Shown: positions 1-64,000 of the stretch, piece after piece
Position numbering within the stretch: the stretch's first letter is position 1
Layout of the letters: each line of letters starts with the position of its first letter
Source of the DNA: Koleobacter methoxysyntrophicus
Lineage (GTDB): Bacteria; Bacillota; Thermosediminibacteria; Koleobacterales; Koleobacteraceae
Assembly (NCBI RefSeq): GCF_017301615.1
Contig: NZ_CP059066.1
Coordinates: 2,802,888 to 2,866,887 of the forward strand
Direction: 5' to 3'
Length of the DNA stretch: 64,000 bases
Made by a program: the position numbers and the translations under genes
The notes under the pieces: model-generated
The model's input: only the letters and a program-made list of their open reading frames with translations
Told to the model about the DNA's origin: nothing
Databases searched by the model: none

Positions 1-342
1 AGCAGTATGTGTTTGTCATGTGGCAACAGAATGGCACCCAGCATTGAGGCAGATACTACTAAAAAGCCTATCTTCATATTTGCAATTCCTGCTATCTGAT
101 TGCTGCTTATAACACCCATAATAAAGCCAAAGATTACTGTTATAAATGAGCTTGCAAGGATAATTATTAAGATCATTAACTTATTAATATTTGGCAGATT
201 CAATATCCACAGCATAGTATATGCCTGGACAAGGGGGAGCAAAAAGCCTATAAGGCTTTTGCCTACTACAAATTCAAACCCAGTCATAGGTGTAACATTT
301 AAAGCGTTCAAAGTTTTTGACCGCTTTTCTTCAATAACCGTC
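1..342 (-). pseudogene. ABC-2 type transporter permease, 5'-truncated fragment
   Basis: The minus strand is open from about base 342 to the window edge. It reads like the middle of an ABC-2 export permease: a VIEEKRSKTLNALNVTPMTG motif, then GFEFVVGKSLIGF and three hydrophobic segments. In this family the EEK...TL..L..TP motif normally follows a long extracytoplasmic domain, so roughly the first half of the protein is missing. No start codon with a ribosome site lies upstream, because azlD DNA begins there on the other strand. The 3' end lies outside the window. Either the gene was cut by a rearrangement or the assembly is joined wrongly here. Confidence 0.6.
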
Positions 343-392
343 CTGGCATCAGCTGCTGGTGCAGTCTTTTTTCTCAAGGAGGGTGAAGCATA
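343..392 (+). pseudogene. azlC: azlC 3' remnant
   Basis: The last 16 or so codons before azlD read LASAAGAVFFLKEGEA and then stop. The stop overlaps the azlD start as TAATG, which is the usual arrangement of azlC-azlD. The hydrophobic GA..FFL ending resembles AzlC C-termini. Upstream of about base 343 the plus frame carries only the antisense of an ABC permease, so the rest of azlC is absent. The assignment of so short a tail rests mainly on the coupling to azlD. Confidence 0.4.
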
Positions 393-713
393 ATGGATAA
401 TATATCGTTTGATCATCTCTGGCTGGTTGTAATTGCAATGGGAATTGTAACCTATCTTCCCCGAATGCTTCCAATGGTTCTGCTTCAGAAGGTCAAATTA
501 CCACCTTTTATAAATCGTTTTTTAGGGTTTGTTCCTTTTGCCGTTTTGGGTGCTCTTATTTTCCCCGGTATACTTTTTTCAACGGGGAATATACCATCAG
601 CAATTTTCGGTGGAATTATTTCGATTATCATTGCATTGTTAGACGTTAATCTGATACTGGTAGTTCTTGGGGGTATCCTCAGTGTATTTGTATGGCAGGT
701 GCTTATCCAATAG
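393..713 (+). CDS. azlD: AzlD-family branched-chain amino acid export subunit
   Basis: This is a 106-residue membrane protein with four hydrophobic segments and the family motif TYLPRMLPMVLL near residues 20 to 31. AzlD partners AzlC to export branched-chain amino acids. The normal length for AzlD is about 100 to 110 residues. The ATG overlaps the stop of an azlC tail (TAATG), which implies translational coupling, but a full azlC is not present in the window. Without its partner the protein is probably not functional as annotated elsewhere. A repeat copy begins directly after its stop codon. Confidence 0.85.
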   Translation: MDNISFDHLWLVVIAMGIVTYLPRMLPMVLLQKVKLPPFINRFLGFVPFAVLGALIFPGILFSTGNIPSAIFGGIISIIIALLDVNLILVVLGGILSVFVWQVLIQ

Positions 714-788
714 TCCAAATTAACAGTCGCTTATGTGTTTGCCATTTACTCAACTAGACTTGCCGTATCCTGAGTAAAGTATATAGCC
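714..788. repeat. MITE-like repeat, right-end fragment
   Basis: The 75 bases after azlD match the right half of the fuller copy at 40663-40851. The shared blocks are CCAAATTAACAGTCGCT, TTGCCATTT, GACTTGCCGTATCCTGAG and AAAGTATATAG. The terminal inverted repeat reads GGCTATATACTTTACTCAG on the minus strand. The left end is missing. Confidence 0.7.
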
Positions 789-812
789 ATTAAATAACTT
801 TTTTGGGACAAT

Positions 813-835
813 AAAAAAGCACCGTAAACGGTGCC
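813..835 (-). terminator. Intrinsic terminator of the LysM gene
   Basis: On the minus strand GGCACCGT-TT-ACGGTGC forms a tight hairpin followed by TTTTTT. It lies about 60 bases past the stop of the LysM gene. Confidence 0.8.
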
Positions 836-894
836 TATTAAACGTTAATTCTGACTGCTCCCCGCAACAAGTGACGGGGCTTTCGCCTAAATTT

Positions 895-1263
895 TTAGTA
901 ATAGTCATAATGAGGATCATCAGCAGCCGGAACAATTATAATCTGACCGGGATAAATTTTATTAGGGTCCCTCAATCTGTTTCTTCTTAATATGGCATTA
1001 ACTGAAGACCCGAATCTCCTTGCTATTACTGTCAGTGTATCACTCCTTTGAATTTTATACAGAATTTCTCTTCTTTCAGGCGGAGGTAACATAAAAGGAG
1101 GTATCGGTTCCGGGTGGCAAACAGGAACACCAACAATCTGGCCTGGACATATTCTTCCGGGGTCCGGAATATAATTAGCTCTCCTTATGGCATCGATGGT
1201 AGTTTCAAATCGACGCGCAAGAATATATAAAGAATCTCCGGGCTGCACAACATATACTATCAA
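895..1263 (-). CDS. Double LysM-domain protein
   Basis: This 122-residue protein is made almost entirely of two LysM domains, about residues 2-48 (YVVQPGDSLYILARRF ... PGQIVGVP) and 67-113 (YKIQRSDTLTVIARRF ... PGQIIIVP), joined by a proline-rich linker. LysM domains bind N-acetylglucosamine polymers such as peptidoglycan or chitin. No signal peptide or membrane anchor is visible. Small double-LysM proteins without export signals occur in spore-formers, often as spore-coat-associated proteins, so that role is possible but unproven. The start is a TTG behind a strong AAAGGGGGA site. It has its own terminator and is probably monocistronic. Confidence 0.85.
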   Translation of the reverse strand: MIVYVVQPGDSLYILARRFETTIDAIRRANYIPDPGRICPGQIVGVPVCHPEPIPPFMLPPPERREILYKIQRSDTLTVIARRFGSSVNAILRRNRLRDPNKIYPGQIIIVPAADDPHYDYY

Positions 1264-1323
1264 TTTAAATTCCCCCTTTCTATAATAATATATTATTCAG
1301 AAGGGGGAACAGGGTTAACATTT

Positions 1324-2805
1324 TTATGCTATCCTTATAAAATCCTTTTTCCTGCTTATTGCTTCTTCATAAAGCTCTATATATTCCGAACCTGCCTTAT
1401 ACCATGAAAAATCAAGCTTCATTATATGTTTCACTAATCGGTGCCACCGCTGAGGATATTCATTGTACAGTTTTAATGCCCTTTTTAGTGTATTAATCAT
1501 AGCTCCTGCATCGTAATTTTCAAAAACAAATCCGCTCCCGTTCCCTGTTTCGAAATTGTAGTCAATAACGGTATCGGCAAGCCCGCCCGTAGCCCTTACA
1601 ACAGGAACAGTGCCGTATCTCATGCTGATTAGCTGACCCAGGCCACAGGGTTCAAAACGAGAGGGCATGAGAAACATATCCGCCCCGGCATAGATCTTCT
1701 GGGCGAGAATGCCGTTGAATCCTATGAACAGCCCCATTTTTTCTGGATATCTTCCCTTAATATCAGATAAAGCTCCCTCATAATAGGGATCTCCTGCACC
1801 CAGAATTACCAGCTGTATATCTAATTTCATTAATTCATCTATAGCCTGCAAAATTAAATCTATACCCTTCTGGTCTACGAGACGGCTAACTACCCCAATT
1901 ACAGGAATATCTATTATAGGTAGTCCCATCTCCCTTTGAAGGGCATATTTGTTTTCCTTTTTATCTTCCGGTTCGTCTGCCGAGTAGTTTTTATATATTC
2001 TAGGGTCTGTTACCGGATCAAATTCATGGATATTTATTCCATTAACTATTCCGTAAAGGTCTGCTGCTCGCTTTCGTAAAATCCCATCCATACCTTCCCC
2101 GAATTCAGGGGTTTTGATTTCTTGAGTATAACGTTTACTCACGGTATTTATTATATCTGAATACAAAATCCCTGCTTTCATGAAGCTAACATCTCCGTAA
2201 AACTCCAACCTATCAGGATGAAAATATTCGTTTCCCACCTCAAGGAATCTTAATATATCCTTACCGAACCTGCCCTGATAGCGGAGGTTATGGATGGTGA
2301 AAATAGTAGCCGTATTTTTGTAAAATCCATCCCTGTATTTTTCTTTTATTAAAAATGGTATGGGACCGGTATGCCAGTCATTACAGTGAACTATATCCGG
2401 CTGGAAATTAATCTTGGGCAGCAGTTCCAGTAACGCTTTGCAGAAAAAAGTAAACCGCTCAGCATCATCCTGATAGGCATATATGTTTTCACGCCGGAAA
2501 TACTGGTAATTATCTATAAAATAAACAGTTACATCCTTTATTCCCCGTTCCAGCCGGGCTTCAATTTTACCCTCCCTTATTATAGCAGTTTCTTTACGCT
2601 CACCCATCAGAACCGGAAAATCCATAATGGTTGTTACATTCTCACCTATGCCGCTATATCCGGGCATGACAACCCTGACTTCATTTCCCATAGCTGCCAG
2701 GGCTTTTGGAAGGGCTCCTGCTACATCAGCAAGACCACCTACTTTAATAAATGGAGAAACTTCGGCAGCAGTAAATACAACTTTATAATGCCTATCAATG
2801 CTCAT
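1324..2805 (-). CDS. glgA: Glycogen synthase (ADP-glucose type, GT5)
   Basis: This 493-residue GT5 enzyme transfers glucose from ADP-glucose to the growing alpha-1,4-glucan. The N-terminal KVGGLADVAGALP loop (about residues 21-33) is the ADP-glucose-binding KxGGL motif. The C-terminal domain has MPSRFEPCGLGQLISMRYGT and the RATGGLADTV stretch, with the catalytic Glu in EPCGLGQ. The length is normal. It is not accompanied by glgB, glgC, glgD or glgP here, which is unusual because these usually form an operon. The ATG follows a GGAGGATGG site, and a sigma-A-like promoter lies at 2908-2936. Confidence 0.95.
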   Translation of the reverse strand: MSIDRHYKVVFTAAEVSPFIKVGGLADVAGALPKALAAMGNEVRVVMPGYSGIGENVTTIMDFPVLMGERKETAIIREGKIEARLERGIKDVTVYFIDNYQYFRRENIYAYQDDAERFTFFCKALLELLPKINFQPDIVHCNDWHTGPIPFLIKEKYRDGFYKNTATIFTIHNLRYQGRFGKDILRFLEVGNEYFHPDRLEFYGDVSFMKAGILYSDIINTVSKRYTQEIKTPEFGEGMDGILRKRAADLYGIVNGINIHEFDPVTDPRIYKNYSADEPEDKKENKYALQREMGLPIIDIPVIGVVSRLVDQKGIDLILQAIDELMKLDIQLVILGAGDPYYEGALSDIKGRYPEKMGLFIGFNGILAQKIYAGADMFLMPSRFEPCGLGQLISMRYGTVPVVRATGGLADTVIDYNFETGNGSGFVFENYDAGAMINTLKRALKLYNEYPQRWHRLVKHIMKLDFSWYKAGSEYIELYEEAISRKKDFIRIA

Positions 2806-2907
2806 TTACATTCCATCCTCCTCTGAAATTTTTGCAGTTTGTGGAGAGGGCAATATTGAATTCTTAATTGACCTTATATGTTATTATTTTGTGAAATGTC
2901 GCCATAA

Positions 2908-2936
2908 ATTATTTATTAAATCCTCCCTATTGTCAA
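2908..2936 (-). promoter_or_regulatory. Sigma-A-type promoter for glgA
   Basis: On the minus strand TTGACA and AATAAT are separated by 17 bases, about 100 bases upstream of the glgA start. Confidence 0.6.
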
Positions 2937-2952
2937 AAAGTTTTTGATAATG

Positions 2953-2983
2953 AAAAAGAGAACCTTATTACTTAAGGTTCTCT
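2953..2983 (-). terminator. Terminator of the mgtE operon
   Basis: GAGAACCTT and AAGGTTCTC form a perfect 9-bp stem around a 7-base loop, followed on the minus strand by TTTTT. It lies 20 bases after the stop of the downstream mgtE. Confidence 0.85.
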
Positions 2984-3002
2984 TGTATAGTTACACCGAA
3001 TT

Positions 3003-4361
3003 TCAACTCTGCAATATATACCCTATAAATAAACTCGCAGAACTGAAATATACTGTAAGACTTATGATATCTAACGTAGTGGTAACAAAAGGCCCTGATG
3101 AAACGGCCGGGTCTTTACCCAGTTTATTTAAGGTCAATGGTACAAAAGTACCTAAAACCGCTGCTACCGTAAGGGTAAGGGTCATTGAAATACCTACTAC
3201 CAACCCGAGGGCAGGTATCCCCTGCCAGAGATATGCAATTAATGCTGCGATAATGCCGCATATACTTCCTAAAATAAGGCCTATGAACCCCTCTCTTATT
3301 ATATTTTCCCATAACTCTCTCACATTAATCCGGTTGGTTGCTATCCCCCTAACCACAACAGCCGAAGATTGGGTTCCAACGTTTCCGCCCATATCCATCA
3401 ACACAGGGATAAAAAATGAAAGGGCTACTACGGCTTCCAGGGCTTTTGAAAACCCGCTAATAACAGCTCCTGAAATAATTTCACCGAACAGGGCTATCAA
3501 TAGCCACGGCAGTCTTCTGTATGCCCTATACCACGGGGATATTCCTTCAATATCTGTCCGAGAATCTGTACCTGCCAGCTTTAAGATATCTTCTGTAGCC
3601 TCTTCTTCCAACACATCCATGACATCATCTACTGTAATAATTCCAAGCAATCTGTTCTCTTTATCGACAACAGGCAGCCCTAAAAAACCATATTTTTCAA
3701 AAACTCTGGCAACGTCTTCCTGGTCCATGTTTACATCCACTTTTTTCACATCGGTTAACATTACATCTTCGAGGGTTAATTCGGGGTCTGCCAGGATGAG
3801 GTCCCGTAGAGATACAACCCCTTTAAGGTGCTTCTCTTTGTCGGTTACATAAATATAATAGATGGTTTCTGCATCAGGAGCCATTTCAGGGAGTTTTTCC
3901 AAAACATCTCGAATTTTATAGCCAAAGGGAAAAGCTACATATTCAAGGGTCATCAAGCCGCCTGCAGTATTTTCCTCATATTTTAGTAGGTTCCGGATAT
4001 CCTCCCTTTCTCTTATTTCAAGAAGGTCAAGCCATTTTTGGGAAAATTCAGCAGGTAGTTCTCCTAGAAAATCCGTAATTTCGTCAGCAGACATCTCTTT
4101 CAAGAGATGGGTCATATATTTGTAAGGTAGGTTGTTTAAAATATAAAACCGCAAATCATAATCCAGTTCTTCAAGTACCAGTACTGCCTTATCAGGAGGG
4201 AGGGAATTAAAAATATAGAGTCTTTTTTCATCAGGAATTTTTTCGAGTAATTCTGCAATATCGGCAGGATGCTGCTCTTCCAGATATTCCATGAGCATAT
4301 TTTCATTGTTTTCTTCTATAAGGTTTAGAACTTCTTCTGGAGTTAAATCTTTAAAAACCAC
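3003..4361 (-). CDS. mgtE: MgtE magnesium transporter, second tandem copy
   Basis: This 452-residue MgtE-type Mg2+ channel has an N-terminal superhelical domain (about 1-135, with repeats such as HPADIAELLEKIP), two CBS domains (about 140-265) and five membrane helices. The pore signature MDMGGNVGTQSSAVVVRG lies in the third quarter. MgtE is normally a homodimer whose cytosolic domains close the pore when cellular Mg2+ is high. It lies 17 bases behind the other mgtE and shares its M-box leader. The two proteins are clearly similar but not identical, so this is an old duplication. Confidence 0.95.
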   Translation of the reverse strand: MVFKDLTPEEVLNLIEENNENMLMEYLEEQHPADIAELLEKIPDEKRLYIFNSLPPDKAVLVLEELDYDLRFYILNNLPYKYMTHLLKEMSADEITDFLGELPAEFSQKWLDLLEIREREDIRNLLKYEENTAGGLMTLEYVAFPFGYKIRDVLEKLPEMAPDAETIYYIYVTDKEKHLKGVVSLRDLILADPELTLEDVMLTDVKKVDVNMDQEDVARVFEKYGFLGLPVVDKENRLLGIITVDDVMDVLEEEATEDILKLAGTDSRTDIEGISPWYRAYRRLPWLLIALFGEIISGAVISGFSKALEAVVALSFFIPVLMDMGGNVGTQSSAVVVRGIATNRINVRELWENIIREGFIGLILGSICGIIAALIAYLWQGIPALGLVVGISMTLTLTVAAVLGTFVPLTLNKLGKDPAVSSGPFVTTTLDIISLTVYFSSASLFIGYILQS

Positions 4362-4378
4362 AATTATCCCCTCCTTCG

Positions 4379-5734
4379 CTATACTAAATTAAAGAAACAT
4401 GTAGCCAAACTGAAATAGATCATGAGGGTAGTTATATCCACCACTGTAGTTATAAATGGACCTGATGCTACAGCAGGATCTATTTTCAAAGCATTCAATA
4501 TCATAGGGATAATCATGCCGATTAATGCTGCTAATGTCAGAGCAACTCCCATGGCGGCACCTACAACTAGCCCAAGATTGGGATTCCCCTGCCACGCCAA
4601 AGCTATAATGGTTAAAATGGCCCCGCAGATTATCCCGACAATAAGGCCTGCCTTAGCCTCCTGAAAGATATAGCTAACAAAATTTCCGGCAGTAATCTCA
4701 CCCGTTGCCAGTCCCCTAACAGCAAGAGCCAGGGATTGGGTTCCCACATTTCCCCCTGTGGCCATCAGTACGGGGATAAAAAAAGCCAGTGCTATCACAG
4801 TTTCCAAGGTAGATTCAAAGCCCTTTATGACACTTCCTGCTATCAAATCACCAAACAGGCATATTAGGAGCCACGGCAGGCGTTTCTGTGCAGCCTTTAA
4901 AGGGGAACCCGTTAGGATTATATCTTCTTCCGCCGTTATACCTGCCAGTTTGTGGATATCTTCTGTAGTTTCTTCCCTCAGGACATCAAGGGCATCATCT
5001 ACTGTAATAATTCCCATAAGCCTCTGGTCAGAATCAACTACAGGGATAGCTAAAAGGGAATATTTTTCAATGGCCCTTGCAGCATCCTCCTGGTCATCAT
5101 CAACATGGACACTCACAACTTTTTTATGCATTATATCCTTTACTATCATATCTCTTCTGGCGCTAATCAGCTCCCTGAGGGAAAGGACACCAACCAGATG
5201 ATGGTCACGATCAACAATATAAAGGTAATAAATGGTTTCAGCCTCACGCCCGAATTTCCTTACCATATTGATAGCTTCCGGGACAGGAGTATCCTCAGGG
5301 ATGTAGACATAGTCTGTTGTCATTATCCCCCCTGCACTATCCCTGGAAAGTAAGAGGAGGCCTTTTACCTTTTCCAGTTCATCCATTGGCAGCTTTTTTA
5401 AAAGCTTTTCTACCTTTGACTCGGGAAGTTCCTGAAGCAGGTCTATTATCTCATCCACAGACATCTTTTCAAGGATTTCTGCCTTTTCCTTTTCTGCAAG
5501 AGAATCTATAAGGTCTATCTGTATTTCAGGTTCTAACTCATCAAGGACCTCTGCCGCTTTTTCATAATCCATTAGCTTAAAAAGGGCCTTTTGGCTGCCG
5601 TTCTGTATATCTACCAGCAACTCTGCTATATCGGCAGGATGGAGGTATAAAAGCAGTTCTTTTATTTCTGCCACTTTACCCCTTTTTAGCATGGCTTTTA
5701 TGCTCTTTGTTAAATTGATGTTGCTTTTGTCCAA
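4379..5734 (-). CDS. mgtE: MgtE magnesium transporter, first tandem copy
   Basis: This 451-residue protein has the same layout as its downstream neighbour: N domain (1-135), CBS pair (140-265) and a C-terminal membrane part with ATGGNVGTQSLALAVRG. It is the first gene after the M-box riboswitch and terminator, so its transcription should rise when Mg2+ falls. The start is TTG behind GGAGG. The ribosome site can pair with an upstream CCTCCCT stretch, which suggests a possible second, translational control. Confidence 0.95.
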   Translation of the reverse strand: MDKSNINLTKSIKAMLKRGKVAEIKELLLYLHPADIAELLVDIQNGSQKALFKLMDYEKAAEVLDELEPEIQIDLIDSLAEKEKAEILEKMSVDEIIDLLQELPESKVEKLLKKLPMDELEKVKGLLLLSRDSAGGIMTTDYVYIPEDTPVPEAINMVRKFGREAETIYYLYIVDRDHHLVGVLSLRELISARRDMIVKDIMHKKVVSVHVDDDQEDAARAIEKYSLLAIPVVDSDQRLMGIITVDDALDVLREETTEDIHKLAGITAEEDIILTGSPLKAAQKRLPWLLICLFGDLIAGSVIKGFESTLETVIALAFFIPVLMATGGNVGTQSLALAVRGLATGEITAGNFVSYIFQEAKAGLIVGIICGAILTIIALAWQGNPNLGLVVGAAMGVALTLAALIGMIIPMILNALKIDPAVASGPFITTVVDITTLMIYFSLATCFFNLV

Positions 5735-5740
5735 ATTCCT

Positions 5741-5810
5741 TCCTCCCTTCCATGGAGGGAGGATTATTTCCTGCTTGAATAGAGGCTATGTGGAAGAAAT
5801 CCTCCCCCCT
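5741..5810 (-). promoter_or_regulatory. Two overlapping, mutually exclusive hairpins covering the mgtE ribosome site
   Basis: In the leader between the M-box terminator and mgtE, GGAGGATT can pair with AATCCTCC, extended by TTCC with GGAA. The last bases of that arm also belong to CCTCCCT, which can pair with AGGGAGG. The latter is the mgtE ribosome-binding site. The two stems cannot form together, so one hides and the other frees the site. Function is inferred from pairing only. Confidence 0.4.
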
Positions 5811-5902
5811 TCATATTATTGTTTTCCAATATTAAGTTTTTAATGCTACTTCCAGGGTCAGGATCCATCCCAATCACCTCCATTTAATTCACATCTCATG
5901 AA

Positions 5903-5936
5903 ATAAATAAAAAGCCTTTTTAACAAGTAAAAAGGC
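5903..5936 (-). terminator. M-box expression-platform terminator
   Basis: GCCTTTTT and AAAAAGGC form an 8-bp stem followed by a T-rich run on the minus strand. The 5' arm with its loop (CCTTTTTACTTGT) can instead pair with ACAAGTGAAGG in the 3' strand of the M-box closing helix. This gives the textbook antiterminator alternative. Confidence 0.85.
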
Positions 5937-5946
5937 ATAAAAAACA

Positions 5947-6109
5947 ACCCTTCACTTGTCTAGTTTTTAGCACTGTATGACTTTGGGTAAAATACCCAGC
6001 CACATTAGGTAAAGCCTTAATCCGACAGTACCTGTTGACCCATTGGTGTCTCTCGACATTTCCGGGCAGTGGCATATGCTCATACAGGAGCCTCACCTAA
6101 CTGAAGGTA
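5947..6109 (-). ncRNA. M-box (ykoK) Mg2+ riboswitch
   Basis: The minus strand carries the characteristic conserved blocks in order: TTAGGTGAGGCTCCT, CCACTGCCCGGAAA, GTCGAGAGACACCAATGGGT, CAGGTACTGTCGG and AAGGCTTTACC. The ends ACCTTCA and TGAAGGG close helix P1. With Mg2+ bound, P1 holds the strand that would otherwise disrupt the terminator at 5903-5936, so transcription stops before the two mgtE genes. Low Mg2+ lets read-through occur. Both the sequence match and the downstream gene agree. Confidence 0.97.
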
Positions 6110-6127
6110 TCATATTATCTTACCTTT

Positions 6128-6157
6128 ATTGTATCTTTAATAAAGGTATTATGTCAA
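6128..6157 (-). promoter_or_regulatory. Promoter of the M-box-mgtE transcript
   Basis: A consensus TTGACA and a TACAAT box are separated by 18 bases on the minus strand, about 20 bases before the conserved start of the M-box. Confidence 0.8.
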
Positions 6158-6197
6158 GCAGGTAAAAGAAAAAAGCCCGATTAACCCCAGCAGACTG

Positions 6198-8048
6198 CTA
6201 ATGAAAGAACTCATATACTGTCTCTGCTGTCTTTTTGTTCATCCCTTTGACCTTTTTCAGCTCTTCTATTGAAGCCTCTCTTATTCTCTTAATAGAACCA
6301 AAGGCTTTTAAGAGGGCCTTTTTGCGAACCTTTCCTATACCCGGAATCTCGTCAAGGATTGATTTAAGATTACGTTTTCCCCTCAACTCCCTATGAAAGG
6401 TTACGGCAAATCTGTGGGCTTCATCTCTTATTCTCTGAATAAGATGCAGGGCAGGAGAATTAGAAGGTAAAATTAAAGGATCTGATTTACCGGGCAGGAA
6501 TATATGCTCGAATTCTTTTGCTATACCTATAGCAGGTATATACTTAAGCCCCAGTTCTTTCAATGTTTCCTCGGCAGCATTTAACTGGCCTTTGCCCCCA
6601 TCTATAAGTATTAGATCAGGGAAGGTAGAAAACTTGCCTTCTTTGTCATTTATACCCTCTTCTTTAAGAAAAGTTCTTTCTTCAAGGCCCCTTTTAAACC
6701 TCCTATAAACTACTTCCTTTATGCTGGCAAAATCATCAGGACCGCTGACGGTTTTAATCTTAAACCGCCGATAGTCTATATTTTTAGGCTCTCCGCCTTC
6801 AAAAACTACCATAGATGCTACCGGTTCATGACCCTGTATATTTGAAATATCAAAGGCTTCTATCCTGTACGGTATATCGTCAAGATCCAGCCAATTCTTT
6901 AATTCTTCAAGAGCTATATTGTTTTTTTCCCTTTCTTTTTCAATACTGCTGATCCTGTGTTCCAGGTTTATCCGGGCATTCTGAATTACCATCTCAAGGA
7001 GTTTCCTTTTCTCACCCCGCCGAGGGGTTTTAATATTAACCCTGCTCCCCTTCTTTTCTGACAGCCATTCCCCGATTAATTCCATATCCTCCATTTCGTC
7101 CTGGAGGATGATTTCCCGCGGAATAAAAGTTGTACTAGCATAAAACTGTTTTACAAAGGAACCGAGTATATCCTTAAGTTCATGGGTCCCGGTACCCGTA
7201 AGGAAAAAGGTTTCTTTGCCGACCAGTTTCCCCTTTCTTATGAAAAATAGCGCTGCACACATATTAGATTCATCACCGGCACACCCTATTACATCCTGAT
7301 CGATCATTTCTGAAGATACTATTTTCTGCTGTTCCATCATTTTTTGTACGGCTAATACCTGATCCCTCAGTTCAGCAGCCCTTTCAAAATCCTGAATTTC
7401 AGCAGCTTTTTCCATTTCCGACACAAGCCTGTTTCCCAGCACATCATACCTGCCATTTAAGAACATTATTACATCTTTTATATGGCTGTTATACCTTTCT
7501 TCATCTATATACCCCTGACAGGGGCCTCCACATCTCTTGATATGGTAATTCAAGCATTCCCTTTCCTGCAGTGGAACCTTTTCGAGACTTTTTTTGCAGT
7601 TCCTTACAGGGAATATTCTCCTTATCAGTTTAACAGTATCCTTTACCGCCCCCATATCCGTATAGGGACCGAAATATTTTGCCTTATCGTTCTTCATTTT
7701 TCTAACAATTAAAATCCTGGGAAACCTCTCATCCGTGGTAATCTTGATGTACGGGTAATTTTTATCATCCTTAAGGAGAATATTATACCTAGGCCTGTAT
7801 CTTTTTATAAGGTTGCATTCAAGGATTAAGGCCTCCACTTCTGTATCTGTCACAATATATTCAATATCATTGAGTTTATTTCTAATGGCTTCATTCTTTA
7901 CCGAGTTATTCGAAGAAATAAAGTACGACCTGACACGGTTTTTCAAAGATTTAGCTTTACCTACATAAATAACCTTTCCCTGCCGGTCCTTAAAAATATA
8001 GACACCGGGTCTTGAAGGAATGGTTTTAAGGGTTTCTTCAATGTTCAA
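6198..8048 (-). CDS. uvrC: UvrABC excinuclease subunit C
   Basis: This 616-residue UvrC makes both incisions flanking a DNA lesion after UvrB hand-over. It has the N-terminal GIY-YIG nuclease domain (about 10-95: PGVYIFKDRQGKVIYVGKAK), a UVR motif that binds UvrB (about 205-240, DFERAAELRDQ), the RNase H-like endonuclease domain (about 375-535) and a C-terminal helix-hairpin-helix pair (about 555-616, IPGIGKVRKKALLKAFG). The length is normal. It stands apart from uvrB-uvrA by about 5 kb and has its own promoter. Confidence 0.97.
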   Translation of the reverse strand: MNIEETLKTIPSRPGVYIFKDRQGKVIYVGKAKSLKNRVRSYFISSNNSVKNEAIRNKLNDIEYIVTDTEVEALILECNLIKRYRPRYNILLKDDKNYPYIKITTDERFPRILIVRKMKNDKAKYFGPYTDMGAVKDTVKLIRRIFPVRNCKKSLEKVPLQERECLNYHIKRCGGPCQGYIDEERYNSHIKDVIMFLNGRYDVLGNRLVSEMEKAAEIQDFERAAELRDQVLAVQKMMEQQKIVSSEMIDQDVIGCAGDESNMCAALFFIRKGKLVGKETFFLTGTGTHELKDILGSFVKQFYASTTFIPREIILQDEMEDMELIGEWLSEKKGSRVNIKTPRRGEKRKLLEMVIQNARINLEHRISSIEKEREKNNIALEELKNWLDLDDIPYRIEAFDISNIQGHEPVASMVVFEGGEPKNIDYRRFKIKTVSGPDDFASIKEVVYRRFKRGLEERTFLKEEGINDKEGKFSTFPDLILIDGGKGQLNAAEETLKELGLKYIPAIGIAKEFEHIFLPGKSDPLILPSNSPALHLIQRIRDEAHRFAVTFHRELRGKRNLKSILDEIPGIGKVRKKALLKAFGSIKRIREASIEELKKVKGMNKKTAETVYEFFH

Positions 8049-8148
8049 TGGTACTCGCTCCCTCTCCGGAAGGTAATAACGGGCTTACTCCATGTTTTTC
8101 TGAAATCCATTCTACTGTTATCCTTCCACAGTACGCCGTTCCCATATA

Positions 8149-8177
8149 ATTTTATCATATAAAATTTTATTTCACAA
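8149..8177 (-). promoter_or_regulatory. Promoter for uvrC
   Basis: TTGTGA and TAAAAT are separated by 17 bases on the minus strand, about 100 bases upstream of the uvrC start. Confidence 0.6.
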
Positions 8178-8356
8178 TAAAGATACCTAAAGGCCAGAGC
8201 TGACGCTAAAAAATGCTTAAAAATCCTTTATCCTTCACGATTTCATTCAGAAAATAACGCGAAAAGTTTTTACATTAATATTCCTGTAAACCTTGATGGT
8301 TCTGTGTTTCAAAATTCATGCTTCATCTGCTTAAAGGGTTTTGTTCGACATTAGTT

Positions 8357-8386
8357 TAGATATTTTTATTATCGCTTTCATATAAT
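8357..8386 (+). promoter_or_regulatory. Possible promoter of the permease gene
   Basis: A perfect TATAAT lies 40 bases before the permease start, but the -35 region (TAGATA) is weak. The rest of the 8178-8425 gap is AT-rich. I see no RNA motif, repeat or small gene in it. Confidence 0.35.
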
Positions 8387-8425
8387 TTGTAAAAGAACGG
8401 AATTTTATTTTGAAGGAGGTAAATT

Positions 8426-9802
8426 ATGGAAGGCTTCTCAGCAATCCACCGAATTTACATTATGGTAATATTTTCTGTAATATTGGCCATGGCTTTAAAA
8501 AGGGATGTAATGATTTTATGTCTCTTGGGTGCCTTTATTATCGGTACAGTTTATAACCGGTCAATTATCGGAGGGCTTCAAACAGTATTTAATACCTTCC
8601 TTATCGGCGGGATAAAGCTTTTTGAGGTTATCGTTGTTATAGCCCTCATGACAGCAATGTTAAAATCCTTACAGGCAATAGGTGTCCATATCCTTATAAT
8701 TAAGCCACTAAGGAAACTGCTGTCTAATCCTAAGACAGGTTTTTTTATCCTGGGCGTGGTTATGTATCTGACATCGCTCTTTTTTTGGCCCACACCTGCA
8801 ACGGTTATGGTCGGAACCCTATTGCTGCCGGCAGCCCTGCAGGCCGGCCTATCACCCATTGCCGCAGCCATATCCATAAACATCCTCGGACACGGAATGG
8901 CCCTATCAGGAGACCCGGTTTTACAAGGTGCTCCCCGCCTTTCAGCCTCAGCTGCCGGTGTACCCGTAGAATCGGTTCTATTAAAGGGGCTTCTCCTTTC
9001 CTTAATAACGGGAATAACGGCTATAATAATAGCCTACTTTATGAACAGAAAAGATATAGCCAAACATGAGGGAATAGGCGCTCAAAAAACTCACGAATTA
9101 TCAAACTATTTTGATATACCAATGAAAAAATCGGTATTATTTTTATTTGTGCTTGGTATCACCGCTATCTTTTTTATTATTTTATGTGTAATGATAACAG
9201 GGAGAATAAAGGGCAAAGACGCCACTTCCATTTTAGGTGGTAGTGCAGTAATTGTAATGGTCTGCTCTGTCATTTTTCATTTCAATGATAGGGCTCCAGA
9301 AAAAGCTGCAGAATTCATCAAAGAAGGGTTCCTATTTGCTATAAAAATATTCTCCCCTGTTATTCCCATAGCTGGCTTCTTTTTTATGGGCTCAGGGGAA
9401 TCTTCTTTAATCCTTGGTGAATGTGCCCCCAAGCTCCTCTTTGACATCGGAGAAATCCTTTCTAGGAAAATACCCCTTAACAAGGTGGCCCTTGCTTTTG
9501 GCAATCTAATAATAGGTATTATAACAGGCCTGGATGGTTCCGGCTTTTCTGGATTGCCTTTAACAGGCGGTATTGCATCAGCCCTGGGAGGCCCTGCTGG
9601 CGTTGATGTATCGGTCCTTGCAGCTATTGGCCAGCTGGGGGCCGTATGGTCAGGGGGAGGTACCCTGACTGCCTGGGGTTTTGGCCTAGTAGTCACCGCA
9701 GGAATTACAGGGGTACCCCCGGCAGAACTTGCAAGAAGGAATTTTATCCCTGTAGTTTCAGGTTTAACTGCGGCAACGATAACGGGAATTTTTTTAATGT
9801 AA
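8426..9802 (+). CDS. Multi-pass membrane permease, unassigned
   Basis: This 458-residue protein has about 11 to 12 hydrophobic segments. Two half-repeats carry similar small-residue loops (FFWPTPATVMVGTLLLPAAL in the first half; GLDGSGFSGLPLTGG and WSGGGTLTAWG in the second), a layout seen in the ion-transporter superfamily (GntP, CitM, DcuC, TRAP large subunit). The substrate cannot be told from the sequence. It starts with ATG behind GGAGG. A CHR-family gene follows on the same strand about 100 bases later and may be cotranscribed. Confidence 0.8.
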   Translation: MEGFSAIHRIYIMVIFSVILAMALKRDVMILCLLGAFIIGTVYNRSIIGGLQTVFNTFLIGGIKLFEVIVVIALMTAMLKSLQAIGVHILIIKPLRKLLSNPKTGFFILGVVMYLTSLFFWPTPATVMVGTLLLPAALQAGLSPIAAAISINILGHGMALSGDPVLQGAPRLSASAAGVPVESVLLKGLLLSLITGITAIIIAYFMNRKDIAKHEGIGAQKTHELSNYFDIPMKKSVLFLFVLGITAIFFIILCVMITGRIKGKDATSILGGSAVIVMVCSVIFHFNDRAPEKAAEFIKEGFLFAIKIFSPVIPIAGFFFMGSGESSLILGECAPKLLFDIGEILSRKIPLNKVALAFGNLIIGIITGLDGSGFSGLPLTGGIASALGGPAGVDVSVLAAIGQLGAVWSGGGTLTAWGFGLVVTAGITGVPPAELARRNFIPVVSGLTAATITGIFLM

Positions 9803-9900
9803 TACAATACCTATTTAAAGGACAAAGGAATTTGGATATAAACATCGAAATATAGATAAAAAGACTTTATACCTTTCCCGTTTTGAAAGGGGGATCAAAT

Positions 9901-10419
9901 TTGCAGCTGATCAGGCTTGCCCTTTCCTTTGCTAAAGCCGGCCTTTTTACCTTCGGCAGCGGATATGCGATGCTTGCCCTCTTGCAAAAGGAAATAGTTG
10001 AAGTAAATGGATGGTTGACACCCGAGCAGTTTGCCGATGTTGTCTCATTATCTGAAATTACTCCAGGACCGATAACTGTCAATATGGCAACTTTTGTCGG
10101 CTATAAAATTGCAGGTATCCCCGGTTCAATATCAGCAACACTTGGTTTGATTATAGGCCCTATAATTATTATATTGATTGCAGCGAAGTACTATTTACAG
10201 TTTCGAAACCATCCATTGATAGAATCGGCATTTAAAGGTTTACGACCAACAGTTGCCGCTTTAATAACAACAGCTGTAATAAAATTAGGTAAGACATCCT
10301 TTATAGACTATAGAACTATACTTATATTCATTATTGTTTTGGCTAGCGTATACATCCTTAAAATAAACCCGATAATCATGGCATTGCTGGGAATACTTGC
10401 GGGGATTATATTTTTTTAG
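9901..10419 (+). CDS. Short-chain CHR-family (chromate transporter-like) protein
   Basis: This membrane protein of about 173 residues has the single CHR domain. Near the N-terminus lies FTFGSGYAMLALLQ, followed by WLTPEQFADV and the TPGPITVNMATFVGYK signature. Short-chain CHR proteins normally work in pairs encoded by two adjacent genes, and only one is present here. The open frame begins at 9883, but TTG at 9901 has AAAGGGGG eight bases upstream and gives the family's usual N-terminus. Chromate transport is only the family name; the natural substrate is unknown. Confidence 0.85.
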   Translation: MQLIRLALSFAKAGLFTFGSGYAMLALLQKEIVEVNGWLTPEQFADVVSLSEITPGPITVNMATFVGYKIAGIPGSISATLGLIIGPIIIILIAAKYYLQFRNHPLIESAFKGLRPTVAALITTAVIKLGKTSFIDYRTILIFIIVLASVYILKINPIIMALLGILAGIIFF

Positions 10420-10528
10420 TTAACAGTAAAATTTTATATAGTAGGAAATTGAGCAGATTCATGGAATAAAAATAATGATAAAGCAGTTTAGAAGATGTGT
10501 AAATAATTCAATGAAGGAGGGAATCTTT

Positions 10529-10864
10529 TTGAAAAAAACCTTAATTTTTTCCGAAAATCAGATGGAATGGCAGAAACACCCTCAATTTCCGGGAGTATTT
10601 GTAAAACCCGTGCTTAAAGGTGATGAAGGATATGGATTTAGAACTTCATTTATTAAAGTTGTACCCGGCGGTGAAATACTTCCCCATACCCATGATGTAA
10701 CGGAGGTTTTTTATTTCTATAAGGGTAAAGCTCTTGTCCTTGCTAATGGGGAAAATATAGAAGTTTCTGCCGGAGACCTTATCATTGCCCCTGCCGGGGA
10801 GGAACACGGTACCAAAAATTTATCAGACGAGGATGTTTACCTGTTGGCAAATTTCGAGGCATAA
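10529..10864 (+). CDS. Small cupin-domain protein
   Basis: This single-domain cupin has about 111 residues. Motif 1 is GGEILPHTHDVTEVFYFYKG, with the H-x-H...E metal ligands, and motif 2 is GDLIIAPAGEEHGTKN, with the final His. Such proteins bind a metal and may be isomerases, dioxygenases or sensors, and the precise role is unknown. The frame is open from 10475, but TTG at 10529 has GGAGG eight bases upstream and is preferred. A strong terminator follows. Confidence 0.85.
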   Translation: MKKTLIFSENQMEWQKHPQFPGVFVKPVLKGDEGYGFRTSFIKVVPGGEILPHTHDVTEVFYFYKGKALVLANGENIEVSAGDLIIAPAGEEHGTKNLSDEDVYLLANFEA

Positions 10865-10871
10865 ATAGTAG

Positions 10872-10902
10872 ACAACCCCCGCCCAGAGCAGGGGTTGTTT
10901 TT
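10872..10902 (+). terminator. Terminator after the cupin gene
   Basis: ACAACCCC and GGGGTTGT form an 8-bp stem followed by TTTTT on the plus strand. It sits between the convergent cupin and uvrA genes. Confidence 0.9.
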
Positions 10903-13751
10903 CAACCACACATTACCTTGTTTTTTTTAGGAAACAAAATTTTCTTTAAAAACTGGCCTGTATAGGAAGACTTAACACCTGCAACCTCTTCAGGGGTTCC
11001 CACCGTTACAACCTGCCCCCCTCTATCTCCGCCTTCCGGCCCTAGGTCTATGATATAATCAGCAGTTTTTATAACATCCAGGTTATGTTCAATTACCAGC
11101 ACCGTATCCCCTGCATCGACTAGACGGTTTAATACTATCAGGAGCTTATGGATATCTGCAAAATGGAGTCCTGTAGTAGGTTCATCCAGAATATAGAGGG
11201 TTTTACCATTGCTTTTCCTTGAAAGTTCTGATGCCAGTTTGATCCTCTGAGCCTCTCCACCCGAAAGGGTTGTTGAAGACTGCCCCAGTTTCATATATCC
11301 CAGGCCTACATCCATGAGGGTCTGAAGTTTTCGCTGTATTTTAGGTATATTCTGAAAGAACTCTAAGGCTTCTTCCACCGTCATATCCAGGACATCGGCT
11401 ATATTTCTGCCTTTGTATTTTACTTCCAGGGTTTCCCTGTTATACCGTTTCCCTTTACATACCTCACAGGGAATATATACATCAGGCAGGAAATGCATCT
11501 CAATTTTTATAATTCCGTCTCCCTTGCAGGCTTCACATCGCCCCCCCTTTACATTGAAACTGAATCTGCCGGGTTTATATCCCCTCATTCTGGCTTCCGG
11601 GGTCATGGAAAAAACCTCCCTTATCCCATCAAAAACACCGGTATAAGTGGCGGGATTAGAACGGGGGGTTCGGCCTATAGGAGACTGATCGATACCTATG
11701 ACCTTTTCCAGGTATTGAACTCCAAGTATGGCATCGTGTTCACCGGGTTTCGATTTTGCTCCGTGGAGGGACTGTGCAAGGCCCTTATGAAGGATCTCAT
11801 TAACCAGTGTGCTCTTGCCTGACCCTGAAACCCCCGTCACACAGATAAAGACCCCTAAGGGGAACCTGACATCAATATTTTTCAGATTATGTTCCCTGGC
11901 CCCTTTTACCTCGATCCAGGTGCCGCTAGGCTGACGGCGTTTTGGGGGAATTTCTATCTTCTTTACACCCTTAAGGTATTGACCTGTTATAGATTCTTCA
12001 CATTTCATTATATCCTCTACCGTGCCCGTTGCTACAACCCGGCCTCCGTGGGCTCCTGCCCTAGGGCCGATATCAATGATATGGTCTGCTGAATAAATAG
12101 TATCCTCATCATGTTCCACAACTATCAGGGTATTCCCAAGGTCTCTCAATTCCTTCAGGGTTTTGAGCAGCTTTGCATTATCCCTCTGGTGAAGGCCTAT
12201 ACTGGGTTCATCAAGGATATATAATACCCCCATCAGCTGAGACCCTATTTGGGTAGCCAGGCGAATCCTTTGAGATTCGCCTCCTGAGAGGCTGCCTGCC
12301 GAACGGGCCAGGGTTAAATAATCAAGGCCCACATCTACCAGAAACTTAAGCCTGTTCTTTATCTCCTTTAATATCTGTTTCGCTATAATCTGCTGTTTTG
12401 GGGTGAGTTTGAGGTTTTCGAAAAATTCAAGGGCTTCCCGAATTGACATCTTCGTTACGTGGGAAATAGACCTTCCCCCGACGGTAACCGCAAGGCTTTC
12501 CTTTTTCAATCTGTCTCCGTTACATACCGGGCAGGGTTTGGTGCTCATATACCCCTCGATTTCTTCCCTTATATAACTGGAATTAGTTTCTTTATAACGC
12601 CTCTCCAGGTTTTTTATAACCCCTTCGAATCTGGTTTCATGGATATATACTCCCCCGTCACGGCTCTCGTATTTTAACTTAATCTTATCCTTTGACCCGT
12701 ACAGAATAATCTCTATAAATTCGGGTTTTAGTTCATTTACAGGAACGTCTAGTCTGAAACCGTAGTGCCCGGCTACCTGCTGGAGGACCTGCATATAATA
12801 CCCATTGCCGTTCCCCCAGGGTGCAATAGCTCCATCCAGGATTGCCTTCCTCTTATCGGGGATAACCAGGTCAGGGTCTATTTCCATATTGATTCCCAGG
12901 CCGCTGCACTTAGGACATGCCCCATAGGGGCTGTTAAAGGAAAACATACGGGGAGTGAGTTCCTCCAGGCTGATTCCGCATTCTATACAGGCAAAATTCT
13001 GGCTGAAGACCATTTCCTCTCCGCCTAAAATGTGGATTATCACTATGCCGTCGGCATGGGTCAAAGCCGTTTCTATTGAATCCGCCAACCTCTGTTCAAT
13101 TCCCGGCTTTACAATAAGGCGGTCTACGATTATTTCAATCGTATGTTTTTTGTTTTTCTCCAGGGAAATACTTTCCTCCAGCTCTCTTAGTTCACCATCT
13201 ACCCTTACCCTTACAAACCCCATTTTCTTTATATCTTCCAGGAGTTTAACATATTCCCCCTTTCTGCCCCTTACTACGGGTGCCATGATTTGTATTCTGG
13301 TTCCTTCTTTCAGTGACATAACCTGGTCTACTATCTGGTCAACGGTTTGCTGGGTAATCTCCCTTCCGCATTCAGGGCAATGGGGTATCCCTGTCCTCGC
13401 AAAGAGAAGCCGCAGGTAATCATATATTTCCGTTACCGTTCCCACTGTTGAACGTGGATTCTTGCTTGTAGTTTTCTGATCGATAGATATAGCCGGGGAA
13501 AGGCCTTCAATGGATTCTACATCAGGTTTGTCCATCTGTCCCAGAAACTGCCTGGCATATGCCGACAGGGACTCTACGTATCTTCTCTGACCTTCCGCAT
13601 ATATAGTATCAAAGGCAAGGGATGATTTCCCCGAACCGCTTAACCCGGTTAAAACCACCAGCTTATCCCTAGGTATGACCACATCAATATTTTTAAGATT
13701 GTGTTCCTTTGCTCCTTTTACGATTATCTTATCCTGACCCAACAACAACAC
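10902..13751 (-). CDS. uvrA: UvrABC excinuclease ATPase subunit A
   Basis: This 949-residue UvrA is the damage sensor that loads UvrB. It has two ABC ATPase modules with Walker A motifs [12 protein letters not shown] (about 36-47) and [11 protein letters not shown] (about 640-650), two signature motifs ([12 protein letters not shown] and [12 protein letters not shown]), and zinc-binding CxxC pairs (CPECG, CIECG, CPVCNG and CEACKGDG ... CEVCKGK). The length is standard. It follows uvrB by 31 bases in the same operon. Several in-frame GTG/TTG codons at the N-terminus leave the exact start uncertain by a few residues. Confidence 0.97.
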
Positions 13752-13782
13752 CCCCAGAATCTACAGCCACATACCTGCCTAT

Positions 13783-15816
13783 TTAACCTGTAGCTCTACC
13801 GCTTTTACTGCTGGTTCCCTTCAGTTCAATGATCAAATCCCGCAATACAGCAGCCCTTTCAAATTCAAGGTTCTTAGCCGCTATCTTCATCTCCTCTTCC
13901 AATTCCCGAATCAACTTCATTAATTCCTCTCTATCCAATTTTCTTACATCCTTAATGTCCTTAACCTTATACGTTCCACCGGCCTCGGCAACATTCATTA
14001 AAGGCTTTGAAGTAACGGCTTTTGTAGCTTCAATAACCTCATATATATCTTTTTTAATAGTTTGAGGAATTATACCGTGTTTCTTATTATAGTCCATCTG
14101 TATTTTTCTCCGCCTGTTTGTTTCATTTATCGCCCTTTTCATGGATTCCGTAACGGTATCGGCATACATTATTACCTTTCCGTCTGCATTACGGGCAGCC
14201 CTTCCGATGGTCTGGATGAGGGATGTCTCTGACCTGAGGAATCCCTCCTTATCAGCATCCAGAATAGCTACTAATGAAACCTCGGGCAGGTCCAGACCTT
14301 CCCTAAGGAGATTTATTCCAACCAGGACATCATATTCTCCCAAACGCAGGTCCCTCAAAATCTTCATCCGTTCCAGGGTATGAATCTCGGAATGGAGATA
14401 GGTTACCTTAACACCCATCTCTTTAAGGTAGTCAGTAAGGTCTTCTGCCATCTTCTTCGTAAGGGTTGTTACCAGAACCCTCTGTTTTTTGGCTACTCTT
14501 TCGTTTATTTCCTCAAGGAGGTCATCTATCTGACCCTTTACAGGCCTAACCACCACTTCGGGGTCCACAAGACCCGTCGGCCGGATTATCTGTTCTACCA
14601 CCTGCTGGCTTTTTTCCAGCTCATAGGGCCCCGGGGTAGCTGAAACAAATATTATCTGATTTATCCGCTCTTCAAATTCTTCAAAGGTAAGGGGTCTATT
14701 GTCAAGGGCTGACGGCAGGCGAAAACCATATTCAACAAGGGTTTCCTTCCTGGACCTGTCCCCTGCGTACATGCCCCTGAGCTGGGGTATTGTTACATGG
14801 GATTCATCGATAATAATCAAGAAATCCCTCGGGAAATAATCTATCAGTGTATACGGCGGGTCTCCGGGATTGCGCCCACTTAAATGCCGCGAGTAATTTT
14901 CTATACCGGTGCAGTACCCCATTTCTCTCATCATTTCGATATCGTAATTGGTCCTCTGTTCCAGTCTCTGGGCTTCCAGGAGTTTGCCTTCCTTTCTGAG
15001 TTCCTCCAGTCTCTCCTTTAGTTCCTTCTGAATAGATTCGATAGCCATTTCCAGCTTATCCCTGGGTGTAGCATAATGGCTTGCAGGAAAAATGGATACG
15101 TGTTTCCTCTCCCCGATAATTTCCCCCGTCAGGGTATCTATTTCCGTTATTCTATCTATCTCATCTCCAAAAAGCTCGACCCTTATGGCCCTTTCGGTAT
15201 ATGAAACCGGATAAATTTCTATAACATCGCCCCGAACCCTGAATCTGCCCCTGGAAAAATCGATATCATTCCTGCTGTACTGGATATCGATCAGTTTCCG
15301 TATTATTTCATTTCTGTCCTTAACCATTCCCGGCCTCAGGGATATTACCTGATTTTCATAGTCAATAGGAGAACCTAAACCATATATGCAGGAAACACTG
15401 GCGACTATGACAACATCCCTTCTTTCAAAGAGGGCGCAAGTAGCCGAGTGACGGAGTTTATCTATCTCATCATTTATGGAGGCATCTTTTTCAATATAGG
15501 TATCGGTCTGGGGTATATAGGCTTCCGGCTGATAATAATCATAATAGCTTACAAAGTACTCTACCGCATTCTCTGGCAGAAATTCTTTTAGCTCAGTACA
15601 TAACTGACCCGCCAGGGTCTTGTTATGGGCGATCACCAGGGTAGGTCTATTTGTCTGCTGAATTACATTGGCAATAGTGAAGGTTTTACCCGTGCCCGTA
15701 GCTCCCAGCAGGGTCTGAAACTTCATCCCCGATTTCAAGCCGCGGCTGAGCTGTTCTATAGCCTTCGGCTGATCCCCCTTAGGAACATATCTTGAAATGA
15801 CCCTAAATTTATCCAT
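13783..15816 (-). CDS. uvrB: UvrABC excinuclease subunit B
   Basis: This 677-residue UvrB is a DEAD-like helicase that verifies lesions with its beta-hairpin. Walker A is [14 protein letters not shown] (about 38-51), the hairpin region holds [12 protein letters not shown] (about 92-103), and later come the [24 protein letters not shown] and QTIGRAARN helicase motifs. The C-terminal UVR domain ([14 protein letters not shown]) binds UvrC. It is the first gene of uvrB-uvrA, the same order as in B. subtilis. Confidence 0.97.
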
Positions 15817-15867
15817 CTTTATTCACCCCGGATTATTCTTTATGGAATACCGCCACATCTCTAAAAT

Positions 15868-15896
15868 ATTATATCACACTACATTGTGTTTTGCAC
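15868..15896 (-). promoter_or_regulatory. Probable uvrBA promoter
   Basis: A perfect TATAAT lies 17 bases from GTGCAA on the minus strand. The spacer contains an ACAC-N6-GTGT dyad. I looked for a GAAC-N4-GTTC LexA box here and found none. Confidence 0.5.
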
Positions 15897-15902
15897 AGGA
15901 AA

Positions 15903-15947
15903 ACAAAAAATAAAGCGAATGCATGTTCTCATTTTCATGATTCGCTT
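15903..15947 (-). terminator. Probable intrinsic terminator
   Basis: AGCGAAT and ATTCGCT form a 7-bp stem with a large loop. On the minus strand it is followed by a T-rich run (TTTATTTTTTG). It would end transcripts coming from the small gene at 16094-16291. Confidence 0.55.
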
Positions 15948-15989
15948 AATAGCAAGTGTCCCGGGTATTTGCTATTTAATACTATACTA

Positions 15990-16015
15990 CCGTTTCCTGA
16001 GTTAAGTAAATAGTC
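15990..16015. repeat. MITE-like repeat, terminal fragment
   Basis: On the minus strand GACTATTTACTTAACTCAGG matches the terminal repeat of the 40.7-kb copy (GACTATATACTTTGCTCAGG) at most positions. The following AAACGG resembles ATACGG. No second end is recognisable. Confidence 0.45.
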
Positions 16016-16093
16016 AGTAAAAATTTTATGACATTGATTTGCAGTATTTTCTTTCCGTTTGTTATTATTTTAACAATAATAGTCACAAAAACT

Positions 16094-16291
16094 TCACTTT
16101 AGATATATAAATCTATTTTTTTTAAGTGTAAATCTCCCTGGTTTTTTTACCCCATAAGTGTCTCTGTTGCTCGTTTCAGCATCAATATTTATTATTTTTC
16201 TCAGGATTTCTTTTTTGTAATCCCCTTCAGCTGTTAAAAATGATTTAAGCAGAGCTTCCCGCTGCCGTTCCAGGTATTCCTTTCTCTCCAT
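16094..16291 (-). CDS. Small charged protein, unknown function
   Basis: This 65-residue, Lys/Arg/Glu-rich protein has a predicted amphipathic helix over residues 1-40 (EYLERQREALLKSFL ... KKEILRKIINID) and a basic tail. I do not recognise the family. It is likely real because the ATG has an excellent AAAGGGGGA ribosome site at proper distance. A terminator-like hairpin follows 150 bases later. Confidence 0.55.
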   Translation of the reverse strand: MERKEYLERQREALLKSFLTAEGDYKKEILRKIINIDAETSNRDTYGVKKPGRFTLKKNRFIYLK

Positions 16292-16499
16292 AAAATCCCC
16301 CTTTCTTTTTTGTTAAAGTGAAAACATTCACATAAATGGTTAAAAATTATATTCCTGATTCCTTACTCCAGTATTATATTACATCAAAACCAACAGGTCA
16401 AGGAATAAAGAAACGGGTTTTTTTTCTTATATCACTAATAATCTGAAGAAGAGCTTATTACCCACCCTAGAACGATGTAAGAATAAGAAAGGGGTTTTT

Positions 16500-17270
16500 C
16501 TATATTCCTAATAATCTTTTAAATTCTTTAACTTTCGTCCTGCTGACGGGTATCTCCTCATCTCCATAGCTGTTCATAATTACTATATACGTATAATTAA
16601 ACCACGGAATAGCTTCCTTAACATGGTTCATGTTTATTAAAAAGCTTTTATGACATCTGAAAAAACCGTAATAAGCTAGTTTATCTTCAAGTTCCTGAAG
16701 GGTATGATTTGTCGTATACTCCCCTTTTGTTGTGCGTATTACAACATTTTTCCCGTCTGCGAAGGCATACACAATCTCTTCAGGGTTTAATGGGCATATT
16801 CTATCTTTCTTCCAGCCGGGAACCTTCTCAAAAACCTTTTCCCTTTGGAGGATTTTAACTAGATTTATCAGTCTATCAGGCTCTTTCCCTTCATTTTGAG
16901 GTTTCCCGAGGATATCTACCAATCTGTCAACGGTTTTGGCTAACCGTTCCTCTGAAAAGGGCTTTAAAATGTAGTCAACGGCATTGATTTCAAAGGCTTT
17001 TATGGCATATTCATCATATGCAGTAGCAAATACTATAATGGGTTTTATTCCCATGTCGAACATTTCAATTACCACATCGAAGCCGTTCATATCAGGCATT
17101 TCGATGTCGAGAAAAACCACATCGGGTTTTAAGTCTTTAAGCCTTTCCAGGGCTTCTTCCCCGCTGGCCGCCTCTCCTACTATCTGGATTTCCTGCCTTT
17201 TTTCAAGGAGGTACCTCAATTCCTGACGGGAAGGTTTTTCATCATCAACCAATAATACCCGTATTTGCAA
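16500..17270 (-). CDS. lytR: LytTR-family response regulator
   Basis: The N-terminal receiver domain (about 1-120) has the DDE acidic pocket, phospho-acceptor Asp in VVFLDIEMPDMNGF and the Lys of ILKPFSEERL. The C-terminal LytTR DNA-binding domain occupies about 145-255 (CHKSFLINMNHVKEAIPW). An upstream ATG at 17288 is in frame, but GAGGGG sits eight bases before a TTG at 17270, so that start is preferred. It overlaps the end of lytS, as coupled two-component pairs often do. LytSR systems sense pyruvate or membrane state and usually control lrgAB/pftAB, but no such target is adjacent here. Confidence 0.9.
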   Translation of the reverse strand: MQIRVLLVDDEKPSRQELRYLLEKRQEIQIVGEAASGEEALERLKDLKPDVVFLDIEMPDMNGFDVVIEMFDMGIKPIIVFATAYDEYAIKAFEINAVDYILKPFSEERLAKTVDRLVDILGKPQNEGKEPDRLINLVKILQREKVFEKVPGWKKDRICPLNPEEIVYAFADGKNVVIRTTKGEYTTNHTLQELEDKLAYYGFFRCHKSFLINMNHVKEAIPWFNYTYIVIMNSYGDEEIPVSRTKVKEFKRLLGI

Positions 17271-18978
17271 GCTCATCACCCCTCTCATCAGGAAGATTAT
17301 ACGGTATAGTTATAGTTACACGGGTCCCCTCTCCCGGCACACTGAATATCTTCAGACCGTTTTCCTCACCGTACATACTCCTTAGGCGAGCATTTACATT
17401 ACACAGACCCACGTGATCTGCTCTAAATCTGTTTTCCAAAAACTCGTTTATCCGTTCATTTTCAATTCCTACACCATCATCTATAACCCTTATACACACC
17501 TTTTCCCCGGTCTTTTTAGCTTCTATAATAATCTTCCCTCCGCCCTTTTTGGGAAGTATTCCGTGTTTCACGGCATTCTCCACTATAGGTTGAAGGATAA
17601 GGGGTGGAACCTTTAGATTTAGATTTTCTTCAATACGGTATTCAATATTGAGCCTGTCTTCAAATCTAGCTTTTTCTATAGCCATATAGGATTTAACGTG
17701 TTCCAGCTCTTTTTCAAATTCAACCATGTCCTTGTTTGCCTGAAGGTTCTTTCTGAAATACTCACCCAGATGTATTAAGAGGTCCCTGGCAAGAGCCGGT
17801 TTAGTCCTCACTACCGAAACGATAGTATTAATGGCATTAAACAAAAAATGGGGGTTAATCTGGGCCTGCAGTGCCTTTAATTCCGCTTTAGCCAGCATAC
17901 TGGCCTGGTATTCCATTTTACCCAGTTCTAGCTGGGTAGAAAAGAGCTGTGCAAGCCCTAAAGCCAGCTGGACATCAATATTTGAAATCCCGTTCTCCTT
18001 ACTTTTATATAACTTAAGGGTGCCGATAACCTTATTATTTTCTCTTAGGGGCACTATTACAGCAGATTTTATAGGGCAATCACTGTAACTGCATTCAATA
18101 TCTTCTTTCTTTAGAGCAATTTGATATTCGCCTGTCTCCAATACCCTTTTTGTTATCTCCGTTTGAACCTTAAACCCCGGTTTGTGATGATCCTGACCTA
18201 TACCTATATGGGTGAGGATGGTGTCGCGGTCCGTAATAGCTACACCGTCCACATCCGTCGAATCAAAGATTATTTTCCCCGTCTTGTAAGCTGAAAACTC
18301 GTTAAAGCCCTTCCGCAGATAGGGTAATGTCTTGTTGGCAATTTTTAAAGCCAATTGAGCCTGAGCTGCCCCTGCCCTTTCCCATTCTAAATATATTCCT
18401 TCAATAATTACCATAAAAATTGCTACCCCAAAAGAATTCGCAAAGGTCATGGGAAACCATATGATTTTAACTAAATCCAGGGCTTCTAAAAAAGGTTTGG
18501 CAATAATAAGTATTATAACCATTTGAGTTAGTTCGCTGATTACCCCTACAAAAAAAGCGAGTTTCCATTTATTGTTAGTTTTTTTTAGTTTTTGATGGAA
18601 TAGGCCGCCAATTATCCCTTCAACAAATGTAGACAGGCCGCAAGCCACAGCGGTAAACCCTCCAATATCGATTACCCACCTGTGAAAACCCGCTATAAAA
18701 CCCGCTGCCATTCCAATAAAAGGGCCTCCCAAAAGACCTGCTGTAATAGCACCGACGGCTCTCGCATTAGCTATGGCCCCTCTTATAGGAAATCCCGTGT
18801 AAGTGCCTATTATACCAAACGCACCGAAGAGCAGGGAAAGAAGTATCTTCTCCGTTAGGTTGACCCTTTTTTTAACTATCAGGTTTTTAAAAAGGACGGT
18901 CCTGGACAGCAAAAAGGCTATTAGGATTATAATGCCAACACTGTTCATCAGGGTCTTGATTATCTGCAGTACCATCAT
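17245..18978 (-). CDS. lytS: LytS-type sensor histidine kinase
   Basis: This 577-residue kinase has an N-terminal 5TMR-LYT membrane sensor (about 5-200), a GAF-like domain (about 215-355), the His-kinase dimerisation box QAQINPHFLFNAINTI with the phospho-His (about 375-390), and an HATPase domain with PIVENAVKHG and DDGVGI motifs. The length and order are typical of LytS. It lies directly upstream of and overlaps the regulator gene. Confidence 0.93.
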   Translation of the reverse strand: MMVLQIIKTLMNSVGIIILIAFLLSRTVLFKNLIVKKRVNLTEKILLSLLFGAFGIIGTYTGFPIRGAIANARAVGAITAGLLGGPFIGMAAGFIAGFHRWVIDIGGFTAVACGLSTFVEGIIGGLFHQKLKKTNNKWKLAFFVGVISELTQMVIILIIAKPFLEALDLVKIIWFPMTFANSFGVAIFMVIIEGIYLEWERAGAAQAQLALKIANKTLPYLRKGFNEFSAYKTGKIIFDSTDVDGVAITDRDTILTHIGIGQDHHKPGFKVQTEITKRVLETGEYQIALKKEDIECSYSDCPIKSAVIVPLRENNKVIGTLKLYKSKENGISNIDVQLALGLAQLFSTQLELGKMEYQASMLAKAELKALQAQINPHFLFNAINTIVSVVRTKPALARDLLIHLGEYFRKNLQANKDMVEFEKELEHVKSYMAIEKARFEDRLNIEYRIEENLNLKVPPLILQPIVENAVKHGILPKKGGGKIIIEAKKTGEKVCIRVIDDGVGIENERINEFLENRFRADHVGLCNVNARLRSMYGEENGLKIFSVPGEGTRVTITIPYNLPDERGDELANTGIIG

Positions 18979-19011
18979 AGGCCCCCCTATATAACTGTTA
19001 TTTAAAAATAT

Positions 19012-19076
19012 GACTATCCCCTTGGCTCAGGGAGAATTAAAAAATTATCGGCATCCTGAGATAATACCTTTTAGTC
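19012..19076. repeat. MITE-like repeat, internally deleted copy
   Basis: The left end GACTATCCCCTTGGCTCAGG and a right end reading GACTAAAAGGTATTATCTCAGG on the minus strand are both present. They are separated by only about 20 bases. They match the two ends of the 40.7-kb copy, so this seems to be a deletion derivative. Confidence 0.65.
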
Positions 19077-19117
19077 GCCTTATATATACAAAACTGAAGC
19101 CCTATACCGCCTCAGAG

Positions 19118-19885
19118 TTAAAAGGGATGACACCTTACCGTGTTTTTCAGGCTTCCTATCCCTTCAATTGCAATTTCTACGGTGTCACCGGGGTTCATAG
19201 GTCCCACCCCTGCCGGGGTCCCCGTAAGGATTACATCTCCGGGATTAAGGGTCATCACCTGTGAGATAAAACTGATCAATTTATTAACAGGAAATAAAAG
19301 GTGCGAAGTATTCGATGATTGAACCACTTCTCCGTTTAGAAGGGTATAAATCTTCAGGGAACCAGGGTCTGCATCGGTTTCAATCCACGGCCCGATAGGA
19401 CAGAAGGTATCAAAGGATTTGCTCCTGGTCCATTGAATATCCCTTTCCTGCAAATCCCGGGCTGTAACGTCATTACTGCATGTATACCCCAGGATATTTT
19501 CGTAAACCCTCGATTCGGTCACATCCTTCATCCTGTTTTTTATAACAACAGCCAGCTCTCCTTCATAATCCACCCGTCTGGACATGGGGGGATAAATAAT
19601 ATCCTCGCCGGGGCCTATTACAGAAGTGGATGGTTTAATGAACAATGTTGGTTCTTCAGGGGCTTTATAATTTAGCTCCTGAATATGGTCTTTGTAATTC
19701 AACCCAATACAGACTACTTTCCCGGGGCTGCAAGGTGCCAGCAATTGTACATCATCCAGTTTCCCCACTTTTTCTCCAATTGTAAAATCCGAAAAAATAT
19801 CCCCTTCCAGCCCGTATATATCTCTATCCTGCAGGATACCGTACCGAACTGTACCATTTTTATCTGCAAATCTTATGACCTTCAA
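19118..19885 (-). CDS. Fumarylacetoacetate hydrolase (FAH) family protein
   Basis: This enzyme of about 255 residues has the FAH fold. Family motifs include GLNYKDHIQE, RVDYEGELAVVIKN (metal-binding Glu residues), NDVTARDLQ and the C-terminal GDVILTGTPAGVGP. Members cleave C-C bonds or hydrate or decarboxylate ring-fission products (HpaG/HpcE type) or act on oxaloacetate-like acids, and the substrate here is unknown. The frame opens at 19942, but TTG at 19885 follows GAGGGGG and gives the normal N-terminus MKVIRFADK. It is separated from ptb by a terminator. Confidence 0.88.
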   Translation of the reverse strand: MKVIRFADKNGTVRYGILQDRDIYGLEGDIFSDFTIGEKVGKLDDVQLLAPCSPGKVVCIGLNYKDHIQELNYKAPEEPTLFIKPSTSVIGPGEDIIYPPMSRRVDYEGELAVVIKNRMKDVTESRVYENILGYTCSNDVTARDLQERDIQWTRSKSFDTFCPIGPWIETDADPGSLKIYTLLNGEVVQSSNTSHLLFPVNKLISFISQVMTLNPGDVILTGTPAGVGPMNPGDTVEIAIEGIGSLKNTVRCHPF

Positions 19886-20075
19886 ATAAAATACCCCCTC
19901 AATTACTAAAAAAATCAGGCGATTTTCAATTGAAAACGGCAACAGATATCAATTTTGACCTCGCGTCTAGTATCATTATAGCACAAAGCCCGGATAATCC
20001 ACAATATAATCGTGTTAAATTGCATTTTTGGGGTATAACCCGCCATTAACAATAGGTTAAACTACATTCAATAAA

Positions 20076-20103
20076 GAAAAAAAAGAGGCTTGATCCGGCC
20101 TCC
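20076..20103 (-). terminator. Terminator of the bcd-buk-ptb operon
   Basis: GAGGC and GCCTC close a short loop, followed by TTTTTTTT on the minus strand. It lies about 30 bases after the ptb stop. Confidence 0.85.
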
Positions 20104-20131
20104 TTAGCATAAAACAAGGCTTATGTTCGTG

Positions 20132-21040
20132 TTACAATCGTCTCCCTACCAGTGAAGCCATTACAATAGAACACAATTTCCCGTCTGCGGTATCTGCCCT
20201 TGATGTCATAACTATAGGAGCAGCAGCCCCAAGGACTATCCCTGCCATAGTTCCCCCGGCAAGGTAGATCAGGGATTTGCCGAAGATATTCCCCGCTTCT
20301 ATATCAGGAACGAGAAGTATATCGGCTTTTCCTGCTACGGGGCTTTTAATCTTCTTTTGCCGTGCCGCCTCTTCATTTATAGCATTATCCAGTGCAAGAG
20401 GTCCATCCACAACAGCACCTCGTATTTGTCCCCTCTCTGCCATCTTTGACAGCACCGCAGCATGCATTGTAGCTTCCATCTGAGGATTTACAACTTCAAC
20501 AGCCGCAAGAACGCCGACCTTCGGCTCATCAAAACCCAGGGACCTCACAGCATCAATAGCATTCTGCAGAATTTCCACCTTCTGATAAAGGCCCGGAGAA
20601 ATATTTATTCCACCATCAGTCATGAAGAGGACTCTTTCATATTCGGGAACATCATATGCTGCGAGATGGCTCAGGGTCTTCCCTGTTCTCAGGCCGTATT
20701 CCGAATTTAGCACCGTTTTCATGAATTCCGAACTGCCCACCATACCCTTCATTATAATATCGGCCTTTCCTTCTGATACCAGCCTTACGGCCTTTTCAGT
20801 AGCACTCTTTGGTTCAGGAATGTCGTATATCTGTTCATCTTCAACCTCAAAATTTATTTGCCGGGATAATTCTTTAATCTTTTCCCTGTCTCCCACGAGG
20901 ATGGGATCAACCAGACCCTTTTCATATGCGTTTTTTACGCTTTTCAGTACTTCTAAATCATCTGCTGCCGCAACACTGAGACGGCTTTTAGGGAGCTCCT
21001 GAGCCCGTTGAAGCATCTCTTTAAAATTGCGAAATGCCAC
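20132..21040 (-). CDS. ptb: Phosphate butyryltransferase
   Basis: This phosphotransacetylase-fold enzyme of about 302 residues exchanges CoA of butyryl- or branched acyl-CoA for phosphate. Family stretches include GLVDPILVGDREKI, IIMKGMVGSSEFMKTVLN, MTDGGINISPGL and PDIEAGNIFGKSL. The open frame starts at 21103, overlapping buk, but GTG at 21040 has AAGGAGG nine bases upstream and gives the usual Ptb length. With butyrate kinase it converts acyl-CoA to acid and ATP. Confidence 0.93.
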   Translation of the reverse strand: MAFRNFKEMLQRAQELPKSRLSVAAADDLEVLKSVKNAYEKGLVDPILVGDREKIKELSRQINFEVEDEQIYDIPEPKSATEKAVRLVSEGKADIIMKGMVGSSEFMKTVLNSEYGLRTGKTLSHLAAYDVPEYERVLFMTDGGINISPGLYQKVEILQNAIDAVRSLGFDEPKVGVLAAVEVVNPQMEATMHAAVLSKMAERGQIRGAVVDGPLALDNAINEEAARQKKIKSPVAGKADILLVPDIEAGNIFGKSLIYLAGGTMAGIVLGAAAPIVMTSRADTADGKLCSIVMASLVGRRL

Positions 21041-21074
21041 CTCTTTATACCTCCTTAACCGTAGTCCAGTCCGT

Positions 21075-22145
21075 TTAACTATAGGTCTTTTCCTCTTCTT
21101 CACCCATCAGCACCCGTAATGCTCCTAAAGCAAGGGATTCCAGTTCTTCTTCCCCGGGAACAACAACTACGGGAGCAATAAATTCAACCCGTTCGATAAT
21201 TTTCGCCGTAACGGTCCGTGAATGGGCTATCCCACCCGTCAGAATGATTTTATCCACATCCCCTTTGAGGGTAGTGGCCATAGCCCCAATTTCCTTAGCT
21301 ATCTGGTAGACCATAGCTTCTAGAATCAGTTCGGCTTCTCTGTCCCCTTTTTCTATTCGTTTTTCCACTTCCCGCATGTCTTTTGTTCCCAGATAAGAAT
21401 ATACACCACCCTCTCTTGTTATCTTCCTTTTCATTTCATCATAGGTATATTTCCCGGAATAACATAATTGGACTAATTCGCTTACCGGAAGGGTTCCTGT
21501 TCTTTCAGGGGAAAACGGGCCCTCACTGTTAGCATTATTAACATCAATCATTCGCCCTTTTCTGTGAGCTGTTACCGAAATCCCGCCTCCCAAATGGACG
21601 ATTATGAAATTGCAGTCAAAATAACTCCTTCCTGCATCTTTAGCAACTTTTCGCCCTACAGCCTTTATATTTAAAGCATGGGATAAACTCCTTCTTGACA
21701 GTTCCTTCAATCCTGAAATCCTCGCTATGTCTTCCATTTCATCCACTGCCACAGGGTCAACTATATATGATGGGATTTGATAATCTTGCCCGAGATTGAA
21801 TGCGATTATCCCTCCGAGATTGGAAGGATGTTCCCCTTGCAAACCTTCTTTAAGGTCTTCTACCATTTTTTCATTTACGCGGTATGTCCCGCTTTCCATA
21901 GGCTTTAACAGACCGCCCCTGCCAATCACTGCATCCAGGGTTTCCATTGGAATCCCTTTTTTAACCAGGGAATCTGTTATGACCTTTAAACGGTATTCAT
22001 ATTGATCCGCTACCCGGCTGAATTTGTTCAGCTCGGCTGCATTATGCTCTATGGTTTCTTTTAAAATACATTCACTATTATCAAAGACAGCTATTTTAGT
22101 TGATGTAGAACCCGGATTTACAGCCAATATCCTGTAGTTTTTCAA
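21075..22145 (-). CDS. buk: Butyrate (branched-chain fatty acid) kinase
   Basis: This 356-residue ASKHA-fold kinase makes ATP from butyryl- or isovaleryl-phosphate. The phosphate-binding NPGSTSTKIAVF lies near residues 10-21, IVHLGGGISVTAH near 190-202, and DKIILTGGIAHS near 298-309. It starts with TTG behind GGAGG, six bases after bcd. The neighbouring leucine dehydrogenase and Ptb suggest that branched acids from leucine, valine and isoleucine are substrates. Confidence 0.95.
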   Translation of the reverse strand: MKNYRILAVNPGSTSTKIAVFDNSECILKETIEHNAAELNKFSRVADQYEYRLKVITDSLVKKGIPMETLDAVIGRGGLLKPMESGTYRVNEKMVEDLKEGLQGEHPSNLGGIIAFNLGQDYQIPSYIVDPVAVDEMEDIARISGLKELSRRSLSHALNIKAVGRKVAKDAGRSYFDCNFIIVHLGGGISVTAHRKGRMIDVNNANSEGPFSPERTGTLPVSELVQLCYSGKYTYDEMKRKITREGGVYSYLGTKDMREVEKRIEKGDREAELILEAMVYQIAKEIGAMATTLKGDVDKIILTGGIAHSRTVTAKIIERVEFIAPVVVVPGEEELESLALGALRVLMGEEEEKTYS

Positions 22146-22151
22146 CTGCTT

Positions 22152-23237
22152 CTACCTCCTGTCAGGCAAAAAAGACCTCTTTATTTGGCTGATGGTTTCA
22201 AGTCTTTCTTCTACCAGCCGGTCTGCAGCCTGATATGTAGGGATATTGTTTTCTCTCGAAATTTTGTAGATTTCCATAAGTATATTATATATACCGGCAG
22301 TTTTTTTCATTGCTCTTTCCCTATTGAAACCCTCCAGTTCATCAGCTACTTGGATGAGGCCTCCGGCATTAATTACATAATCAGGAGCATACAGGATCCC
22401 CTTCTCATGTAGAATATCCCCGTGTCTGGGTTCTGCCAGCTGGTTATTAGCAGCTCCTGCAACAGCCCTGCACTTTAATCTCTTTATAGTATCGTCATTT
22501 ATTACTGCACCTAAGGCATTAGGGGAAAAGATGTCACAGTCTACATCAAAGATTTCATCGGGTTCAACGGATTTAATACCCGAAAAATCCTTTAAAGCCT
22601 TTTCTGCATTTTCTTTGCTTATATCTGTAATGGTAATATCTGCGCCTTCATCATAGAGGTGTTTTATCAGATGATATCCCACCTTACCTACGCCTTGAAC
22701 GGCAATCCTCAGGCCGGTAAGGGAATCGCTTCCAAATACCTCTTTTGCCGTAGCTTTTATCCCTTTCCATACTCCAAAGGCAGTAGTTATGGCTGAATTA
22801 CCGCTTCCGCCATATTCTTCGGGAAGACCCACTACACAGTCTGTCTCCTTGGCCGCATAAACGAAATCATCGGCATATGTCCCCACATCAGTCCCCGTAT
22901 AATACCTTCCCCCCAGGCTTTGAACATACCTTCCGAGGGCTCTAAAGAGTCCTTCGCTTTTATCCTTCTTAGGGTCACCTATAATTACCGTTTTGCCCCC
23001 ACCGAAATCTGTACCTGCTACCGCACATTTATAGGTCATTCCCCTTGAAAGCCTGAGTGCATCGATTAACGCTTCCTCTTCTGTTTCATAATTCCACATT
23101 CTGCACCCGCCCAAAGCCGGGCCGAGAGTCGTATCATGAATACAGATTATCGCTTTCAATCCTGATTTTCTGTCATAATTGAAAATAACCTGCTCATGAC
23201 CGTACTTCTCCATTTCCTTAAAGATATCCAGTTTCAT
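22152..23237 (-). CDS. bcd: Leucine (branched-chain amino acid) dehydrogenase
   Basis: This Glu/Leu/Phe/Val dehydrogenase of about 361 residues oxidatively deaminates branched-chain amino acids with NAD+. It has the substrate loop GPALGGCRMWNY, the catalytic Lys in GMTYKCAVAGTDFGGGK, and the nucleotide-binding VQGVGKVGYHLIKHL. The frame opens at 23300, but the ATG at 23237 follows AAGGGGG and matches the family N-terminus MKLDIFKEMEKYG. It heads the bcd-buk-ptb operon, with GTTCT/AGAAC dyads immediately upstream. Confidence 0.95.
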   Translation of the reverse strand: MKLDIFKEMEKYGHEQVIFNYDRKSGLKAIICIHDTTLGPALGGCRMWNYETEEEALIDALRLSRGMTYKCAVAGTDFGGGKTVIIGDPKKDKSEGLFRALGRYVQSLGGRYYTGTDVGTYADDFVYAAKETDCVVGLPEEYGGSGNSAITTAFGVWKGIKATAKEVFGSDSLTGLRIAVQGVGKVGYHLIKHLYDEGADITITDISKENAEKALKDFSGIKSVEPDEIFDVDCDIFSPNALGAVINDDTIKRLKCRAVAGAANNQLAEPRHGDILHEKGILYAPDYVINAGGLIQVADELEGFNRERAMKKTAGIYNILMEIYKISRENNIPTYQAADRLVEERLETISQIKRSFLPDRR

Positions 23238-23262
23238 GTAAAAATCCCCCTTCAAAATGTTT

Positions 23263-23291
23263 GTTCTATAATTCAGAACGATGTTCTGAAT
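23263..23291. promoter_or_regulatory. Palindromic operator upstream of bcd (proximal)
   Basis: GTTCT-N7-AGAAC (23263-23279) is followed at once by a second GTTCT. The last part forms a perfect 21-bp palindrome at 23271-23291 (ATTCAGAAC-GAT-GTTCTGAAT). The likely ligand is the IclR-family regulator encoded next door; this is inferred. Confidence 0.65.
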
Positions 23292-23307
23292 ATGAGCCAA
23301 CCTTAAA

Positions 23308-23328
23308 GCGTTCTAATATCAAGAACGC
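23308..23328. promoter_or_regulatory. Palindromic operator upstream of bcd (distal)
   Basis: GCGTTCT-N7-AGAACGC is a perfect 7-bp-arm dyad. It contains the same GTTCT-N7-AGAAC core as the proximal site, with the cores 47 bases apart (centre to centre), between iclR and bcd. Confidence 0.65.
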
Positions 23329-23346
23329 CATTTCTTTCTATCTTGT

Positions 23347-24135
23347 TTACTTAAGATTTTCAGATATTTCCTCAGCTGTTTTCTGAACTTCCCTAATAAC
23401 ATCCCGGGCTTTCAGTGATTCTAATCTGGCACTGGGGCCTGACAGGCTGATAGATGCAATCACTTTGTTTTCAAAATCATATACAGGAGCAGCAAAACAT
23501 GTAAGACCCACTTCCAGTTCCTCGTTATCAACAGCATAACCTTGCTGTCTTATTTTCTTCAATTCTTTTAACAATTTATTGTAATCGGTAATGGTATTCT
23601 GTGTGTAACGTTTCAAAGGTTTTTTAAGGATTTTTTCTACGGTCTCGGGTTCAGAGTATGCAAGGAGAATCTTCCCCATGGCGGAACAGTAAGCGGGAGA
23701 GCTGGAACCTACAGGGGGTGTCATGCTCAGGAACTGGGCCTTTTGTATTTTCTCAAGTACCACCACTTCAGGCCCTTCCTCTCTATTAAAATCAATTACT
23801 GCCAGGTGGGTAGTTTCTTTAAATTTTTCAGCCAATCGGGATAAATGGGGTTGGGCAATATCCCTTAACTTCATCTCCTTCGCGTAAAGCATGCCCAGGG
23901 AAAAAACCTTAATTCCCAACCAGTATTTATTATTTCTTGAATTCTTTTGAATAAACCCCCTCCTTTCCAATGTAGTAAGTATCCTATGGACCGTACTCTT
24001 ATACATCCCGAGGTATTCTGCTATCTCCGACACACCCAATTCCCTCTTTTCTTTATAGAAGAGCATCATTACATCTAATGCCCTCTCAAGGGATTTTATA
24101 GTATATTTGTCATCCCGGATTAATATCACCTCCAA
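23347..24135 (-). CDS. IclR-family transcriptional regulator
   Basis: This protein of about 262 residues has an N-terminal winged helix (about 10-65: LGVSEIAEYLGMYKSTVHRILTT) and a C-terminal effector-binding domain (about 80-255, with YCSAMGKILLA and EELEVGLTCFAAPV). IclR proteins usually control adjacent catabolic genes in response to a small acid. It lies upstream of bcd-buk-ptb in the same direction, with paired palindromes in the gap. The start is unclear: the TTG at 24135 overlaps the GGAGGTGAT ribosome site, so a rare ATC or similar start a few codons later is possible. Confidence 0.92.
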   Translation of the reverse strand: MEVILIRDDKYTIKSLERALDVMMLFYKEKRELGVSEIAEYLGMYKSTVHRILTTLERRGFIQKNSRNNKYWLGIKVFSLGMLYAKEMKLRDIAQPHLSRLAEKFKETTHLAVIDFNREEGPEVVVLEKIQKAQFLSMTPPVGSSSPAYCSAMGKILLAYSEPETVEKILKKPLKRYTQNTITDYNKLLKELKKIRQQGYAVDNEELEVGLTCFAAPVYDFENKVIASISLSGPSARLESLKARDVIREVQKTAEEISENLK

Positions 24136-24289
24136 ATGAGATTTTGAGACTATTTTTATATTTTATATTCGCCATCGATATTAAAATTTCCTTCTGTAAA
24201 TAGTTTTTACTTACAATTCATGATAAAACCTTCCATTTGGCCTTCAAAACCGTTATACCGTTAATACACATCGATTTAAAGGGAGCAAA

Positions 24290-25546
24290 CTATTCTTTTC
24301 TTCGTTTCTTGATGAGTTTTTTAATGTATCTTAGCAGTATGCCCTCATAAGCCTCATGGATAGAAACTACTGCCTCTCCTTCCCTGGGAACCAGAATGGC
24401 ACCTAGTGAGCTTATACCTTCTCTGTAGTTCCTGTATTCATATGAGAAGGGATTACCGTCTTTATCCCTGCCATCTATCCAGATAAAAGTAGGATAGCTG
24501 TTCAAAAATCCCTTCAGGTCATCCTTGCTGTTTATGGGCATACCGTTAATAGCCAGGATAATGTCACCCCTTTTAAGGCCCATCCTATACCCCGGAGACC
24601 CGGGTAAAACATCCAGAACCATTTCTCCCCTTTCCGGTGCAATGAAAACCGGCCTTCCTTTTTTTTCGATGCCTTTCCCGTAATAGATAAGGAACTCGTG
24701 GGCCAATGGCGCAAAAAGGGCGGCAGCATACTTAAAAATACTTATTCTGGAAGCAATTATTGCTAGTAGCAGTAATATTAAGCTGAAGATACTTAAATTT
24801 ATTGCTGATAACCTGGATTTTTTTTCAGGGGTACTGGTAAGGACCATATCTCCATACCCTAAACCGGCAACTATCGGAAACATTATATAGATGAGGTTTT
24901 CTTGGGCAATTTCAGGGGAGGGCCGGACCAACGGCCACCAGTCTGGCATCTGAATAACGCCTTCAGGGATTTCCTGATTGATAACCGTAAGCAGGATTAT
25001 TATTGGAACGGGCCAGAATTTTTGAAGGCTAAAGCCGCCTATCACTCCATAGCGGTTGTCTTTTATAAATATGGGGGTTGTTCCTTTAAAACCGCTGGTA
25101 TATATCAGGACACCTTCAATGAAATGAAGGATCGCAACTATGGCCATCAGACCCGGAACATCTATCTTGGGATATCCTAAAATAAGGCTGATCAGTGAAA
25201 CTATACCTCCTGCATAAGAAAAACACATAAAGCGGGGTTGAATCATCATGAGTATAATAGCCAGGAACCAAACAAATCCCAGTCCAATATTGGAAATGCT
25301 TACCCCTACAAAGATAAGCAAAAAACTTCCGATAATTCCACCTATTATTCCATACAAAATAGCAATGAGGGTCTGGTCTTTTACGGAATTAATAGTTGCA
25401 CCGAAGAGTTTTTCTTCTATAGATACTGCACGTCTATACTGGGTCCATACCAGAAATATTACAATCCAAAACAAAGGGTTTATAAAAACGACCGGAATAC
25501 TTTTTATTATCATTGTTATTATTTCAAGATAAGGGAATGCAAACAC
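24290..25546 (-). CDS. MinJ-like polytopic membrane protein with C-terminal PDZ domain
   Basis: This 418-residue protein has about seven to eight membrane helices over residues 1-285 and a PDZ domain at about 305-385 (GEMVLDVLPGSPGYRMGLKRGDIILAING). The layout and length match B. subtilis MinJ (YvjD), which bridges DivIVA and MinCD at the division site. In B. subtilis minJ also lies near ctpB and ftsEX, as here. The weak sequence conservation of this family makes the MinJ role an inference. The plain description is a PDZ-containing membrane protein. Confidence 0.75.
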   Translation of the reverse strand: MFAFPYLEIITMIIKSIPVVFINPLFWIVIFLVWTQYRRAVSIEEKLFGATINSVKDQTLIAILYGIIGGIIGSFLLIFVGVSISNIGLGFVWFLAIILMMIQPRFMCFSYAGGIVSLISLILGYPKIDVPGLMAIVAILHFIEGVLIYTSGFKGTTPIFIKDNRYGVIGGFSLQKFWPVPIIILLTVINQEIPEGVIQMPDWWPLVRPSPEIAQENLIYIMFPIVAGLGYGDMVLTSTPEKKSRLSAINLSIFSLILLLLAIIASRISIFKYAAALFAPLAHEFLIYYGKGIEKKGRPVFIAPERGEMVLDVLPGSPGYRMGLKRGDIILAINGMPINSKDDLKGFLNSYPTFIWIDGRDKDGNPFSYEYRNYREGISSLGAILVPREGEAVVSIHEAYEGILLRYIKKLIKKRRKE

Positions 25547-25650
25547 CTGATTACCTCCAAATTGTTTTTTTCTTTTATTATATCCAATTATTATGGAAAA
25601 AACTACCCTTAATAATTAAAAGGATTTAGGGGTTATATCTGTTTTATCCA

Positions 25651-25681
25651 AAACAAAGACTAAACCCTTTAGGGTTTAGTC
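25651..25681 (-). terminator. Terminator overlapping the ctp stop codon
   Basis: AGACTAAACCC and GGGTTTAGTCT form a perfect 11-bp stem, followed on the minus strand by TTTGTTTT. The stop codon TAA of the protease gene is inside the 5' arm. Confidence 0.85.
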
Positions 25682-26881
25682 TGTTTTTATGACCTCTATG
25701 GCTTTCTGGAGCTGAGTATCCTGTTCCTCAGACACATTGAAAATATCAACACCTTTCGGCAGTTCTACGACTATATCGGGTTCAACCCCGATTCCATCAA
25801 TAGACCTCCCTGAAGGTAGATAATACTTAGCTATTGTAAGTTTCAACCCTGAACCGTCTTTAAATACCGTAGGTTCCTGGACAGACCCCTTTCCAAAGGT
25901 CTTTGTTCCCACAAGAACTCCGGATTTTGTATCCTGCACGGCCCCTGCTACGATTTCTGAAGCACTGGCACTATATTTGTTTATTAGAATTACAAGGGGG
26001 ATATTGATTTTGTTTCTTCCTGATCTGTATTCACTGGTCCTGTTACCTGATTTGTCTTCAGTATATACTATTAAGTTTTCACCTATAAGTTCATCGGCAA
26101 CTTTAACGCACTCATTTAAAAGCCCCCCGGGATTGTTTCTTAAGTCCAGGATGAGTCCCCTTACCTTCTTGCTGTTTAATTCATTAAGAGACTTTTTGAA
26201 TTCTTTAGATGTGTTTTCGTCAAAAGAAGTAATCCTTATATAGCCTATATCATCCCCTATAATCCTGTGTCTGACTGTCTTTAGTTCTATAGAATCCCTG
26301 ATGATTTCAAAGGTTAAGATGTTATCTATTCCCTCCCGTTTTATATGAAGGGTTACCTTAGTCCCTTTTGGGCCTCTCATAAGGCTCACAGCCTCATCCA
26401 AAGTCAGGCCTTTAACAGGGATATCATTGATCTGTATAATTTTATCATCGGGGAGAATACCTGCTTTATGTCCAGGGGTATCTTCTATGGGTGAAATCAC
26501 CCTTACCAGCCCGTCATCATCCATAGTAACGCTTATACCGATTCCCTCAAAGGAACCCTGTATGGATATCATAAAATTTTTAAACTCTTCAGCGGTAAAA
26601 TACGCTGAATATGGGTCGTTGAGGGAATCTATCGCCCCTTTAATAGCCCCTGTTACCAAACGGTTAATCTCCACATCACCTATATACCTTTTATCGACGG
26701 TCTTTATTACTTCAACAAGGGGTTCAAGTTCTCTTATTATATCCAGGTCCTTCTGGGTAATCCACCTGAAACTCCCTGTTAAAATCGAGCCCGATAAATA
26801 ATTTACGGTTATTCCGTATGTTGCCACTGCTGTAATCAGAACCAGCAGCATCCCTAGTGCTATCTGTCTCTTCCAGTTCAT
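25676..26881 (-). CDS. ctpB: S41-family C-terminal processing peptidase (CtpB-like)
   Basis: This 401-residue protease has an N-terminal membrane anchor (about 7-28), a PDZ domain (about 105-185, GILPDDKIIQINDIPVKG) and the S41 catalytic core. The nucleophile Ser lies in NKYSASASEIVAGA and the Lys in GTKTFGKGSVQ, so it looks active. CtpB in B. subtilis cleaves SpoIVFA during sporulation; other members trim cell-wall proteins. It follows the ftsEX-EnvC genes, as in B. subtilis. Confidence 0.93.
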   Translation of the reverse strand: MNWKRQIALGMLLVLITAVATYGITVNYLSGSILTGSFRWITQKDLDIIRELEPLVEVIKTVDKRYIGDVEINRLVTGAIKGAIDSLNDPYSAYFTAEEFKNFMISIQGSFEGIGISVTMDDDGLVRVISPIEDTPGHKAGILPDDKIIQINDIPVKGLTLDEAVSLMRGPKGTKVTLHIKREGIDNILTFEIIRDSIELKTVRHRIIGDDIGYIRITSFDENTSKEFKKSLNELNSKKVRGLILDLRNNPGGLLNECVKVADELIGENLIVYTEDKSGNRTSEYRSGRNKINIPLVILINKYSASASEIVAGAVQDTKSGVLVGTKTFGKGSVQEPTVFKDGSGLKLTIAKYYLPSGRSIDGIGVEPDIVVELPKGVDIFNVSEEQDTQLQKAIEVIKTD

Positions 26882-26943
26882 TATACCCCACCTATCTTGA
26901 CACTCTAATTATATATATTCCTTATAACGTTACCATTATGCTT

Positions 26944-28116
26944 TTATTCAAAATATTTCCACGGGTCTGTATGATTGCCGTTTATTTTCACTTCAAAATG
27001 CAGATGAGGCCCGGTGCTAACCCCGGTTGACCCTACTTTAGCAATTACCTGACCCTTTCTTACCTTTTGCCCTACCTCTACCAGTATCACCGAAGTATGT
27101 GCATACATTGTAGATATGCCGCCGCCGTGGTCTAACACAACAGTTTTGCCATATCCACCCAGCCAATCAGCATAAATAACCTCACCGTGAGTTGCCGCTA
27201 CGATATTACTTCCTGCGGGAGCACCTATATCTATACCCGTATGCATCCTCCTGGTTTTATATATTGGGTGGATTCGCCAGCCATAGGGTGAAGTTATCCG
27301 TGTATAACCCGGTGTAGGCCATGCAAAAGTTGCTGTGCCCATATAGCCCTTTTTTTGTTTAGCCTGGAGTTCTGCAATCATTTTATTCAATTTCCTCTGG
27401 GCTTCTTCCATTTCATCAAGGGCCTTTTCGTAAGCCATTTTATCGTTTTTTATCTGGTTTAACAGCCTTTCCCTGGCAGCAACCTGAACTTCTATTTCTT
27501 TCTTTTTGTCGCTGATCTGCTGCCTTACAGCCAATATTTCATTTCTCTGAAGCTCCAATTCAACCTTTTTATCTTCAATCAGTGCTTTTTGTTCTTTCAG
27601 GCTGTTGAGAAGGTTTGCATCATAACTTATTATTCTTTTAAGTATATCCATTCTTGTTATAAAATCCGAAAAGGATTTTGAATCAAGGAGCACTTCCAGG
27701 TAATCTACAGGCCCGTTTTTATACATGGCTTCTGCCCTTAAATAGAAGATCTCTGTTTGCTGTTCAACCCTTTTTTGGGCTTCTTCTAGTTCTTGCTGGG
27801 TCTTTTTAACCTTCTGCTCCGTTTTAATAAGCTGGTCTTCTACTTTTTGTAACTCCAGCTCGGTTAACTCAAGCTTCCTTTCTACTATTTCGAGTTCATT
27901 AGATACCGTCTTTTCGCGCTTTATAACCTCATTCAATCGCTGTTCCTGCTGTTTAATCTTCATTTCTAAACTGTTCAGCTGTTTTTTTAGATCATCAAGT
28001 TCAGACCCCGATGCCAAGGAGGTAACCCCTATAACCACTGCCATCCCTGTTATTACGGCAGCAGCTATAATCTTGTTAAATAAATGATACTTATGTTTAA
28101 ACTTATTATGTCCCAA
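26944..28116 (-). CDS. Coiled-coil M23 peptidase / murein hydrolase activator (EnvC/PcsB-like)
   Basis: This 390-residue exported protein has a signal peptide or anchor at about 13-38, a long coiled coil (about 39-245) and a C-terminal LytM/M23 domain (about 265-390). The zinc ligands are intact (RMHTGIDIG and GPHLHFEV), so it could cut peptidoglycan itself, unlike E. coli EnvC. Placed directly after ftsE-ftsX, it is the expected extracellular partner that FtsEX switches on during division. The sequence shows the fold, and the partnership is inferred from order. Confidence 0.9.
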   Translation of the reverse strand: MGHNKFKHKYHLFNKIIAAAVITGMAVVIGVTSLASGSELDDLKKQLNSLEMKIKQQEQRLNEVIKREKTVSNELEIVERKLELTELELQKVEDQLIKTEQKVKKTQQELEEAQKRVEQQTEIFYLRAEAMYKNGPVDYLEVLLDSKSFSDFITRMDILKRIISYDANLLNSLKEQKALIEDKKVELELQRNEILAVRQQISDKKKEIEVQVAARERLLNQIKNDKMAYEKALDEMEEAQRKLNKMIAELQAKQKKGYMGTATFAWPTPGYTRITSPYGWRIHPIYKTRRMHTGIDIGAPAGSNIVAATHGEVIYADWLGGYGKTVVLDHGGGISTMYAHTSVILVEVGQKVRKGQVIAKVGSTGVSTGPHLHFEVKINGNHTDPWKYFE

Positions 28117-28220
28117 CCTGTAAAAAACCCCCTTCCCTCTTTGTCATTGCAGGTTTAAACCTGGTATCAATCTCACTTATCATCTGCAAAAACCTTTTTT
28201 CGTCTCCGTTTATTGTGGAA

Positions 28221-29108
28221 TTAAACCCTTAAGAATCTCCTAATAGAAATTCCGCTTCCGACAGTGCCTATAAAGGTCCCTATCCCTAAAAACCATATAG
28301 ATAAATCATATAAAAATACGTCAAAGGGCAGTAATGTTATAATTGGAATATTCAATACAACAAAATTGAATAAATAATAATAAGCAACATTCAGCACCCC
28401 TACTGCAATGAGTGAACCCAAGAAACCTAATACCATTCCCTCGATTAAAAAAGGCCATCTTATGAACCAGTCTGTAGCACCGATATATTTCATTATTTCG
28501 ATTTCCCGTCTCCTGGCATACACCGTTAATTTTATGGTATTTGATATTATGAAAATAGAAATTATTGACAATACTGCCATAACGCCAATTCCAACGAACC
28601 TAATTATCCCGGTTATTTTGAAGAGCTTATCCACTATTTCTTTGCCGTATTTTACCTCATCAATCCCCTCTATCCTCCCTATCATATTTGCCACATCCTT
28701 AACAACCTCAGGATTCTGTGTTTTAATCCTGTATGAATTAGGAAGGGGATTGTCCTTTTCCATAGCTGCCAGGAGACCTTCTTTGTCCCCCAGCTGTTCT
28801 CTGAATTCCTTTAAAGCCTGTTCTCTGGAGACAAAAGTAACCTCCCTTACTCCGTGCACCTGAATGAGTTCCCGTCCTATTCTTGAAATTTCCTCATCCA
28901 TTAAAGAATCATCTAAATATGCCGTAATTTCCACCTGGGATTCTACCGTATCCACAATAAAATTAAAATTCAGGGTTATTATCAAAAAGATACCGAGGAT
29001 TATCAGGGCAGAGGCTACAGAGCCAATTGAGGCCAAACTCATTAAACTATTTCGCCCAAGACTTGCCATGCCTTCCTTTATGAAATAACCAAAGGTCCTA
29101 AATTTCAT
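28221..29108 (-). CDS. ftsX: Cell division protein FtsX
   Basis: This 295-residue FtsX has a cytosolic N-terminus, TM1 (about 22-45), an extracellular domain (about 50-165) that contacts the hydrolase, and three further helices (about 170-285) of the FtsX/MacB permease fold. The motif YARRREIEIMKYIGATDWFIRWPFLIEG near 195-222 is the characteristic region. It overlaps ftsE by 11 bases, so the two are coupled. Confidence 0.95.
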   Translation of the reverse strand: MKFRTFGYFIKEGMASLGRNSLMSLASIGSVASALIILGIFLIITLNFNFIVDTVESQVEITAYLDDSLMDEEISRIGRELIQVHGVREVTFVSREQALKEFREQLGDKEGLLAAMEKDNPLPNSYRIKTQNPEVVKDVANMIGRIEGIDEVKYGKEIVDKLFKITGIIRFVGIGVMAVLSIISIFIISNTIKLTVYARRREIEIMKYIGATDWFIRWPFLIEGMVLGFLGSLIAVGVLNVAYYYLFNFVVLNIPIITLLPFDVFLYDLSIWFLGIGTFIGTVGSGISIRRFLRV

Positions 29109-29832
29109 AGCCGTATACCCCTTTTTCCTGGTCCCTTATAATCATACCTCTGTCAATAGAAATAACCCTCTTCCTCATCTTGTTTACAAAACTGCTGGCA
29201 TGGGTTGCGACGATTACTGTTGTCCCACTCCTGTTTATTTCATTTAATAAGCGGAATATCTCCCACGAAGTTTCGGGGTCCAGGTTCCCGGTAGGCTCAT
29301 CGGCAATAATTAACTCTGGATTATTCACAATTGCCCTTGCTAGGGATACCCTCTGCTGCTCACCCCCGGACAGTTCCGAAGGCATAACCCCCATCTTGTG
29401 TCTTAAACCAACAAGCTGCAATACTTCGGGTATCCGCTTTTTAATTATTCTGGGCGGGGTTTCTACCACTTCCATAGCAAAAGCTACATTTTCATATACC
29501 GTCTTGTTCGGCAGCAGACGAAAGTCCTGGAAAACGACCCCCAACTTTCTCCTGTAAAAAGGGACCTCCCTCCTTCTGAGCCGGCTTAGGTCTCTACCTC
29601 CTACAACAAGGTAGCCTTTTGTCGGAAGTTCCTCCCTTGATATTAATTTTATTATGGTTGATTTTCCAGCCCCACTGGGCCCTACTATAAAAACAAATTC
29701 CCCTTTATCTATTTTTAATGTAACATTTGATAAAGCTACAGCACCATTTGGGAAAACCTTTGTAACACCCAACATCTTGACCATTTTGTTCATCAACTCC
29801 TGATTTGTAAGACGAACGATGCGAAAATTCAC
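29098..29832 (-). CDS. ftsE: Cell division ATP-binding protein FtsE
   Basis: This ABC ATPase drives FtsX. Walker A is GPSGAGKSTIIKLI, the signature LSGGEQQRVSLARAIV and Walker B PELIIADEPTGNLDP. The family's usual start would be one of the Met codons at 29793 or 29784 (MVKMLGVTKVFPNG), giving about 228 residues. An AGGAG site lies just upstream of these, so the TTG/ATG at 29832 is probably too early. It is the first gene of the ftsE-ftsX-EnvC-ctpB-minJ series. Confidence 0.95.
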   Translation of the reverse strand: MNFRIVRLTNQELMNKMVKMLGVTKVFPNGAVALSNVTLKIDKGEFVFIVGPSGAGKSTIIKLISREELPTKGYLVVGGRDLSRLRRREVPFYRRKLGVVFQDFRLLPNKTVYENVAFAMEVVETPPRIIKKRIPEVLQLVGLRHKMGVMPSELSGGEQQRVSLARAIVNNPELIIADEPTGNLDPETSWEIFRLLNEINRSGTTVIVATHASSFVNKMRKRVISIDRGMIIRDQEKGVYGYEI

Positions 29833-29916
29833 AGATTATGTAACTTATACTTCGACACTTATTCGTAAATTCCTCCATAAAAATTTTGGATATTACCACA
29901 TTCATTCTTTTTAACG

Positions 29917-29949
29917 AAAAAACACCGGCAATTTTGCCGGTGTTTTTTC
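29917..29949 (-). terminator. Terminator after the transketolase genes
   Basis: A GC-rich stem (ACACCGGC with GCCG-TGT, one bulge) is flanked by A and T runs on both sides, so it can work in both directions. On the minus strand it ends in TTTTTT. Confidence 0.75.
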
Positions 29950-30038
29950 GTCTGACATACCTGCATTTAAAAGCTTTCTGTCAATGGTATATCTAACGCC
30001 GATAAAACGGCTTTAAAACGGCTTTTCGTCTGACATAC
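29945..30038. repeat. Short direct repeats behind the transketolase operon
   Basis: TTTTCGTCTGACATAC occurs twice, at 29945-29960 and 30023-30038. AAAACGGCTTT is tandemly doubled between them. It looks like a small duplication of terminator-flanking DNA. Confidence 0.6.
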
Positions 30039-30049
30039 TTGTTTTCTCT

Positions 30050-30991
30050 TCATTTTTTATCAATAAGGTCTTTTACCGCTGAAGCTATGCTGTCAGGGGT
30101 AAGGCTGTAAAATTTCAAGAGTTCATCAGGTTCTCCTGATTGGCCAAATACATCCTTCAAACCTATCCTCTTCATCAGGGTCGGCCTGGATTCTGCCAGG
30201 ACTTCGGCGACGGCACTTCCCAATCCACCAATAATACTGTGCTCTTCAGCAGTAATTACGGCCCCCGTTTCTTCTGCAAGCTGTATTATGAGCTCCTCGT
30301 CTATCGGTTTTATGGTATGTATATTTACCACATTGACATAAATTCCTCTATTCTTAAGGATATCAGCAGCTTCCAGGGCTATGGCCGTCATTATACCTGT
30401 TGATATTATTGTTGCATCCTTACCTTCCCTCAAAACAACCCCTTTTCCCGGTTTAAACACATAGTCTCCTTCCTGAAAGATTACAGGCACCTTATGTCTG
30501 CCAAGGCGTATATAAACAGGACCGTCTATGTCCAGTGCCGCCTTAACGGCAAACCTGGTTTCCGTGGCATCGGCCGGGTTAATTATCGTCATTCCCGGAA
30601 TTGCCCTCATAAGGGCAATATCTTCTACCGACTGATGAGATGCTCCATCAGGGCCTACCGTTATGCCGGCATGGGTTGCCGCAATCTTGACATTTAATCG
30701 GGGATAAGCAATTGTATTCCTTATTTGTTCAAAGGCCCTTCCGGTAGCAAAGATTGCAAATGTGCTGATGAAAGGAATCTTTCCTGCCGCTGCAAGACCT
30801 GCAGCAATCCCTGCCATGTTCTGTTCTGCAATGCCTGTATTAAAAAATCGTTCAGGGAATTCTTTAGCAAAAACTTCAGTTTTTGTGGATTTAGATAAAT
30901 CCGCATCAAGCACAACTATATCTTTGTTTAATCGTCCCAGTTCAGCCAGGGTATCGCCATAGGCATCCCTTGTTGCTATTTTTTCAGCCAT
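30050..30991 (-). CDS. Transketolase, C-terminal subunit
   Basis: This 313-residue protein holds the pyrimidine-binding and C-terminal domains of transketolase. The catalytic Glu is in FFNTGIAEQNMAGIAAGLA (about 51-69), and FISTFAIFATGRAFEQIRN and HAGITVGPDGASHQ follow. With the upstream subunit it forms a split transketolase that moves two-carbon units in the pentose phosphate pathway with thiamine diphosphate. Split transketolases are common in Clostridia and Archaea. Confidence 0.95.
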   Translation of the reverse strand: MAEKIATRDAYGDTLAELGRLNKDIVVLDADLSKSTKTEVFAKEFPERFFNTGIAEQNMAGIAAGLAAAGKIPFISTFAIFATGRAFEQIRNTIAYPRLNVKIAATHAGITVGPDGASHQSVEDIALMRAIPGMTIINPADATETRFAVKAALDIDGPVYIRLGRHKVPVIFQEGDYVFKPGKGVVLREGKDATIISTGIMTAIALEAADILKNRGIYVNVVNIHTIKPIDEELIIQLAEETGAVITAEEHSIIGGLGSAVAEVLAESRPTLMKRIGLKDVFGQSGEPDELLKFYSLTPDSIASAVKDLIDKK

Positions 30992-31025
30992 CTGTAATTA
31001 CACCTCCTGGTCATGAATTCTATAT

Positions 31026-31856
31026 TTATGCTTCCAGTTCTGCTATTGCCCGTTCCATTTCCTCTTTTGTGGGTGCTTTACCGTGCCAGCCTACCTGGTT
31101 CTCCATAAAGGAAACCCCTTTGCCTTTGATGGTCTTCGCTACTATGGCAGTAGGACGCCCTTTCTCCTTCTTAGCCTTTTCGATAGCATCAATAATCTGA
31201 TTAAAATTATGCCCATCTATTTCAATTACATTCCAATTAAAAGCCTTAAATTTATCCGGAATAGGTTCCGGTGACATAACTTCATTTATGGGGCCGTCTA
31301 TTTGCAGCCCGTTATAATCAACAAAAACCGTAAGGTTATCAAGTTTATAATGGGCTGCCCACATCACCGCTTCCCAGATCTGGCCTTCTTCCAGTTCGCC
31401 ATCTCCCAGCAAGACAAAGACCCTGTATCCTTTTTTATCCAGTTTACCCGCAGCGGCCATCCCGTTAGCTGCCGAAAGCCCCTGGCCGAGGGAACCGGTA
31501 GAAATTTCAACACCGGGAGTCCTTTTCATATCGGGATGCCCCTGAAGAATCGAACCCAGTTTCCTTAGCTTCATAAGCTCTTCTTTCGGGAAAAAACCCT
31601 TTTCAGCTAATACAGCATACAGGACCGGGGCTCCATGTCCTTTACTTAACACAAATCTGTCCCTCTCTTCCCAGCGGGGATTCTGTGGGTCGATCTTCAT
31701 CTCATAAAAATACAGGGCAGTCAGTAGTTCAACCGCAGATAATGAACCCCCGGGATGACCCGAACCGGCTTCTGCCAGCATCATTATAATAGATTTCCTT
31801 ATTTCTCTGGCTTTTTGCGTTAAGAAATTTAACTTCTCTTGAGCTAATTTAGACAT
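31026..31856 (-). CDS. Transketolase, N-terminal subunit
   Basis: This subunit of about 276 residues binds the thiamine diphosphate pyrophosphate and Mg2+. Motifs are [40 protein letters not shown] and the [19 protein letters not shown] metal site. The Met at 31856 with GGGGGAAAGG upstream is preferred over the frame start at 31874. The C-terminal subunit starts 34 bases later. Confidence 0.95.
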
Positions 31857-31890
31857 ATCCTTTCCCCCAATCATTTATATTTTAATAAAT

Positions 31891-32032
31891 AACTATATGC
31901 TTTACTCAGAAAACTGCAGGCATAGTATTGTATTAAAGGCAAATTCTTTCTGGCATTAAAGCCTGTAACGTAGGAGAGCCAAATTTAAAGCGATCAGAGC
32001 TAGGAGCGGTGCAGACGGCAAAGGTGTGATGA
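31891..32032. repeat. MITE-like repeat, truncated copy in reverse orientation
   Basis: ACTATATGCTTTACTCAG at the left matches the reverse complement of the 40.7-kb right end. Further inside, GAGAGCCAAATTTAAAGCG ... AGCTAGGAGCGG ... ACGGCAA follows the same block order as that copy. The other terminal repeat is not found before tagA. The rest of the 31857-32095 gap holds nothing else recognisable. Confidence 0.6.
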
Positions 32033-32095
32033 AGTTTTCTAAAAAAAGTTTCATGCAAAATGTGTGCCATAGATGGTTGGAATTGTATAATACCG

Positions 32096-32920
32096 CTACT
32101 CAGCAGCCTTTCGATAACCTTTTCCTAAATACCTTTTCGCCATAACCTTTAAAACAAAGCGTGGTAAAGACATCATCCTTCCGATTCGATACGGTTCTCG
32201 CATCAACCTATAAAACCATTCTAGGCCTGTTCTTTGGAAAATCTCCGGAGCCCTTTTAGTTTTACCGGCAAAGATATCAAGGCTTCCACCAACACCTATA
32301 CATACCCCCGTATCGATCCTGCTGAGATTTCGGAAAATCCACTTTTCCTGTCTGGGAGCACCCATTGCAACAAACAGAAAATGGGGTTTACCCTGGTTAA
32401 TATTTCGTATGATTTTATCTTCCTCTTCATGTGAAAAATACCCGTGGTGGCAGCCAACAATTTGTATCCCCGGATATAGCTTTGCTATTCTGTCAGAAGC
32501 GGCTTCGGGTACCCCTGGCTTTCCCCCTAAAAGAAAAACTCTATGCCCCCTTTCAGGGGCTTTCTTGAGGATTAGATTCATCAGGTCAAAACCCGCAACC
32601 CTTTCAGGAATCTTTTCCCCGAAATATTTTGAAGCCCATACCACTCCTATTCCATCGGCAACAACCAGATGGGCTTTTTTTATTATCTCCTGCAATTCTC
32701 TATCCTCTTGAGCAGCCATGACTATTTCTGTATTAGCCGTTATGACAAATTTTGCACGGGATTGTTTAGGGTTATCCTCTTCATTTTGACGGTTAAAGCT
32801 GGATGACCTCTGTCCTTTATTTATAAAATCCACAAGGATTCGATAAGCTTCATCTATTGTTATTATGTCAAAAGGTACCCCTAAAATTTCCACTCTGTTT
32901 TTCCTGTTCCTGTTTCCCAA
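32096..32920 (-). CDS. tagA: WecG/TagA/CpsF-family glycosyltransferase
   Basis: This 274-residue GT26 enzyme has typical stretches FVITANTEIVMAAQED (family T-x-N start region), VVADGIGVVWASKYFG, FLLGGKPGVPE and LFVAMGAPRQEKWIFRN. TagA adds N-acetylmannosamine to the lipid-linked GlcNAc of teichoic acid linkage units; WecG acts in similar polymer assembly. It follows csaB and the deacetylase-oxidoreductase gene in a cell-surface polysaccharide cluster. Confidence 0.92.
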   Translation of the reverse strand: MGNRNRKNRVEILGVPFDIITIDEAYRILVDFINKGQRSSSFNRQNEEDNPKQSRAKFVITANTEIVMAAQEDRELQEIIKKAHLVVADGIGVVWASKYFGEKIPERVAGFDLMNLILKKAPERGHRVFLLGGKPGVPEAASDRIAKLYPGIQIVGCHHGYFSHEEEDKIIRNINQGKPHFLFVAMGAPRQEKWIFRNLSRIDTGVCIGVGGSLDIFAGKTKRAPEIFQRTGLEWFYRLMREPYRIGRMMSLPRFVLKVMAKRYLGKGYRKAAE

Positions 32921-32947
32921 TACCTTTCACCTACCACCGCTCTTTTA

Positions 32948-35515
32948 TTATTTCATCTCATAATAATCAAGGATATCGGAAAGGAGGGCATATATGTGAC
33001 CATAGGTAGGAACCTCTATACCATTCCAGCGATTATAAGTAATGTCTCCTATCATTCCTGAATCATATAAGGAATCTATATTATAAGCAGCTCCTAGATG
33101 TCTGCTCAACAAGGTCATGACATCCCGGGTTGTTGCTTTTCCTTTTTTATAATTAGGGATATAGGAATGGTTATTATCAATTCTGCTGAAAACCGTATTC
33201 ATAAGGTCAGATAGTTTATCATTTGGAATCTGCTCGTCTACGAAATAGTTGTTATCATACCTGCCATATATCAGACCTCTTGCCCGGAGGCGTCTTATAT
33301 ATGGGTAGGACCAGTGGTCTTGATTCGGTACATTATAGCTAAATGGATAAATACCCCCTCCCTGCTTGTTCAACATCTCCCTAATTTTTATAACATGATA
33401 AATATTACCGGCTATTTCTCTGAAAGTCAAGTTATTATCCAGGGAATACCTGGCAGCAACACCTGCGGCTTCACCGGCACCCATACCTACGGGTATAGTC
33501 CTTGCACTGCCTGCCGCTAGAGAATCAAAACTGGCTGCCCTTCCTACTACAAGCAGGTTATCAACCTTCAGCGGGACAAGGCAGCGGAACGGTATACCGT
33601 ATTTCGCCGGATTCCCTACTACCATCCCGTAATCCTGAGGGCTGGTGGGCTGGATATCTACCGGGTAACTTCCGAAGGCTATGGTATCCTCGAAATATCG
33701 GTTTTCCAGCACATCGTTTATGGTGAGGCGATATTCCCCTATTATATGCCTGGATTCCCTTATATATAGTTCTCGGGCTGTCCCTGCAAGCTCCGCATTT
33801 TCAAGGCCGGGACAGTTTTTATTCATGAACTCAATAATCCGTGGGAGCTCATTAATTCCATCCTGCATAGCTTTTTCCCGTGATTCTCGGCTTAAGGGGT
33901 ATACATAAAATATCTGAAGGGCATTTACCAGCACGCTTCCGTCCTTCTGACGGGCCATATTCAACCCCCTCATTCTAAGATTTGGGTTTAGGGGTTTATA
34001 CTTATACATGATACTATAACCCCACGCCGAAGTATCATCAGCCCCAGTAAATTTATCCCCGTCACCATTTAAATATTCCCGTACCCTTTCCCAGTTTACA
34101 CCTTTCAATCTAAATATCAGAGTGGCAACCATTTGCCTGTCATTTAAACCTATATCTTCCATGCCGGTAGTATACGGAACACCGGAAGCCGCCGCAATGT
34201 CGGCATCCTGGGTGGCATCTATTACCATTTCTGCCGTATACACTTCTTTACTGCCTTTAAAATAGGCTTCAATACCTGTTATTTTGCTATCTTCCATTAA
34301 AGGTTGAATATCTTCCCTTTCAAGAACTACAGTAACCTTTGATTCTTTTAACATATCATCAAAAATTGCTCTGGCCGTTTCTATGTCAAAAGAGGTCACC
34401 CTACCCAGTTTATCATAAAATTCCTTGAATATACCCAATGTAACTATGCTTCCTTCGGGAGAATAATTCATATCTATGGTAGCCAGACCGCCTAAGGTCA
34501 TAAGCCCCCCCACCTGATCCCTGCTGTCAATGAGCAGGGTTCTAAGACCCAAACGAGAGGCCGACACCGCTGCCGCAATGCCTTCCGGGTCTGAACCCAC
34601 AACTATAAGGTCATAATCCGCATCCCCTGACCCCTTAGGTTTATTCGTTTCAGGGGACCACTGCCCATTCACTATCTCTCCGAAGGTATAGATGGAATAA
34701 TACGGGTAAACAACAAATCTGTTCAATTTCATAAGGTCGTGACCGGGTTTAACGTAACCCGGCTTTACAGTAAATCCAAGTCTGTAACCGTGTTCTAGGG
34801 CCGTTTTTATAAAGTTGTTTGTCACAACCCCGAAGGGATAAGAGATAGCTGTGGGTCTCTTTATCCCGACTTTGTCGCAGAACTCCTTAAACTTCGTAAA
34901 ATCAAGGTCTAATTCACGGTTATTCATTTTATAAACGGCGGGTTTATTGTCTATGTACTTATGCAGGTCAAAGGTATGGCCTTCAAAGGAAAATATCCCG
35001 CTTTCATTTAATTCCCTCAACTGTTCCTCATCTATGTTGGTTAAAACCTCCGGTTTAAATTCACCGTTTTTTTCAGGGATTTTGCTGCCTATTACAAATA
35101 TCGTTGCTTTCATGTTATATTCCCTTAAAATGGGATATGCATAGACATAATTGGATTCATATCCATCATCAAAGGTAATAACTACCGTTTTCTCGGGAAG
35201 GTTAATTTCACCTTTTAAATACTGCTCCAATTCCTCCATTGAAGCGGTATAAAACCCTTCACTATGCAGATATTCTATCTGTTCTTTGAAAATCTCCACA
35301 GGGACAACCGCATTGTTGTTTATGTGTTTGCCCAGTTCCATAGGGGCAAGGTGATGATAGCACAGAACCGCTATCCCGCCGCTATCTTTGTTGTCATTAT
35401 ATCTACCGTACTGAAATGTTACCGGCCCGTTTTTAGCAACAAAGTATATAACCGCTGCGGTAATAATCACGGTAATCAGGAGCCCAATTAAGATATTCCT
35501 GTTTGAGAATTTCAT
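32948..35515 (-). CDS. Polysaccharide deacetylase / FAD-dependent oxidoreductase fusion with SLH-like C-terminus
   Basis: This 855-residue protein combines three modules. An N-terminal membrane anchor (about 7-28) is followed by a NodB-type deacetylase (about 45-290) with the TFDDGYESNY metal Asp pair and GHTFDLHKY His pair. An FAD-binding oxidoreductase of the PF12831 type spans about 300-740 (DLIVVGSDPEGIAAAVSASR dinucleotide fold, GGLMTLGG, VIDATQDADIAAASG). The C-terminus (about 750-855) has HWSYPYIRRLRARGLIYGRY, which resembles an SLH repeat, plus a second weaker copy. Its neighbour csaB makes the pyruvylated polymer that SLH domains bind. The reaction of the oxidoreductase part is unknown. 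The reading frame is unbroken and clean. Confidence 0.85.
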   Translation of the reverse strand: MKFSNRNILIGLLITVIITAAVIYFVAKNGPVTFQYGRYNDNKDSGGIAVLCYHHLAPMELGKHINNNAVVPVEIFKEQIEYLHSEGFYTASMEELEQYLKGEINLPEKTVVITFDDGYESNYVYAYPILREYNMKATIFVIGSKIPEKNGEFKPEVLTNIDEEQLRELNESGIFSFEGHTFDLHKYIDNKPAVYKMNNRELDLDFTKFKEFCDKVGIKRPTAISYPFGVVTNNFIKTALEHGYRLGFTVKPGYVKPGHDLMKLNRFVVYPYYSIYTFGEIVNGQWSPETNKPKGSGDADYDLIVVGSDPEGIAAAVSASRLGLRTLLIDSRDQVGGLMTLGGLATIDMNYSPEGSIVTLGIFKEFYDKLGRVTSFDIETARAIFDDMLKESKVTVVLEREDIQPLMEDSKITGIEAYFKGSKEVYTAEMVIDATQDADIAAASGVPYTTGMEDIGLNDRQMVATLIFRLKGVNWERVREYLNGDGDKFTGADDTSAWGYSIMYKYKPLNPNLRMRGLNMARQKDGSVLVNALQIFYVYPLSRESREKAMQDGINELPRIIEFMNKNCPGLENAELAGTARELYIRESRHIIGEYRLTINDVLENRYFEDTIAFGSYPVDIQPTSPQDYGMVVGNPAKYGIPFRCLVPLKVDNLLVVGRAASFDSLAAGSARTIPVGMGAGEAAGVAARYSLDNNLTFREIAGNIYHVIKIREMLNKQGGGIYPFSYNVPNQDHWSYPYIRRLRARGLIYGRYDNNYFVDEQIPNDKLSDLMNTVFSRIDNNHSYIPNYKKGKATTRDVMTLLSRHLGAAYNIDSLYDSGMIGDITYNRWNGIEVPTYGHIYALLSDILDYYEMK

Positions 35516-35534
35516 TCTAGCTAACCTAACCCCC

Positions 35535-36647
35535 TTATGATGGCATAATATTTAATAACTTAAACAATTGCCTGTTATGTTCATTTACGCGTTCGGCCAT
35601 TTTCCGGGCCTTTTCTTTTATCTTTCTCCTCATGTTGTCCCGATTTCTCCAGACATCATCTAACTTTATAAGGAGGTCATTCAAATCTGGTCCTTCTAAT
35701 CTGCCTATAGGTCCCATGTTAAAACTCTTAAGGAAGCTGTCTATTTTCGGGTCATATGAAATCCCTGCAAATGGAGTTCCCACAGCGGCAGCAAATATAA
35801 GGGAATGAAGCCGCACCCCTATCAACAGTTCAAGGTAGCCTATAACGCTCATAAGTTCCTTAGGATTATAAGAACCCTTCAGCAACAGGCTATCCGTTTC
35901 CATAAGTCTCATAATCTCCAGTGATTCCTGCCGGTCCTCCCCCTCGTGCAAGGGTAGAAAAAGGATTCTGGCTTTAAATTCCCGGGAAATAAAATCTGCT
36001 GCTTTTGCCAAAACATGCCTGTAATCCTTATTTTCCCCTTTCCACGGCCTTATGCAAATACCTATGATGGGACTGCCGTCTTCGGGATTAATACCCTCCG
36101 TTTTTAGAATTTCTGCCCCCTGCTCAGGGGCTGCCGGCTTCAAGGTAAAGGCCGGGTCAGCAGTAATATCAATGGCTTTTTTTAATATGCCCAGTTTCCT
36201 TAAAAAGGATTTTGATTCTTCATCCCTGACACTTAAAAAATCATGCTGTTCAAGAACCGCTTTTGTTATGTAGCGATTTATGGGCGAATTAATAGGTCCT
36301 ACACCATTTGCATACAATACGGTAATAAGCCCCAGCTTTTTTGCCAGCGTCATCAAAAAAAGATAGTAGTACAGACTTCTCCAGCTGGTAACATCTTGTA
36401 AAAGACTCCCTCCTCCGCTGATGAATATTCGGGATTGTCTCATAGCCCTAAAAACCTGTACTAAGCTGCTTCTTTTTACTGAATTTACCCCGTACTCAGA
36501 AGCCGTTTTATCTGGCCGGGCCGATAAAACGGTTATATTAAGGTTTCCTCCGAGTTTTTTTAATTCTTCAATTAGGGCACAAAGGATCGCTTCATCACCG
36601 GCATTAGAAAAACCGTAATAACCTGCAATAACGATATTACTCATCAT
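35535..36647 (-). CDS. csaB: Polysaccharide pyruvyl transferase CsaB
   Basis: This 370-residue CsaB-family enzyme (PF04230) transfers pyruvate from phosphoenolpyruvate as a ketal to secondary cell-wall polymer, creating the anchor for SLH-domain proteins. Seen are AGYYGFSNAGDEAILCALIEEL (residues 8-29), FISGGGSLLQDVTSWRSLYYY, LYANGVGPIN and the later GVRLHSLIFAAAVGTPF. It overlaps the upstream membrane-protein gene by 11 bases. Confidence 0.93.
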   Translation of the reverse strand: MMSNIVIAGYYGFSNAGDEAILCALIEELKKLGGNLNITVLSARPDKTASEYGVNSVKRSSLVQVFRAMRQSRIFISGGGSLLQDVTSWRSLYYYLFLMTLAKKLGLITVLYANGVGPINSPINRYITKAVLEQHDFLSVRDEESKSFLRKLGILKKAIDITADPAFTLKPAAPEQGAEILKTEGINPEDGSPIIGICIRPWKGENKDYRHVLAKAADFISREFKARILFLPLHEGEDRQESLEIMRLMETDSLLLKGSYNPKELMSVIGYLELLIGVRLHSLIFAAAVGTPFAGISYDPKIDSFLKSFNMGPIGRLEGPDLNDLLIKLDDVWRNRDNMRRKIKEKARKMAERVNEHNRQLFKLLNIMPS

Positions 36648-38637
36648 TATGCTCCTTCCTCACTGCTTTTAGCCTCTTCTCAATGTCCTTCCAAACAGCA
36701 AAGATAAAAAGACCTATAAACAGCCCTATAACTCCACCGTAAAGGGTCCTGTAAACAGAGAGGAGAATAGGAATATGAAGGTGACTAAAGGTATTAACTA
36801 CGGAGATCTGGCCGACAGCTGCCCCTAATGCAAGCGGCAGCTTAAATTTCGAAAGGCTCATTACATTGCAGGAACCTATTAAAAGAATTAGCATGGGATG
36901 GCCTATCAGGAATTCCTTAGTCCTGGGTCTGGCTATAAAGGCATCTTCCAGAAAAGCCCTTATTTTCATCTCCAAACCTGAAACCCCTATACCGGGCAGA
37001 TTGCCCGACCTTAATAAATATATTGTTACTACTGCTCCTGCAAAAGCCAGCAAAACTAGATGTTTCACTTGAATTTGCAGATTAAAAAGCTCTATAATGT
37101 TCTTTATGTAACCAGAATACCCCCGATTGTTTTTATATTTATTTTCAAAACCGTAATTTCCTATATAATACATACCGACCAATAAAAGGGGTACTATAAA
37201 AGCAAATTTGACACCTCTGAAAGAATCTAATTTAAGGAAAAACCTGATATCAGCAAGGACGGCAGCAATAAACAAAGCCCCTATCATCGTTATAATTATG
37301 GTTTTGACATAAAGCATCACTATATGTTTTGGGGCAGCCCTATTGCCGTCTAATTCCCGCAATACACTTACTATTGCAAGCGAAGGGAATATTATAGATC
37401 CGGCTAATGCAACCATTAATACATCCAGAATCCACAGAGGTGTAAAGAGTAATAATGCTATTATTAAAAATAAAGTCAGATAAATTGCTCCTTGAGCTGT
37501 TTCACTTATGGGGAACAATTCTCTCAACAATAATACCCCTCCGGCAGTAGCGCCTGCAGATATAATAAGAAGGATTATTTTATTCGCACGGAAGGGTGTT
37601 AAAGGGATTACCTTCCCCCGTTCATATCCTAATTTCTCTAATCTCGCTTTTAATTCGCCTAACGCCTGTGCAGTTATAGCTATATTTTCCTCAGGGAAAT
37701 TATAAGGCCTTGTTATGGTCCTTAGATATAATATTCGGTTATTCCTTTCCGTAGACCTAACCCATTTATCTATAATCTCTTTTGGCTCAAGAGCCCTTAC
37801 TTCCCTCTCCTGGAGGCTGAAAACCCGGGTTGTTTTATAATCCGTTTTTTTAGCCAGCTGCTCCATCCCTGCCTGTTTTAAATTCGGTGATGACCCCGTA
37901 AGGGATTCTATCAGCCCAAAAGGAATATCAAACTGTTTCAGGTATGCTGCCGTAACATCTAGATTCTCGGGAAAACCCAGCACCTCATCCCCGACAAAAA
38001 TCAACGCCGATACCGGGTATTCTTTAAAACATTGAAACAAATTATCTATATAAGAACTATTAAAATGCGGATTGTTTCTCACCCTTGGTATAATATTTAA
38101 TCCAAGGGATTTTACGAAATCGAAATCATCCATATTAAAGCCCATTTCCATTTCTAAAAGAGTTCTCGTTGCAGGGTGTTTTACAACAAGCAGATAACTG
38201 TTATCTGTTGCTAGAACCTCTACCCTATCTCCGGTAAAACGTGCAGTCAATTCATAATTCAAATGGTCAAAGACCTTTGAATCATTTGTAAATATATATG
38301 TATAGCTGGGATTTATGTTTATCCCATTTAATCTCCTCTCGGCAAGGAGTTCGCCGCCTCCAAATACGGAAATTTTACCTTCTTGTCTAAGTGATTCTAA
38401 AGTAACTTCATGTACGGCTACCGAAGTCAATCCGTTAGATTTAAGTATCATTAAAGCCTTCTCTATATCCCATGCACCAACGGTTTTTTTCAGGTCTTCG
38501 AAATCTATAGTTAGATCGATGTATCTGTATTCCCTTTCAATAATATATCGATGCAGGCCTACGGTTAAAGCTGCAATTATACTTATGACCAAAACAAGGT
38601 TCAGAGCAAGATTTAAACAATGTTGTAATTTCTTCAT
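36637..38637 (-). CDS. DUF5693-like membrane protein
   Basis: This 666-residue protein has an N-terminal anchor (about 8-28), an extracytoplasmic alpha/beta domain (about 40-345) and nine or so membrane helices (about 350-655). The whole resembles the DUF5693 family often found beside csaB in Clostridia. The function is unknown. Overlap with csaB and shared orientation suggest a part in making or exporting the pyruvylated surface polymer. Confidence 0.75.
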   Translation of the reverse strand: MKKLQHCLNLALNLVLVISIIAALTVGLHRYIIEREYRYIDLTIDFEDLKKTVGAWDIEKALMILKSNGLTSVAVHEVTLESLRQEGKISVFGGGELLAERRLNGININPSYTYIFTNDSKVFDHLNYELTARFTGDRVEVLATDNSYLLVVKHPATRTLLEMEMGFNMDDFDFVKSLGLNIIPRVRNNPHFNSSYIDNLFQCFKEYPVSALIFVGDEVLGFPENLDVTAAYLKQFDIPFGLIESLTGSSPNLKQAGMEQLAKKTDYKTTRVFSLQEREVRALEPKEIIDKWVRSTERNNRILYLRTITRPYNFPEENIAITAQALGELKARLEKLGYERGKVIPLTPFRANKIILLIISAGATAGGVLLLRELFPISETAQGAIYLTLFLIIALLLFTPLWILDVLMVALAGSIIFPSLAIVSVLRELDGNRAAPKHIVMLYVKTIIITMIGALFIAAVLADIRFFLKLDSFRGVKFAFIVPLLLVGMYYIGNYGFENKYKNNRGYSGYIKNIIELFNLQIQVKHLVLLAFAGAVVTIYLLRSGNLPGIGVSGLEMKIRAFLEDAFIARPRTKEFLIGHPMLILLIGSCNVMSLSKFKLPLALGAAVGQISVVNTFSHLHIPILLSVYRTLYGGVIGLFIGLFIFAVWKDIEKRLKAVRKEHNDE

Positions 38638-38720
38638 AAAAACAGCTATCCCCCATCCTCTTTTAAGTTGATTCTTAAAACTACAGCTATTATATCATTT
38701 ATCAAAAGTAAAAACAAAAA

Positions 38721-39407
38721 CTATATGGATTCAAAATAAATAAGGATTTTCTCATCTTCTGCCTGAACCTTTTGGATTTTTATCCCGGGAATATCAGTAA
38801 GATCTAGATAAAAAACTGTTCCTGACAGCAGTTTTTTTTGAAGCTTATCAGGCAGGGGCTCATTCTCAATCATAATCTCTTTAATAGAAAACCCTATCTT
38901 TTTATCCGACAGCTTCGAAAATTCCCCTGCAATTATTAAATTGAAAACATCATTAAAAACCCGGGAAGAAGCCAGTATAACACTTTCCTCGGGGGTAATA
39001 TGGATGCTTATATCTTTGAAACCATTTCCCTCTAAGTTCAAGGCATCCTGTAAATCCTTTTCACCGATGACGATTTCCCCTTTTATATCTTTTTCCCCTT
39101 CAAAATCAAGGATACGCTTCATTATAAATCCTTTTAAATTCAATTTTATATCGTCCACCCTCATCAAAACCTCATCAATTTTAACCCCTGCTACATTTAC
39201 ATCATTAACTTTAACATATATATTCTCAAATCTGCCAGTCAGCATTTTTAACTTCGGATGAGCATTCAGGCTGACGGAATAGTTCCCATCCAGAGTCCTT
39301 TTTAAAGCCATTTCAACCCCTTTTGCTATCACCGCTGGTGCAATAACCTCTATAGTCAACCCTATTAAGATTCCCAACAAAAGTATAAAGAGAGCTATAC
39401 GTTTCAT
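38721..39407 (-). CDS. DUF2993 / LmeA-like lipid-binding protein
   Basis: This protein of about 228 residues has an N-terminal membrane anchor or signal (about 1-25) and a beta-rich body typical of DUF2993/LmeA proteins (VKVNDVNVAGVKIDEVLMRVDDI). LmeA of mycobacteria binds phosphatidylinositides during lipomannan maturation; in Firmicutes the role is unknown. The ATG at 39407 follows GGGGGGG and is preferred over the upstream frame start at 39422. Confidence 0.75.
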   Translation of the reverse strand: MKRIALFILLLGILIGLTIEVIAPAVIAKGVEMALKRTLDGNYSVSLNAHPKLKMLTGRFENIYVKVNDVNVAGVKIDEVLMRVDDIKLNLKGFIMKRILDFEGEKDIKGEIVIGEKDLQDALNLEGNGFKDISIHITPEESVILASSRVFNDVFNLIIAGEFSKLSDKKIGFSIKEIMIENEPLPDKLQKKLLSGTVFYLDLTDIPGIKIQKVQAEDEKILIYFESI

Positions 39408-39467
39408 GGATATCCCCCCCATGGATTTTATTAAAGAAAAATTCTATAAAAAACCTGAAAGTCCTTT

Positions 39468-39492
39468 AAAAAAATAACCCGGGAAATCCCGG
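39468..39492 (-). terminator. Terminator of prfB
   Basis: CCGGG-ATTT-CCCGG followed by GTTATTTTTTT on the minus strand, about 45 bases after the prfB stop. Confidence 0.75.
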
Positions 39493-39536
39493 ACTGTTCT
39501 TCGGCAGCAGCAAAAACTTCCTGGATAACTGTGCCT

Positions 39537-40629
39537 TTATGATAAATTCCTTAAATATGCATTTATGAATATATCTATTTCTCCATCCATTACGGCATTT
39601 ATATTCCCCACCTCTACATTTGTTCGGTGGTCTTTAACCATATTATAGGGATGGAAAACATAGGAACGTATCTGGCTTCCCCAGGCTATCTCTCTCTGTT
39701 CCCCTCTCAGCTCGTCCAGCTTCTCCTTTTGTTCTTCCATGTACATTTCAAAGAGACGGGCTTTCAAAATCTTCATAGCAGTAAGGCGGTTGCTGTGCTG
39801 TGACCTTTCGTTTTGGCATTGAACCACTATTCCCGTAGGAATGTGGGTAATCCTCACCGCAGAATCAGTCTTATTTACATGCTGTCCCCCTGCCCCCCCT
39901 GACCTGTAGGTATCTATTTTAATATCTTCTGGGTTTATCTGAATTTCGATATCATCATCTATCTCAGGAATCACATCCACAGAAGCAAAAGATGTGTGGC
40001 GCCTGCCGGAAGCATCAAAGGGGGATATCCTGACCAATCTGTGGACGCCTTTCTCTGATTTAAGGTAACCGTAAGCGTTTTTTCCTTTTATCAATAGGGT
40101 TACACTCTTTATACCTGCTTCTTCCCCCGGCAGGAAATCCAGTGTTTGAACGATGTACCCCTTTTTTTCTGCCCAGCGGGTATACATCCTCAGGAGCATC
40201 TGGACCCAATCCTGAGCTTCTGTCCCGCCAGCACCGGCATGAAGGGACATAATACAGTTGTTCTTATCATACTTCCCATTCAAGAGGGTCTGCAGTTTGA
40301 GATTTTCAATATCCTGTTTGAGTTTTATAAGGCCTTCGCCCAGTTCTCTTTCTAAGCCGAAATCTCCCTCTTCTTCAACCAGCTCAAAAATAATCAATAG
40401 TTCTTCATAACATTCTTTTATATTCTCGTAGACCTCTACTTTATCTTTTAGAGAGTTGAGCTTCTGGATTACGCTTTGTGCTTCTTCGGGGTTATCCCAG
40501 AAATCAGGCAAACCCATTTTTGCTTCGAGTTCTGCAATTTCCTTTTTCTTTGCGGCGATGTCAAAGAGAAGCCCCCATTTCCTCTATATCTTTTGCAATT
40601 TCTTCTAGCCGGCTTTTATATTCATGCAA
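39537..40629 (-). CDS. prfB: Peptide chain release factor 2, with +1 programmed frameshift
   Basis: RF2 frees peptides at UGA and UAA. Translation starts at TTG 40629 (GGAGG nine bases upstream) and runs 22 codons to CTT TGA C at 40566-40560. A +1 slip there gives [20 protein letters not shown] and joins the long downstream frame, for about 363 residues in total. A GGGGG stretch lies upstream of the shift site, as in other bacteria, but a little further away than usual. The SPF stop-codon-recognition tripeptide (RISPFDASG) and the catalytic GGQ ([17 protein letters not shown]) are intact. The slip lets RF2 regulate its own level. Confidence 0.95.
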
Positions 40630-40662
40630 CTTACACAACCTCCTGACTATATTAATATTTAT

Positions 40663-40851
40663 GGCTATCCCCTTAGCTCAGAGAGAATTATAAATGGCAT
40701 CCCTCCGCTTGCCGTTCGCTCCGCCTCCATGCTCCGCTCACTCTGGAATTTGGCTCTTCGCCATCCATGGCTTCGAGCCAAATTAACAGTCGCTCCGGGA
40801 TTTGCCATTTCTTCAACCGGACTTGCCGTATCCTGAGCAAAGTATATAGTC
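40663..40851. repeat. MITE-like repeat, most complete copy
   Basis: This element of about 189 bp has imperfect terminal repeats, GGCTATCCCCTTAGCTCAG at the left and GACTATATACTTTGCTCAG (minus strand) at the right, matching at 14 of 19 positions. An 11-bp direct repeat TTAATATTTAT flanks it (40652-40662 and 40855-40865), and the right copy covers the secA stop codon. The interior is GC-rich with CGCTCCG/GCTCCGC motifs able to fold. It has no transposase. The open frame across it is not considered a gene. Confidence 0.75.
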
Positions 40852-40861
40852 TTTTTAATAT

Positions 40862-43369
40862 TTATCTGCCACAGCATTTTTTGTATTTCTTACCGCTGCC
40901 GCAAGGACACGGGTCATTTCTTCCCACTTTCTGATTTCTAACAGGTTCTCTTCTGCCTGTATTCTCCTGGCTTTCTGATACTCGCCGGACTACCTGGTGT
41001 CTCTGGGGTATGTTTTGGACCTGGGCTTTGAAAAGGTACTTCACTGTATCTTCCTGAATGCTCCTGATCATAGCCTTGAACATCTCGTAACCTTCAAATT
41101 TATATTCCATAACGGGGTCCCTTTGACCATATGCCCTCAGGCCGATCCCCTGACGCAGTTGGTCCATGGCATCTATATGGTCCATCCACTTTTTGTCAAC
41201 TATTTTAAGGGTTATAACCCGTTCAAATTCCCTCATAGTATCGCTGCCCAGCTCTTTTTCCCGAGATTCATAGAGAGCTAAAGCCTTTTCTACAAGCCTT
41301 TGCTTCAGTTCCTCCCTGGTGACCTCTTCCACATTATCGATTCTGAAAGAATTCCTGGGGAGGAAAATATCTTCAGCATATTCGATTAACCCTTTAAGAT
41401 CCCATTCCTCCGGATGGACACCTTCCACACAGTAAGTATCCACCATATTGCTGATTACTTCCTCTATCATGCCGAGAATGCTTTCTTTGAGATTTTCCCC
41501 TTCAAGAACCTTTTTCCTCTGGGAATAGATAACCTCCCTCTGTTTATTCATCACATCATCATATTCCAAAACGTGTTTTCTAATATCGAAGTTTCTAGCT
41601 TCTACTCTCTTCTGAGCGTTTTCAATAGACCGGGTAATAAGGGGGTGCTCTATAGGCTGGTCATCGTCCATACCCAGCCTTTCCATAATGTTTTTTATAT
41701 TATCACCGCCAAAAAGGCGCATCAGGTCATCTTCCAATGAAACATAAAATCTGGATGAACCCGGATCCCCCTGACGGCCCGCCCTGCCTCTCAACTGGTT
41801 ATCTATCCTCCTGCTTTCATGGCGTTCGGTCCCAATTATATGGAGACCTCCCAGCTCTGCAACTCCATCTCCAAGGACTATATCCGTCCCTCTTCCTGCC
41901 ATATTCGTAGCTATGGTAACCATACCCCTCTGGCCGGCCTTTGCTATTATTTCAGCTTCTTTTTCATGGTGTTTGGCATTTAAAACCTGATGGGGAATGC
42001 CGCGTTTTCTAAGCATTTCACTTAATAATTCCGATTTCTCGATAGAAACAGTTCCTACAAGCACAGGCTGGCCTTTTGAATGGCACTGGATTATCTCCTC
42101 AACTACTGCCTTGAATTTCCCCGCTTCCGTTTTATATATCACATCTGGGTAATCCTTTCTTATCATCGGCTCATTTGTAGGAATTACCACAACATCCAGC
42201 CCGTAAATCTTCTGAAATTCCTCTTCCTCTGTAGCTGCTGTACCCGTCATCCCAGCCAGCTTTTTATACATCCTGAAATAGTTCTGGAAGGTAATAGTAG
42301 CAAGGGTCTGACTTTCCCTTTCGACCCTTACGCCTTCCTTGGCTTCTATAGCCTGATGAAGCCCTTCACTGTAGCGCCGCCCGAACATAAGACGGCCGGT
42401 AAACTCATCGACAATAATAACCTGACCGTCCTTTACAACGTAATCCCTGTCGCGTTTCATTAAGACATGGGCCTTTAAAGCCTGGTTCAGGTGATGGGCC
42501 AATTCCATATACCTTTCATCATACAGATTATCGATATTCAAGAACCTTTCAGCTTTAGCTATCCCCTCTTCAGTAAGGACTACTGAATGGGCTTTTTCAT
42601 CAACGGTGTAATCTACATCCCTTTTCAATCTGGGTACGAACCTGGCAAAATTATAGTATATATCTGTAGATTGTTCTGTTTGGCCTGATATAATAAGGGG
42701 TGTCCTGGCCTCATCGATTAAAATGCTGTCTACTTCATCTATTATGGCATAATTCAATTCCCGCTGAACCATATGTTCTTTATACAGTACCATATTATCC
42801 CTTAAATAGTCAAACCCGAACTCATTGTTGGTACCATAGGTTATATGAGCATTATACGCCTTTTTCCTTTCCTCAAAATCGAGCCCGTGAATAATCAGCC
42901 CTACGTCCAGCCCTAGAAATCGATAAACTTCACCCATCCACTGGCTGTCCCGCTTTGCCAGGTAGTCGTTTACCGTTACGATATGGACCCCCTTACCTTC
43001 AAGGGCATTAAGATAAGCAGGGAGTGTAGCCACAAGGGTTTTGCCTTCCCCCGTTTTCATTTCCGCAATTCTCCCCTGATGCAGGACTATACCTCCTAGT
43101 ATCTGGACATCGAAATGCCTCATCCCCAAAGTCCTTTTAGCTGTTTCTCTAACAACGGCAAAGGCTTCGGGAAGAATATCATCAAGGGCTGCCCCCCTGT
43201 CCAGCCTTTCTCTAAATTCTCCGGTTTTTGTTTTTAATTGAACATCAGTCAGGGAAGAAACTTCAGGCTCAAGGTTGTTGATCACTTCAACAATTTTGCT
43301 TAATTTTTTTATTTCCCTGTCGTTGTAGTTTCCGAATATATTCTTTAACAACCCCAGCACTGTAATCAA
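40862..43369 (-). CDS. secA: Preprotein translocase ATPase SecA
   Basis: This 835-residue SecA motor pushes preproteins through SecYEG. Walker A is [13 protein letters not shown] (about 100-112), the DEAD-like [21 protein letters not shown] follows, with [14 protein letters not shown] and [13 protein letters not shown] in the second motor domain. The C-terminal zinc-binding tail [13 protein letters not shown] is present and binds SecB or ribosomes in many bacteria. The gene order secA-prfB is the Firmicute norm, here interrupted by a small repeat. Confidence 0.98.
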
Positions 43370-43405
43370 CTCCTTAAGGATAAAGGGATTTTGAACTCAA
43401 TCTTA

Positions 43406-43429
43406 AAGGAACCATTTTTATGGTTCCTT
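43406..43429. terminator. Hairpin upstream of secA
   Basis: AAGGAACCAT and ATGGTTCCTT form a perfect 10-bp stem with a TTTT loop. It is weakly T-flanked on the minus strand, where it would end the DUF5317 transcript or attenuate secA. Confidence 0.5.
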
Positions 43430-43492
43430 ATTACCATTAACGTCCATGTCTTTATTTTACAATGCGATAATATAAGTATCATTATTTATTAA

Positions 43493-43541
43493 TTTTATCA
43501 CTATTTATCCCTTTTATCAACCATATATCTCTGAATCAGAA
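43493..43541. repeat. 49-bp target-site duplication, left copy
   Basis: This stretch is identical to 45529-45577. The right copy includes the 3' end and stop of the DUF5317 gene, so this left copy is the duplicated gene tail. The other DNA between the two copies is the insertion sequence. Confidence 0.9.
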
Positions 43542-43639
43542 CGTTTCTTCGGAAGCATATCAAATAACACCGTTGTCAAAACCGCACTAAATATAACGAT
43601 TTCAGGCATATTTTTTTTGTCAAATTTTTGCTTAAAATA

Positions 43640-43668
43640 GTGGACAAATATGGCTAAATATGATATAA
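43640..43668 (+). promoter_or_regulatory. Transposase promoter
   Basis: TGGACA and TATAAT are separated by 17 bases, about 40 bases before the transposase start. Confidence 0.65.
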
Positions 43669-43707
43669 TAACTAGTGAAATTAAATCTTAACGTAAAGGA
43701 GCATATT

Positions 43708-45432
43708 ATGTTTTTAGCCAAAAATTATTCCAAAAAAACCGGCAGAACATATTTGCTGATAATGCATAACTATCGTGATAAAGAAGGAAAAACCAAGCAT
43801 AAGGTTATTAAATCTTTGGGCTACCTTGATGAACTTGAAAAAATATACGATGACCCAATAGCACATTTCACTCAAGTTGCAAAACAAATGGATGCTGAAC
43901 GCAAAAAAAATAAACAGCTTGTAATTACTATTGATGCCGATAGTCAAGTAGATCGAAACGTTCAAAATAGAAAAAACTTTGGACATGTTGTATTCAGTAA
44001 GGTTTACCATGAATTAGAACTTGATAGATTTTTTAATAACAAGCAAAGGCACGAAAACTTTAAATTTAATTCAAACAGCATAATGAAAGTTTTACTTTTT
44101 GCAAGACTTCTCTATCCTTGCTCCAAAAAAGCAACGGTTGAGATTAAAGACCGGTTTTTTGATAAGGCAGATTTTACATTGGATGATGTATATAATTGTT
44201 TAACACATTTTAATAAGATTGAAAAAGATGCACAAAAATTTATTCATGAGCAGATTGTAAAGCAGTATGATAGGAAGACTGATCTTGTATATTACGATGT
44301 AACAAATTATTACTTTGAAATAGACAAAGAGGATGATTTTAGAAGAAAAGGCGCTTGCAAAGAACATCGCCCTGATCCTATTGTACAGATGGGGCTTGCG
44401 GTAGATAGGCTAGGAATTCCCATTTCTTATCAACTTTTCCAAGGGAATACCCATGATTCGCAAACACTAATGCCTGTTTTAAAAGATATTAAAAAGCAAT
44501 TTAAAACAAAAAAAATTATAGTTGTTGCAGATAAAGGACTTCATAGTGGTGATAATATTGCTTTTAATACTATTTTAGGTGATGGATACATATACAGTAA
44601 AAGTGTAAGAGCTGCTAGCAGTGATTTTAAATCTTATGTGCTTGATGATGAAGGTTATACATGGATAGGTAATGACTATAAAAGAAAATCAAGAATCATC
44701 CCTACTGAAATTAATGTGACTGTGGGTACATATAAAAATGGTAAAAAGAAAAAGAAGAAAGTTCTAATAGACCAAAAGCAGGTTATCTTTTATAGTCATA
44801 AATATGCTGAGCGTGCTAGAAGGCAAAGAGAAGCTGTTATTGCTAAGGCAGTTGACCTTATAAAAAACCCCTCTAAATATCAAAAAGCTACTTCTTATGG
44901 TGCTGCTAACTATGTTGCTAATATTGAGTTTGATAAAGTTACAGGAGAAGTATTAGATACGGGGAAAAAGTTATTTTTAGACGAAGAAAAGATAAAGCAA
45001 GATGAACTATTAGATGGGTATTACGCTATAGTTACAAGTGAACTCGATGAGTCAGATGATCGTATTATTGAACTATATAGGGACCTTTGGAGGATAGAGG
45101 AGTCTTTTAAAATAACCAAAAGCAACTTAGATGCAAGGCCGGTCTACCTTACTAGAAAGGATCACATTAATGCACATTTTTTAATCTGTTTTATAGCCTT
45201 AATAATTGCAAGAATCGTTGAACTCAGGCTTGGCAATAAATACTCAATTGAAAAAATCCTTAATACCTTGCGTTTAGTCTCTTGCAGCCATATAGATGCA
45301 AACCACTATCTTTTTGATTATGCAGATGAGGTTACTGATGATATAAATGATGTCTTTGACCTTAATATTGGTAAAAAAGTTATGACTCTCGGTGAAATAA
45401 AAAAAGTTTTTGCTAGTGTAAAAAAGAAGTAA
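43708..45432 (+). CDS. IS1634-family transposase
   Basis: This DDE transposase of about 574 residues belongs to the IS4 superfamily. The catalytic residues are apparent as Asp in VYYDVTNYYFEID, Asp in IIVVADKGLHSGDN and Glu in YRDLWRIEESFKITKSNL (the YREK-like motif). The open frame begins with GTG at 43675, but the ATG at 43708 follows AAAGGAG and is preferred. The gene is intact, so the element may still move. Confidence 0.92.
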   Translation: MFLAKNYSKKTGRTYLLIMHNYRDKEGKTKHKVIKSLGYLDELEKIYDDPIAHFTQVAKQMDAERKKNKQLVITIDADSQVDRNVQNRKNFGHVVFSKVYHELELDRFFNNKQRHENFKFNSNSIMKVLLFARLLYPCSKKATVEIKDRFFDKADFTLDDVYNCLTHFNKIEKDAQKFIHEQIVKQYDRKTDLVYYDVTNYYFEIDKEDDFRRKGACKEHRPDPIVQMGLAVDRLGIPISYQLFQGNTHDSQTLMPVLKDIKKQFKTKKIIVVADKGLHSGDNIAFNTILGDGYIYSKSVRAASSDFKSYVLDDEGYTWIGNDYKRKSRIIPTEINVTVGTYKNGKKKKKKVLIDQKQVIFYSHKYAERARRQREAVIAKAVDLIKNPSKYQKATSYGAANYVANIEFDKVTGEVLDTGKKLFLDEEKIKQDELLDGYYAIVTSELDESDDRIIELYRDLWRIEESFKITKSNLDARPVYLTRKDHINAHFLICFIALIIARIVELRLGNKYSIEKILNTLRLVSCSHIDANHYLFDYADEVTDDINDVFDLNIGKKVMTLGEIKKVFASVKKK

Positions 45433-45460
45433 ATTAGTCTACAAGTCTAGGCAAAAATAT

Positions 45461-45503
45461 AACCCCGGTATGCCACTATTTTAAAGGGCTCTCGGGGTTT
45501 TTT
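45461..45503 (+). terminator. Terminator inside the insertion sequence
   Basis: AACCCCG and CGGGGTT pair around a 25-base loop, followed by TTTTTT on the plus strand, just after the transposase stop. Confidence 0.7.
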
Positions 45504-45528
45504 ATCTGATTTTGCTTCCGAAGAAAAG

Positions 45529-45577
45529 TTTTATCACTATTTATCCCTTTTATCAACCATATATCTCTGAATCAGAA
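45529..45577. repeat. 49-bp target-site duplication, right copy
   Basis: Identical to 43493-43541. It contains the last codons and stop of the DUF5317 gene, so the insertion left that gene intact. Confidence 0.9.
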
Positions 45578-46091
45578 GGAACAGCCCTAATGCCATCAGA
45601 CCGTCACCGATACTGAAGACTCTGGGTCGCGGATACGGAGAAGGTAAAAAAAATATATCACCCAGGAATTTCAAAACCGTACTATCGCTCATAACAGTAT
45701 GGGTGGTATACTTACCCGTTTTCAGGATATCAGCCAGCTGAATCATTCCTGCCCTTTCCAGGGCCTTCAGAGAAATGGGCATCCTGCCTCCATTCAGGAA
45801 TATGACCGTGAAATTCAGGAAAATGCCGATCCCTATTATGAGCATTTCCTTTATATGGCGGTTATAGAAGATGCCTGTTAAGAGCAGAATAAATGAAGCT
45901 AAATGGAGATAAAAACCATACCGGACTACCCATTCGATTCCCTTCATGCCAAAATAAACCATGGCTGCCTGAATTAAAAAAGCCCCTATTATTAGTCCGT
46001 GTTTTTTAACAGGCATCTTCCCCAATTTGCTCAGTTTGCCTTTTCTTGCTTTCCCTACCAGGACTGAAACGATTACCGTATCAGCTAGCAT
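45537..46091 (-). CDS. DUF5317-family membrane protein
   Basis: This 184-residue protein has four to five hydrophobic helices and the NGGRMPIS loop seen in DUF5317 proteins. The function is unknown. It overlaps the end of the HD-GYP gene by 11 bases, so the two are translated together. Such pairing suggests a role near the signalling protein. The insertion sequence starts just past its stop codon. Confidence 0.8.
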   Translation of the reverse strand: MLADTVIVSVLVGKARKGKLSKLGKMPVKKHGLIIGAFLIQAAMVYFGMKGIEWVVRYGFYLHLASFILLLTGIFYNRHIKEMLIIGIGIFLNFTVIFLNGGRMPISLKALERAGMIQLADILKTGKYTTHTVMSDSTVLKFLGDIFFLPSPYPRPRVFSIGDGLMALGLFLLIQRYMVDKRDK

Positions 46092-47340
46092 CTGTTTTTA
46101 TTCTCCCTTCTCTTTTGAGCACTCTAATTAACGCATTAACTATCTCAGGGTCAAATTCCTTCCCTGTATCGTCTATCATTTTTTTAACCGTACTGTCGAT
46201 TGACCATGCTTTACGGTAAGGCCTATCTGAAGTCAGTGCATCAAAAACATCTGCTACAGATAGGATTTTGGCACCCCTGGGTATTTCCCCCGATTTAAGG
46301 CCTGAAGGGTAACCCGTGCCCTCCAGTCTTTCATGGTGATACTTTATCAGGTCAGAAGCCTTTGAAAGGAACTTTATCCTCTCCACGATCAGTGAACCGA
46401 TAACAGGGTGGGTTTTTATCCTCTCAAATTCCTCCTCAGAAAGCTTGGCTGGCTTGTTCAAAATCTGTTCACTTATGCCTATCTTCCCTATATCATGAAG
46501 CAGGGCAGCATACTGGATAATCTCTATCTCATCCTCTGGTAAGCCCATTTCTCGGGCAATAGCCACTGCATACTGGGCAACTCGTTCTGAATGTCCCTTC
46601 GTATATGGGTCTTTTGCTTCAATAGCTGCTGCTAGTGCCTGAACCGTTTCCAGGTTGACCTGTCTCATATCCATATAAAGCTTAAAGGAATTTCTCGCAA
46701 TAAAAAGAGGGACAATAAAAAGTATAAGGCCTACTACCCCCAATAACGCGTATATATAAGTTATCAAAATCCCGATGGGTGCCAGTGCCAGGTAATTAGG
46801 GGCAGTCCAGCACAGATTTTTTATCCATATGCTGTAAGGTGAAAGGTTCTGGGCCAGGGTTAATACGATTGTAACAAGGAAGACATTCAGTAAAAAGTAT
46901 GTAATTATCGTGATTAGCATCGGTGTTAGGTTATTTAACAGGCCCAAATCCCCTGGGGACCCACCTAATCTTTCAAAAACCAGACCCGACACACCGGTCA
47001 TGGCTGCAAACATGCCACAGTTAAATATGATTTTATGAACTGGAACCTCTCTCGCAAAAATGGCAGTTGCTATAAAAACCCCGAGGAATGCTACCCATAC
47101 CGCAAAGGGCATCCCAAATAAAAGAATGCAGGAAAGAATAACAGCAAAACCGACGGTTACACCACCACCACTAGGCAAATTAACGGGAAGGGATTCTGCT
47201 GCTGCTGAAAATACAACAAATATAATAAGGTCCTTAACATTTGCAGTCAAAATGTAGGGAAAGGTAAAAATGAGGAATCCTGCACCTGTAAAAGCAATTA
47301 AGAATATATATGTGAGTAAAATCGACGGCAGCTTTCGCAT
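46081..47340 (-). CDS. HD-GYP domain protein, predicted c-di-GMP phosphodiesterase
   Basis: This 419-residue protein has an N-terminal membrane sensor with about eight helices (1-215) and a C-terminal HD-GYP domain (about 230-405). The hallmark residues are present: ALLHDIGKIGI (HD), KTHPVIGS, KYHHERLEGTGYPSGL (HHE and GYP) and ADVFDALTSDRPYR. HD-GYP enzymes hydrolyse c-di-GMP. A c-di-GMP riboswitch in front of a chemoreceptor lies about 2 kb away, so this region may be one c-di-GMP circuit. A hairpin with a T-rich run lies 20 bases before its start. Confidence 0.92.
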   Translation of the reverse strand: MRKLPSILLTYIFLIAFTGAGFLIFTFPYILTANVKDLIIFVVFSAAAESLPVNLPSGGGVTVGFAVILSCILLFGMPFAVWVAFLGVFIATAIFAREVPVHKIIFNCGMFAAMTGVSGLVFERLGGSPGDLGLLNNLTPMLITIITYFLLNVFLVTIVLTLAQNLSPYSIWIKNLCWTAPNYLALAPIGILITYIYALLGVVGLILFIVPLFIARNSFKLYMDMRQVNLETVQALAAAIEAKDPYTKGHSERVAQYAVAIAREMGLPEDEIEIIQYAALLHDIGKIGISEQILNKPAKLSEEEFERIKTHPVIGSLIVERIKFLSKASDLIKYHHERLEGTGYPSGLKSGEIPRGAKILSVADVFDALTSDRPYRKAWSIDSTVKKMIDDTGKEFDPEIVNALIRVLKREGRIKTDAS

Positions 47341-47361
47341 TTAATCACCCCATAAAAATAA

Positions 47362-47545
47362 AAGGGCCGACAAAAACCTTTATGAATTACCAGCGATAAT
47401 TAGCTCCACCGGCCATAGCTAAAGCCATTAGGGTAAGGAGAATCCAAAGAAGGTTTTTCATCGAGCACAGCCCCCCTTTACGGTTTTCTCTGTTCTGACC
47501 GCTGACGAACAGGCTGTACCGCTTCGCTTAAATATGTCGGCCCTT
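47362..47545 (-). repeat. 184-nt module bounded by an 11-bp inverted repeat
   Basis: AAGGGCCGACA and TGTCGGCCCTT bracket the gap between the 217-aa gene and the HD-GYP gene. On the minus strand the 3' arm is followed by TTATTTTTA, so the pair could act as a long-loop terminator or attenuator. Inside are the nested pairs ACAGCC/GGCTGT and CTGTTC/GAACAG, and a small ORF. TAAAAAT occurs just outside each end, with 2 and 1 spacer bases, which would also fit a small insertion. Confidence 0.5.
47387..47461 (-). CDS. 24-residue hydrophobic peptide, unknown
   Basis: The peptide has a Lys-Asn start, a single hydrophobic helix (LLWILLTLMALAMAGG) and the tail ANYRW. The ATG follows AAGGGGGG by nine bases, which is a strong ribosome site. 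That site is itself part of a GGGCTGT/ACAGCC pairing that could hide it. It is too short to classify. A membrane peptide, a leader peptide or a type I toxin-like peptide are all open possibilities. Confidence 0.45.
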   Translation of the reverse strand: MKNLLWILLTLMALAMAGGANYRW

Positions 47546-48199
47546 CTAAAAATGAATTTTCCGGTTACCGCTTATTTTCCTGTTCACTGCACATAAGGTT
47601 GCTTTAACAATTGATTCAAAAAGGTCTTTTTTCACAATAGCTACACCTGTAAGGATTTCTTCATCGGTTCCAGTTACCATAGATACACCTACAACAACAA
47701 TATCCTGTTTCGCAAGTTTAGTAATCATCACCTCTTCAACGGCAAAGGCGCGCTGGTTATTTAAATACTGTTCAACTGCATTTAATGTTGCGCTAACTAA
47801 TAACCTTAATCGGTTCGTCGCAGAACCCGCTCCTTTGGCAACACCCTGATACTCGACTGAATATTCGTCTACTAAGGTAACCCTTGCTTCTGTCAGGGGC
47901 CCTGCTGCCTTTAAATCTATACTGCCGATAACCAATCTGCTTTTTGGAGAAAATTCATCAAATCCGTTTATCTGAGCGATGCTTATCTTTTTATGATCTA
48001 CATGTGACCCATATTTTGCCATTATCGCCGATTCTATGTCTCTGACTATCTGTTTGGGGCTCCTGTTAGAACTCGCCAATACGTGTATTTCTTCAATCCG
48101 ACCGTTTTCATCGGTAATTATCTTTGCTGAAACGATGTCTTTAATCTTTTTTATTATATCCTCATACTCTTCAATAATCTCCTTCTTCTCCTCCGCCAT
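47546..48199 (-). CDS. Conserved hypothetical protein, 217 aa
   Basis: The N-terminal half starts with a Glu/Lys-rich helix (1-30) followed by ITDENGRIEEIHVLASSNRS. The C-terminal half (about 90-217) carries ARVTLVDEYSVEYQGVAKG, RLLVSATLNAVEQYL, QDIVVVGVSMVTG and ends with a CAVNRKI motif. I recognise similar domains in uncharacterised Clostridia and Actinobacteria proteins but know no function. It is soluble with no membrane segment. The start follows an AAGGTGGGTGG site. It lies upstream of the 184-nt module and the HD-GYP gene. Confidence 0.75.
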   Translation of the reverse strand: MAEEKKEIIEEYEDIIKKIKDIVSAKIITDENGRIEEIHVLASSNRSPKQIVRDIESAIMAKYGSHVDHKKISIAQINGFDEFSPKSRLVIGSIDLKAAGPLTEARVTLVDEYSVEYQGVAKGAGSATNRLRLLVSATLNAVEQYLNNQRAFAVEEVMITKLAKQDIVVVGVSMVTGTDEEILTGVAIVKKDLFESIVKATLCAVNRKISGNRKIHF

Positions 48200-48342
48200 G
48201 CTCCACCCACCTTTATTTTTGCTGTATTCTGTTGTATTTTATAATTATTATATCTATTTCATGTGCATAATAATAAGCTCCTGCTATTAGTTAATTATTC
48301 TATTTTAATATCTATTTTCCTCCTTTTATGGGAATTTGTTTT

Positions 48343-48378
48343 AAAAAAAAACTGATCGGCTGTGCCAATCAGTTTTTA
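48343..48378. terminator. Bidirectional terminator behind hpf
   Basis: AAACTGAT and ATCAGTTT form an 8-bp stem with A runs on one side and T runs on the other. It ends the hpf transcript on the minus strand. Confidence 0.85.
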
Positions 48379-48387
48379 TCTCTTAAA

Positions 48388-48912
48388 TCAAAATTCGGGT
48401 TCAATTAAGCCGTAATTCCCATCCTTCCTCCTGTAAAGGACATTAACCTCTTCGGTTTCAGCATTAGAGAATACAAAAAAGTCATGCCCCAAGAGGTTCA
48501 TCTGCAGAATAGCTTCTTCAACAGGCATAGGTTTTACAGCAAATCTCTTCGTTTTTACAATCTTGGGTTCATCCTCTTCTTTTCTGCTATTTTCTATACC
48601 TGTATTCAGAAAGGCGGTTTTTCTTAATTTTCTGTTTATTCTCGTTTTGTATTTATGTATTTGCCTTTCCAGCTTTTCAATCACCAGATCGATGGAGGTA
48701 TACATATCACCTGTCTCTTCTTCTGCTCTGAGGAACATGCCATTTAAGGGGATGGTCACTTCCACAATGTGCCTGTCTTTTTCAACACTCATCGTTACCT
48801 GAGCTTCTATATCATTATCAAAGTATTTCTCTACCTTTCCGATTCTCTTTTCCACATAGTCCCTTAATGCCTGTGTGATCTCCATGTTTTTGCCGCTTAC
48901 AATTAGACGCAT
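48388..48912 (-). CDS. hpf: Ribosome hibernation promoting factor, long form
   Basis: This 174-residue protein has the N-terminal S30AE/RaiA domain (about 1-100, MRLIVSGKNMEITQALRDYVEKRIGKV region) and the C-terminal dimerisation domain (about 118-174, VKTKRFAVKPMPVEEAILQMNLLGHDFFVF). Long HPF joins two 70S ribosomes into inactive 100S dimers in stationary phase. Its place between flagellar fliST and secA is the same as in B. subtilis. Confidence 0.96.
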   Translation of the reverse strand: MRLIVSGKNMEITQALRDYVEKRIGKVEKYFDNDIEAQVTMSVEKDRHIVEVTIPLNGMFLRAEEETGDMYTSIDLVIEKLERQIHKYKTRINRKLRKTAFLNTGIENSRKEEDEPKIVKTKRFAVKPMPVEEAILQMNLLGHDFFVFSNAETEEVNVLYRRKDGNYGLIEPEF

Positions 48913-49023
48913 TAAACCTCAACCCCTTTCTTATTTCTTTTATAATTATATATTCCCCGTCGAAACAAAAAATCCTCCCAATTTTCAAAAAAGTCTATTT
49001 TAATTTTGAGTTATCTTACAAAA

Positions 49024-49049
49024 CAAAAGCCCCGAAAATCGAGGCTTTT
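49024..49049 (-). terminator. Terminator of the cold-shock gene
   Basis: AAAAGCCTCG and CGGGGCTTTT pair across a short loop and are followed by TTTTG on the minus strand. Confidence 0.75.
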
Positions 49050-49086
49050 AGGTTGTTGTTACATCTATTTAACCGTCAAAACCGGT

Positions 49087-49284
49087 TTATAGCTTAACAA
49101 CATTAGCGGCTTGAGGGCCTTTTTGACCTTCAACAATGTCAAATTCGACTCTTTCGCCCTCTTTCAGGGTTTTAAAACCTGGTTCTTGAATAGCTGAGAA
49201 GTGGACAAATACGTCATCTCCATCTTCCCTTTCGATAAATCCGTAACCCTTTTCTTGATTAAACCACTTGACCTTACCTAACAT
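49087..49284 (-). CDS. cspB: Cold-shock domain protein
   Basis: This 65-residue single-domain RNA chaperone has the RNP1 motif KGYGFIER and RNP2 DVFVHFSAI, with the family ending GPQAANVV. It melts mRNA structure at low temperature or in stationary phase. The ATG follows TTAGGGGGAA, and the long AT-rich leader is typical of csp genes. It is monocistronic with its own terminator. Confidence 0.96.
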
Positions 49285-49386
49285 TTACATTCCCCCTAAA
49301 AAATATTACCATGGAGAGGTCAACTCCATTTGTTTTTACTATATCACAGAAAAAAAACCATGTCAAACAATCTAAAGATTTTTCCT

Positions 49387-49415
49387 TTGCAAATTTTGTT
49401 TAATCTTGATATAAT
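49387..49415 (+). promoter_or_regulatory. Promoter of the riboswitch-chemoreceptor transcript
   Basis: TTGCAA and TATAAT are separated by 17 bases. The riboswitch begins about 30 bases downstream. Confidence 0.7.
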
Positions 49416-49445
49416 TTGTATAAAAGGGAAATTGGATATATCTTA

Positions 49446-49527
49446 GTTCAGGGCAAACTTCCCGAAAGGGAAGGACGCAAAGCTGCGGGTCTAAAGTCTG
49501 AAAAGACTATGACAGCCGAGCTGCACA
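49446..49527 (+). ncRNA. Cyclic di-GMP-I (GEMM) riboswitch
   Basis: The hallmark blocks are in order: AGGGCAAACTTCCC, GAAA tetraloop, GGGAAGGACGCAAAGC, GCGGGTCTAAAG with the second stem, and TATGACAGCCGAGCTGC. The GAAA loop and its receptor-like segment and the A-rich junction fit the class I fold. It stands before a terminator and a chemoreceptor gene, so c-di-GMP should control read-through. Whether ligand turns the gene on or off cannot be settled by eye. Confidence 0.95.
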
Positions 49528-49532
49528 AATTG

Positions 49533-49556
49533 CCTCTGTATAGAGGTTATTTTTTT
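49533..49556 (+). terminator. Riboswitch-controlled terminator
   Basis: CCTC-TGTAT-AGAGG followed by TTATTTTTTT, a few bases after the riboswitch aptamer and before the chemoreceptor gene. Confidence 0.75.
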
Positions 49557-49641
49557 AAGGGAGATGCACTCAAATGATAATTGATATCTAACCTTGAAAA
49601 CTATAATAATTTTATTTTTATTTTCGGAGGTGGAGTTAAAT

Positions 49642-51615
49642 ATGAAATATATGGGTTTAAAAACTAGATTGATTTTATTTTTCATCATTTTATCTTTTAT
49701 GCCATTAGCAATAACAGGGTTTATTGTAAAAAATTATGCGGAAGAGGTCCTTACTGAACAGGTGAAAGAAAAAACAGGTGTCTTGTTAAAAAACCTTAGT
49801 GATGTTGTAGAAACAGATATAGAAAACAATAAACGTTTTTTGAGGTTTTTAGCATCTACAGATGCTGTTAAATCTCCAGACGAAGCGGAACGAATCAATT
49901 TTCTAGGAAAAATCCTGTGGGAAAACCCCCAATTCAAATTCATTTATATTGCCGATATAGAAGGCAACATATTTTCCTTCCCTTATAGTACATATGAGGA
50001 TATTGATGTAAAAGAACTGCCGTGGTACAAAGGAGCCATCAGTTATGAGTCTGTTTACATTGATGAAAAGGTTAAAATAAATCCAGATACCGGAACACCC
50101 ATTATTACAATATCCTGCCCGATAAGGGATATTTACGGCAATATCATTGGTGTCATTGGAACCGATATATCCCTTCAGAACTTCGCATACCTAGTTAATG
50201 ATACTAAATTTGGTGAAACGGGTTTTGCATACGTAACAGACAGCAAGGGGAATATTATAATACATAGAGATAGTCAAAAGGTTTGGAGTAACGAAAATCT
50301 CTCTTCTCTGGAATTTGTTCAGGCGGCTCTAAATGGGGAAACGGACTTCTGCCTCCATCAGGAAGGTAATCAGAGGTACTTTGTTTCTCACAGACCTATA
50401 AACAGCCTGAAATGGGGTTTGTTCATGCAGCAGGATGAAAAAGAAGCTTTCAGCGCTGTTTCAGCTGTTACAAAAAGGATAGTAACTACTTCCCTCGTGG
50501 TTGTTTTTATTGCCATAATATTAGGATTTATTTTAAGCAGTGGATTTATTACACCAATAAAAAAACTGGTTAAATCCTTTGAAGAAACATCCCGCGGTGA
50601 CCTGACAAAACAGATTCAAATAAAGGACAATACAGAGCTTGGGCTGCTTGCTAAGGGATTTAATCAAATGGTAAATAACCTGAGAAACATTGTTAGTGAA
50701 GTATCGGTTACTGCGGACAAACTCCATGCCTCTGCTCAAGAACTGGCTTCAGGGGCTGAAGAATCCAACGCATCTTCAGAACAGGTGGCAGAAGCCGTTC
50801 AACAGATCGCTTCAGGAGCAAACGACCAGGTTAAACGTGTTGCCGAAATATCCAATATAGTTAAAAAACTCTTCGACTCAAACCATATTGTAGCGGTTAA
50901 TGCAGACAAGACATCGTCATCCACTATAACTCTGGCTCAGGAAGCAAGCAGGAGTAGCCAGGAAATGAACACTGCGGTTCATAAAATGGAAAGTATATCA
51001 GAAGCTGTCGGGGAATCATCCAATATCATAAAAAACCTTGATAAGCAAACAACTGAGATAGGTCAAATTATAAATATCATCGGGGAAATCGTTGACCAAA
51101 CCAATCTCCTTGCATTAAATGCATCTATAGAAGCCGCCAGAGCTGGTGAACACGGAAGGGGTTTTGCGGTTGTTGCAGATGAGGTTAGAAAGCTGGCAGA
51201 AGAATCAGGGAAAGCAGCCAAAAAGATCATTAATATTATAAAAGAAATACAAACAGGTTCAAAAAGGGCAGTAGAATCCATGGTATCTAGCACAAAGGTA
51301 GTTGAAGAAGGGAAAGGTATTGTAAACAGAGTTAATAATACATTGAACAATATTATTAATAAAATAAATGAAATTACAAAAATGGCTCAGGAAATCTCCA
51401 GTGAAATACAAATCCAGGATAAAGATATGGAGAAATTGATGGAAGACGTAGAAAATATTTCAGCCATTGCCCAGCAAGCTGCAGCCGGCACCCAAGAGGT
51501 TTCTGCATCTTCTCAAGAACAAAATTCTACTATTGAAGCCATCGCCGCTTCAGCCAATGAATTGGCTGAAATGGCCGATAAGCTGGCCAAACTGGTAAAA
51601 CAGTTTAAAGTATAA
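49642..51615 (+). CDS. Methyl-accepting chemotaxis protein with dCache sensor
   Basis: This receptor of about 657 residues has TM1 (about 8-30), an extracellular double Cache domain (about 35-275), TM2 (about 283-305), a HAMP domain (about 307-360) and a cytosolic signalling coiled coil. The tip [20 protein letters not shown] contacts CheA/CheW. Cache domains bind small ligands such as amino acids or carboxylates. The open frame starts at 49594, but the ATG at 49642 follows CGGAGGTGGAG and is the proper start. Its transcription is under the c-di-GMP-I riboswitch. Confidence 0.95.
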
Positions 51616-51624
51616 TAAGCAATC

Positions 51625-51659
51625 AAAAAAGCATCGGTCTATAACCGGTGCTTTTTATT
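51625..51659 (+). terminator. Terminator of the chemoreceptor gene
   Basis: GCATCGGT-CTATA-ACCGGTGC, with A runs before and TTTTTATT after. Confidence 0.85.
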
Positions 51660-51740
51660 GTAATTTTACCCTCGTGCTACAATATTTTACTAAGGATTTT
51701 TGCAAATACTTCTGCCTCCTGGAGAATGTTCCCGCTTGTG

Positions 51741-52463
51741 CTACAAGATTTTGCCAAGGAATTCGCGGGTTCTAGGATTTTGGGGATTTAAGAAAATATC
51801 CTCTGGTATCCCCTCCTCTACTATCTCACCTCTATCCATAAAAATAACCCTGTCCCCTACTTCTCTCGCAAAACCCATCTCATGGGTGACAACCACCATG
51901 GTCATTCCGTCTTTAGCCAGCTGTTTCATTACATCCAACACCTCTTTAATCATTTCTGGGTCCAGGGCTGATGTGGGCTCATCAAAAAGCATTACATCTG
52001 GCGACATGGCAAGTGCCCGCGCTATGGCAACCCTTTGCTGCTGGCCGCCGCTCAGCTGGCTTGGAAAGCTGTCGCCCTTATCTGCTAAACCCACCCTATT
52101 CAAAAGATCCCTTGCAATATCTTCTGCTGTTTTCGGCAGCAGGCCTTTTACCTTTATAGGTGCAAGGGTAATGTTTTCAATTACCTTTTTATGGGGAAAA
52201 AGATTGAAGTGCTGAAATACCATGCCAACCTTCTGCCTTATGGCATTTATATCCGTTTTGGGATCGGTGATTAATACACCTTCTATAAAAATTTCACCCT
52301 TTGTAGGTTCCTCCAGCCTGTTAATACACCGTAAAAAGGTGCTTTTACCGGATCCGCTGGGACCTATAACACACAAAACCTCACCTTTTTCTATATCACA
52401 GTTAATATTCTTTAAGACCTCTAATGCCCCGAAATTCTTATATAAACCCCGAACCTTAATCAC
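51741..52463 (-). CDS. glnQ: Polar amino-acid ABC transporter, ATPase
   Basis: This 240-residue ABC ATPase has Walker [21 protein letters not shown], signature [17 protein letters not shown] and Walker [17 protein letters not shown]. The RCINRLE and [10 protein letters not shown] stretches are typical of the GlnQ/HisP/ArtP group. It is the last gene of the SBP-permease-ATPase operon and overlaps the permease by eight bases. The exact amino acid cannot be told. Confidence 0.95.
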
Positions 52464-53118
52464 TTGCCCTTAACCTCCATTCGATATAGCCTAATACCTT
52501 GGAAAATATTGTGGTCATAATCAGATAAATAGCAGCAATGGTCAGATAGGGTTCAAACGGTCGGTAGGTTACACTGGCAACTATTTGGGCCCTCCTTGTC
52601 AATTCCGACATGCCGATAGCCATAAGAAGGGATGAGTTTTTCAATAAGGTTATAAATTCGTTTCCAAGGGGAGGGATCATCTTCTTAAAGGCCTGGGGGA
52701 GGATTATATATCTCATGGCTTGAAAATAGGACATACCAAGGGATTTGGCCGCTTCCATCTGCCCTTTATCAACTGCCAGAATACCCCCCCGGACTATTTC
52801 TGCTACATAACCGCCGCTGTTAATGCCGAGGGATGCCACAGCTGCTGTATATTTAGGTATATTAAAACCTAGCAGCTGGGGTAAACCGCTGTATATTATC
52901 ATTATTTGAACCAGCATAGGTGTTCCTCTGATTATCTCCACATATGCGGAGCAAACAGCATTAATTACCGCATTTCTTGATAATTTCCCCATACCCATTA
53001 TAACCCCGATTACTATTCCGATCAGCACAGCAAGGGCAGTAAGCTGAATTGATACAAGAGCTCCTTCAAGAAAAAAACCTAATTTAGATGGTATTATTAT
53101 GGTAAAATCTAAATTCAT
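52456..53118 (-). CDS. Polar amino-acid ABC transporter, permease
   Basis: This 220-residue HisMQ-family permease has five helices, the family N-terminal [20 protein letters not shown] and the EAA-like loop [22 protein letters not shown] that contacts the ATPase. It acts as a homodimer or with a twin subunit; only one permease gene is present, which suggests a homodimer. Confidence 0.94.
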
Positions 53119-53131
53119 GTCTCCCCCTCCT

Positions 53132-53164
53132 AAAAAGTAGGCCCCGGTTTCACCAGAGCCTACA
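53132..53164 (-). terminator. Intercistronic hairpin between binding-protein and permease genes
   Basis: GTAGGCTCTGG and CCGGGGCCTAC pair on the minus strand and are followed by TTTTT. Partial termination here would keep the binding protein in excess over the membrane parts, as is common in ABC operons. Confidence 0.7.
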
Positions 53165-53181
53165 GATTATTACAGTTAAGT

Positions 53182-54015
53182 TTACTGCTCAGGGTTAAAG
53201 TCGATAAACCATTTTTTGACCAATTCATCATATGTCCCATCGGCTTTTAGGTCCGCTATAACCTTGTTTACAACTGCCAGCAGTTCCTTATCTTCTTTTC
53301 GTACAGGTATACCGTTCTGTTCAGAGTTCAGAAGGCCCCCAACGGCAATCAAACTATCGTGGGTTTTGGCATAAGCCTCGGCAACAACAGAACCGACAAT
53401 AGCAGCATCAACCCTTTTATTGACAAGTTCTAGAGCAATTTCAGTAACCTGGTTAAACTGAACTAGGTTTGCTCCCTCTATCTTTTTGGCTTCTTCTTCC
53501 CCGGTGGTACCAACCTGAACTGCTATGGTTTTACCTATAAGGTCATTGTTATTTTCTACTCCGCTCCCCTTATAGGTCAAAATCCTCTGACCGCCGTCAA
53601 AATAGGGATCAGAAAAATCTACACTCTTCTTTCTTTCTTCAGTAATGGTAAAGGCCGCTATGGCAAGGTCAATCTGATTTGCAAGAAGTGTAGGCAGAAT
53701 ACCGTCAAAGGTCATATCCTGAATTTCCAGCTCAACACCGAGCTCGTCTGCTATTGCTTTTGCAATATCAATATCAAATCCGACGATTTCATCCTTTCCG
53801 CCTTTTAAATCATGGAATTCATAGGGCGGATAATCGGCACAGGTAGCAATAACTATTTTCCCTCTTTCCTTAATTTTATCAACAATTGTCTTTTCCTGCT
53901 GCTGGGACTTGTTTTCATCAGTTCCTGCAGTTTTCTGACCGCATCCCGCCGTTAAAAACAACAGGCTTATACTAAGAAGCAAAACTATAGTTAAAACTAA
54001 GCCTTTTTTAAACAA
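53182..54015 (-). CDS. Polar amino-acid ABC transporter, substrate-binding lipoprotein
   Basis: This 277-residue extracytoplasmic solute-binding protein (family 3) has a lipoprotein signal ending LLFLTAGC, so Cys25 or so is lipidated. Motifs include YPPYEFHD, VGFDIDIAKAIADELG and AIAAFTITEERKKSVDFSDPYF. It is first in the operon and has a clear promoter, with a palindrome over the -10 box and a DnaA-box cluster just upstream. Confidence 0.95.
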   Translation of the reverse strand: MFKKGLVLTIVLLLSISLLFLTAGCGQKTAGTDENKSQQQEKTIVDKIKERGKIVIATCADYPPYEFHDLKGGKDEIVGFDIDIAKAIADELGVELEIQDMTFDGILPTLLANQIDLAIAAFTITEERKKSVDFSDPYFDGGQRILTYKGSGVENNNDLIGKTIAVQVGTTGEEEAKKIEGANLVQFNQVTEIALELVNKRVDAAIVGSVVAEAYAKTHDSLIAVGGLLNSEQNGIPVRKEDKELLAVVNKVIADLKADGTYDELVKKWFIDFNPEQ

Positions 54016-54053
54016 AACTTTCTCCCCCTTTAATTATTTATCCTTCGCATATG

Positions 54054-54088
54054 TGTATAATTATACATTATGTCTTATATTTTTTCAA
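54054..54088 (-). promoter_or_regulatory. Promoter of the amino-acid ABC operon with overlapping palindrome
   Basis: TTGAAA (54083-54088) and TATAAT (54060-54065) are 17 bases apart on the minus strand. The -10 box lies inside a perfect 14-bp palindrome, TGTATAATTATACA (54054-54067), a possible repressor site. The arms are AT-rich and recall ARG-box-like operators, but the regulator is unknown. Confidence 0.65.
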
Positions 54089-54112
54089 TATCTTTTTCGA
54101 TTTTCACAGCAA

Positions 54113-54187
54113 TGTGGATATATCATCTGTGGATAATGTGGATATCTCTGTTGATAACCTGTAATTTGGGATTCATTCTGTGGATAA
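54113..54187 (+). promoter_or_regulatory. Cluster of five DnaA-box-like nonamers
   Basis: Five same-strand sites lie in 75 bases: TGTGGATAT (54113), TGTGGATAA (54128), TGTGGATAT (54137), TGTTGATAA (54149) and TGTGGATAA (54179). The second and fifth are exact complements of the TTATCCACA consensus. They lie between the ABC operon promoter and the zinc-ribbon gene terminator, with no gene in them. No dnaA or dnaN is near, so this looks like a DnaA-binding cluster outside oriC. Confidence 0.7.
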
Positions 54188-54216
54188 AATGGGGAAGAAA
54201 TAAAAGGGAGCATAAA

Positions 54217-54246
54217 ATTAAAAAACCCGGCAACGAGCCGGGTTAG
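54217..54246 (-). terminator. Terminator of the zinc-ribbon gene
   Basis: AACCCGGC-TCGTT-GCCGGGTT with TTTTTTAATTTT after it on the minus strand. Confidence 0.9.
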
Positions 54247-54249
54247 TCT

Positions 54250-54537
54250 TTACCGATTTTTCATAAAACAGCTGCTGCAGTAAATAGGTCTGCCATCTCG
54301 GGGCTTAAAGGGAACCTGAGTTGGGGAACCGCATTCAGCACAGACAGCATCATACATCTGTTTTTGGCCTTTCCTGCCGGCAAATCCGCTCCTTTTTTTT
54401 CGTTCATCTCTGCAGGATTTGCATCTTACGGGCTCGTTCTTAAAACCCTTTTCTGCATAAAATTCCTGCTCACCGGCAGAAAATATAAACTCCTTTCCAC
54501 ATTCATTACATACTAGAGTTTTGTCAACAAATGCCAT
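54250..54537 (-). CDS. Small double zinc-ribbon protein
   Basis: This 95-residue protein has two CxxC pairs in each half: CNECG and CKSCRDER in the first (about 10-45), CAECG and CSSCF in the second (about 67-93), with an Arg/Lys-rich linker. It resembles the small zf-trcl/zinc-ribbon proteins of Firmicutes. Function is unknown; nucleic-acid or ribosome binding is plausible. The ATG at 54537 follows GAGGGGA; the longer frame to 54606 runs into the structured RNA and is not used. It is cotranscribed with, or immediately behind, that RNA. Confidence 0.8.
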   Translation of the reverse strand: MAFVDKTLVCNECGKEFIFSAGEQEFYAEKGFKNEPVRCKSCRDERKKRSGFAGRKGQKQMYDAVCAECGSPTQVPFKPRDGRPIYCSSCFMKNR

Positions 54538-54571
54538 TAAAAAAATCCCCTCGCTTTGATTTAGAGTATTT

Positions 54572-54848
54572 GGCATGTCCTTAGCTGACCTGGTCTTTGC
54601 CCCCACACCCGCCTGCTGGAGGTTTCGCTCAAGGTCTAAACCTTCCCACTACTTCCCCTCTCCTTTTGGAAAGCCTTCAGAAATGCATTTAAACTCAATT
54701 TAACCTTAACCTTCAGTTTCCAAAAAGGGCAGGACTTACCTCTAAGCCGCACCATGCTCAGTGATATGTGAATTTATATCACCTTACGTGGGTCGTTTTG
54801 CCTGCGACTGGCATCGACTTTCAACCACAGACCTAAGTTAATGCCGTT
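54572..54848 (-). ncRNA. Structured non-coding RNA of about 277 nt, class uncertain
   Basis: A clear promoter fires right at the base of a closing helix: GGCAT...CTTAG at the 5' end pairs with CTAAG...ATGCC at the 3' end. Inside are a GTGATAT/ATATCAC hairpin (54761-54782), a TTTTGGAAA/TTTCCAAAA helix with its arms near 54716-54724 and 54662-54670, an AAGGT/ACCTT hairpin and GC-rich single strands. No long ORF with a ribosome site fits. The zinc-ribbon gene starts about 35 bases later. The location near hpf and flagellar genes is compatible with the raiA RNA class, but I could not confirm any family. Confidence 0.6.
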
Positions 54849-54854
54849 GAAATA

Positions 54855-54883
54855 ATTATACCCTTTGAAATTGGAAAAAGCAA
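54855..54883 (-). promoter_or_regulatory. Promoter of the structured RNA
   Basis: TTGCTT and a perfect TATAAT are 17 bases apart on the minus strand. The predicted start lies about 7 bases downstream, at the beginning of the closing helix. Confidence 0.8.
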
Positions 54884-54979
54884 GCTATAAAGAGGATTTA
54901 TTGAAAAATTATCTGCTTTTTAAAACTATTTATAGCTTATTAAGGGCAGTTAATATACATATGTTTTGAAAAGATCTTG

Positions 54980-55492
54980 TTATTTGCGTTTATCTATAAA
55001 TCTCGGTTCAATATCTGATTTATTAAAGTGATATGAACTGATAATTCTTTTATATGTTTTTAATTTAGTAATGCTTTCCTTCAACCCTTCAAAACTGTTC
55101 ATCAATATTGCTTGATTTTCGTCCTGAATCTTTTTTATTTTCACAATCAGATTTTTGACTTCATCAATGGCTTCATACAGCTCATTCCATATCAAGTCAG
55201 ACACCAGACCTTTAAGTTCCGGCATCTCCAGTTTATTTACCATAGTGCTGTTACCGAATCCTGCCTTCAAATCCCTAATATTACCGCTAATTTCATCTAT
55301 CTCCATAATAAGATAATTTTTTTTACTTAATGTTTCATTTACCCTATCCAATTCACCTTTTTTAAGGAACAAATTTTCTTCTTCAACTATCCCTAGCATA
55401 ATTTCATATCTTTCAGCCATTTCTCTATAGGCAGATATAAGTTCTTTAAATATAAAATTTAAATCCCTATTTATCAATTTCAAGTCCCCCAT
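54980..55492 (-). CDS. FliT/FlgN-type flagellar chaperone
   Basis: This 170-residue protein is all-helical (Leu/Glu/Lys heptads across 10-150) with weak sequence identity but the size and layout of FlgN/FliT export chaperones. These hold late flagellar proteins for secretion. It overlaps fliS by 26 bases, which supports a FliT role as in B. subtilis fliST. No catalytic motif is visible. Confidence 0.7.
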   Translation of the reverse strand: MGDLKLINRDLNFIFKELISAYREMAERYEIMLGIVEEENLFLKKGELDRVNETLSKKNYLIMEIDEISGNIRDLKAGFGNSTMVNKLEMPELKGLVSDLIWNELYEAIDEVKNLIVKIKKIQDENQAILMNSFEGLKESITKLKTYKRIISSYHFNKSDIEPRFIDKRK

Positions 55493-55880
55493 TTTGTTTT
55501 ATCTGCTGTTCCTTGACCTTTTCAAAAACTTGAATCCATGTATCTTTTAAATTGTTTAACATATTATTTACCTCATCCAAAATGCCGGTATCTTTGTTAA
55601 TATTTGCTTCTATTAACCTTCTATGAATATAATCATATAAAACGTATAAGTTATTGGCAATTTCGCCTGCATCAAAATTTAGACTTGCCATAAACTCAGC
55701 TACAATATCCTGTGCCCTTTTTAAGCATTCATTAGCCTTATCATATTTCTCTTCCTTCAGTGCAAGTTTCCCTTGATTTACGAATTTAATAGCACCATCG
55801 AAAAGCATCAAGATTAATTTGTCCTGGCTAGCGGTTTGAATCTGTGTTTGTTTATACTGCTGATAAGGATTGGTTTTCAT
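55467..55880 (-). CDS. fliS: Flagellin export chaperone FliS
   Basis: This 137-residue FliS has the motif YQQYKQTQIQTASQDKLILM at residues 6-25, MLFDGAIKFV, the helix with LYDYIHRRLIEAN and the WIQVFEK end. FliS binds flagellin and prevents early polymerisation. It heads the fliS-fliT pair. An AT-rich gap with a TTTACG/CGTAAA dyad precedes it. Confidence 0.95.
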   Translation of the reverse strand: MKTNPYQQYKQTQIQTASQDKLILMLFDGAIKFVNQGKLALKEEKYDKANECLKRAQDIVAEFMASLNFDAGEIANNLYVLYDYIHRRLIEANINKDTGILDEVNNMLNNLKDTWIQVFEKVKEQQIKQNGGLEIDK

Positions 55881-55978
55881 AAAAACATCCTCCCATTAAT
55901 AAAGATTTTTATATTCTTTTCTAATTGGCTTTTTGTTAATGTTTGTTTACGCAAATATTAATTATCGTAAATATTAAA

Positions 55979-57025
55979 TTATAAAGTACTTATCAGTTCA
56001 ACTATCCTAACAACCCCTTTTGCATTTATTAAACTCCGGCCCTTGTTTTTTAATTTTATCCTTAAAGAATAATCCTTAATAAATGTTTTAATTAATTTTA
56101 ATAATTTTTTATCATCCAAGTTATAATACCACCCTAAGCTTTTTAAATATCCCAACTCGTCCATCTTCTTAACAATAAATTCCTGATTATCGGCCATAAT
56201 AAATGCTAAAGTCGGGGTTCCACATGCACATAACTCGTACAGGGTGCTGCCACCGGCAGAAATGGCTATATCCGATTTAAGCATAATCTCAGATATCTCT
56301 TTTATATTTTCGTGTAATATAACATTTTTATTTTTTTCTTTTATTTTTCTTAATTCCTCCTTGTTGCTAAAACCGTTACCTATAATAACATTTATGGTTA
56401 AATCTTTAAGTTCTTCGTCATCTAATATCATTTTTAAAATTTTATAGCTCATGTTATAGGGGTCAGAACCCCCGGTAGTTATCATTATTTCTTTTACTTC
56501 TTCGTTAATTACCTTATCAGGCAGGTTTCTGAATTCCTCCCTGAGCAGATTATACTTTGGGCCTAATAACATGACCTCATCTTCCGAATACTTTTTGTAG
56601 TCCATATACTCCGCCGCTATATTACCGTTTATCAATATATCTACCGGGTAAACAAATTTATTTAAATCATCGATGTATCCTATCTTTTTTACATGGGGTT
56701 TTATTTCTAGAAAGTATTCTTCTGTAACATTGTAACTGTCTATAAATAACAAATCTAGACCATATTCTTTAATAGCATAAATAATCTCTTTTGCTTCCCT
56801 CTGCAATTCATATAATCCTTCTTTTAGATCTGTTGTTTTTTTATAATTCAATTGGATAACGTTAAAACCCGATTCTTTTATTTTTACAATTCCATCTTTC
56901 ATTTTACTCAAAAAGTAAACTTCATACCCCTGTTTTCTAAATTCTACAGCCAATGACAGGCAGCGCATTATATGGCCAAAACCAATATTTGGTCCTGCAT
57001 CGACCCGAAAACCTATTTTGTTCAT
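55979..57025 (-). CDS. pseG: UDP-2,4-diacetamido-2,4,6-trideoxy-L-altropyranose hydrolase (PseG)
   Basis: This protein of about 348 residues has the GT-B-like PseG fold: FRVDAGPNIGFGHIMRCLSL near residues 5-24, MITTGGSDPYNMSYKILK and AISAGGSTLYELCACGTPT. It removes UDP to give the free 6-deoxy-AltdiNAc used by PseI. The Met at 57025 lies three bases after the pseH stop with GAGG upstream, so the frame start at 57040 is not used. It is the last gene of the pathway operon. Confidence 0.9.
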   Translation of the reverse strand: MNKIGFRVDAGPNIGFGHIMRCLSLAVEFRKQGYEVYFLSKMKDGIVKIKESGFNVIQLNYKKTTDLKEGLYELQREAKEIIYAIKEYGLDLLFIDSYNVTEEYFLEIKPHVKKIGYIDDLNKFVYPVDILINGNIAAEYMDYKKYSEDEVMLLGPKYNLLREEFRNLPDKVINEEVKEIMITTGGSDPYNMSYKILKMILDDEELKDLTINVIIGNGFSNKEELRKIKEKNKNVILHENIKEISEIMLKSDIAISAGGSTLYELCACGTPTLAFIMADNQEFIVKKMDELGYLKSLGWYYNLDDKKLLKLIKTFIKDYSLRIKLKNKGRSLINAKGVVRIVELISTL

Positions 57026-57027
57026 AT

Positions 57028-57552
57028 CTACCTCTTCCATTCGTCTTTTAAAATAGACATTATTATTACATCTTTAAATTTTCCGTTTTTAAATATCTCC
57101 TTTCTCAAGATTCCTTCCTGGTGAAAACCGACTTTTTTATACAATCTTACTGCCGGCTCATTATCGCAAAAGGTCTTGAGATAGATTTTCTGTAAATTTA
57201 GCTCATCAAAGGCATATTGTAATAAACTTCTTACGGCTTCTTCACCATAACCCTTGCCTTGCTCTGTTAGTTCACCGATCATAATTCCTAATTCTGCCTT
57301 TTGATTTTTGAAATCAATATTATTTAAACCTATAGTGCCAATCGGTTTCTTCTTATCCTTAATCTCTATAATAAATTCAAGTCTTGTATCATCATTTATA
57401 TATTTTTCATACCAGTTAAAATGCTGTTTTGCTGTAATCCCTACATAACTAAAGAGCTGATCTATGACCTCTTTTTGATTCCTCCAAACTACTATCATAC
57501 TACCGTCTTGTTCTTCTAAAACCCTTAATTTAAGCCTTTCGCTCTGTAACAT
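57028..57552 (-). CDS. pseH: GNAT acetyltransferase (PseH)
   Basis: This N-acetyltransferase of about 174 residues acetylates the C4 amino group of the UDP-sugar made by PseC. Seen are SERLKLRVLEEQD, IGTIGLNNIDFKNQKAELGI and the acetyl-CoA loop LTEQGKGYGEEAV. The start could be ATG 57567 or 57552; the latter has AAGGTGA upstream. It sits between pseI and pseG. Confidence 0.87.
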   Translation of the reverse strand: MLQSERLKLRVLEEQDGSMIVVWRNQKEVIDQLFSYVGITAKQHFNWYEKYINDDTRLEFIIEIKDKKKPIGTIGLNNIDFKNQKAELGIMIGELTEQGKGYGEEAVRSLLQYAFDELNLQKIYLKTFCDNEPAVRLYKKVGFHQEGILRKEIFKNGKFKDVIIMSILKDEWKR

Positions 57553-57619
57553 TTTTTTCACCTTCATTTCTACTTCTCTTTAGTTTAAATTTTTACTATT
57601 ATGGCTGCTATAAAATTTG

Positions 57620-58669
57620 TTATTCTATCATACTCCATTCTAGTGGTGTTCCTCTTTCAATATCCTTTACTGCTTTTTTCCCCAACACATCTGGGAAATA
57701 TTTAGGTTCAAGCCCGTTTGCCGGCCTAATTATTCGTATGTTTTCCTCTGTTAAAATCTCACCTTTCTTAATATTTTTTACTACAAAAATCGATTTTCTG
57801 AAGGCTCTACTGATTTTTTCCCTTTCTGATACCTCATAACTTATTCTGCCCATTGCCTTTTCTGCTGCTCTTATGTCTTGTACCATCTGTTTAAATTCCT
57901 GGGGTTCCATCGAAAATGATGCGTCTGCACTTTCAACCTTTCTACTCAAACAAAAGTGTTTTTCTATAACCTTTGCCCCTATGGCTACAGCTGTTACTGC
58001 TGCCACTGATCCCAACGAGTGATCCGACAATCCGGCGGGGACGCCAAAAGTTTCTTCTAAATTTTTTATTGTCTTTAAGTTCATATCGTCTGGAATTGCA
58101 GGATATGCACTCGAACATTTTAGTAGACATAAATCATTGTTACCCTGGGATTTTACTGTATTTACTGCTTCTTCTATTTCTCCTAAAGTCCCCATTCCAG
58201 TTGACATTATTATCGGCTTTCCTTTTGAAGCCACATATTTAATCAACGGTATATCAACTAATTCAAAGGAAGCTATTTTGTAAAAATCGACTCCCAGGTC
58301 TTCTAAAAAATCTATGGCTGTTTTATCAAATGGGGTTGAGAGAAAGTCTATTCCTGCTTTCTCTGCTTCTTCTTTTAATTTCCCCTGCCATTCCCAGGGG
58401 GTATATGCTTTCTTATATAGGCTATACAGGCTTTCTCCTTTCCAGGTCCCTTTTTTTATCTGGAAATATTCTTTATCAGAATCTATTGTAAGGGTATCGG
58501 CCGTATATGTCTGTATCTTTATGCAATTCGCACCTGCTTCTTTCGCTGCATGTATTATCTCTATTGCCCTGTTGATATCTCCCCCATGGTTGGCTGACAT
58601 TTCTGCTATTATATATGCAGGATATCCTTCCCCAATCAAGGTGTTTTTTATTTTGATAATCTTGTTCAT
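57620..58669 (-). CDS. pseI: Pseudaminic acid synthase (PseI)
   Basis: This 349-residue NeuB-family enzyme condenses phosphoenolpyruvate with 6-deoxy-AltdiNAc. The TIM-barrel half has AEMSANHGGDINRA, KIQTYTADT and GLSDHSLGSVAA; VESADASFSMEP is characteristic of PseI rather than NeuB or LegI. The C-terminal SAF domain (about 290-349) acts on the partner's active site. Confidence 0.93.
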   Translation of the reverse strand: MNKIIKIKNTLIGEGYPAYIIAEMSANHGGDINRAIEIIHAAKEAGANCIKIQTYTADTLTIDSDKEYFQIKKGTWKGESLYSLYKKAYTPWEWQGKLKEEAEKAGIDFLSTPFDKTAIDFLEDLGVDFYKIASFELVDIPLIKYVASKGKPIIMSTGMGTLGEIEEAVNTVKSQGNNDLCLLKCSSAYPAIPDDMNLKTIKNLEETFGVPAGLSDHSLGSVAAVTAVAIGAKVIEKHFCLSRKVESADASFSMEPQEFKQMVQDIRAAEKAMGRISYEVSEREKISRAFRKSIFVVKNIKKGEILTEENIRIIRPANGLEPKYFPDVLGKKAVKDIERGTPLEWSMIE

Positions 58670-58800
58670 TTTGCCTCTCTACCTTTCAAATCATTATATT
58701 TTGCACTGTAAATCTATATATGCTTGCAGCTACCTTGAAAATATTACATTACATTTTCATCATCATCTACTGGTGTCGTATTTGCTGCATGTATGTCTAG

Positions 58801-59538
58801 TTAGTAAATTTTCTTTTGCTTAATATGTGCATTTATATTGAACAATTCCGGCATGTTTTTAAATAATTTTATTATATCATTAAAATTAAAATCATGTTTC
58901 CCTTTGTATAAACAGCGGTATATGGCTTCGATTAACTGAAAGTCCTCTTTTGTATCTAAAGTCCATCTATGGTATGAGTAATCTGTATCATTTTTATAGT
59001 AATAGACCTTTTTACTGTGCTCATAGATATAAGGGGTAACATGTTCTCTTTGGTAGTGTTCCTTGGCATTATTGAAGGCATCTTCTAAAACATTAAAGGA
59101 AAACACTTCTGTATCGAGCCCCCTGGGATAGGTCCTTTGGTTTGGGTCGATTCCCGCATTTGTTACTATGTCATAATGATTTTTTTTGTAAAATAGGGTG
59201 AGTTCGTCGATTATATTGGGATCAATAAGGGGGCAATCCGATGTTATCCTTACTACCATGTCAACATTGTTTTGTTCGGCTGCATAGTAATATCTGCTCA
59301 GTACATCATCTTCACTGCCCCTAAAGTATTTAATACCGAGTCTTGTTGCTTCTGCTGCTATAATGTCATCTTTTTTTTGGGTAGTTGTAGCTATTATTAT
59401 TTCATTGATTTGGGCTGCTTTTTTGACCCTGGTTATCACATGTTCTAAAACGGTTTTACCGCACAGCTCCATCATTACTTTACCCGGTAACCTGGTGGAG
59501 CCCATTCTTGTCTGGATTATTGCTGCTGTTTTCCCCAT
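58801..59538 (-). CDS. pseF: CMP-pseudaminic acid cytidylyltransferase-like protein (PseF/SpsF)
   Basis: This nucleotidyltransferase of about 245 residues has the CTP-binding AAIIQTRMGSTRLPGKVM at the N-terminus and SDCPLIDPNIIDEL. It resembles SpsF, which stands in for PseF in many Gram-positive Pse operons and makes CMP-pseudaminate for transfer. The ATG at 59538 has AGGTGA just upstream, so the GTG at 59547 is less likely. Confidence 0.85.
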   Translation of the reverse strand: MGKTAAIIQTRMGSTRLPGKVMMELCGKTVLEHVITRVKKAAQINEIIIATTTQKKDDIIAAEATRLGIKYFRGSEDDVLSRYYYAAEQNNVDMVVRITSDCPLIDPNIIDELTLFYKKNHYDIVTNAGIDPNQRTYPRGLDTEVFSFNVLEDAFNNAKEHYQREHVTPYIYEHSKKVYYYKNDTDYSYHRWTLDTKEDFQLIEAIYRCLYKGKHDFNFNDIIKLFKNMPELFNINAHIKQKKIY

Positions 59539-59547
59539 TAAGGTCAC

Positions 59548-60744
59548 CTACTTCCTGTAGTAGCCCAATACTTTTTCGATTGCCTTGACTACATCCTCTA
59601 TATCTTTGTTATTCATTTTAGGGAATAGGGGTAATGTTATTATTCTTTCATATAATTTCTCTGCATTTGGGCATAATCCTTTTTTATACCCGAGTTTTTG
59701 ATAGTATGGATGATAATACACGGGTATGTAATGAACATTTACTCCTATATTTTCTGCTTTTAGGGCTTCGAAAATCTCTTTCCTGCCGGCTTTGAACTTT
59801 TCCAGCTCTATCTGAATTATATAGAGATGCCAGCTGGAATTGGAATATGGTTCTTGGTAAGGTATGATTATACCATCTATTTGGGATAGGTACCTGTTGT
59901 AGGTTTCGGCTATTTCTCTTCTCTTTTTTATGAAGCTGTCTATCTTTTTTAACTGGCTTATCCCCAACGCACATTGTATATCTGTAATCCTATAGTTATA
60001 ACCCAGTTCTATTTGCTCGTAATACCAGGAACCTTCTTTTTTGTTTGTCAGTAATTCTTTATCTCTGGTAATGCCGTGGGTTCTAAACAGGGATAGTTTT
60101 TTTTGATATTCTCCATTATTTGTGGTTATGATCCCACCTTCACCTGTTGTGATGTGTTTTACGGGATGCAGGCTGAATTCTGTCATATGGGATATGGCAC
60201 CGATTTTTTTACCTTTGTACTCTGTTCCTATGGCATGGGCTGCATCTTCTATTACGATAAGGTTATAGTATTCTGCTATTTGGAGAATCCCATCTAAATC
60301 AACGGCCTGACCGGTAAAATCAACGGGAATGATGGCTTTGGTTTTTTTTGTTATCTTTTTTTCTATTTGATTTGTATCGATGTTGTAGGTCTTAGGGTCT
60401 ATATCTGCAAAAACGGGGATCCCCCCTTGATAAAGAACACAGTTGGCTGATGCAGCAAATGTTATAGGGGTTGTTATTACTTCATCTCCCTCTTTTATCC
60501 CTGCTGCAAAGCATGCAGCATGTAATGCCGCTGTGCCGCTGGCCACCACTACTGCATATTTAGCACCAACATATTCTGCTATTTTTTCTTCGAGTTCCCT
60601 TGCTTTCGGTCCTGTTGTAAGATAATCGCTTTTTAGTACATCTGCAACTGCCTCTATATCCTCTTCATCTATCCAGTGCTGCCCATATGGTAAGTATTTG
60701 TCACGAACAGGTCTGCCTCCGTTTATGGCTAATATATCGCTCAT
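59548..60744 (-). CDS. pseC: UDP-4-amino-4,6-dideoxy-L-AltNAc transaminase (PseC)
   Basis: This 398-residue DegT-fold aminotransferase uses pyridoxal phosphate. Motifs are VVASGTAALHAACFAAGI, VIEDAAHAIGTEYKG and FSLHPVKHITTGEGGII with the PLP Lys in PVKHIT. N-terminal GRPVRDKYLPYGQHWIDEED is typical of PseC. It forms the 4-amino sugar. Confidence 0.93.
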   Translation of the reverse strand: MSDILAINGGRPVRDKYLPYGQHWIDEEDIEAVADVLKSDYLTTGPKARELEEKIAEYVGAKYAVVVASGTAALHAACFAAGIKEGDEVITTPITFAASANCVLYQGGIPVFADIDPKTYNIDTNQIEKKITKKTKAIIPVDFTGQAVDLDGILQIAEYYNLIVIEDAAHAIGTEYKGKKIGAISHMTEFSLHPVKHITTGEGGIITTNNGEYQKKLSLFRTHGITRDKELLTNKKEGSWYYEQIELGYNYRITDIQCALGISQLKKIDSFIKKRREIAETYNRYLSQIDGIIIPYQEPYSNSSWHLYIIQIELEKFKAGRKEIFEALKAENIGVNVHYIPVYYHPYYQKLGYKKGLCPNAEKLYERIITLPLFPKMNNKDIEDVVKAIEKVLGYYRK

Positions 60745-60757
60745 TTTTGTCCCTCTC

Positions 60758-61705
60758 TTATACTAGATTTGGATTAGTTTTTATCCAGTCTTCTGTTTTC
60801 TTTATGCCTTCTTCCAGGGAAACCTTCGGTTCCCATCCTAATAGTTTTTTTGCCTTTGAATAATCGCATAGTAACTTCCGGATTTCGCTCTGGGGGTGGA
60901 TGTGAGGCACGTGTTTTATTTGGGATTCTGAATCGGCTATGAGCCTGGCTAGGTTATTGATTGATATATCTCTACCCAATCCTGCATTGACAATTTCACC
61001 GTTCACTTTATCGGAATATCCGGCTTTAGCTACAAAATCGGCACAGTCTTCAACATATAATAAATCCCTTGTTTGTGTCCCGTCCCCGTATATATTTAGG
61101 GTTTGCCCCTCTAGGTTGCGTTTAATAAATATGGCAACTACTCCACCTTCTCCACCCGTTTTTTGGAATGGCCCGTATGTGTTAAAGGGCCTTATTACTA
61201 CAGCCGGAAGTTTATATGTGTGCCAATAGGAAAGTACCATATTCTCTGCTGCAATCTTGCTTCCTGCATATGGAGAAGCAGGCTTTGTGGGATGAAGTTC
61301 TGTAATGCCGGCATCATCATAAGCCCGGTCGTAAACCATACAGGTGCTCATAAATACTATCTTTATCCCTGATTTTCTGCATTCCTCCAGTACATTAAAG
61401 GTTCCTATTGTATCGTTTTGAAAGGTCGTGTCCGGATCATCGATACTGTCCTGAACGTTTATGCTCGCCGCCAGGTGATAACATATGTCAAAGTTATTTT
61501 TAAAAACATGGGATAACAGTTTGCTGTCTTTTACATCACCCTTTACAAATTCCTTAAAATTCGCTTTTTTCATGAGCTCCGTAATATTTTCAATTCTCCC
61601 GTTAGATAAATCATCAATTATCCATACTTTATGTCCGTCTTCTAAAAGCCTTTTAGTGACCCATCTACCTATGAATCCTGCTCCTCCTGTTACAAGAACC
61701 CTCAT
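60758..61705 (-). CDS. NAD-dependent sugar epimerase/dehydratase, possible Pal-type enzyme
   Basis: This 315-residue extended SDR has the cofactor loop VTGGAGFIGRWVTKRLL and the YAGSK active-site Tyr-Lys with STCMVY. It sits between the PseB-like dehydratase and PseC. In Gram-positive pathways such as that of Bacillus thuringiensis the first pseudaminate step is done by two enzymes, Pen and Pal; this protein stands where Pal is expected. Another NDP-sugar epimerase role remains possible. Confidence 0.75.
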   Translation of the reverse strand: MRVLVTGGAGFIGRWVTKRLLEDGHKVWIIDDLSNGRIENITELMKKANFKEFVKGDVKDSKLLSHVFKNNFDICYHLAASINVQDSIDDPDTTFQNDTIGTFNVLEECRKSGIKIVFMSTCMVYDRAYDDAGITELHPTKPASPYAGSKIAAENMVLSYWHTYKLPAVVIRPFNTYGPFQKTGGEGGVVAIFIKRNLEGQTLNIYGDGTQTRDLLYVEDCADFVAKAGYSDKVNGEIVNAGLGRDISINNLARLIADSESQIKHVPHIHPQSEIRKLLCDYSKAKKLLGWEPKVSLEEGIKKTEDWIKTNPNLV

Positions 61706-61721
61706 CCTATCTCCTCCGATT

Positions 61722-62732
61722 TTAAATTATCTCTTCTTGTTTCAACAAATTCTTTATTTCCTCTTTATTTAAAGGTTTTTGATTCTGAGAACTGTATACA
61801 GTGTTTTTAAATGGTTTAACACCCTCGTAATTGTAGCATTTTTTTGTAAACAAAGGAGGAATAATAAACATATTATCAAGCTCTAAGGCGTATTTAGCTT
61901 CCTCTTCAGTCATAAGCTCTTCGTACAGCTTTTCTCCCGGTCTGAGACCGATAATCCTTCTGCTTACTTCATTAGCTGTATACTTATATTTTTTTGAAAA
62001 TTCTTCAATAACCACTTCTACAAGGTCATTTAATTTAATTACAGGCATCTTTAGAACGAAGATTTCTCCTCCCTGAGCCCTCTTAGCCGCTTCTAGGGTA
62101 AGGTCAACAGCCTGGGAAATAGTCATCATAAAGCGGGTCATTTCCCCATTGGTTATGGTTACTTCTTTTTTCTCCCTTATCTGCCTTTCGAATAAGGGAA
62201 TAACAGATCCCCTTGAACCTATTACATTTCCGAATCTTACGGCTGTAAAAACCGTCTTTTTGTTCCCTTTATAATAATCCGCTGCTGATATTAACCGTTC
62301 CGCAAGTAATTTCGTGGCACCCATCGTGTTGGTAGGACTGATTGCCTTATCAGTACTGGTATAAATAACTTTTTCAACCTCACAATTCAAAGCAGCTTCG
62401 ATCACATTTTGGGTTCCCAGTACATTCGTTTTTACGGCTTCAAAGGGATTATATTCACATGCCGGTACATGTTTTAAAGCGGCTGTATTGAATACAATAT
62501 CTATGTCTTCCATTGCCCGTAATAATCTTTTGTAATCCCTTACATCCCCCAGTAAAAAACGTATATTGGAATAATTAGATAATTCCCACTGCATCTCATA
62601 CTGCTTAGCTTCATCCCTGCTGAAAACCCTTATAACTTCAGGATTAAACTTAATGAGCTTTCTTATAATAACCCTCCCGAGGGAGCCCGTTCCTCCTATG
62701 ACAAGGATTTTCTTTCCTTTGAAAAAATCCAA
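61722..62732 (-). CDS. pseB: UDP-GlcNAc 4,6-dehydratase (PseB/Pen-like)
   Basis: This 336-residue SDR has GGTGSLGRVIIRKLI for NAD(P), NTAALKHVPACEYNPFEAVK and TSTDKAISPTNTMGATKLLA. The usual catalytic Tyr of Y-x-x-x-K is Met (NTMGATK), as in the WbpM-like subgroup rather than H. pylori FlaA1/PseB, which has Tyr. The Asp-Lys of STDK is kept. With the neighbouring SDR it probably makes UDP-4-keto-6-deoxy-L-AltNAc. It heads the pathway operon. Confidence 0.88.
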   Translation of the reverse strand: MDFFKGKKILVIGGTGSLGRVIIRKLIKFNPEVIRVFSRDEAKQYEMQWELSNYSNIRFLLGDVRDYKRLLRAMEDIDIVFNTAALKHVPACEYNPFEAVKTNVLGTQNVIEAALNCEVEKVIYTSTDKAISPTNTMGATKLLAERLISAADYYKGNKKTVFTAVRFGNVIGSRGSVIPLFERQIREKKEVTITNGEMTRFMMTISQAVDLTLEAAKRAQGGEIFVLKMPVIKLNDLVEVVIEEFSKKYKYTANEVSRRIIGLRPGEKLYEELMTEEEAKYALELDNMFIIPPLFTKKCYNYEGVKPFKNTVYSSQNQKPLNKEEIKNLLKQEEII

Positions 62733-62758
62733 TTCCTCTCCCCCTTTCCCTCAGAGAA

Positions 62759-63256
62759 TTAATCTATCTTTTCCAGCGCCGATCTGATTAATCTCGATAC
62801 ATATTCACATTTCTGGGAAATGCCATAATATAGTACCTGAGAACGCCTTGATATTCTTAATCCCTTTTCTTTTTCCGTTTCGTCTTCCTTCGCCTCCGCT
62901 AAGGCACCGGTCATAACATCCTTTATTATAGGCATAATTATTACGCCAATCAAAGCCATTTCCTTGGTTTTATCCCGGATTATCTTATCAAGTTTATCCA
63001 ATTTCTTTATTATACGGTCTACTTTTGACTTGTTCCCGTTAGAATTATATAATTCATACAAATCATCACTGTACTTTTTTGCCTTGTCACACTTAACCTT
63101 AATGTATTCAAGGACATCAGCAGCCTTTTCCATATCTATTTTAAAATCTGTAAAATCCATCTTGTTTTTATTCCAACTGCTGATAATTGAATCTATAATT
63201 TCTTTAACAGGTAAAGCTTCTTTACAATAGGTGCTCAATACCTGTTTTAATGTCAT
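62759..63256 (-). pseudogene. Maf flagellin glycosyltransferase, C-terminal part (out of frame)
   Basis: This 165-residue helical ORF starts at ATG that overlaps the stop of the upstream frame (TAATG). Its opening MTLKQVLSTYCKE continues the conserved Maf sequence if one G is added to the six-G run at 63280-63285: the joined text then reads NATEGG-AKISGTRIMTLKQV. So it is the C-terminal domain of the same gene rather than a separate one. Reinitiation at this ATG might still make it as a separate polypeptide; its ribosome site is weak. Confidence 0.75.
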
Positions 63257-64000
63257 TATCCTGGTACCTGAGATCTTTGCCCCCCTTCAGTAGCATTGAT
63301 AAATTCTATATTGGGATATTTTTCTATCTCCCGCTCAAACCAGGTTAAAAATGATAATAAGACTCTATCTGTATATACGGGTTTTCCATCTATGCCTTCT
63401 ACTTCAATTAGTTCTTTACTTTTATCTACCGATTTATTTTTATGGGCAGTCCCCGATGCATGGGTAACCCCGTTTTTATATGCCAGGTCCTGACCCACAA
63501 ATATTATGGGGTTACCCCCTATTTTAACGGCCAAGCTAAATGCTGTATTAGCAACCGATCCTCCTACGCTTAATGTGCCGAAATCCCTATTCAGCTTTTT
63601 TTGTATTACCTCGGTTAACGGAGACGCCTGAAATGTTACTTTTTTACCTTTATAAACCTTCAATATATCGGGATATATCATAGGTTCAAATACCAGTAGA
63701 GCTTCAAAATTATCTATGCCGTCAAAATGCCAAAAGTTAGGTTCTCCACCATCCACACTAACAATAAAATCAGGGATAATACCTTCCTTAAGCAAAGCCT
63801 TAATGGCTGAACCGGCACAAATAATAACCGCCTTGCCTTTAGCTTCTTTTAAGTAGCGAATATTTTTATCAAGGGATGGCCCTGCTGCTACAATAATAAT
63901 CGGAAACCCCTTCATACAATCAAAGAAATATTTAACGGGGGTAGATTTTACGGTAAAGGGTAGATTCTCAAAGAAATTGTCGGTCCATTTTTGTGAAAAG
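63256..64000 (-). CDS. Maf/MptE-like (DUF115) flagellin pseudaminyl transferase, main part; frameshifted and running off the edge
   Basis: The frame stays open to the window edge, so the true start is outside. It holds FPIIIVAAGPSLDKNIRYLK, SVDGGEPNFWHF, SVANTAFSLAVKIGGNPIIFVGQD and INATEGG, all typical of Maf proteins that transfer pseudaminic acid to flagellin. After a GGGGGG run at 63280-63285 it shifts frame and stops. The adjacent pse genes and fliS support the role. Confidence 0.85.
   Translation of the reverse strand, partial: FSQKWTDNFFENLPFTVKSTPVKYFFDCMKGFPIIIVAAGPSLDKNIRYLKEAKGKAVIICAGSAIKALLKEGIIPDFIVSVDGGEPNFWHFDGIDNFEALLVFEPMIYPDILKVYKGKKVTFQASPLTEVIQKKLNRDFGTLSVGGSVANTAFSLAVKIGGNPIIFVGQDLAYKNGVTHASGTAHKNKSVDKSKELIEVEGIDGKPVYTDRVLLSFLTWFEREIEKYPNIEFINATEGGQRSQVPG

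Follow-up and report, generated by a model that had tools for sequence, protein, structure and literature searches.

A full-length raiA RNA upstream of a zinc-finger gene in Koleobacter methoxysyntrophicus and a compact raiA form in its class

What is the structured RNA that lies behind its own promoter and ahead of a zinc-finger gene in Koleobacter methoxysyntrophicus, and is it an independent RNA or an unusually long 5´ leader of that gene? The preliminary description of the locus, made from the sequence alone, had left the raiA assignment open and proposed a search of the interval against the Rfam models. We ran that search over the whole 64,000-nt stretch of DNA under analysis (contig NZ_CP059066.1, here called the window), and it answers the first half of the question. 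RF03072 (raiA RNA, ModT) matches positions 54576-54841 on the minus strand with 177.7 bits (E 4.1e-45), above the gathering score of 101.3 bits that defines membership, and the cmscan alignment spans model positions 1-209 of 209. The RNA is a raiA RNA, a further member of an already described family, and a whole-genome search finds one copy in the 3.10-Mb genome.

The aligned RNA has helices P1-P8 and the pseudoknot pk-1, as well as every element of the conserved raiA core (GGUCUGUGGUUGAAAGUCGA, GAGAG, GUGUGGGG.CAAA and ACCAGGUCAGC). By inspection, the P3 loop AGUCGCA and the pk-loop UGCGGCU are complementary at 7 positions, the same number as the 7 bp by which pk-1 is defined; pk-2 consists of only 2 bp in the raiA reference structure. 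The helix that had been proposed to close the whole region is real, borne out by the model match and by the pairing of GGCAU (54845-54841) with AUGCC (54576-54572), which extends past the RF03072 model and gives the RNA with its extended P1 the boundaries 54572-54845 on the minus strand. Inside this helix, a 3x3 internal loop is followed by the pairs CUUAG/CUAAG, CUG/CAG and UGGUU/GACCA. With P6, P7 and P8 present, the RNA corresponds to structural variant 2 of the two described raiA variants (PMC11751092), and one of its internal hairpins holds an insertion of several tens of nucleotides. Thermodynamic folding (minimum free energy of -83.6, where shuffled sequences average -76.2; z = -1.47) is insufficient as sole proof of structure, and the assignment is carried by the covariance model.

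raiA RNAs are abundant and stable, and in other species they influence sporulation and the growth transition by acting in trans (PMC11706538); trans action has been demonstrated in Clostridioides difficile and C. acetobutylicum. Loss of the RNA leads to later entry into stationary phase and less sporulation, and in-vivo probing hints at a bound protein (PMC11706538). The earlier remark that raiA function is unknown is therefore outdated with respect to phenotype, since deletion affects sporulation, aggregation and the transition to stationary phase, and with respect to structure, since cryo-EM structures exist (PMC11706538, PMC11751092, PMC12286853) and show a compact, monomeric fold (PMC11751092, PMC12286853). 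It holds for the molecular mechanism: for this widespread, very abundant and structurally solved RNA, the molecular partner and the mode of action are still to be found.

The RNA at this locus appears to be the first part of a short transcription unit. A sigma-A type promoter, TTGCTT (54883-54878) and TATAAT (54860-54855) separated by a 17-nt spacer (54855-54883, minus strand), agrees with the earlier proposal of a sigma-A promoter and would start transcription near 54848, where the closing helix P1 has its base. A generic consensus promoter scan did not pick it up because the -35 box TTGCTT is weak compared with TTGACA; the pattern TTG-N3-16..18-TA-N3-T precedes 56 of 60 related units. Behind the RNA lies the zf_Tbcl gene (54250-54537, minus strand), with its ATG 34 nt beyond the end of P1 and a Shine-Dalgarno sequence GAGGGG (54547-54552, minus strand) in the conserved context AAAG(U/C)GAGGGGAUUUUUU. 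The gene encodes a 95-aa protein with two treble-clef zinc fingers and 8 Cys (PF13451, E 9e-25; PF23477, E 8e-20; TIGR04272), scoring 86.8, 70.8 and 70.2 bits against curated family scores of 24, 27 and 36. The protein is basic (19 K+R vs 12 D+E), and its AlphaFold model has a mean pLDDT of 83 and a pTM of 0.43; comparison of this structure with the PDB yielded no informative match, and sequence searches likewise suggested no function. A strong intrinsic terminator (54214-54244, minus strand), formed by AACCCGGCTCGTTGCCGGGTT and TTTTAATTTT, closes the unit with a stem of 8 pairs, 6 of them G-C, at 54244-54224 and a U-run. We found no terminator between the RNA and zf_Tbcl, and from this we infer that the two are co-transcribed.

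We slightly favor a reading, based on these sequence features, in which both products come from one transcript. The full-length raiA RNA would be made from its own promoter as the 5´ part of the unit, and the transcript would continue into zf_Tbcl and stop at the terminator behind it. The RNA would take the raiA tertiary fold and, by analogy with other raiA RNAs, most likely act in trans, with the mature form probably released by processing at P1. zf_Tbcl would be translated from the read-through part, using a strong Shine-Dalgarno sequence that does not seem to be specifically hidden by the RNA. In its full model match, P1-P8, pk-1, core and own promoter, the RNA is like the RF03072 family; it differs in having zf_Tbcl 34 nt to its 3´ side, no terminator, and the insertion in an internal hairpin.

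The arrangement is not peculiar to this genome. Among 299 evenly drawn genomes of the phylum that are at least 90% complete, raiA is found in 36 and zf_Tbcl in 201, and the two are adjacent on the same strand in 22 of the 27 genomes that have both (families f1, f4, f5, f6, f24 and f30). The distance from the end of the RNA to the start of the zinc-finger domain is a constant 42-50 nt in the 22 adjacent genomes across the six families. In genomes of 2-3 Mb, adjacency by chance can be neglected, with the qualification that genomes of the same family are not independent. A protein-only scan of named genomes shows raiA directly upstream at 27 of 80 zf_Tbcl loci, including Pelosinus propionicus (Negativicutes) and other Selenomonadales, and GGUCAG and the ATG are 39-71 nt apart (median 45) across 60 linked loci. 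The raiA papers surveyed, which do not include the primary neighbor studies Soares 2024 and Weinberg 2017, mention neither the zf_Tbcl linkage nor the missing terminator nor the compact form discussed below, and we regard the novelty of the linkage as provisional. A previous analysis of raiA gene neighbors was judged uninformative (PMC11706538).

zf_Tbcl is not an obligatory partner of raiA, because it is absent from 9 of the 36 genomes with raiA, and presence of the two shows no association across the 299 genomes (27/36 vs 174/263, Fisher p = 0.35). An alternative that we consider possible but somewhat less probable than not is that raiA acts in trans here as elsewhere while zf_Tbcl simply borrows a strong promoter, and that the two products do not interact. 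The trans action and high abundance of raiA RNA (PMC11706538), a co-occurrence no higher than the linkage itself gives, and the position of raiA ahead of hpf or transporter genes in other families all fit this alternative, which would not readily explain why the 42-50 nt gap is maintained across six families. In a tree of 167 zf_Tbcl proteins, the raiA-linked label is likewise strongly clustered, with at least 7 changes; the alignment has only 99 columns and the tree few firm branches, and linkage inherited by descent inflates the linkage counts. The repeated erosion of the RNA within a persisting promoter-leader-gene unit, described below, also speaks against mere promoter sharing.

As for whether the RNA is a leader or stands alone, the either/or that had been posed has two answers within the raiA family, because terminators separate the loci by neighbor. 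Where zf_Tbcl is the neighbor, the ORF follows immediately and no terminator precedes it at any of 33 loci, the 4 signals that the script scored being inside the ORF; 8 of 13 raiA loci with other neighbors, such as hpf, have a terminator, or P1 and then a U-run, within about 110 nt. In this view, raiA is a shared leader ahead of zf_Tbcl and often a stand-alone RNA ahead of hpf and other genes. At two hpf-linked loci (L023 and L025), the U-run comes after P1, and in some such RNAs P1 may double as an intrinsic terminator.

Could the RNA then serve chiefly in cis, with zf_Tbcl binding this leader and limiting its own synthesis, as in the autoregulatory leaders of ribosomal proteins? The leader position, the constant spacing, and the retention of the unit where half of the RNA is lost fit such a mechanism, and different structured leaders before one gene family across lineages are a feature shared with the ribosomal-protein leaders, although zf_Tbcl is not counted among the known ribosomal proteins. 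Yet when raiA leaders were compared with their dinucleotide shuffles, pairing with the Shine-Dalgarno sequence showed no excess, so we rejected its sequestration by the leader, and no attenuator lies between RNA and ORF. A cis leader of the riboswitch type, which would have a terminator or a Shine-Dalgarno switch between aptamer and ORF, was also discarded. The conserved raiA core, moreover, far exceeds what a leader needs, and raiA acts in trans elsewhere. We consider the autoregulatory leader unlikely.

Other structures occur at the same site, and they bear on this question. Remains of raiA lie ahead of zf_Tbcl at loci without an Rfam match: L161 (z 13.5), L192 (z 8.9), and L145 (z 4.5-5.9), whose leader has a near-exact raiA 3´ end, GCAAAACCAGGUCGGCUAAGCAAGGG. 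The class to which L161 belongs includes family f6, where full raiA is linked to zf_Tbcl, and families f108 and f49, which have no Rfam match. At L163 (z 3.9), from genome G025 of the window's class, about 80 nt with the outer P1 and one hairpin are left, and the promoter, the gene and sigG are kept. The remains at these four loci indicate that, in several lineages, the promoter-leader-gene unit persists after the raiA core has been lost.

In Oscillospirales, the place ahead of zf_Tbcl is taken by a tRNA-like element, UGCCCCGGUAGCUUAA..AGAGCGUUGG..GGUGACGGUGCGAAUCCGUCCAGGGCA (L083, L072, L102, L117, L134, L137, L120, L094 and L101), at about 2396-2475 of the loci, with the ATG near 2500. Rfam was scanned over 13 loci, and the element reaches its tRNA cut-off in 9 loci; ARAGORN calls no tRNA on these elements, and the anticodon loop looks shortened to about 3 nt. 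They show no similarity to raiA and may be an undescribed leader RNA. At three other zf_Tbcl loci (L159, L166 and L172), we noted by eye that CAACCUG/CAGGUUG forms a closing helix and that CCUCCUUCUUAGG could pair competitively with CCUAAGAAGUGGGAGG, which would hide the Shine-Dalgarno sequence and make these leaders possible riboregulators. Both kinds of element, in the position otherwise held by raiA, fit the autoregulatory alternative.

The window's class itself holds a second form of the RNA. raiA was found in 22 of 26 genomes of the class, and in 19 of these it is compact, at 110-121 nt, and scores 38.9-58.9 bits (E 4e-8 to 9e-14 per genome), below the RF03072 gathering score. The compact form lies ahead of zf_Tbcl in 19 of 19 cases and keeps 52 nt at the 5´ end and 15 nt at the 3´ end of raiA nearly letter-exact. 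It retains P1a-c, the GAAA turn, P3a, P3b, P4 and a short, rebuilt P5. P6-P8 are missing, as is the pk-2 loop GUCAAA, and the compact form is thus neither of the two structural variants (PMC11751092). Taken one at a time, the compact sequences mostly do not show a pk-1 pairing that is significant against shuffles; we regard it as supported because none of the 19 has lost either half (GCCG in the loop, CGGC as its counterpart), and both halves agree with those of full-length raiA. Searched with a model built from the compact sequences, the 299 genomes yielded no copies of this form beyond the window's class.

Half-size RNAs of this kind might be decaying relics without function, and the stronger erosion at L163 in the same class, and at L145, L161 and L192, would be in keeping with such decay. 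We consider this very unlikely: 65 columns are invariant among the 19 sequences from two families, the promoter is conserved, and P4 has undergone a compensatory change, from CCCU/AGGG in one family to CCCA/UGGG in the other. The compact form is also present in single-contig genomes (G004, G014 and G024). A tie of compact raiA to the loss of sporulation was rejected, since 23 of the 26 genomes of the class have sigG above its cut-off, among them G025 and most carriers of compact raiA.

The linkage may persist because zf_Tbcl acts on structured RNA, which could mean that it binds or tunes raiA RNA or its leader. The constant linkage without a terminator, the basic double zinc finger, and the other structured elements in Oscillospirales would point this way; the lack of association (p 0.35), a Shine-Dalgarno sequence that is not sequestered, and the absence of a structural lead for the protein would point the other way. 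Here, as with OLE RNA and its protein OapA, an ornate RNA might work together with a protein (PMC11706538); the present case differs in that zf_Tbcl is a small zinc-finger protein whose binding is hypothetical. We consider it doubtful that zf_Tbcl is the physical partner of raiA RNA. Comparably tentative is the broader proposal that raiA and zf_Tbcl form an ancient RNA-protein unit, in which the co-transcribed protein would bind raiA or compact raiA and tune its maturation or action, and in which the compact raiA of the Thermosediminibacter-like class, at roughly 110 nt, would be a minimal working core. The conserved, terminator-less link to the gene of one small, putatively RNA-binding protein makes that protein a concrete candidate partner. 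As a natural half-size form, the raiA without P6-P8 points to parts that may be dispensable and offers a new handle on function. Both can be tested by ordinary methods.

The surroundings of the unit differ from those published for raiA. According to figures cited in PMC11706538, comFC lies upstream of raiA in 74% and raiA/hpf downstream in 66%, and periplasmic binding proteins are also published neighbors (PMC11477304). The comFC and hpf/raiA neighbors, typical but not defining, are missing at this locus. The hpf and fliST neighborhood noted earlier stands in part: flgN and fliS are directly upstream of the RNA, and hpf is distant, 5.7 kb further along, beyond zf_Tbcl, a glutamine-type ABC transporter, and a c-di-GMP riboswitch with a chemotaxis-receptor-like gene. 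ModT has been reported to work through c-di-GMP in C. difficile. The riboswitch ahead of the receptor-like gene, a c-di-GMP-I element (49442-49528, plus strand, 90 bits), is 5 kb from the raiA RNA. Near secA and hpf lies a DDE transposase gene (PF01609; 43675-45429, plus strand), whose insertion may have split a fli-hpf-secA cluster. The window also holds an M-box magnesium riboswitch at 5945-6111 on the minus strand (154 bits).
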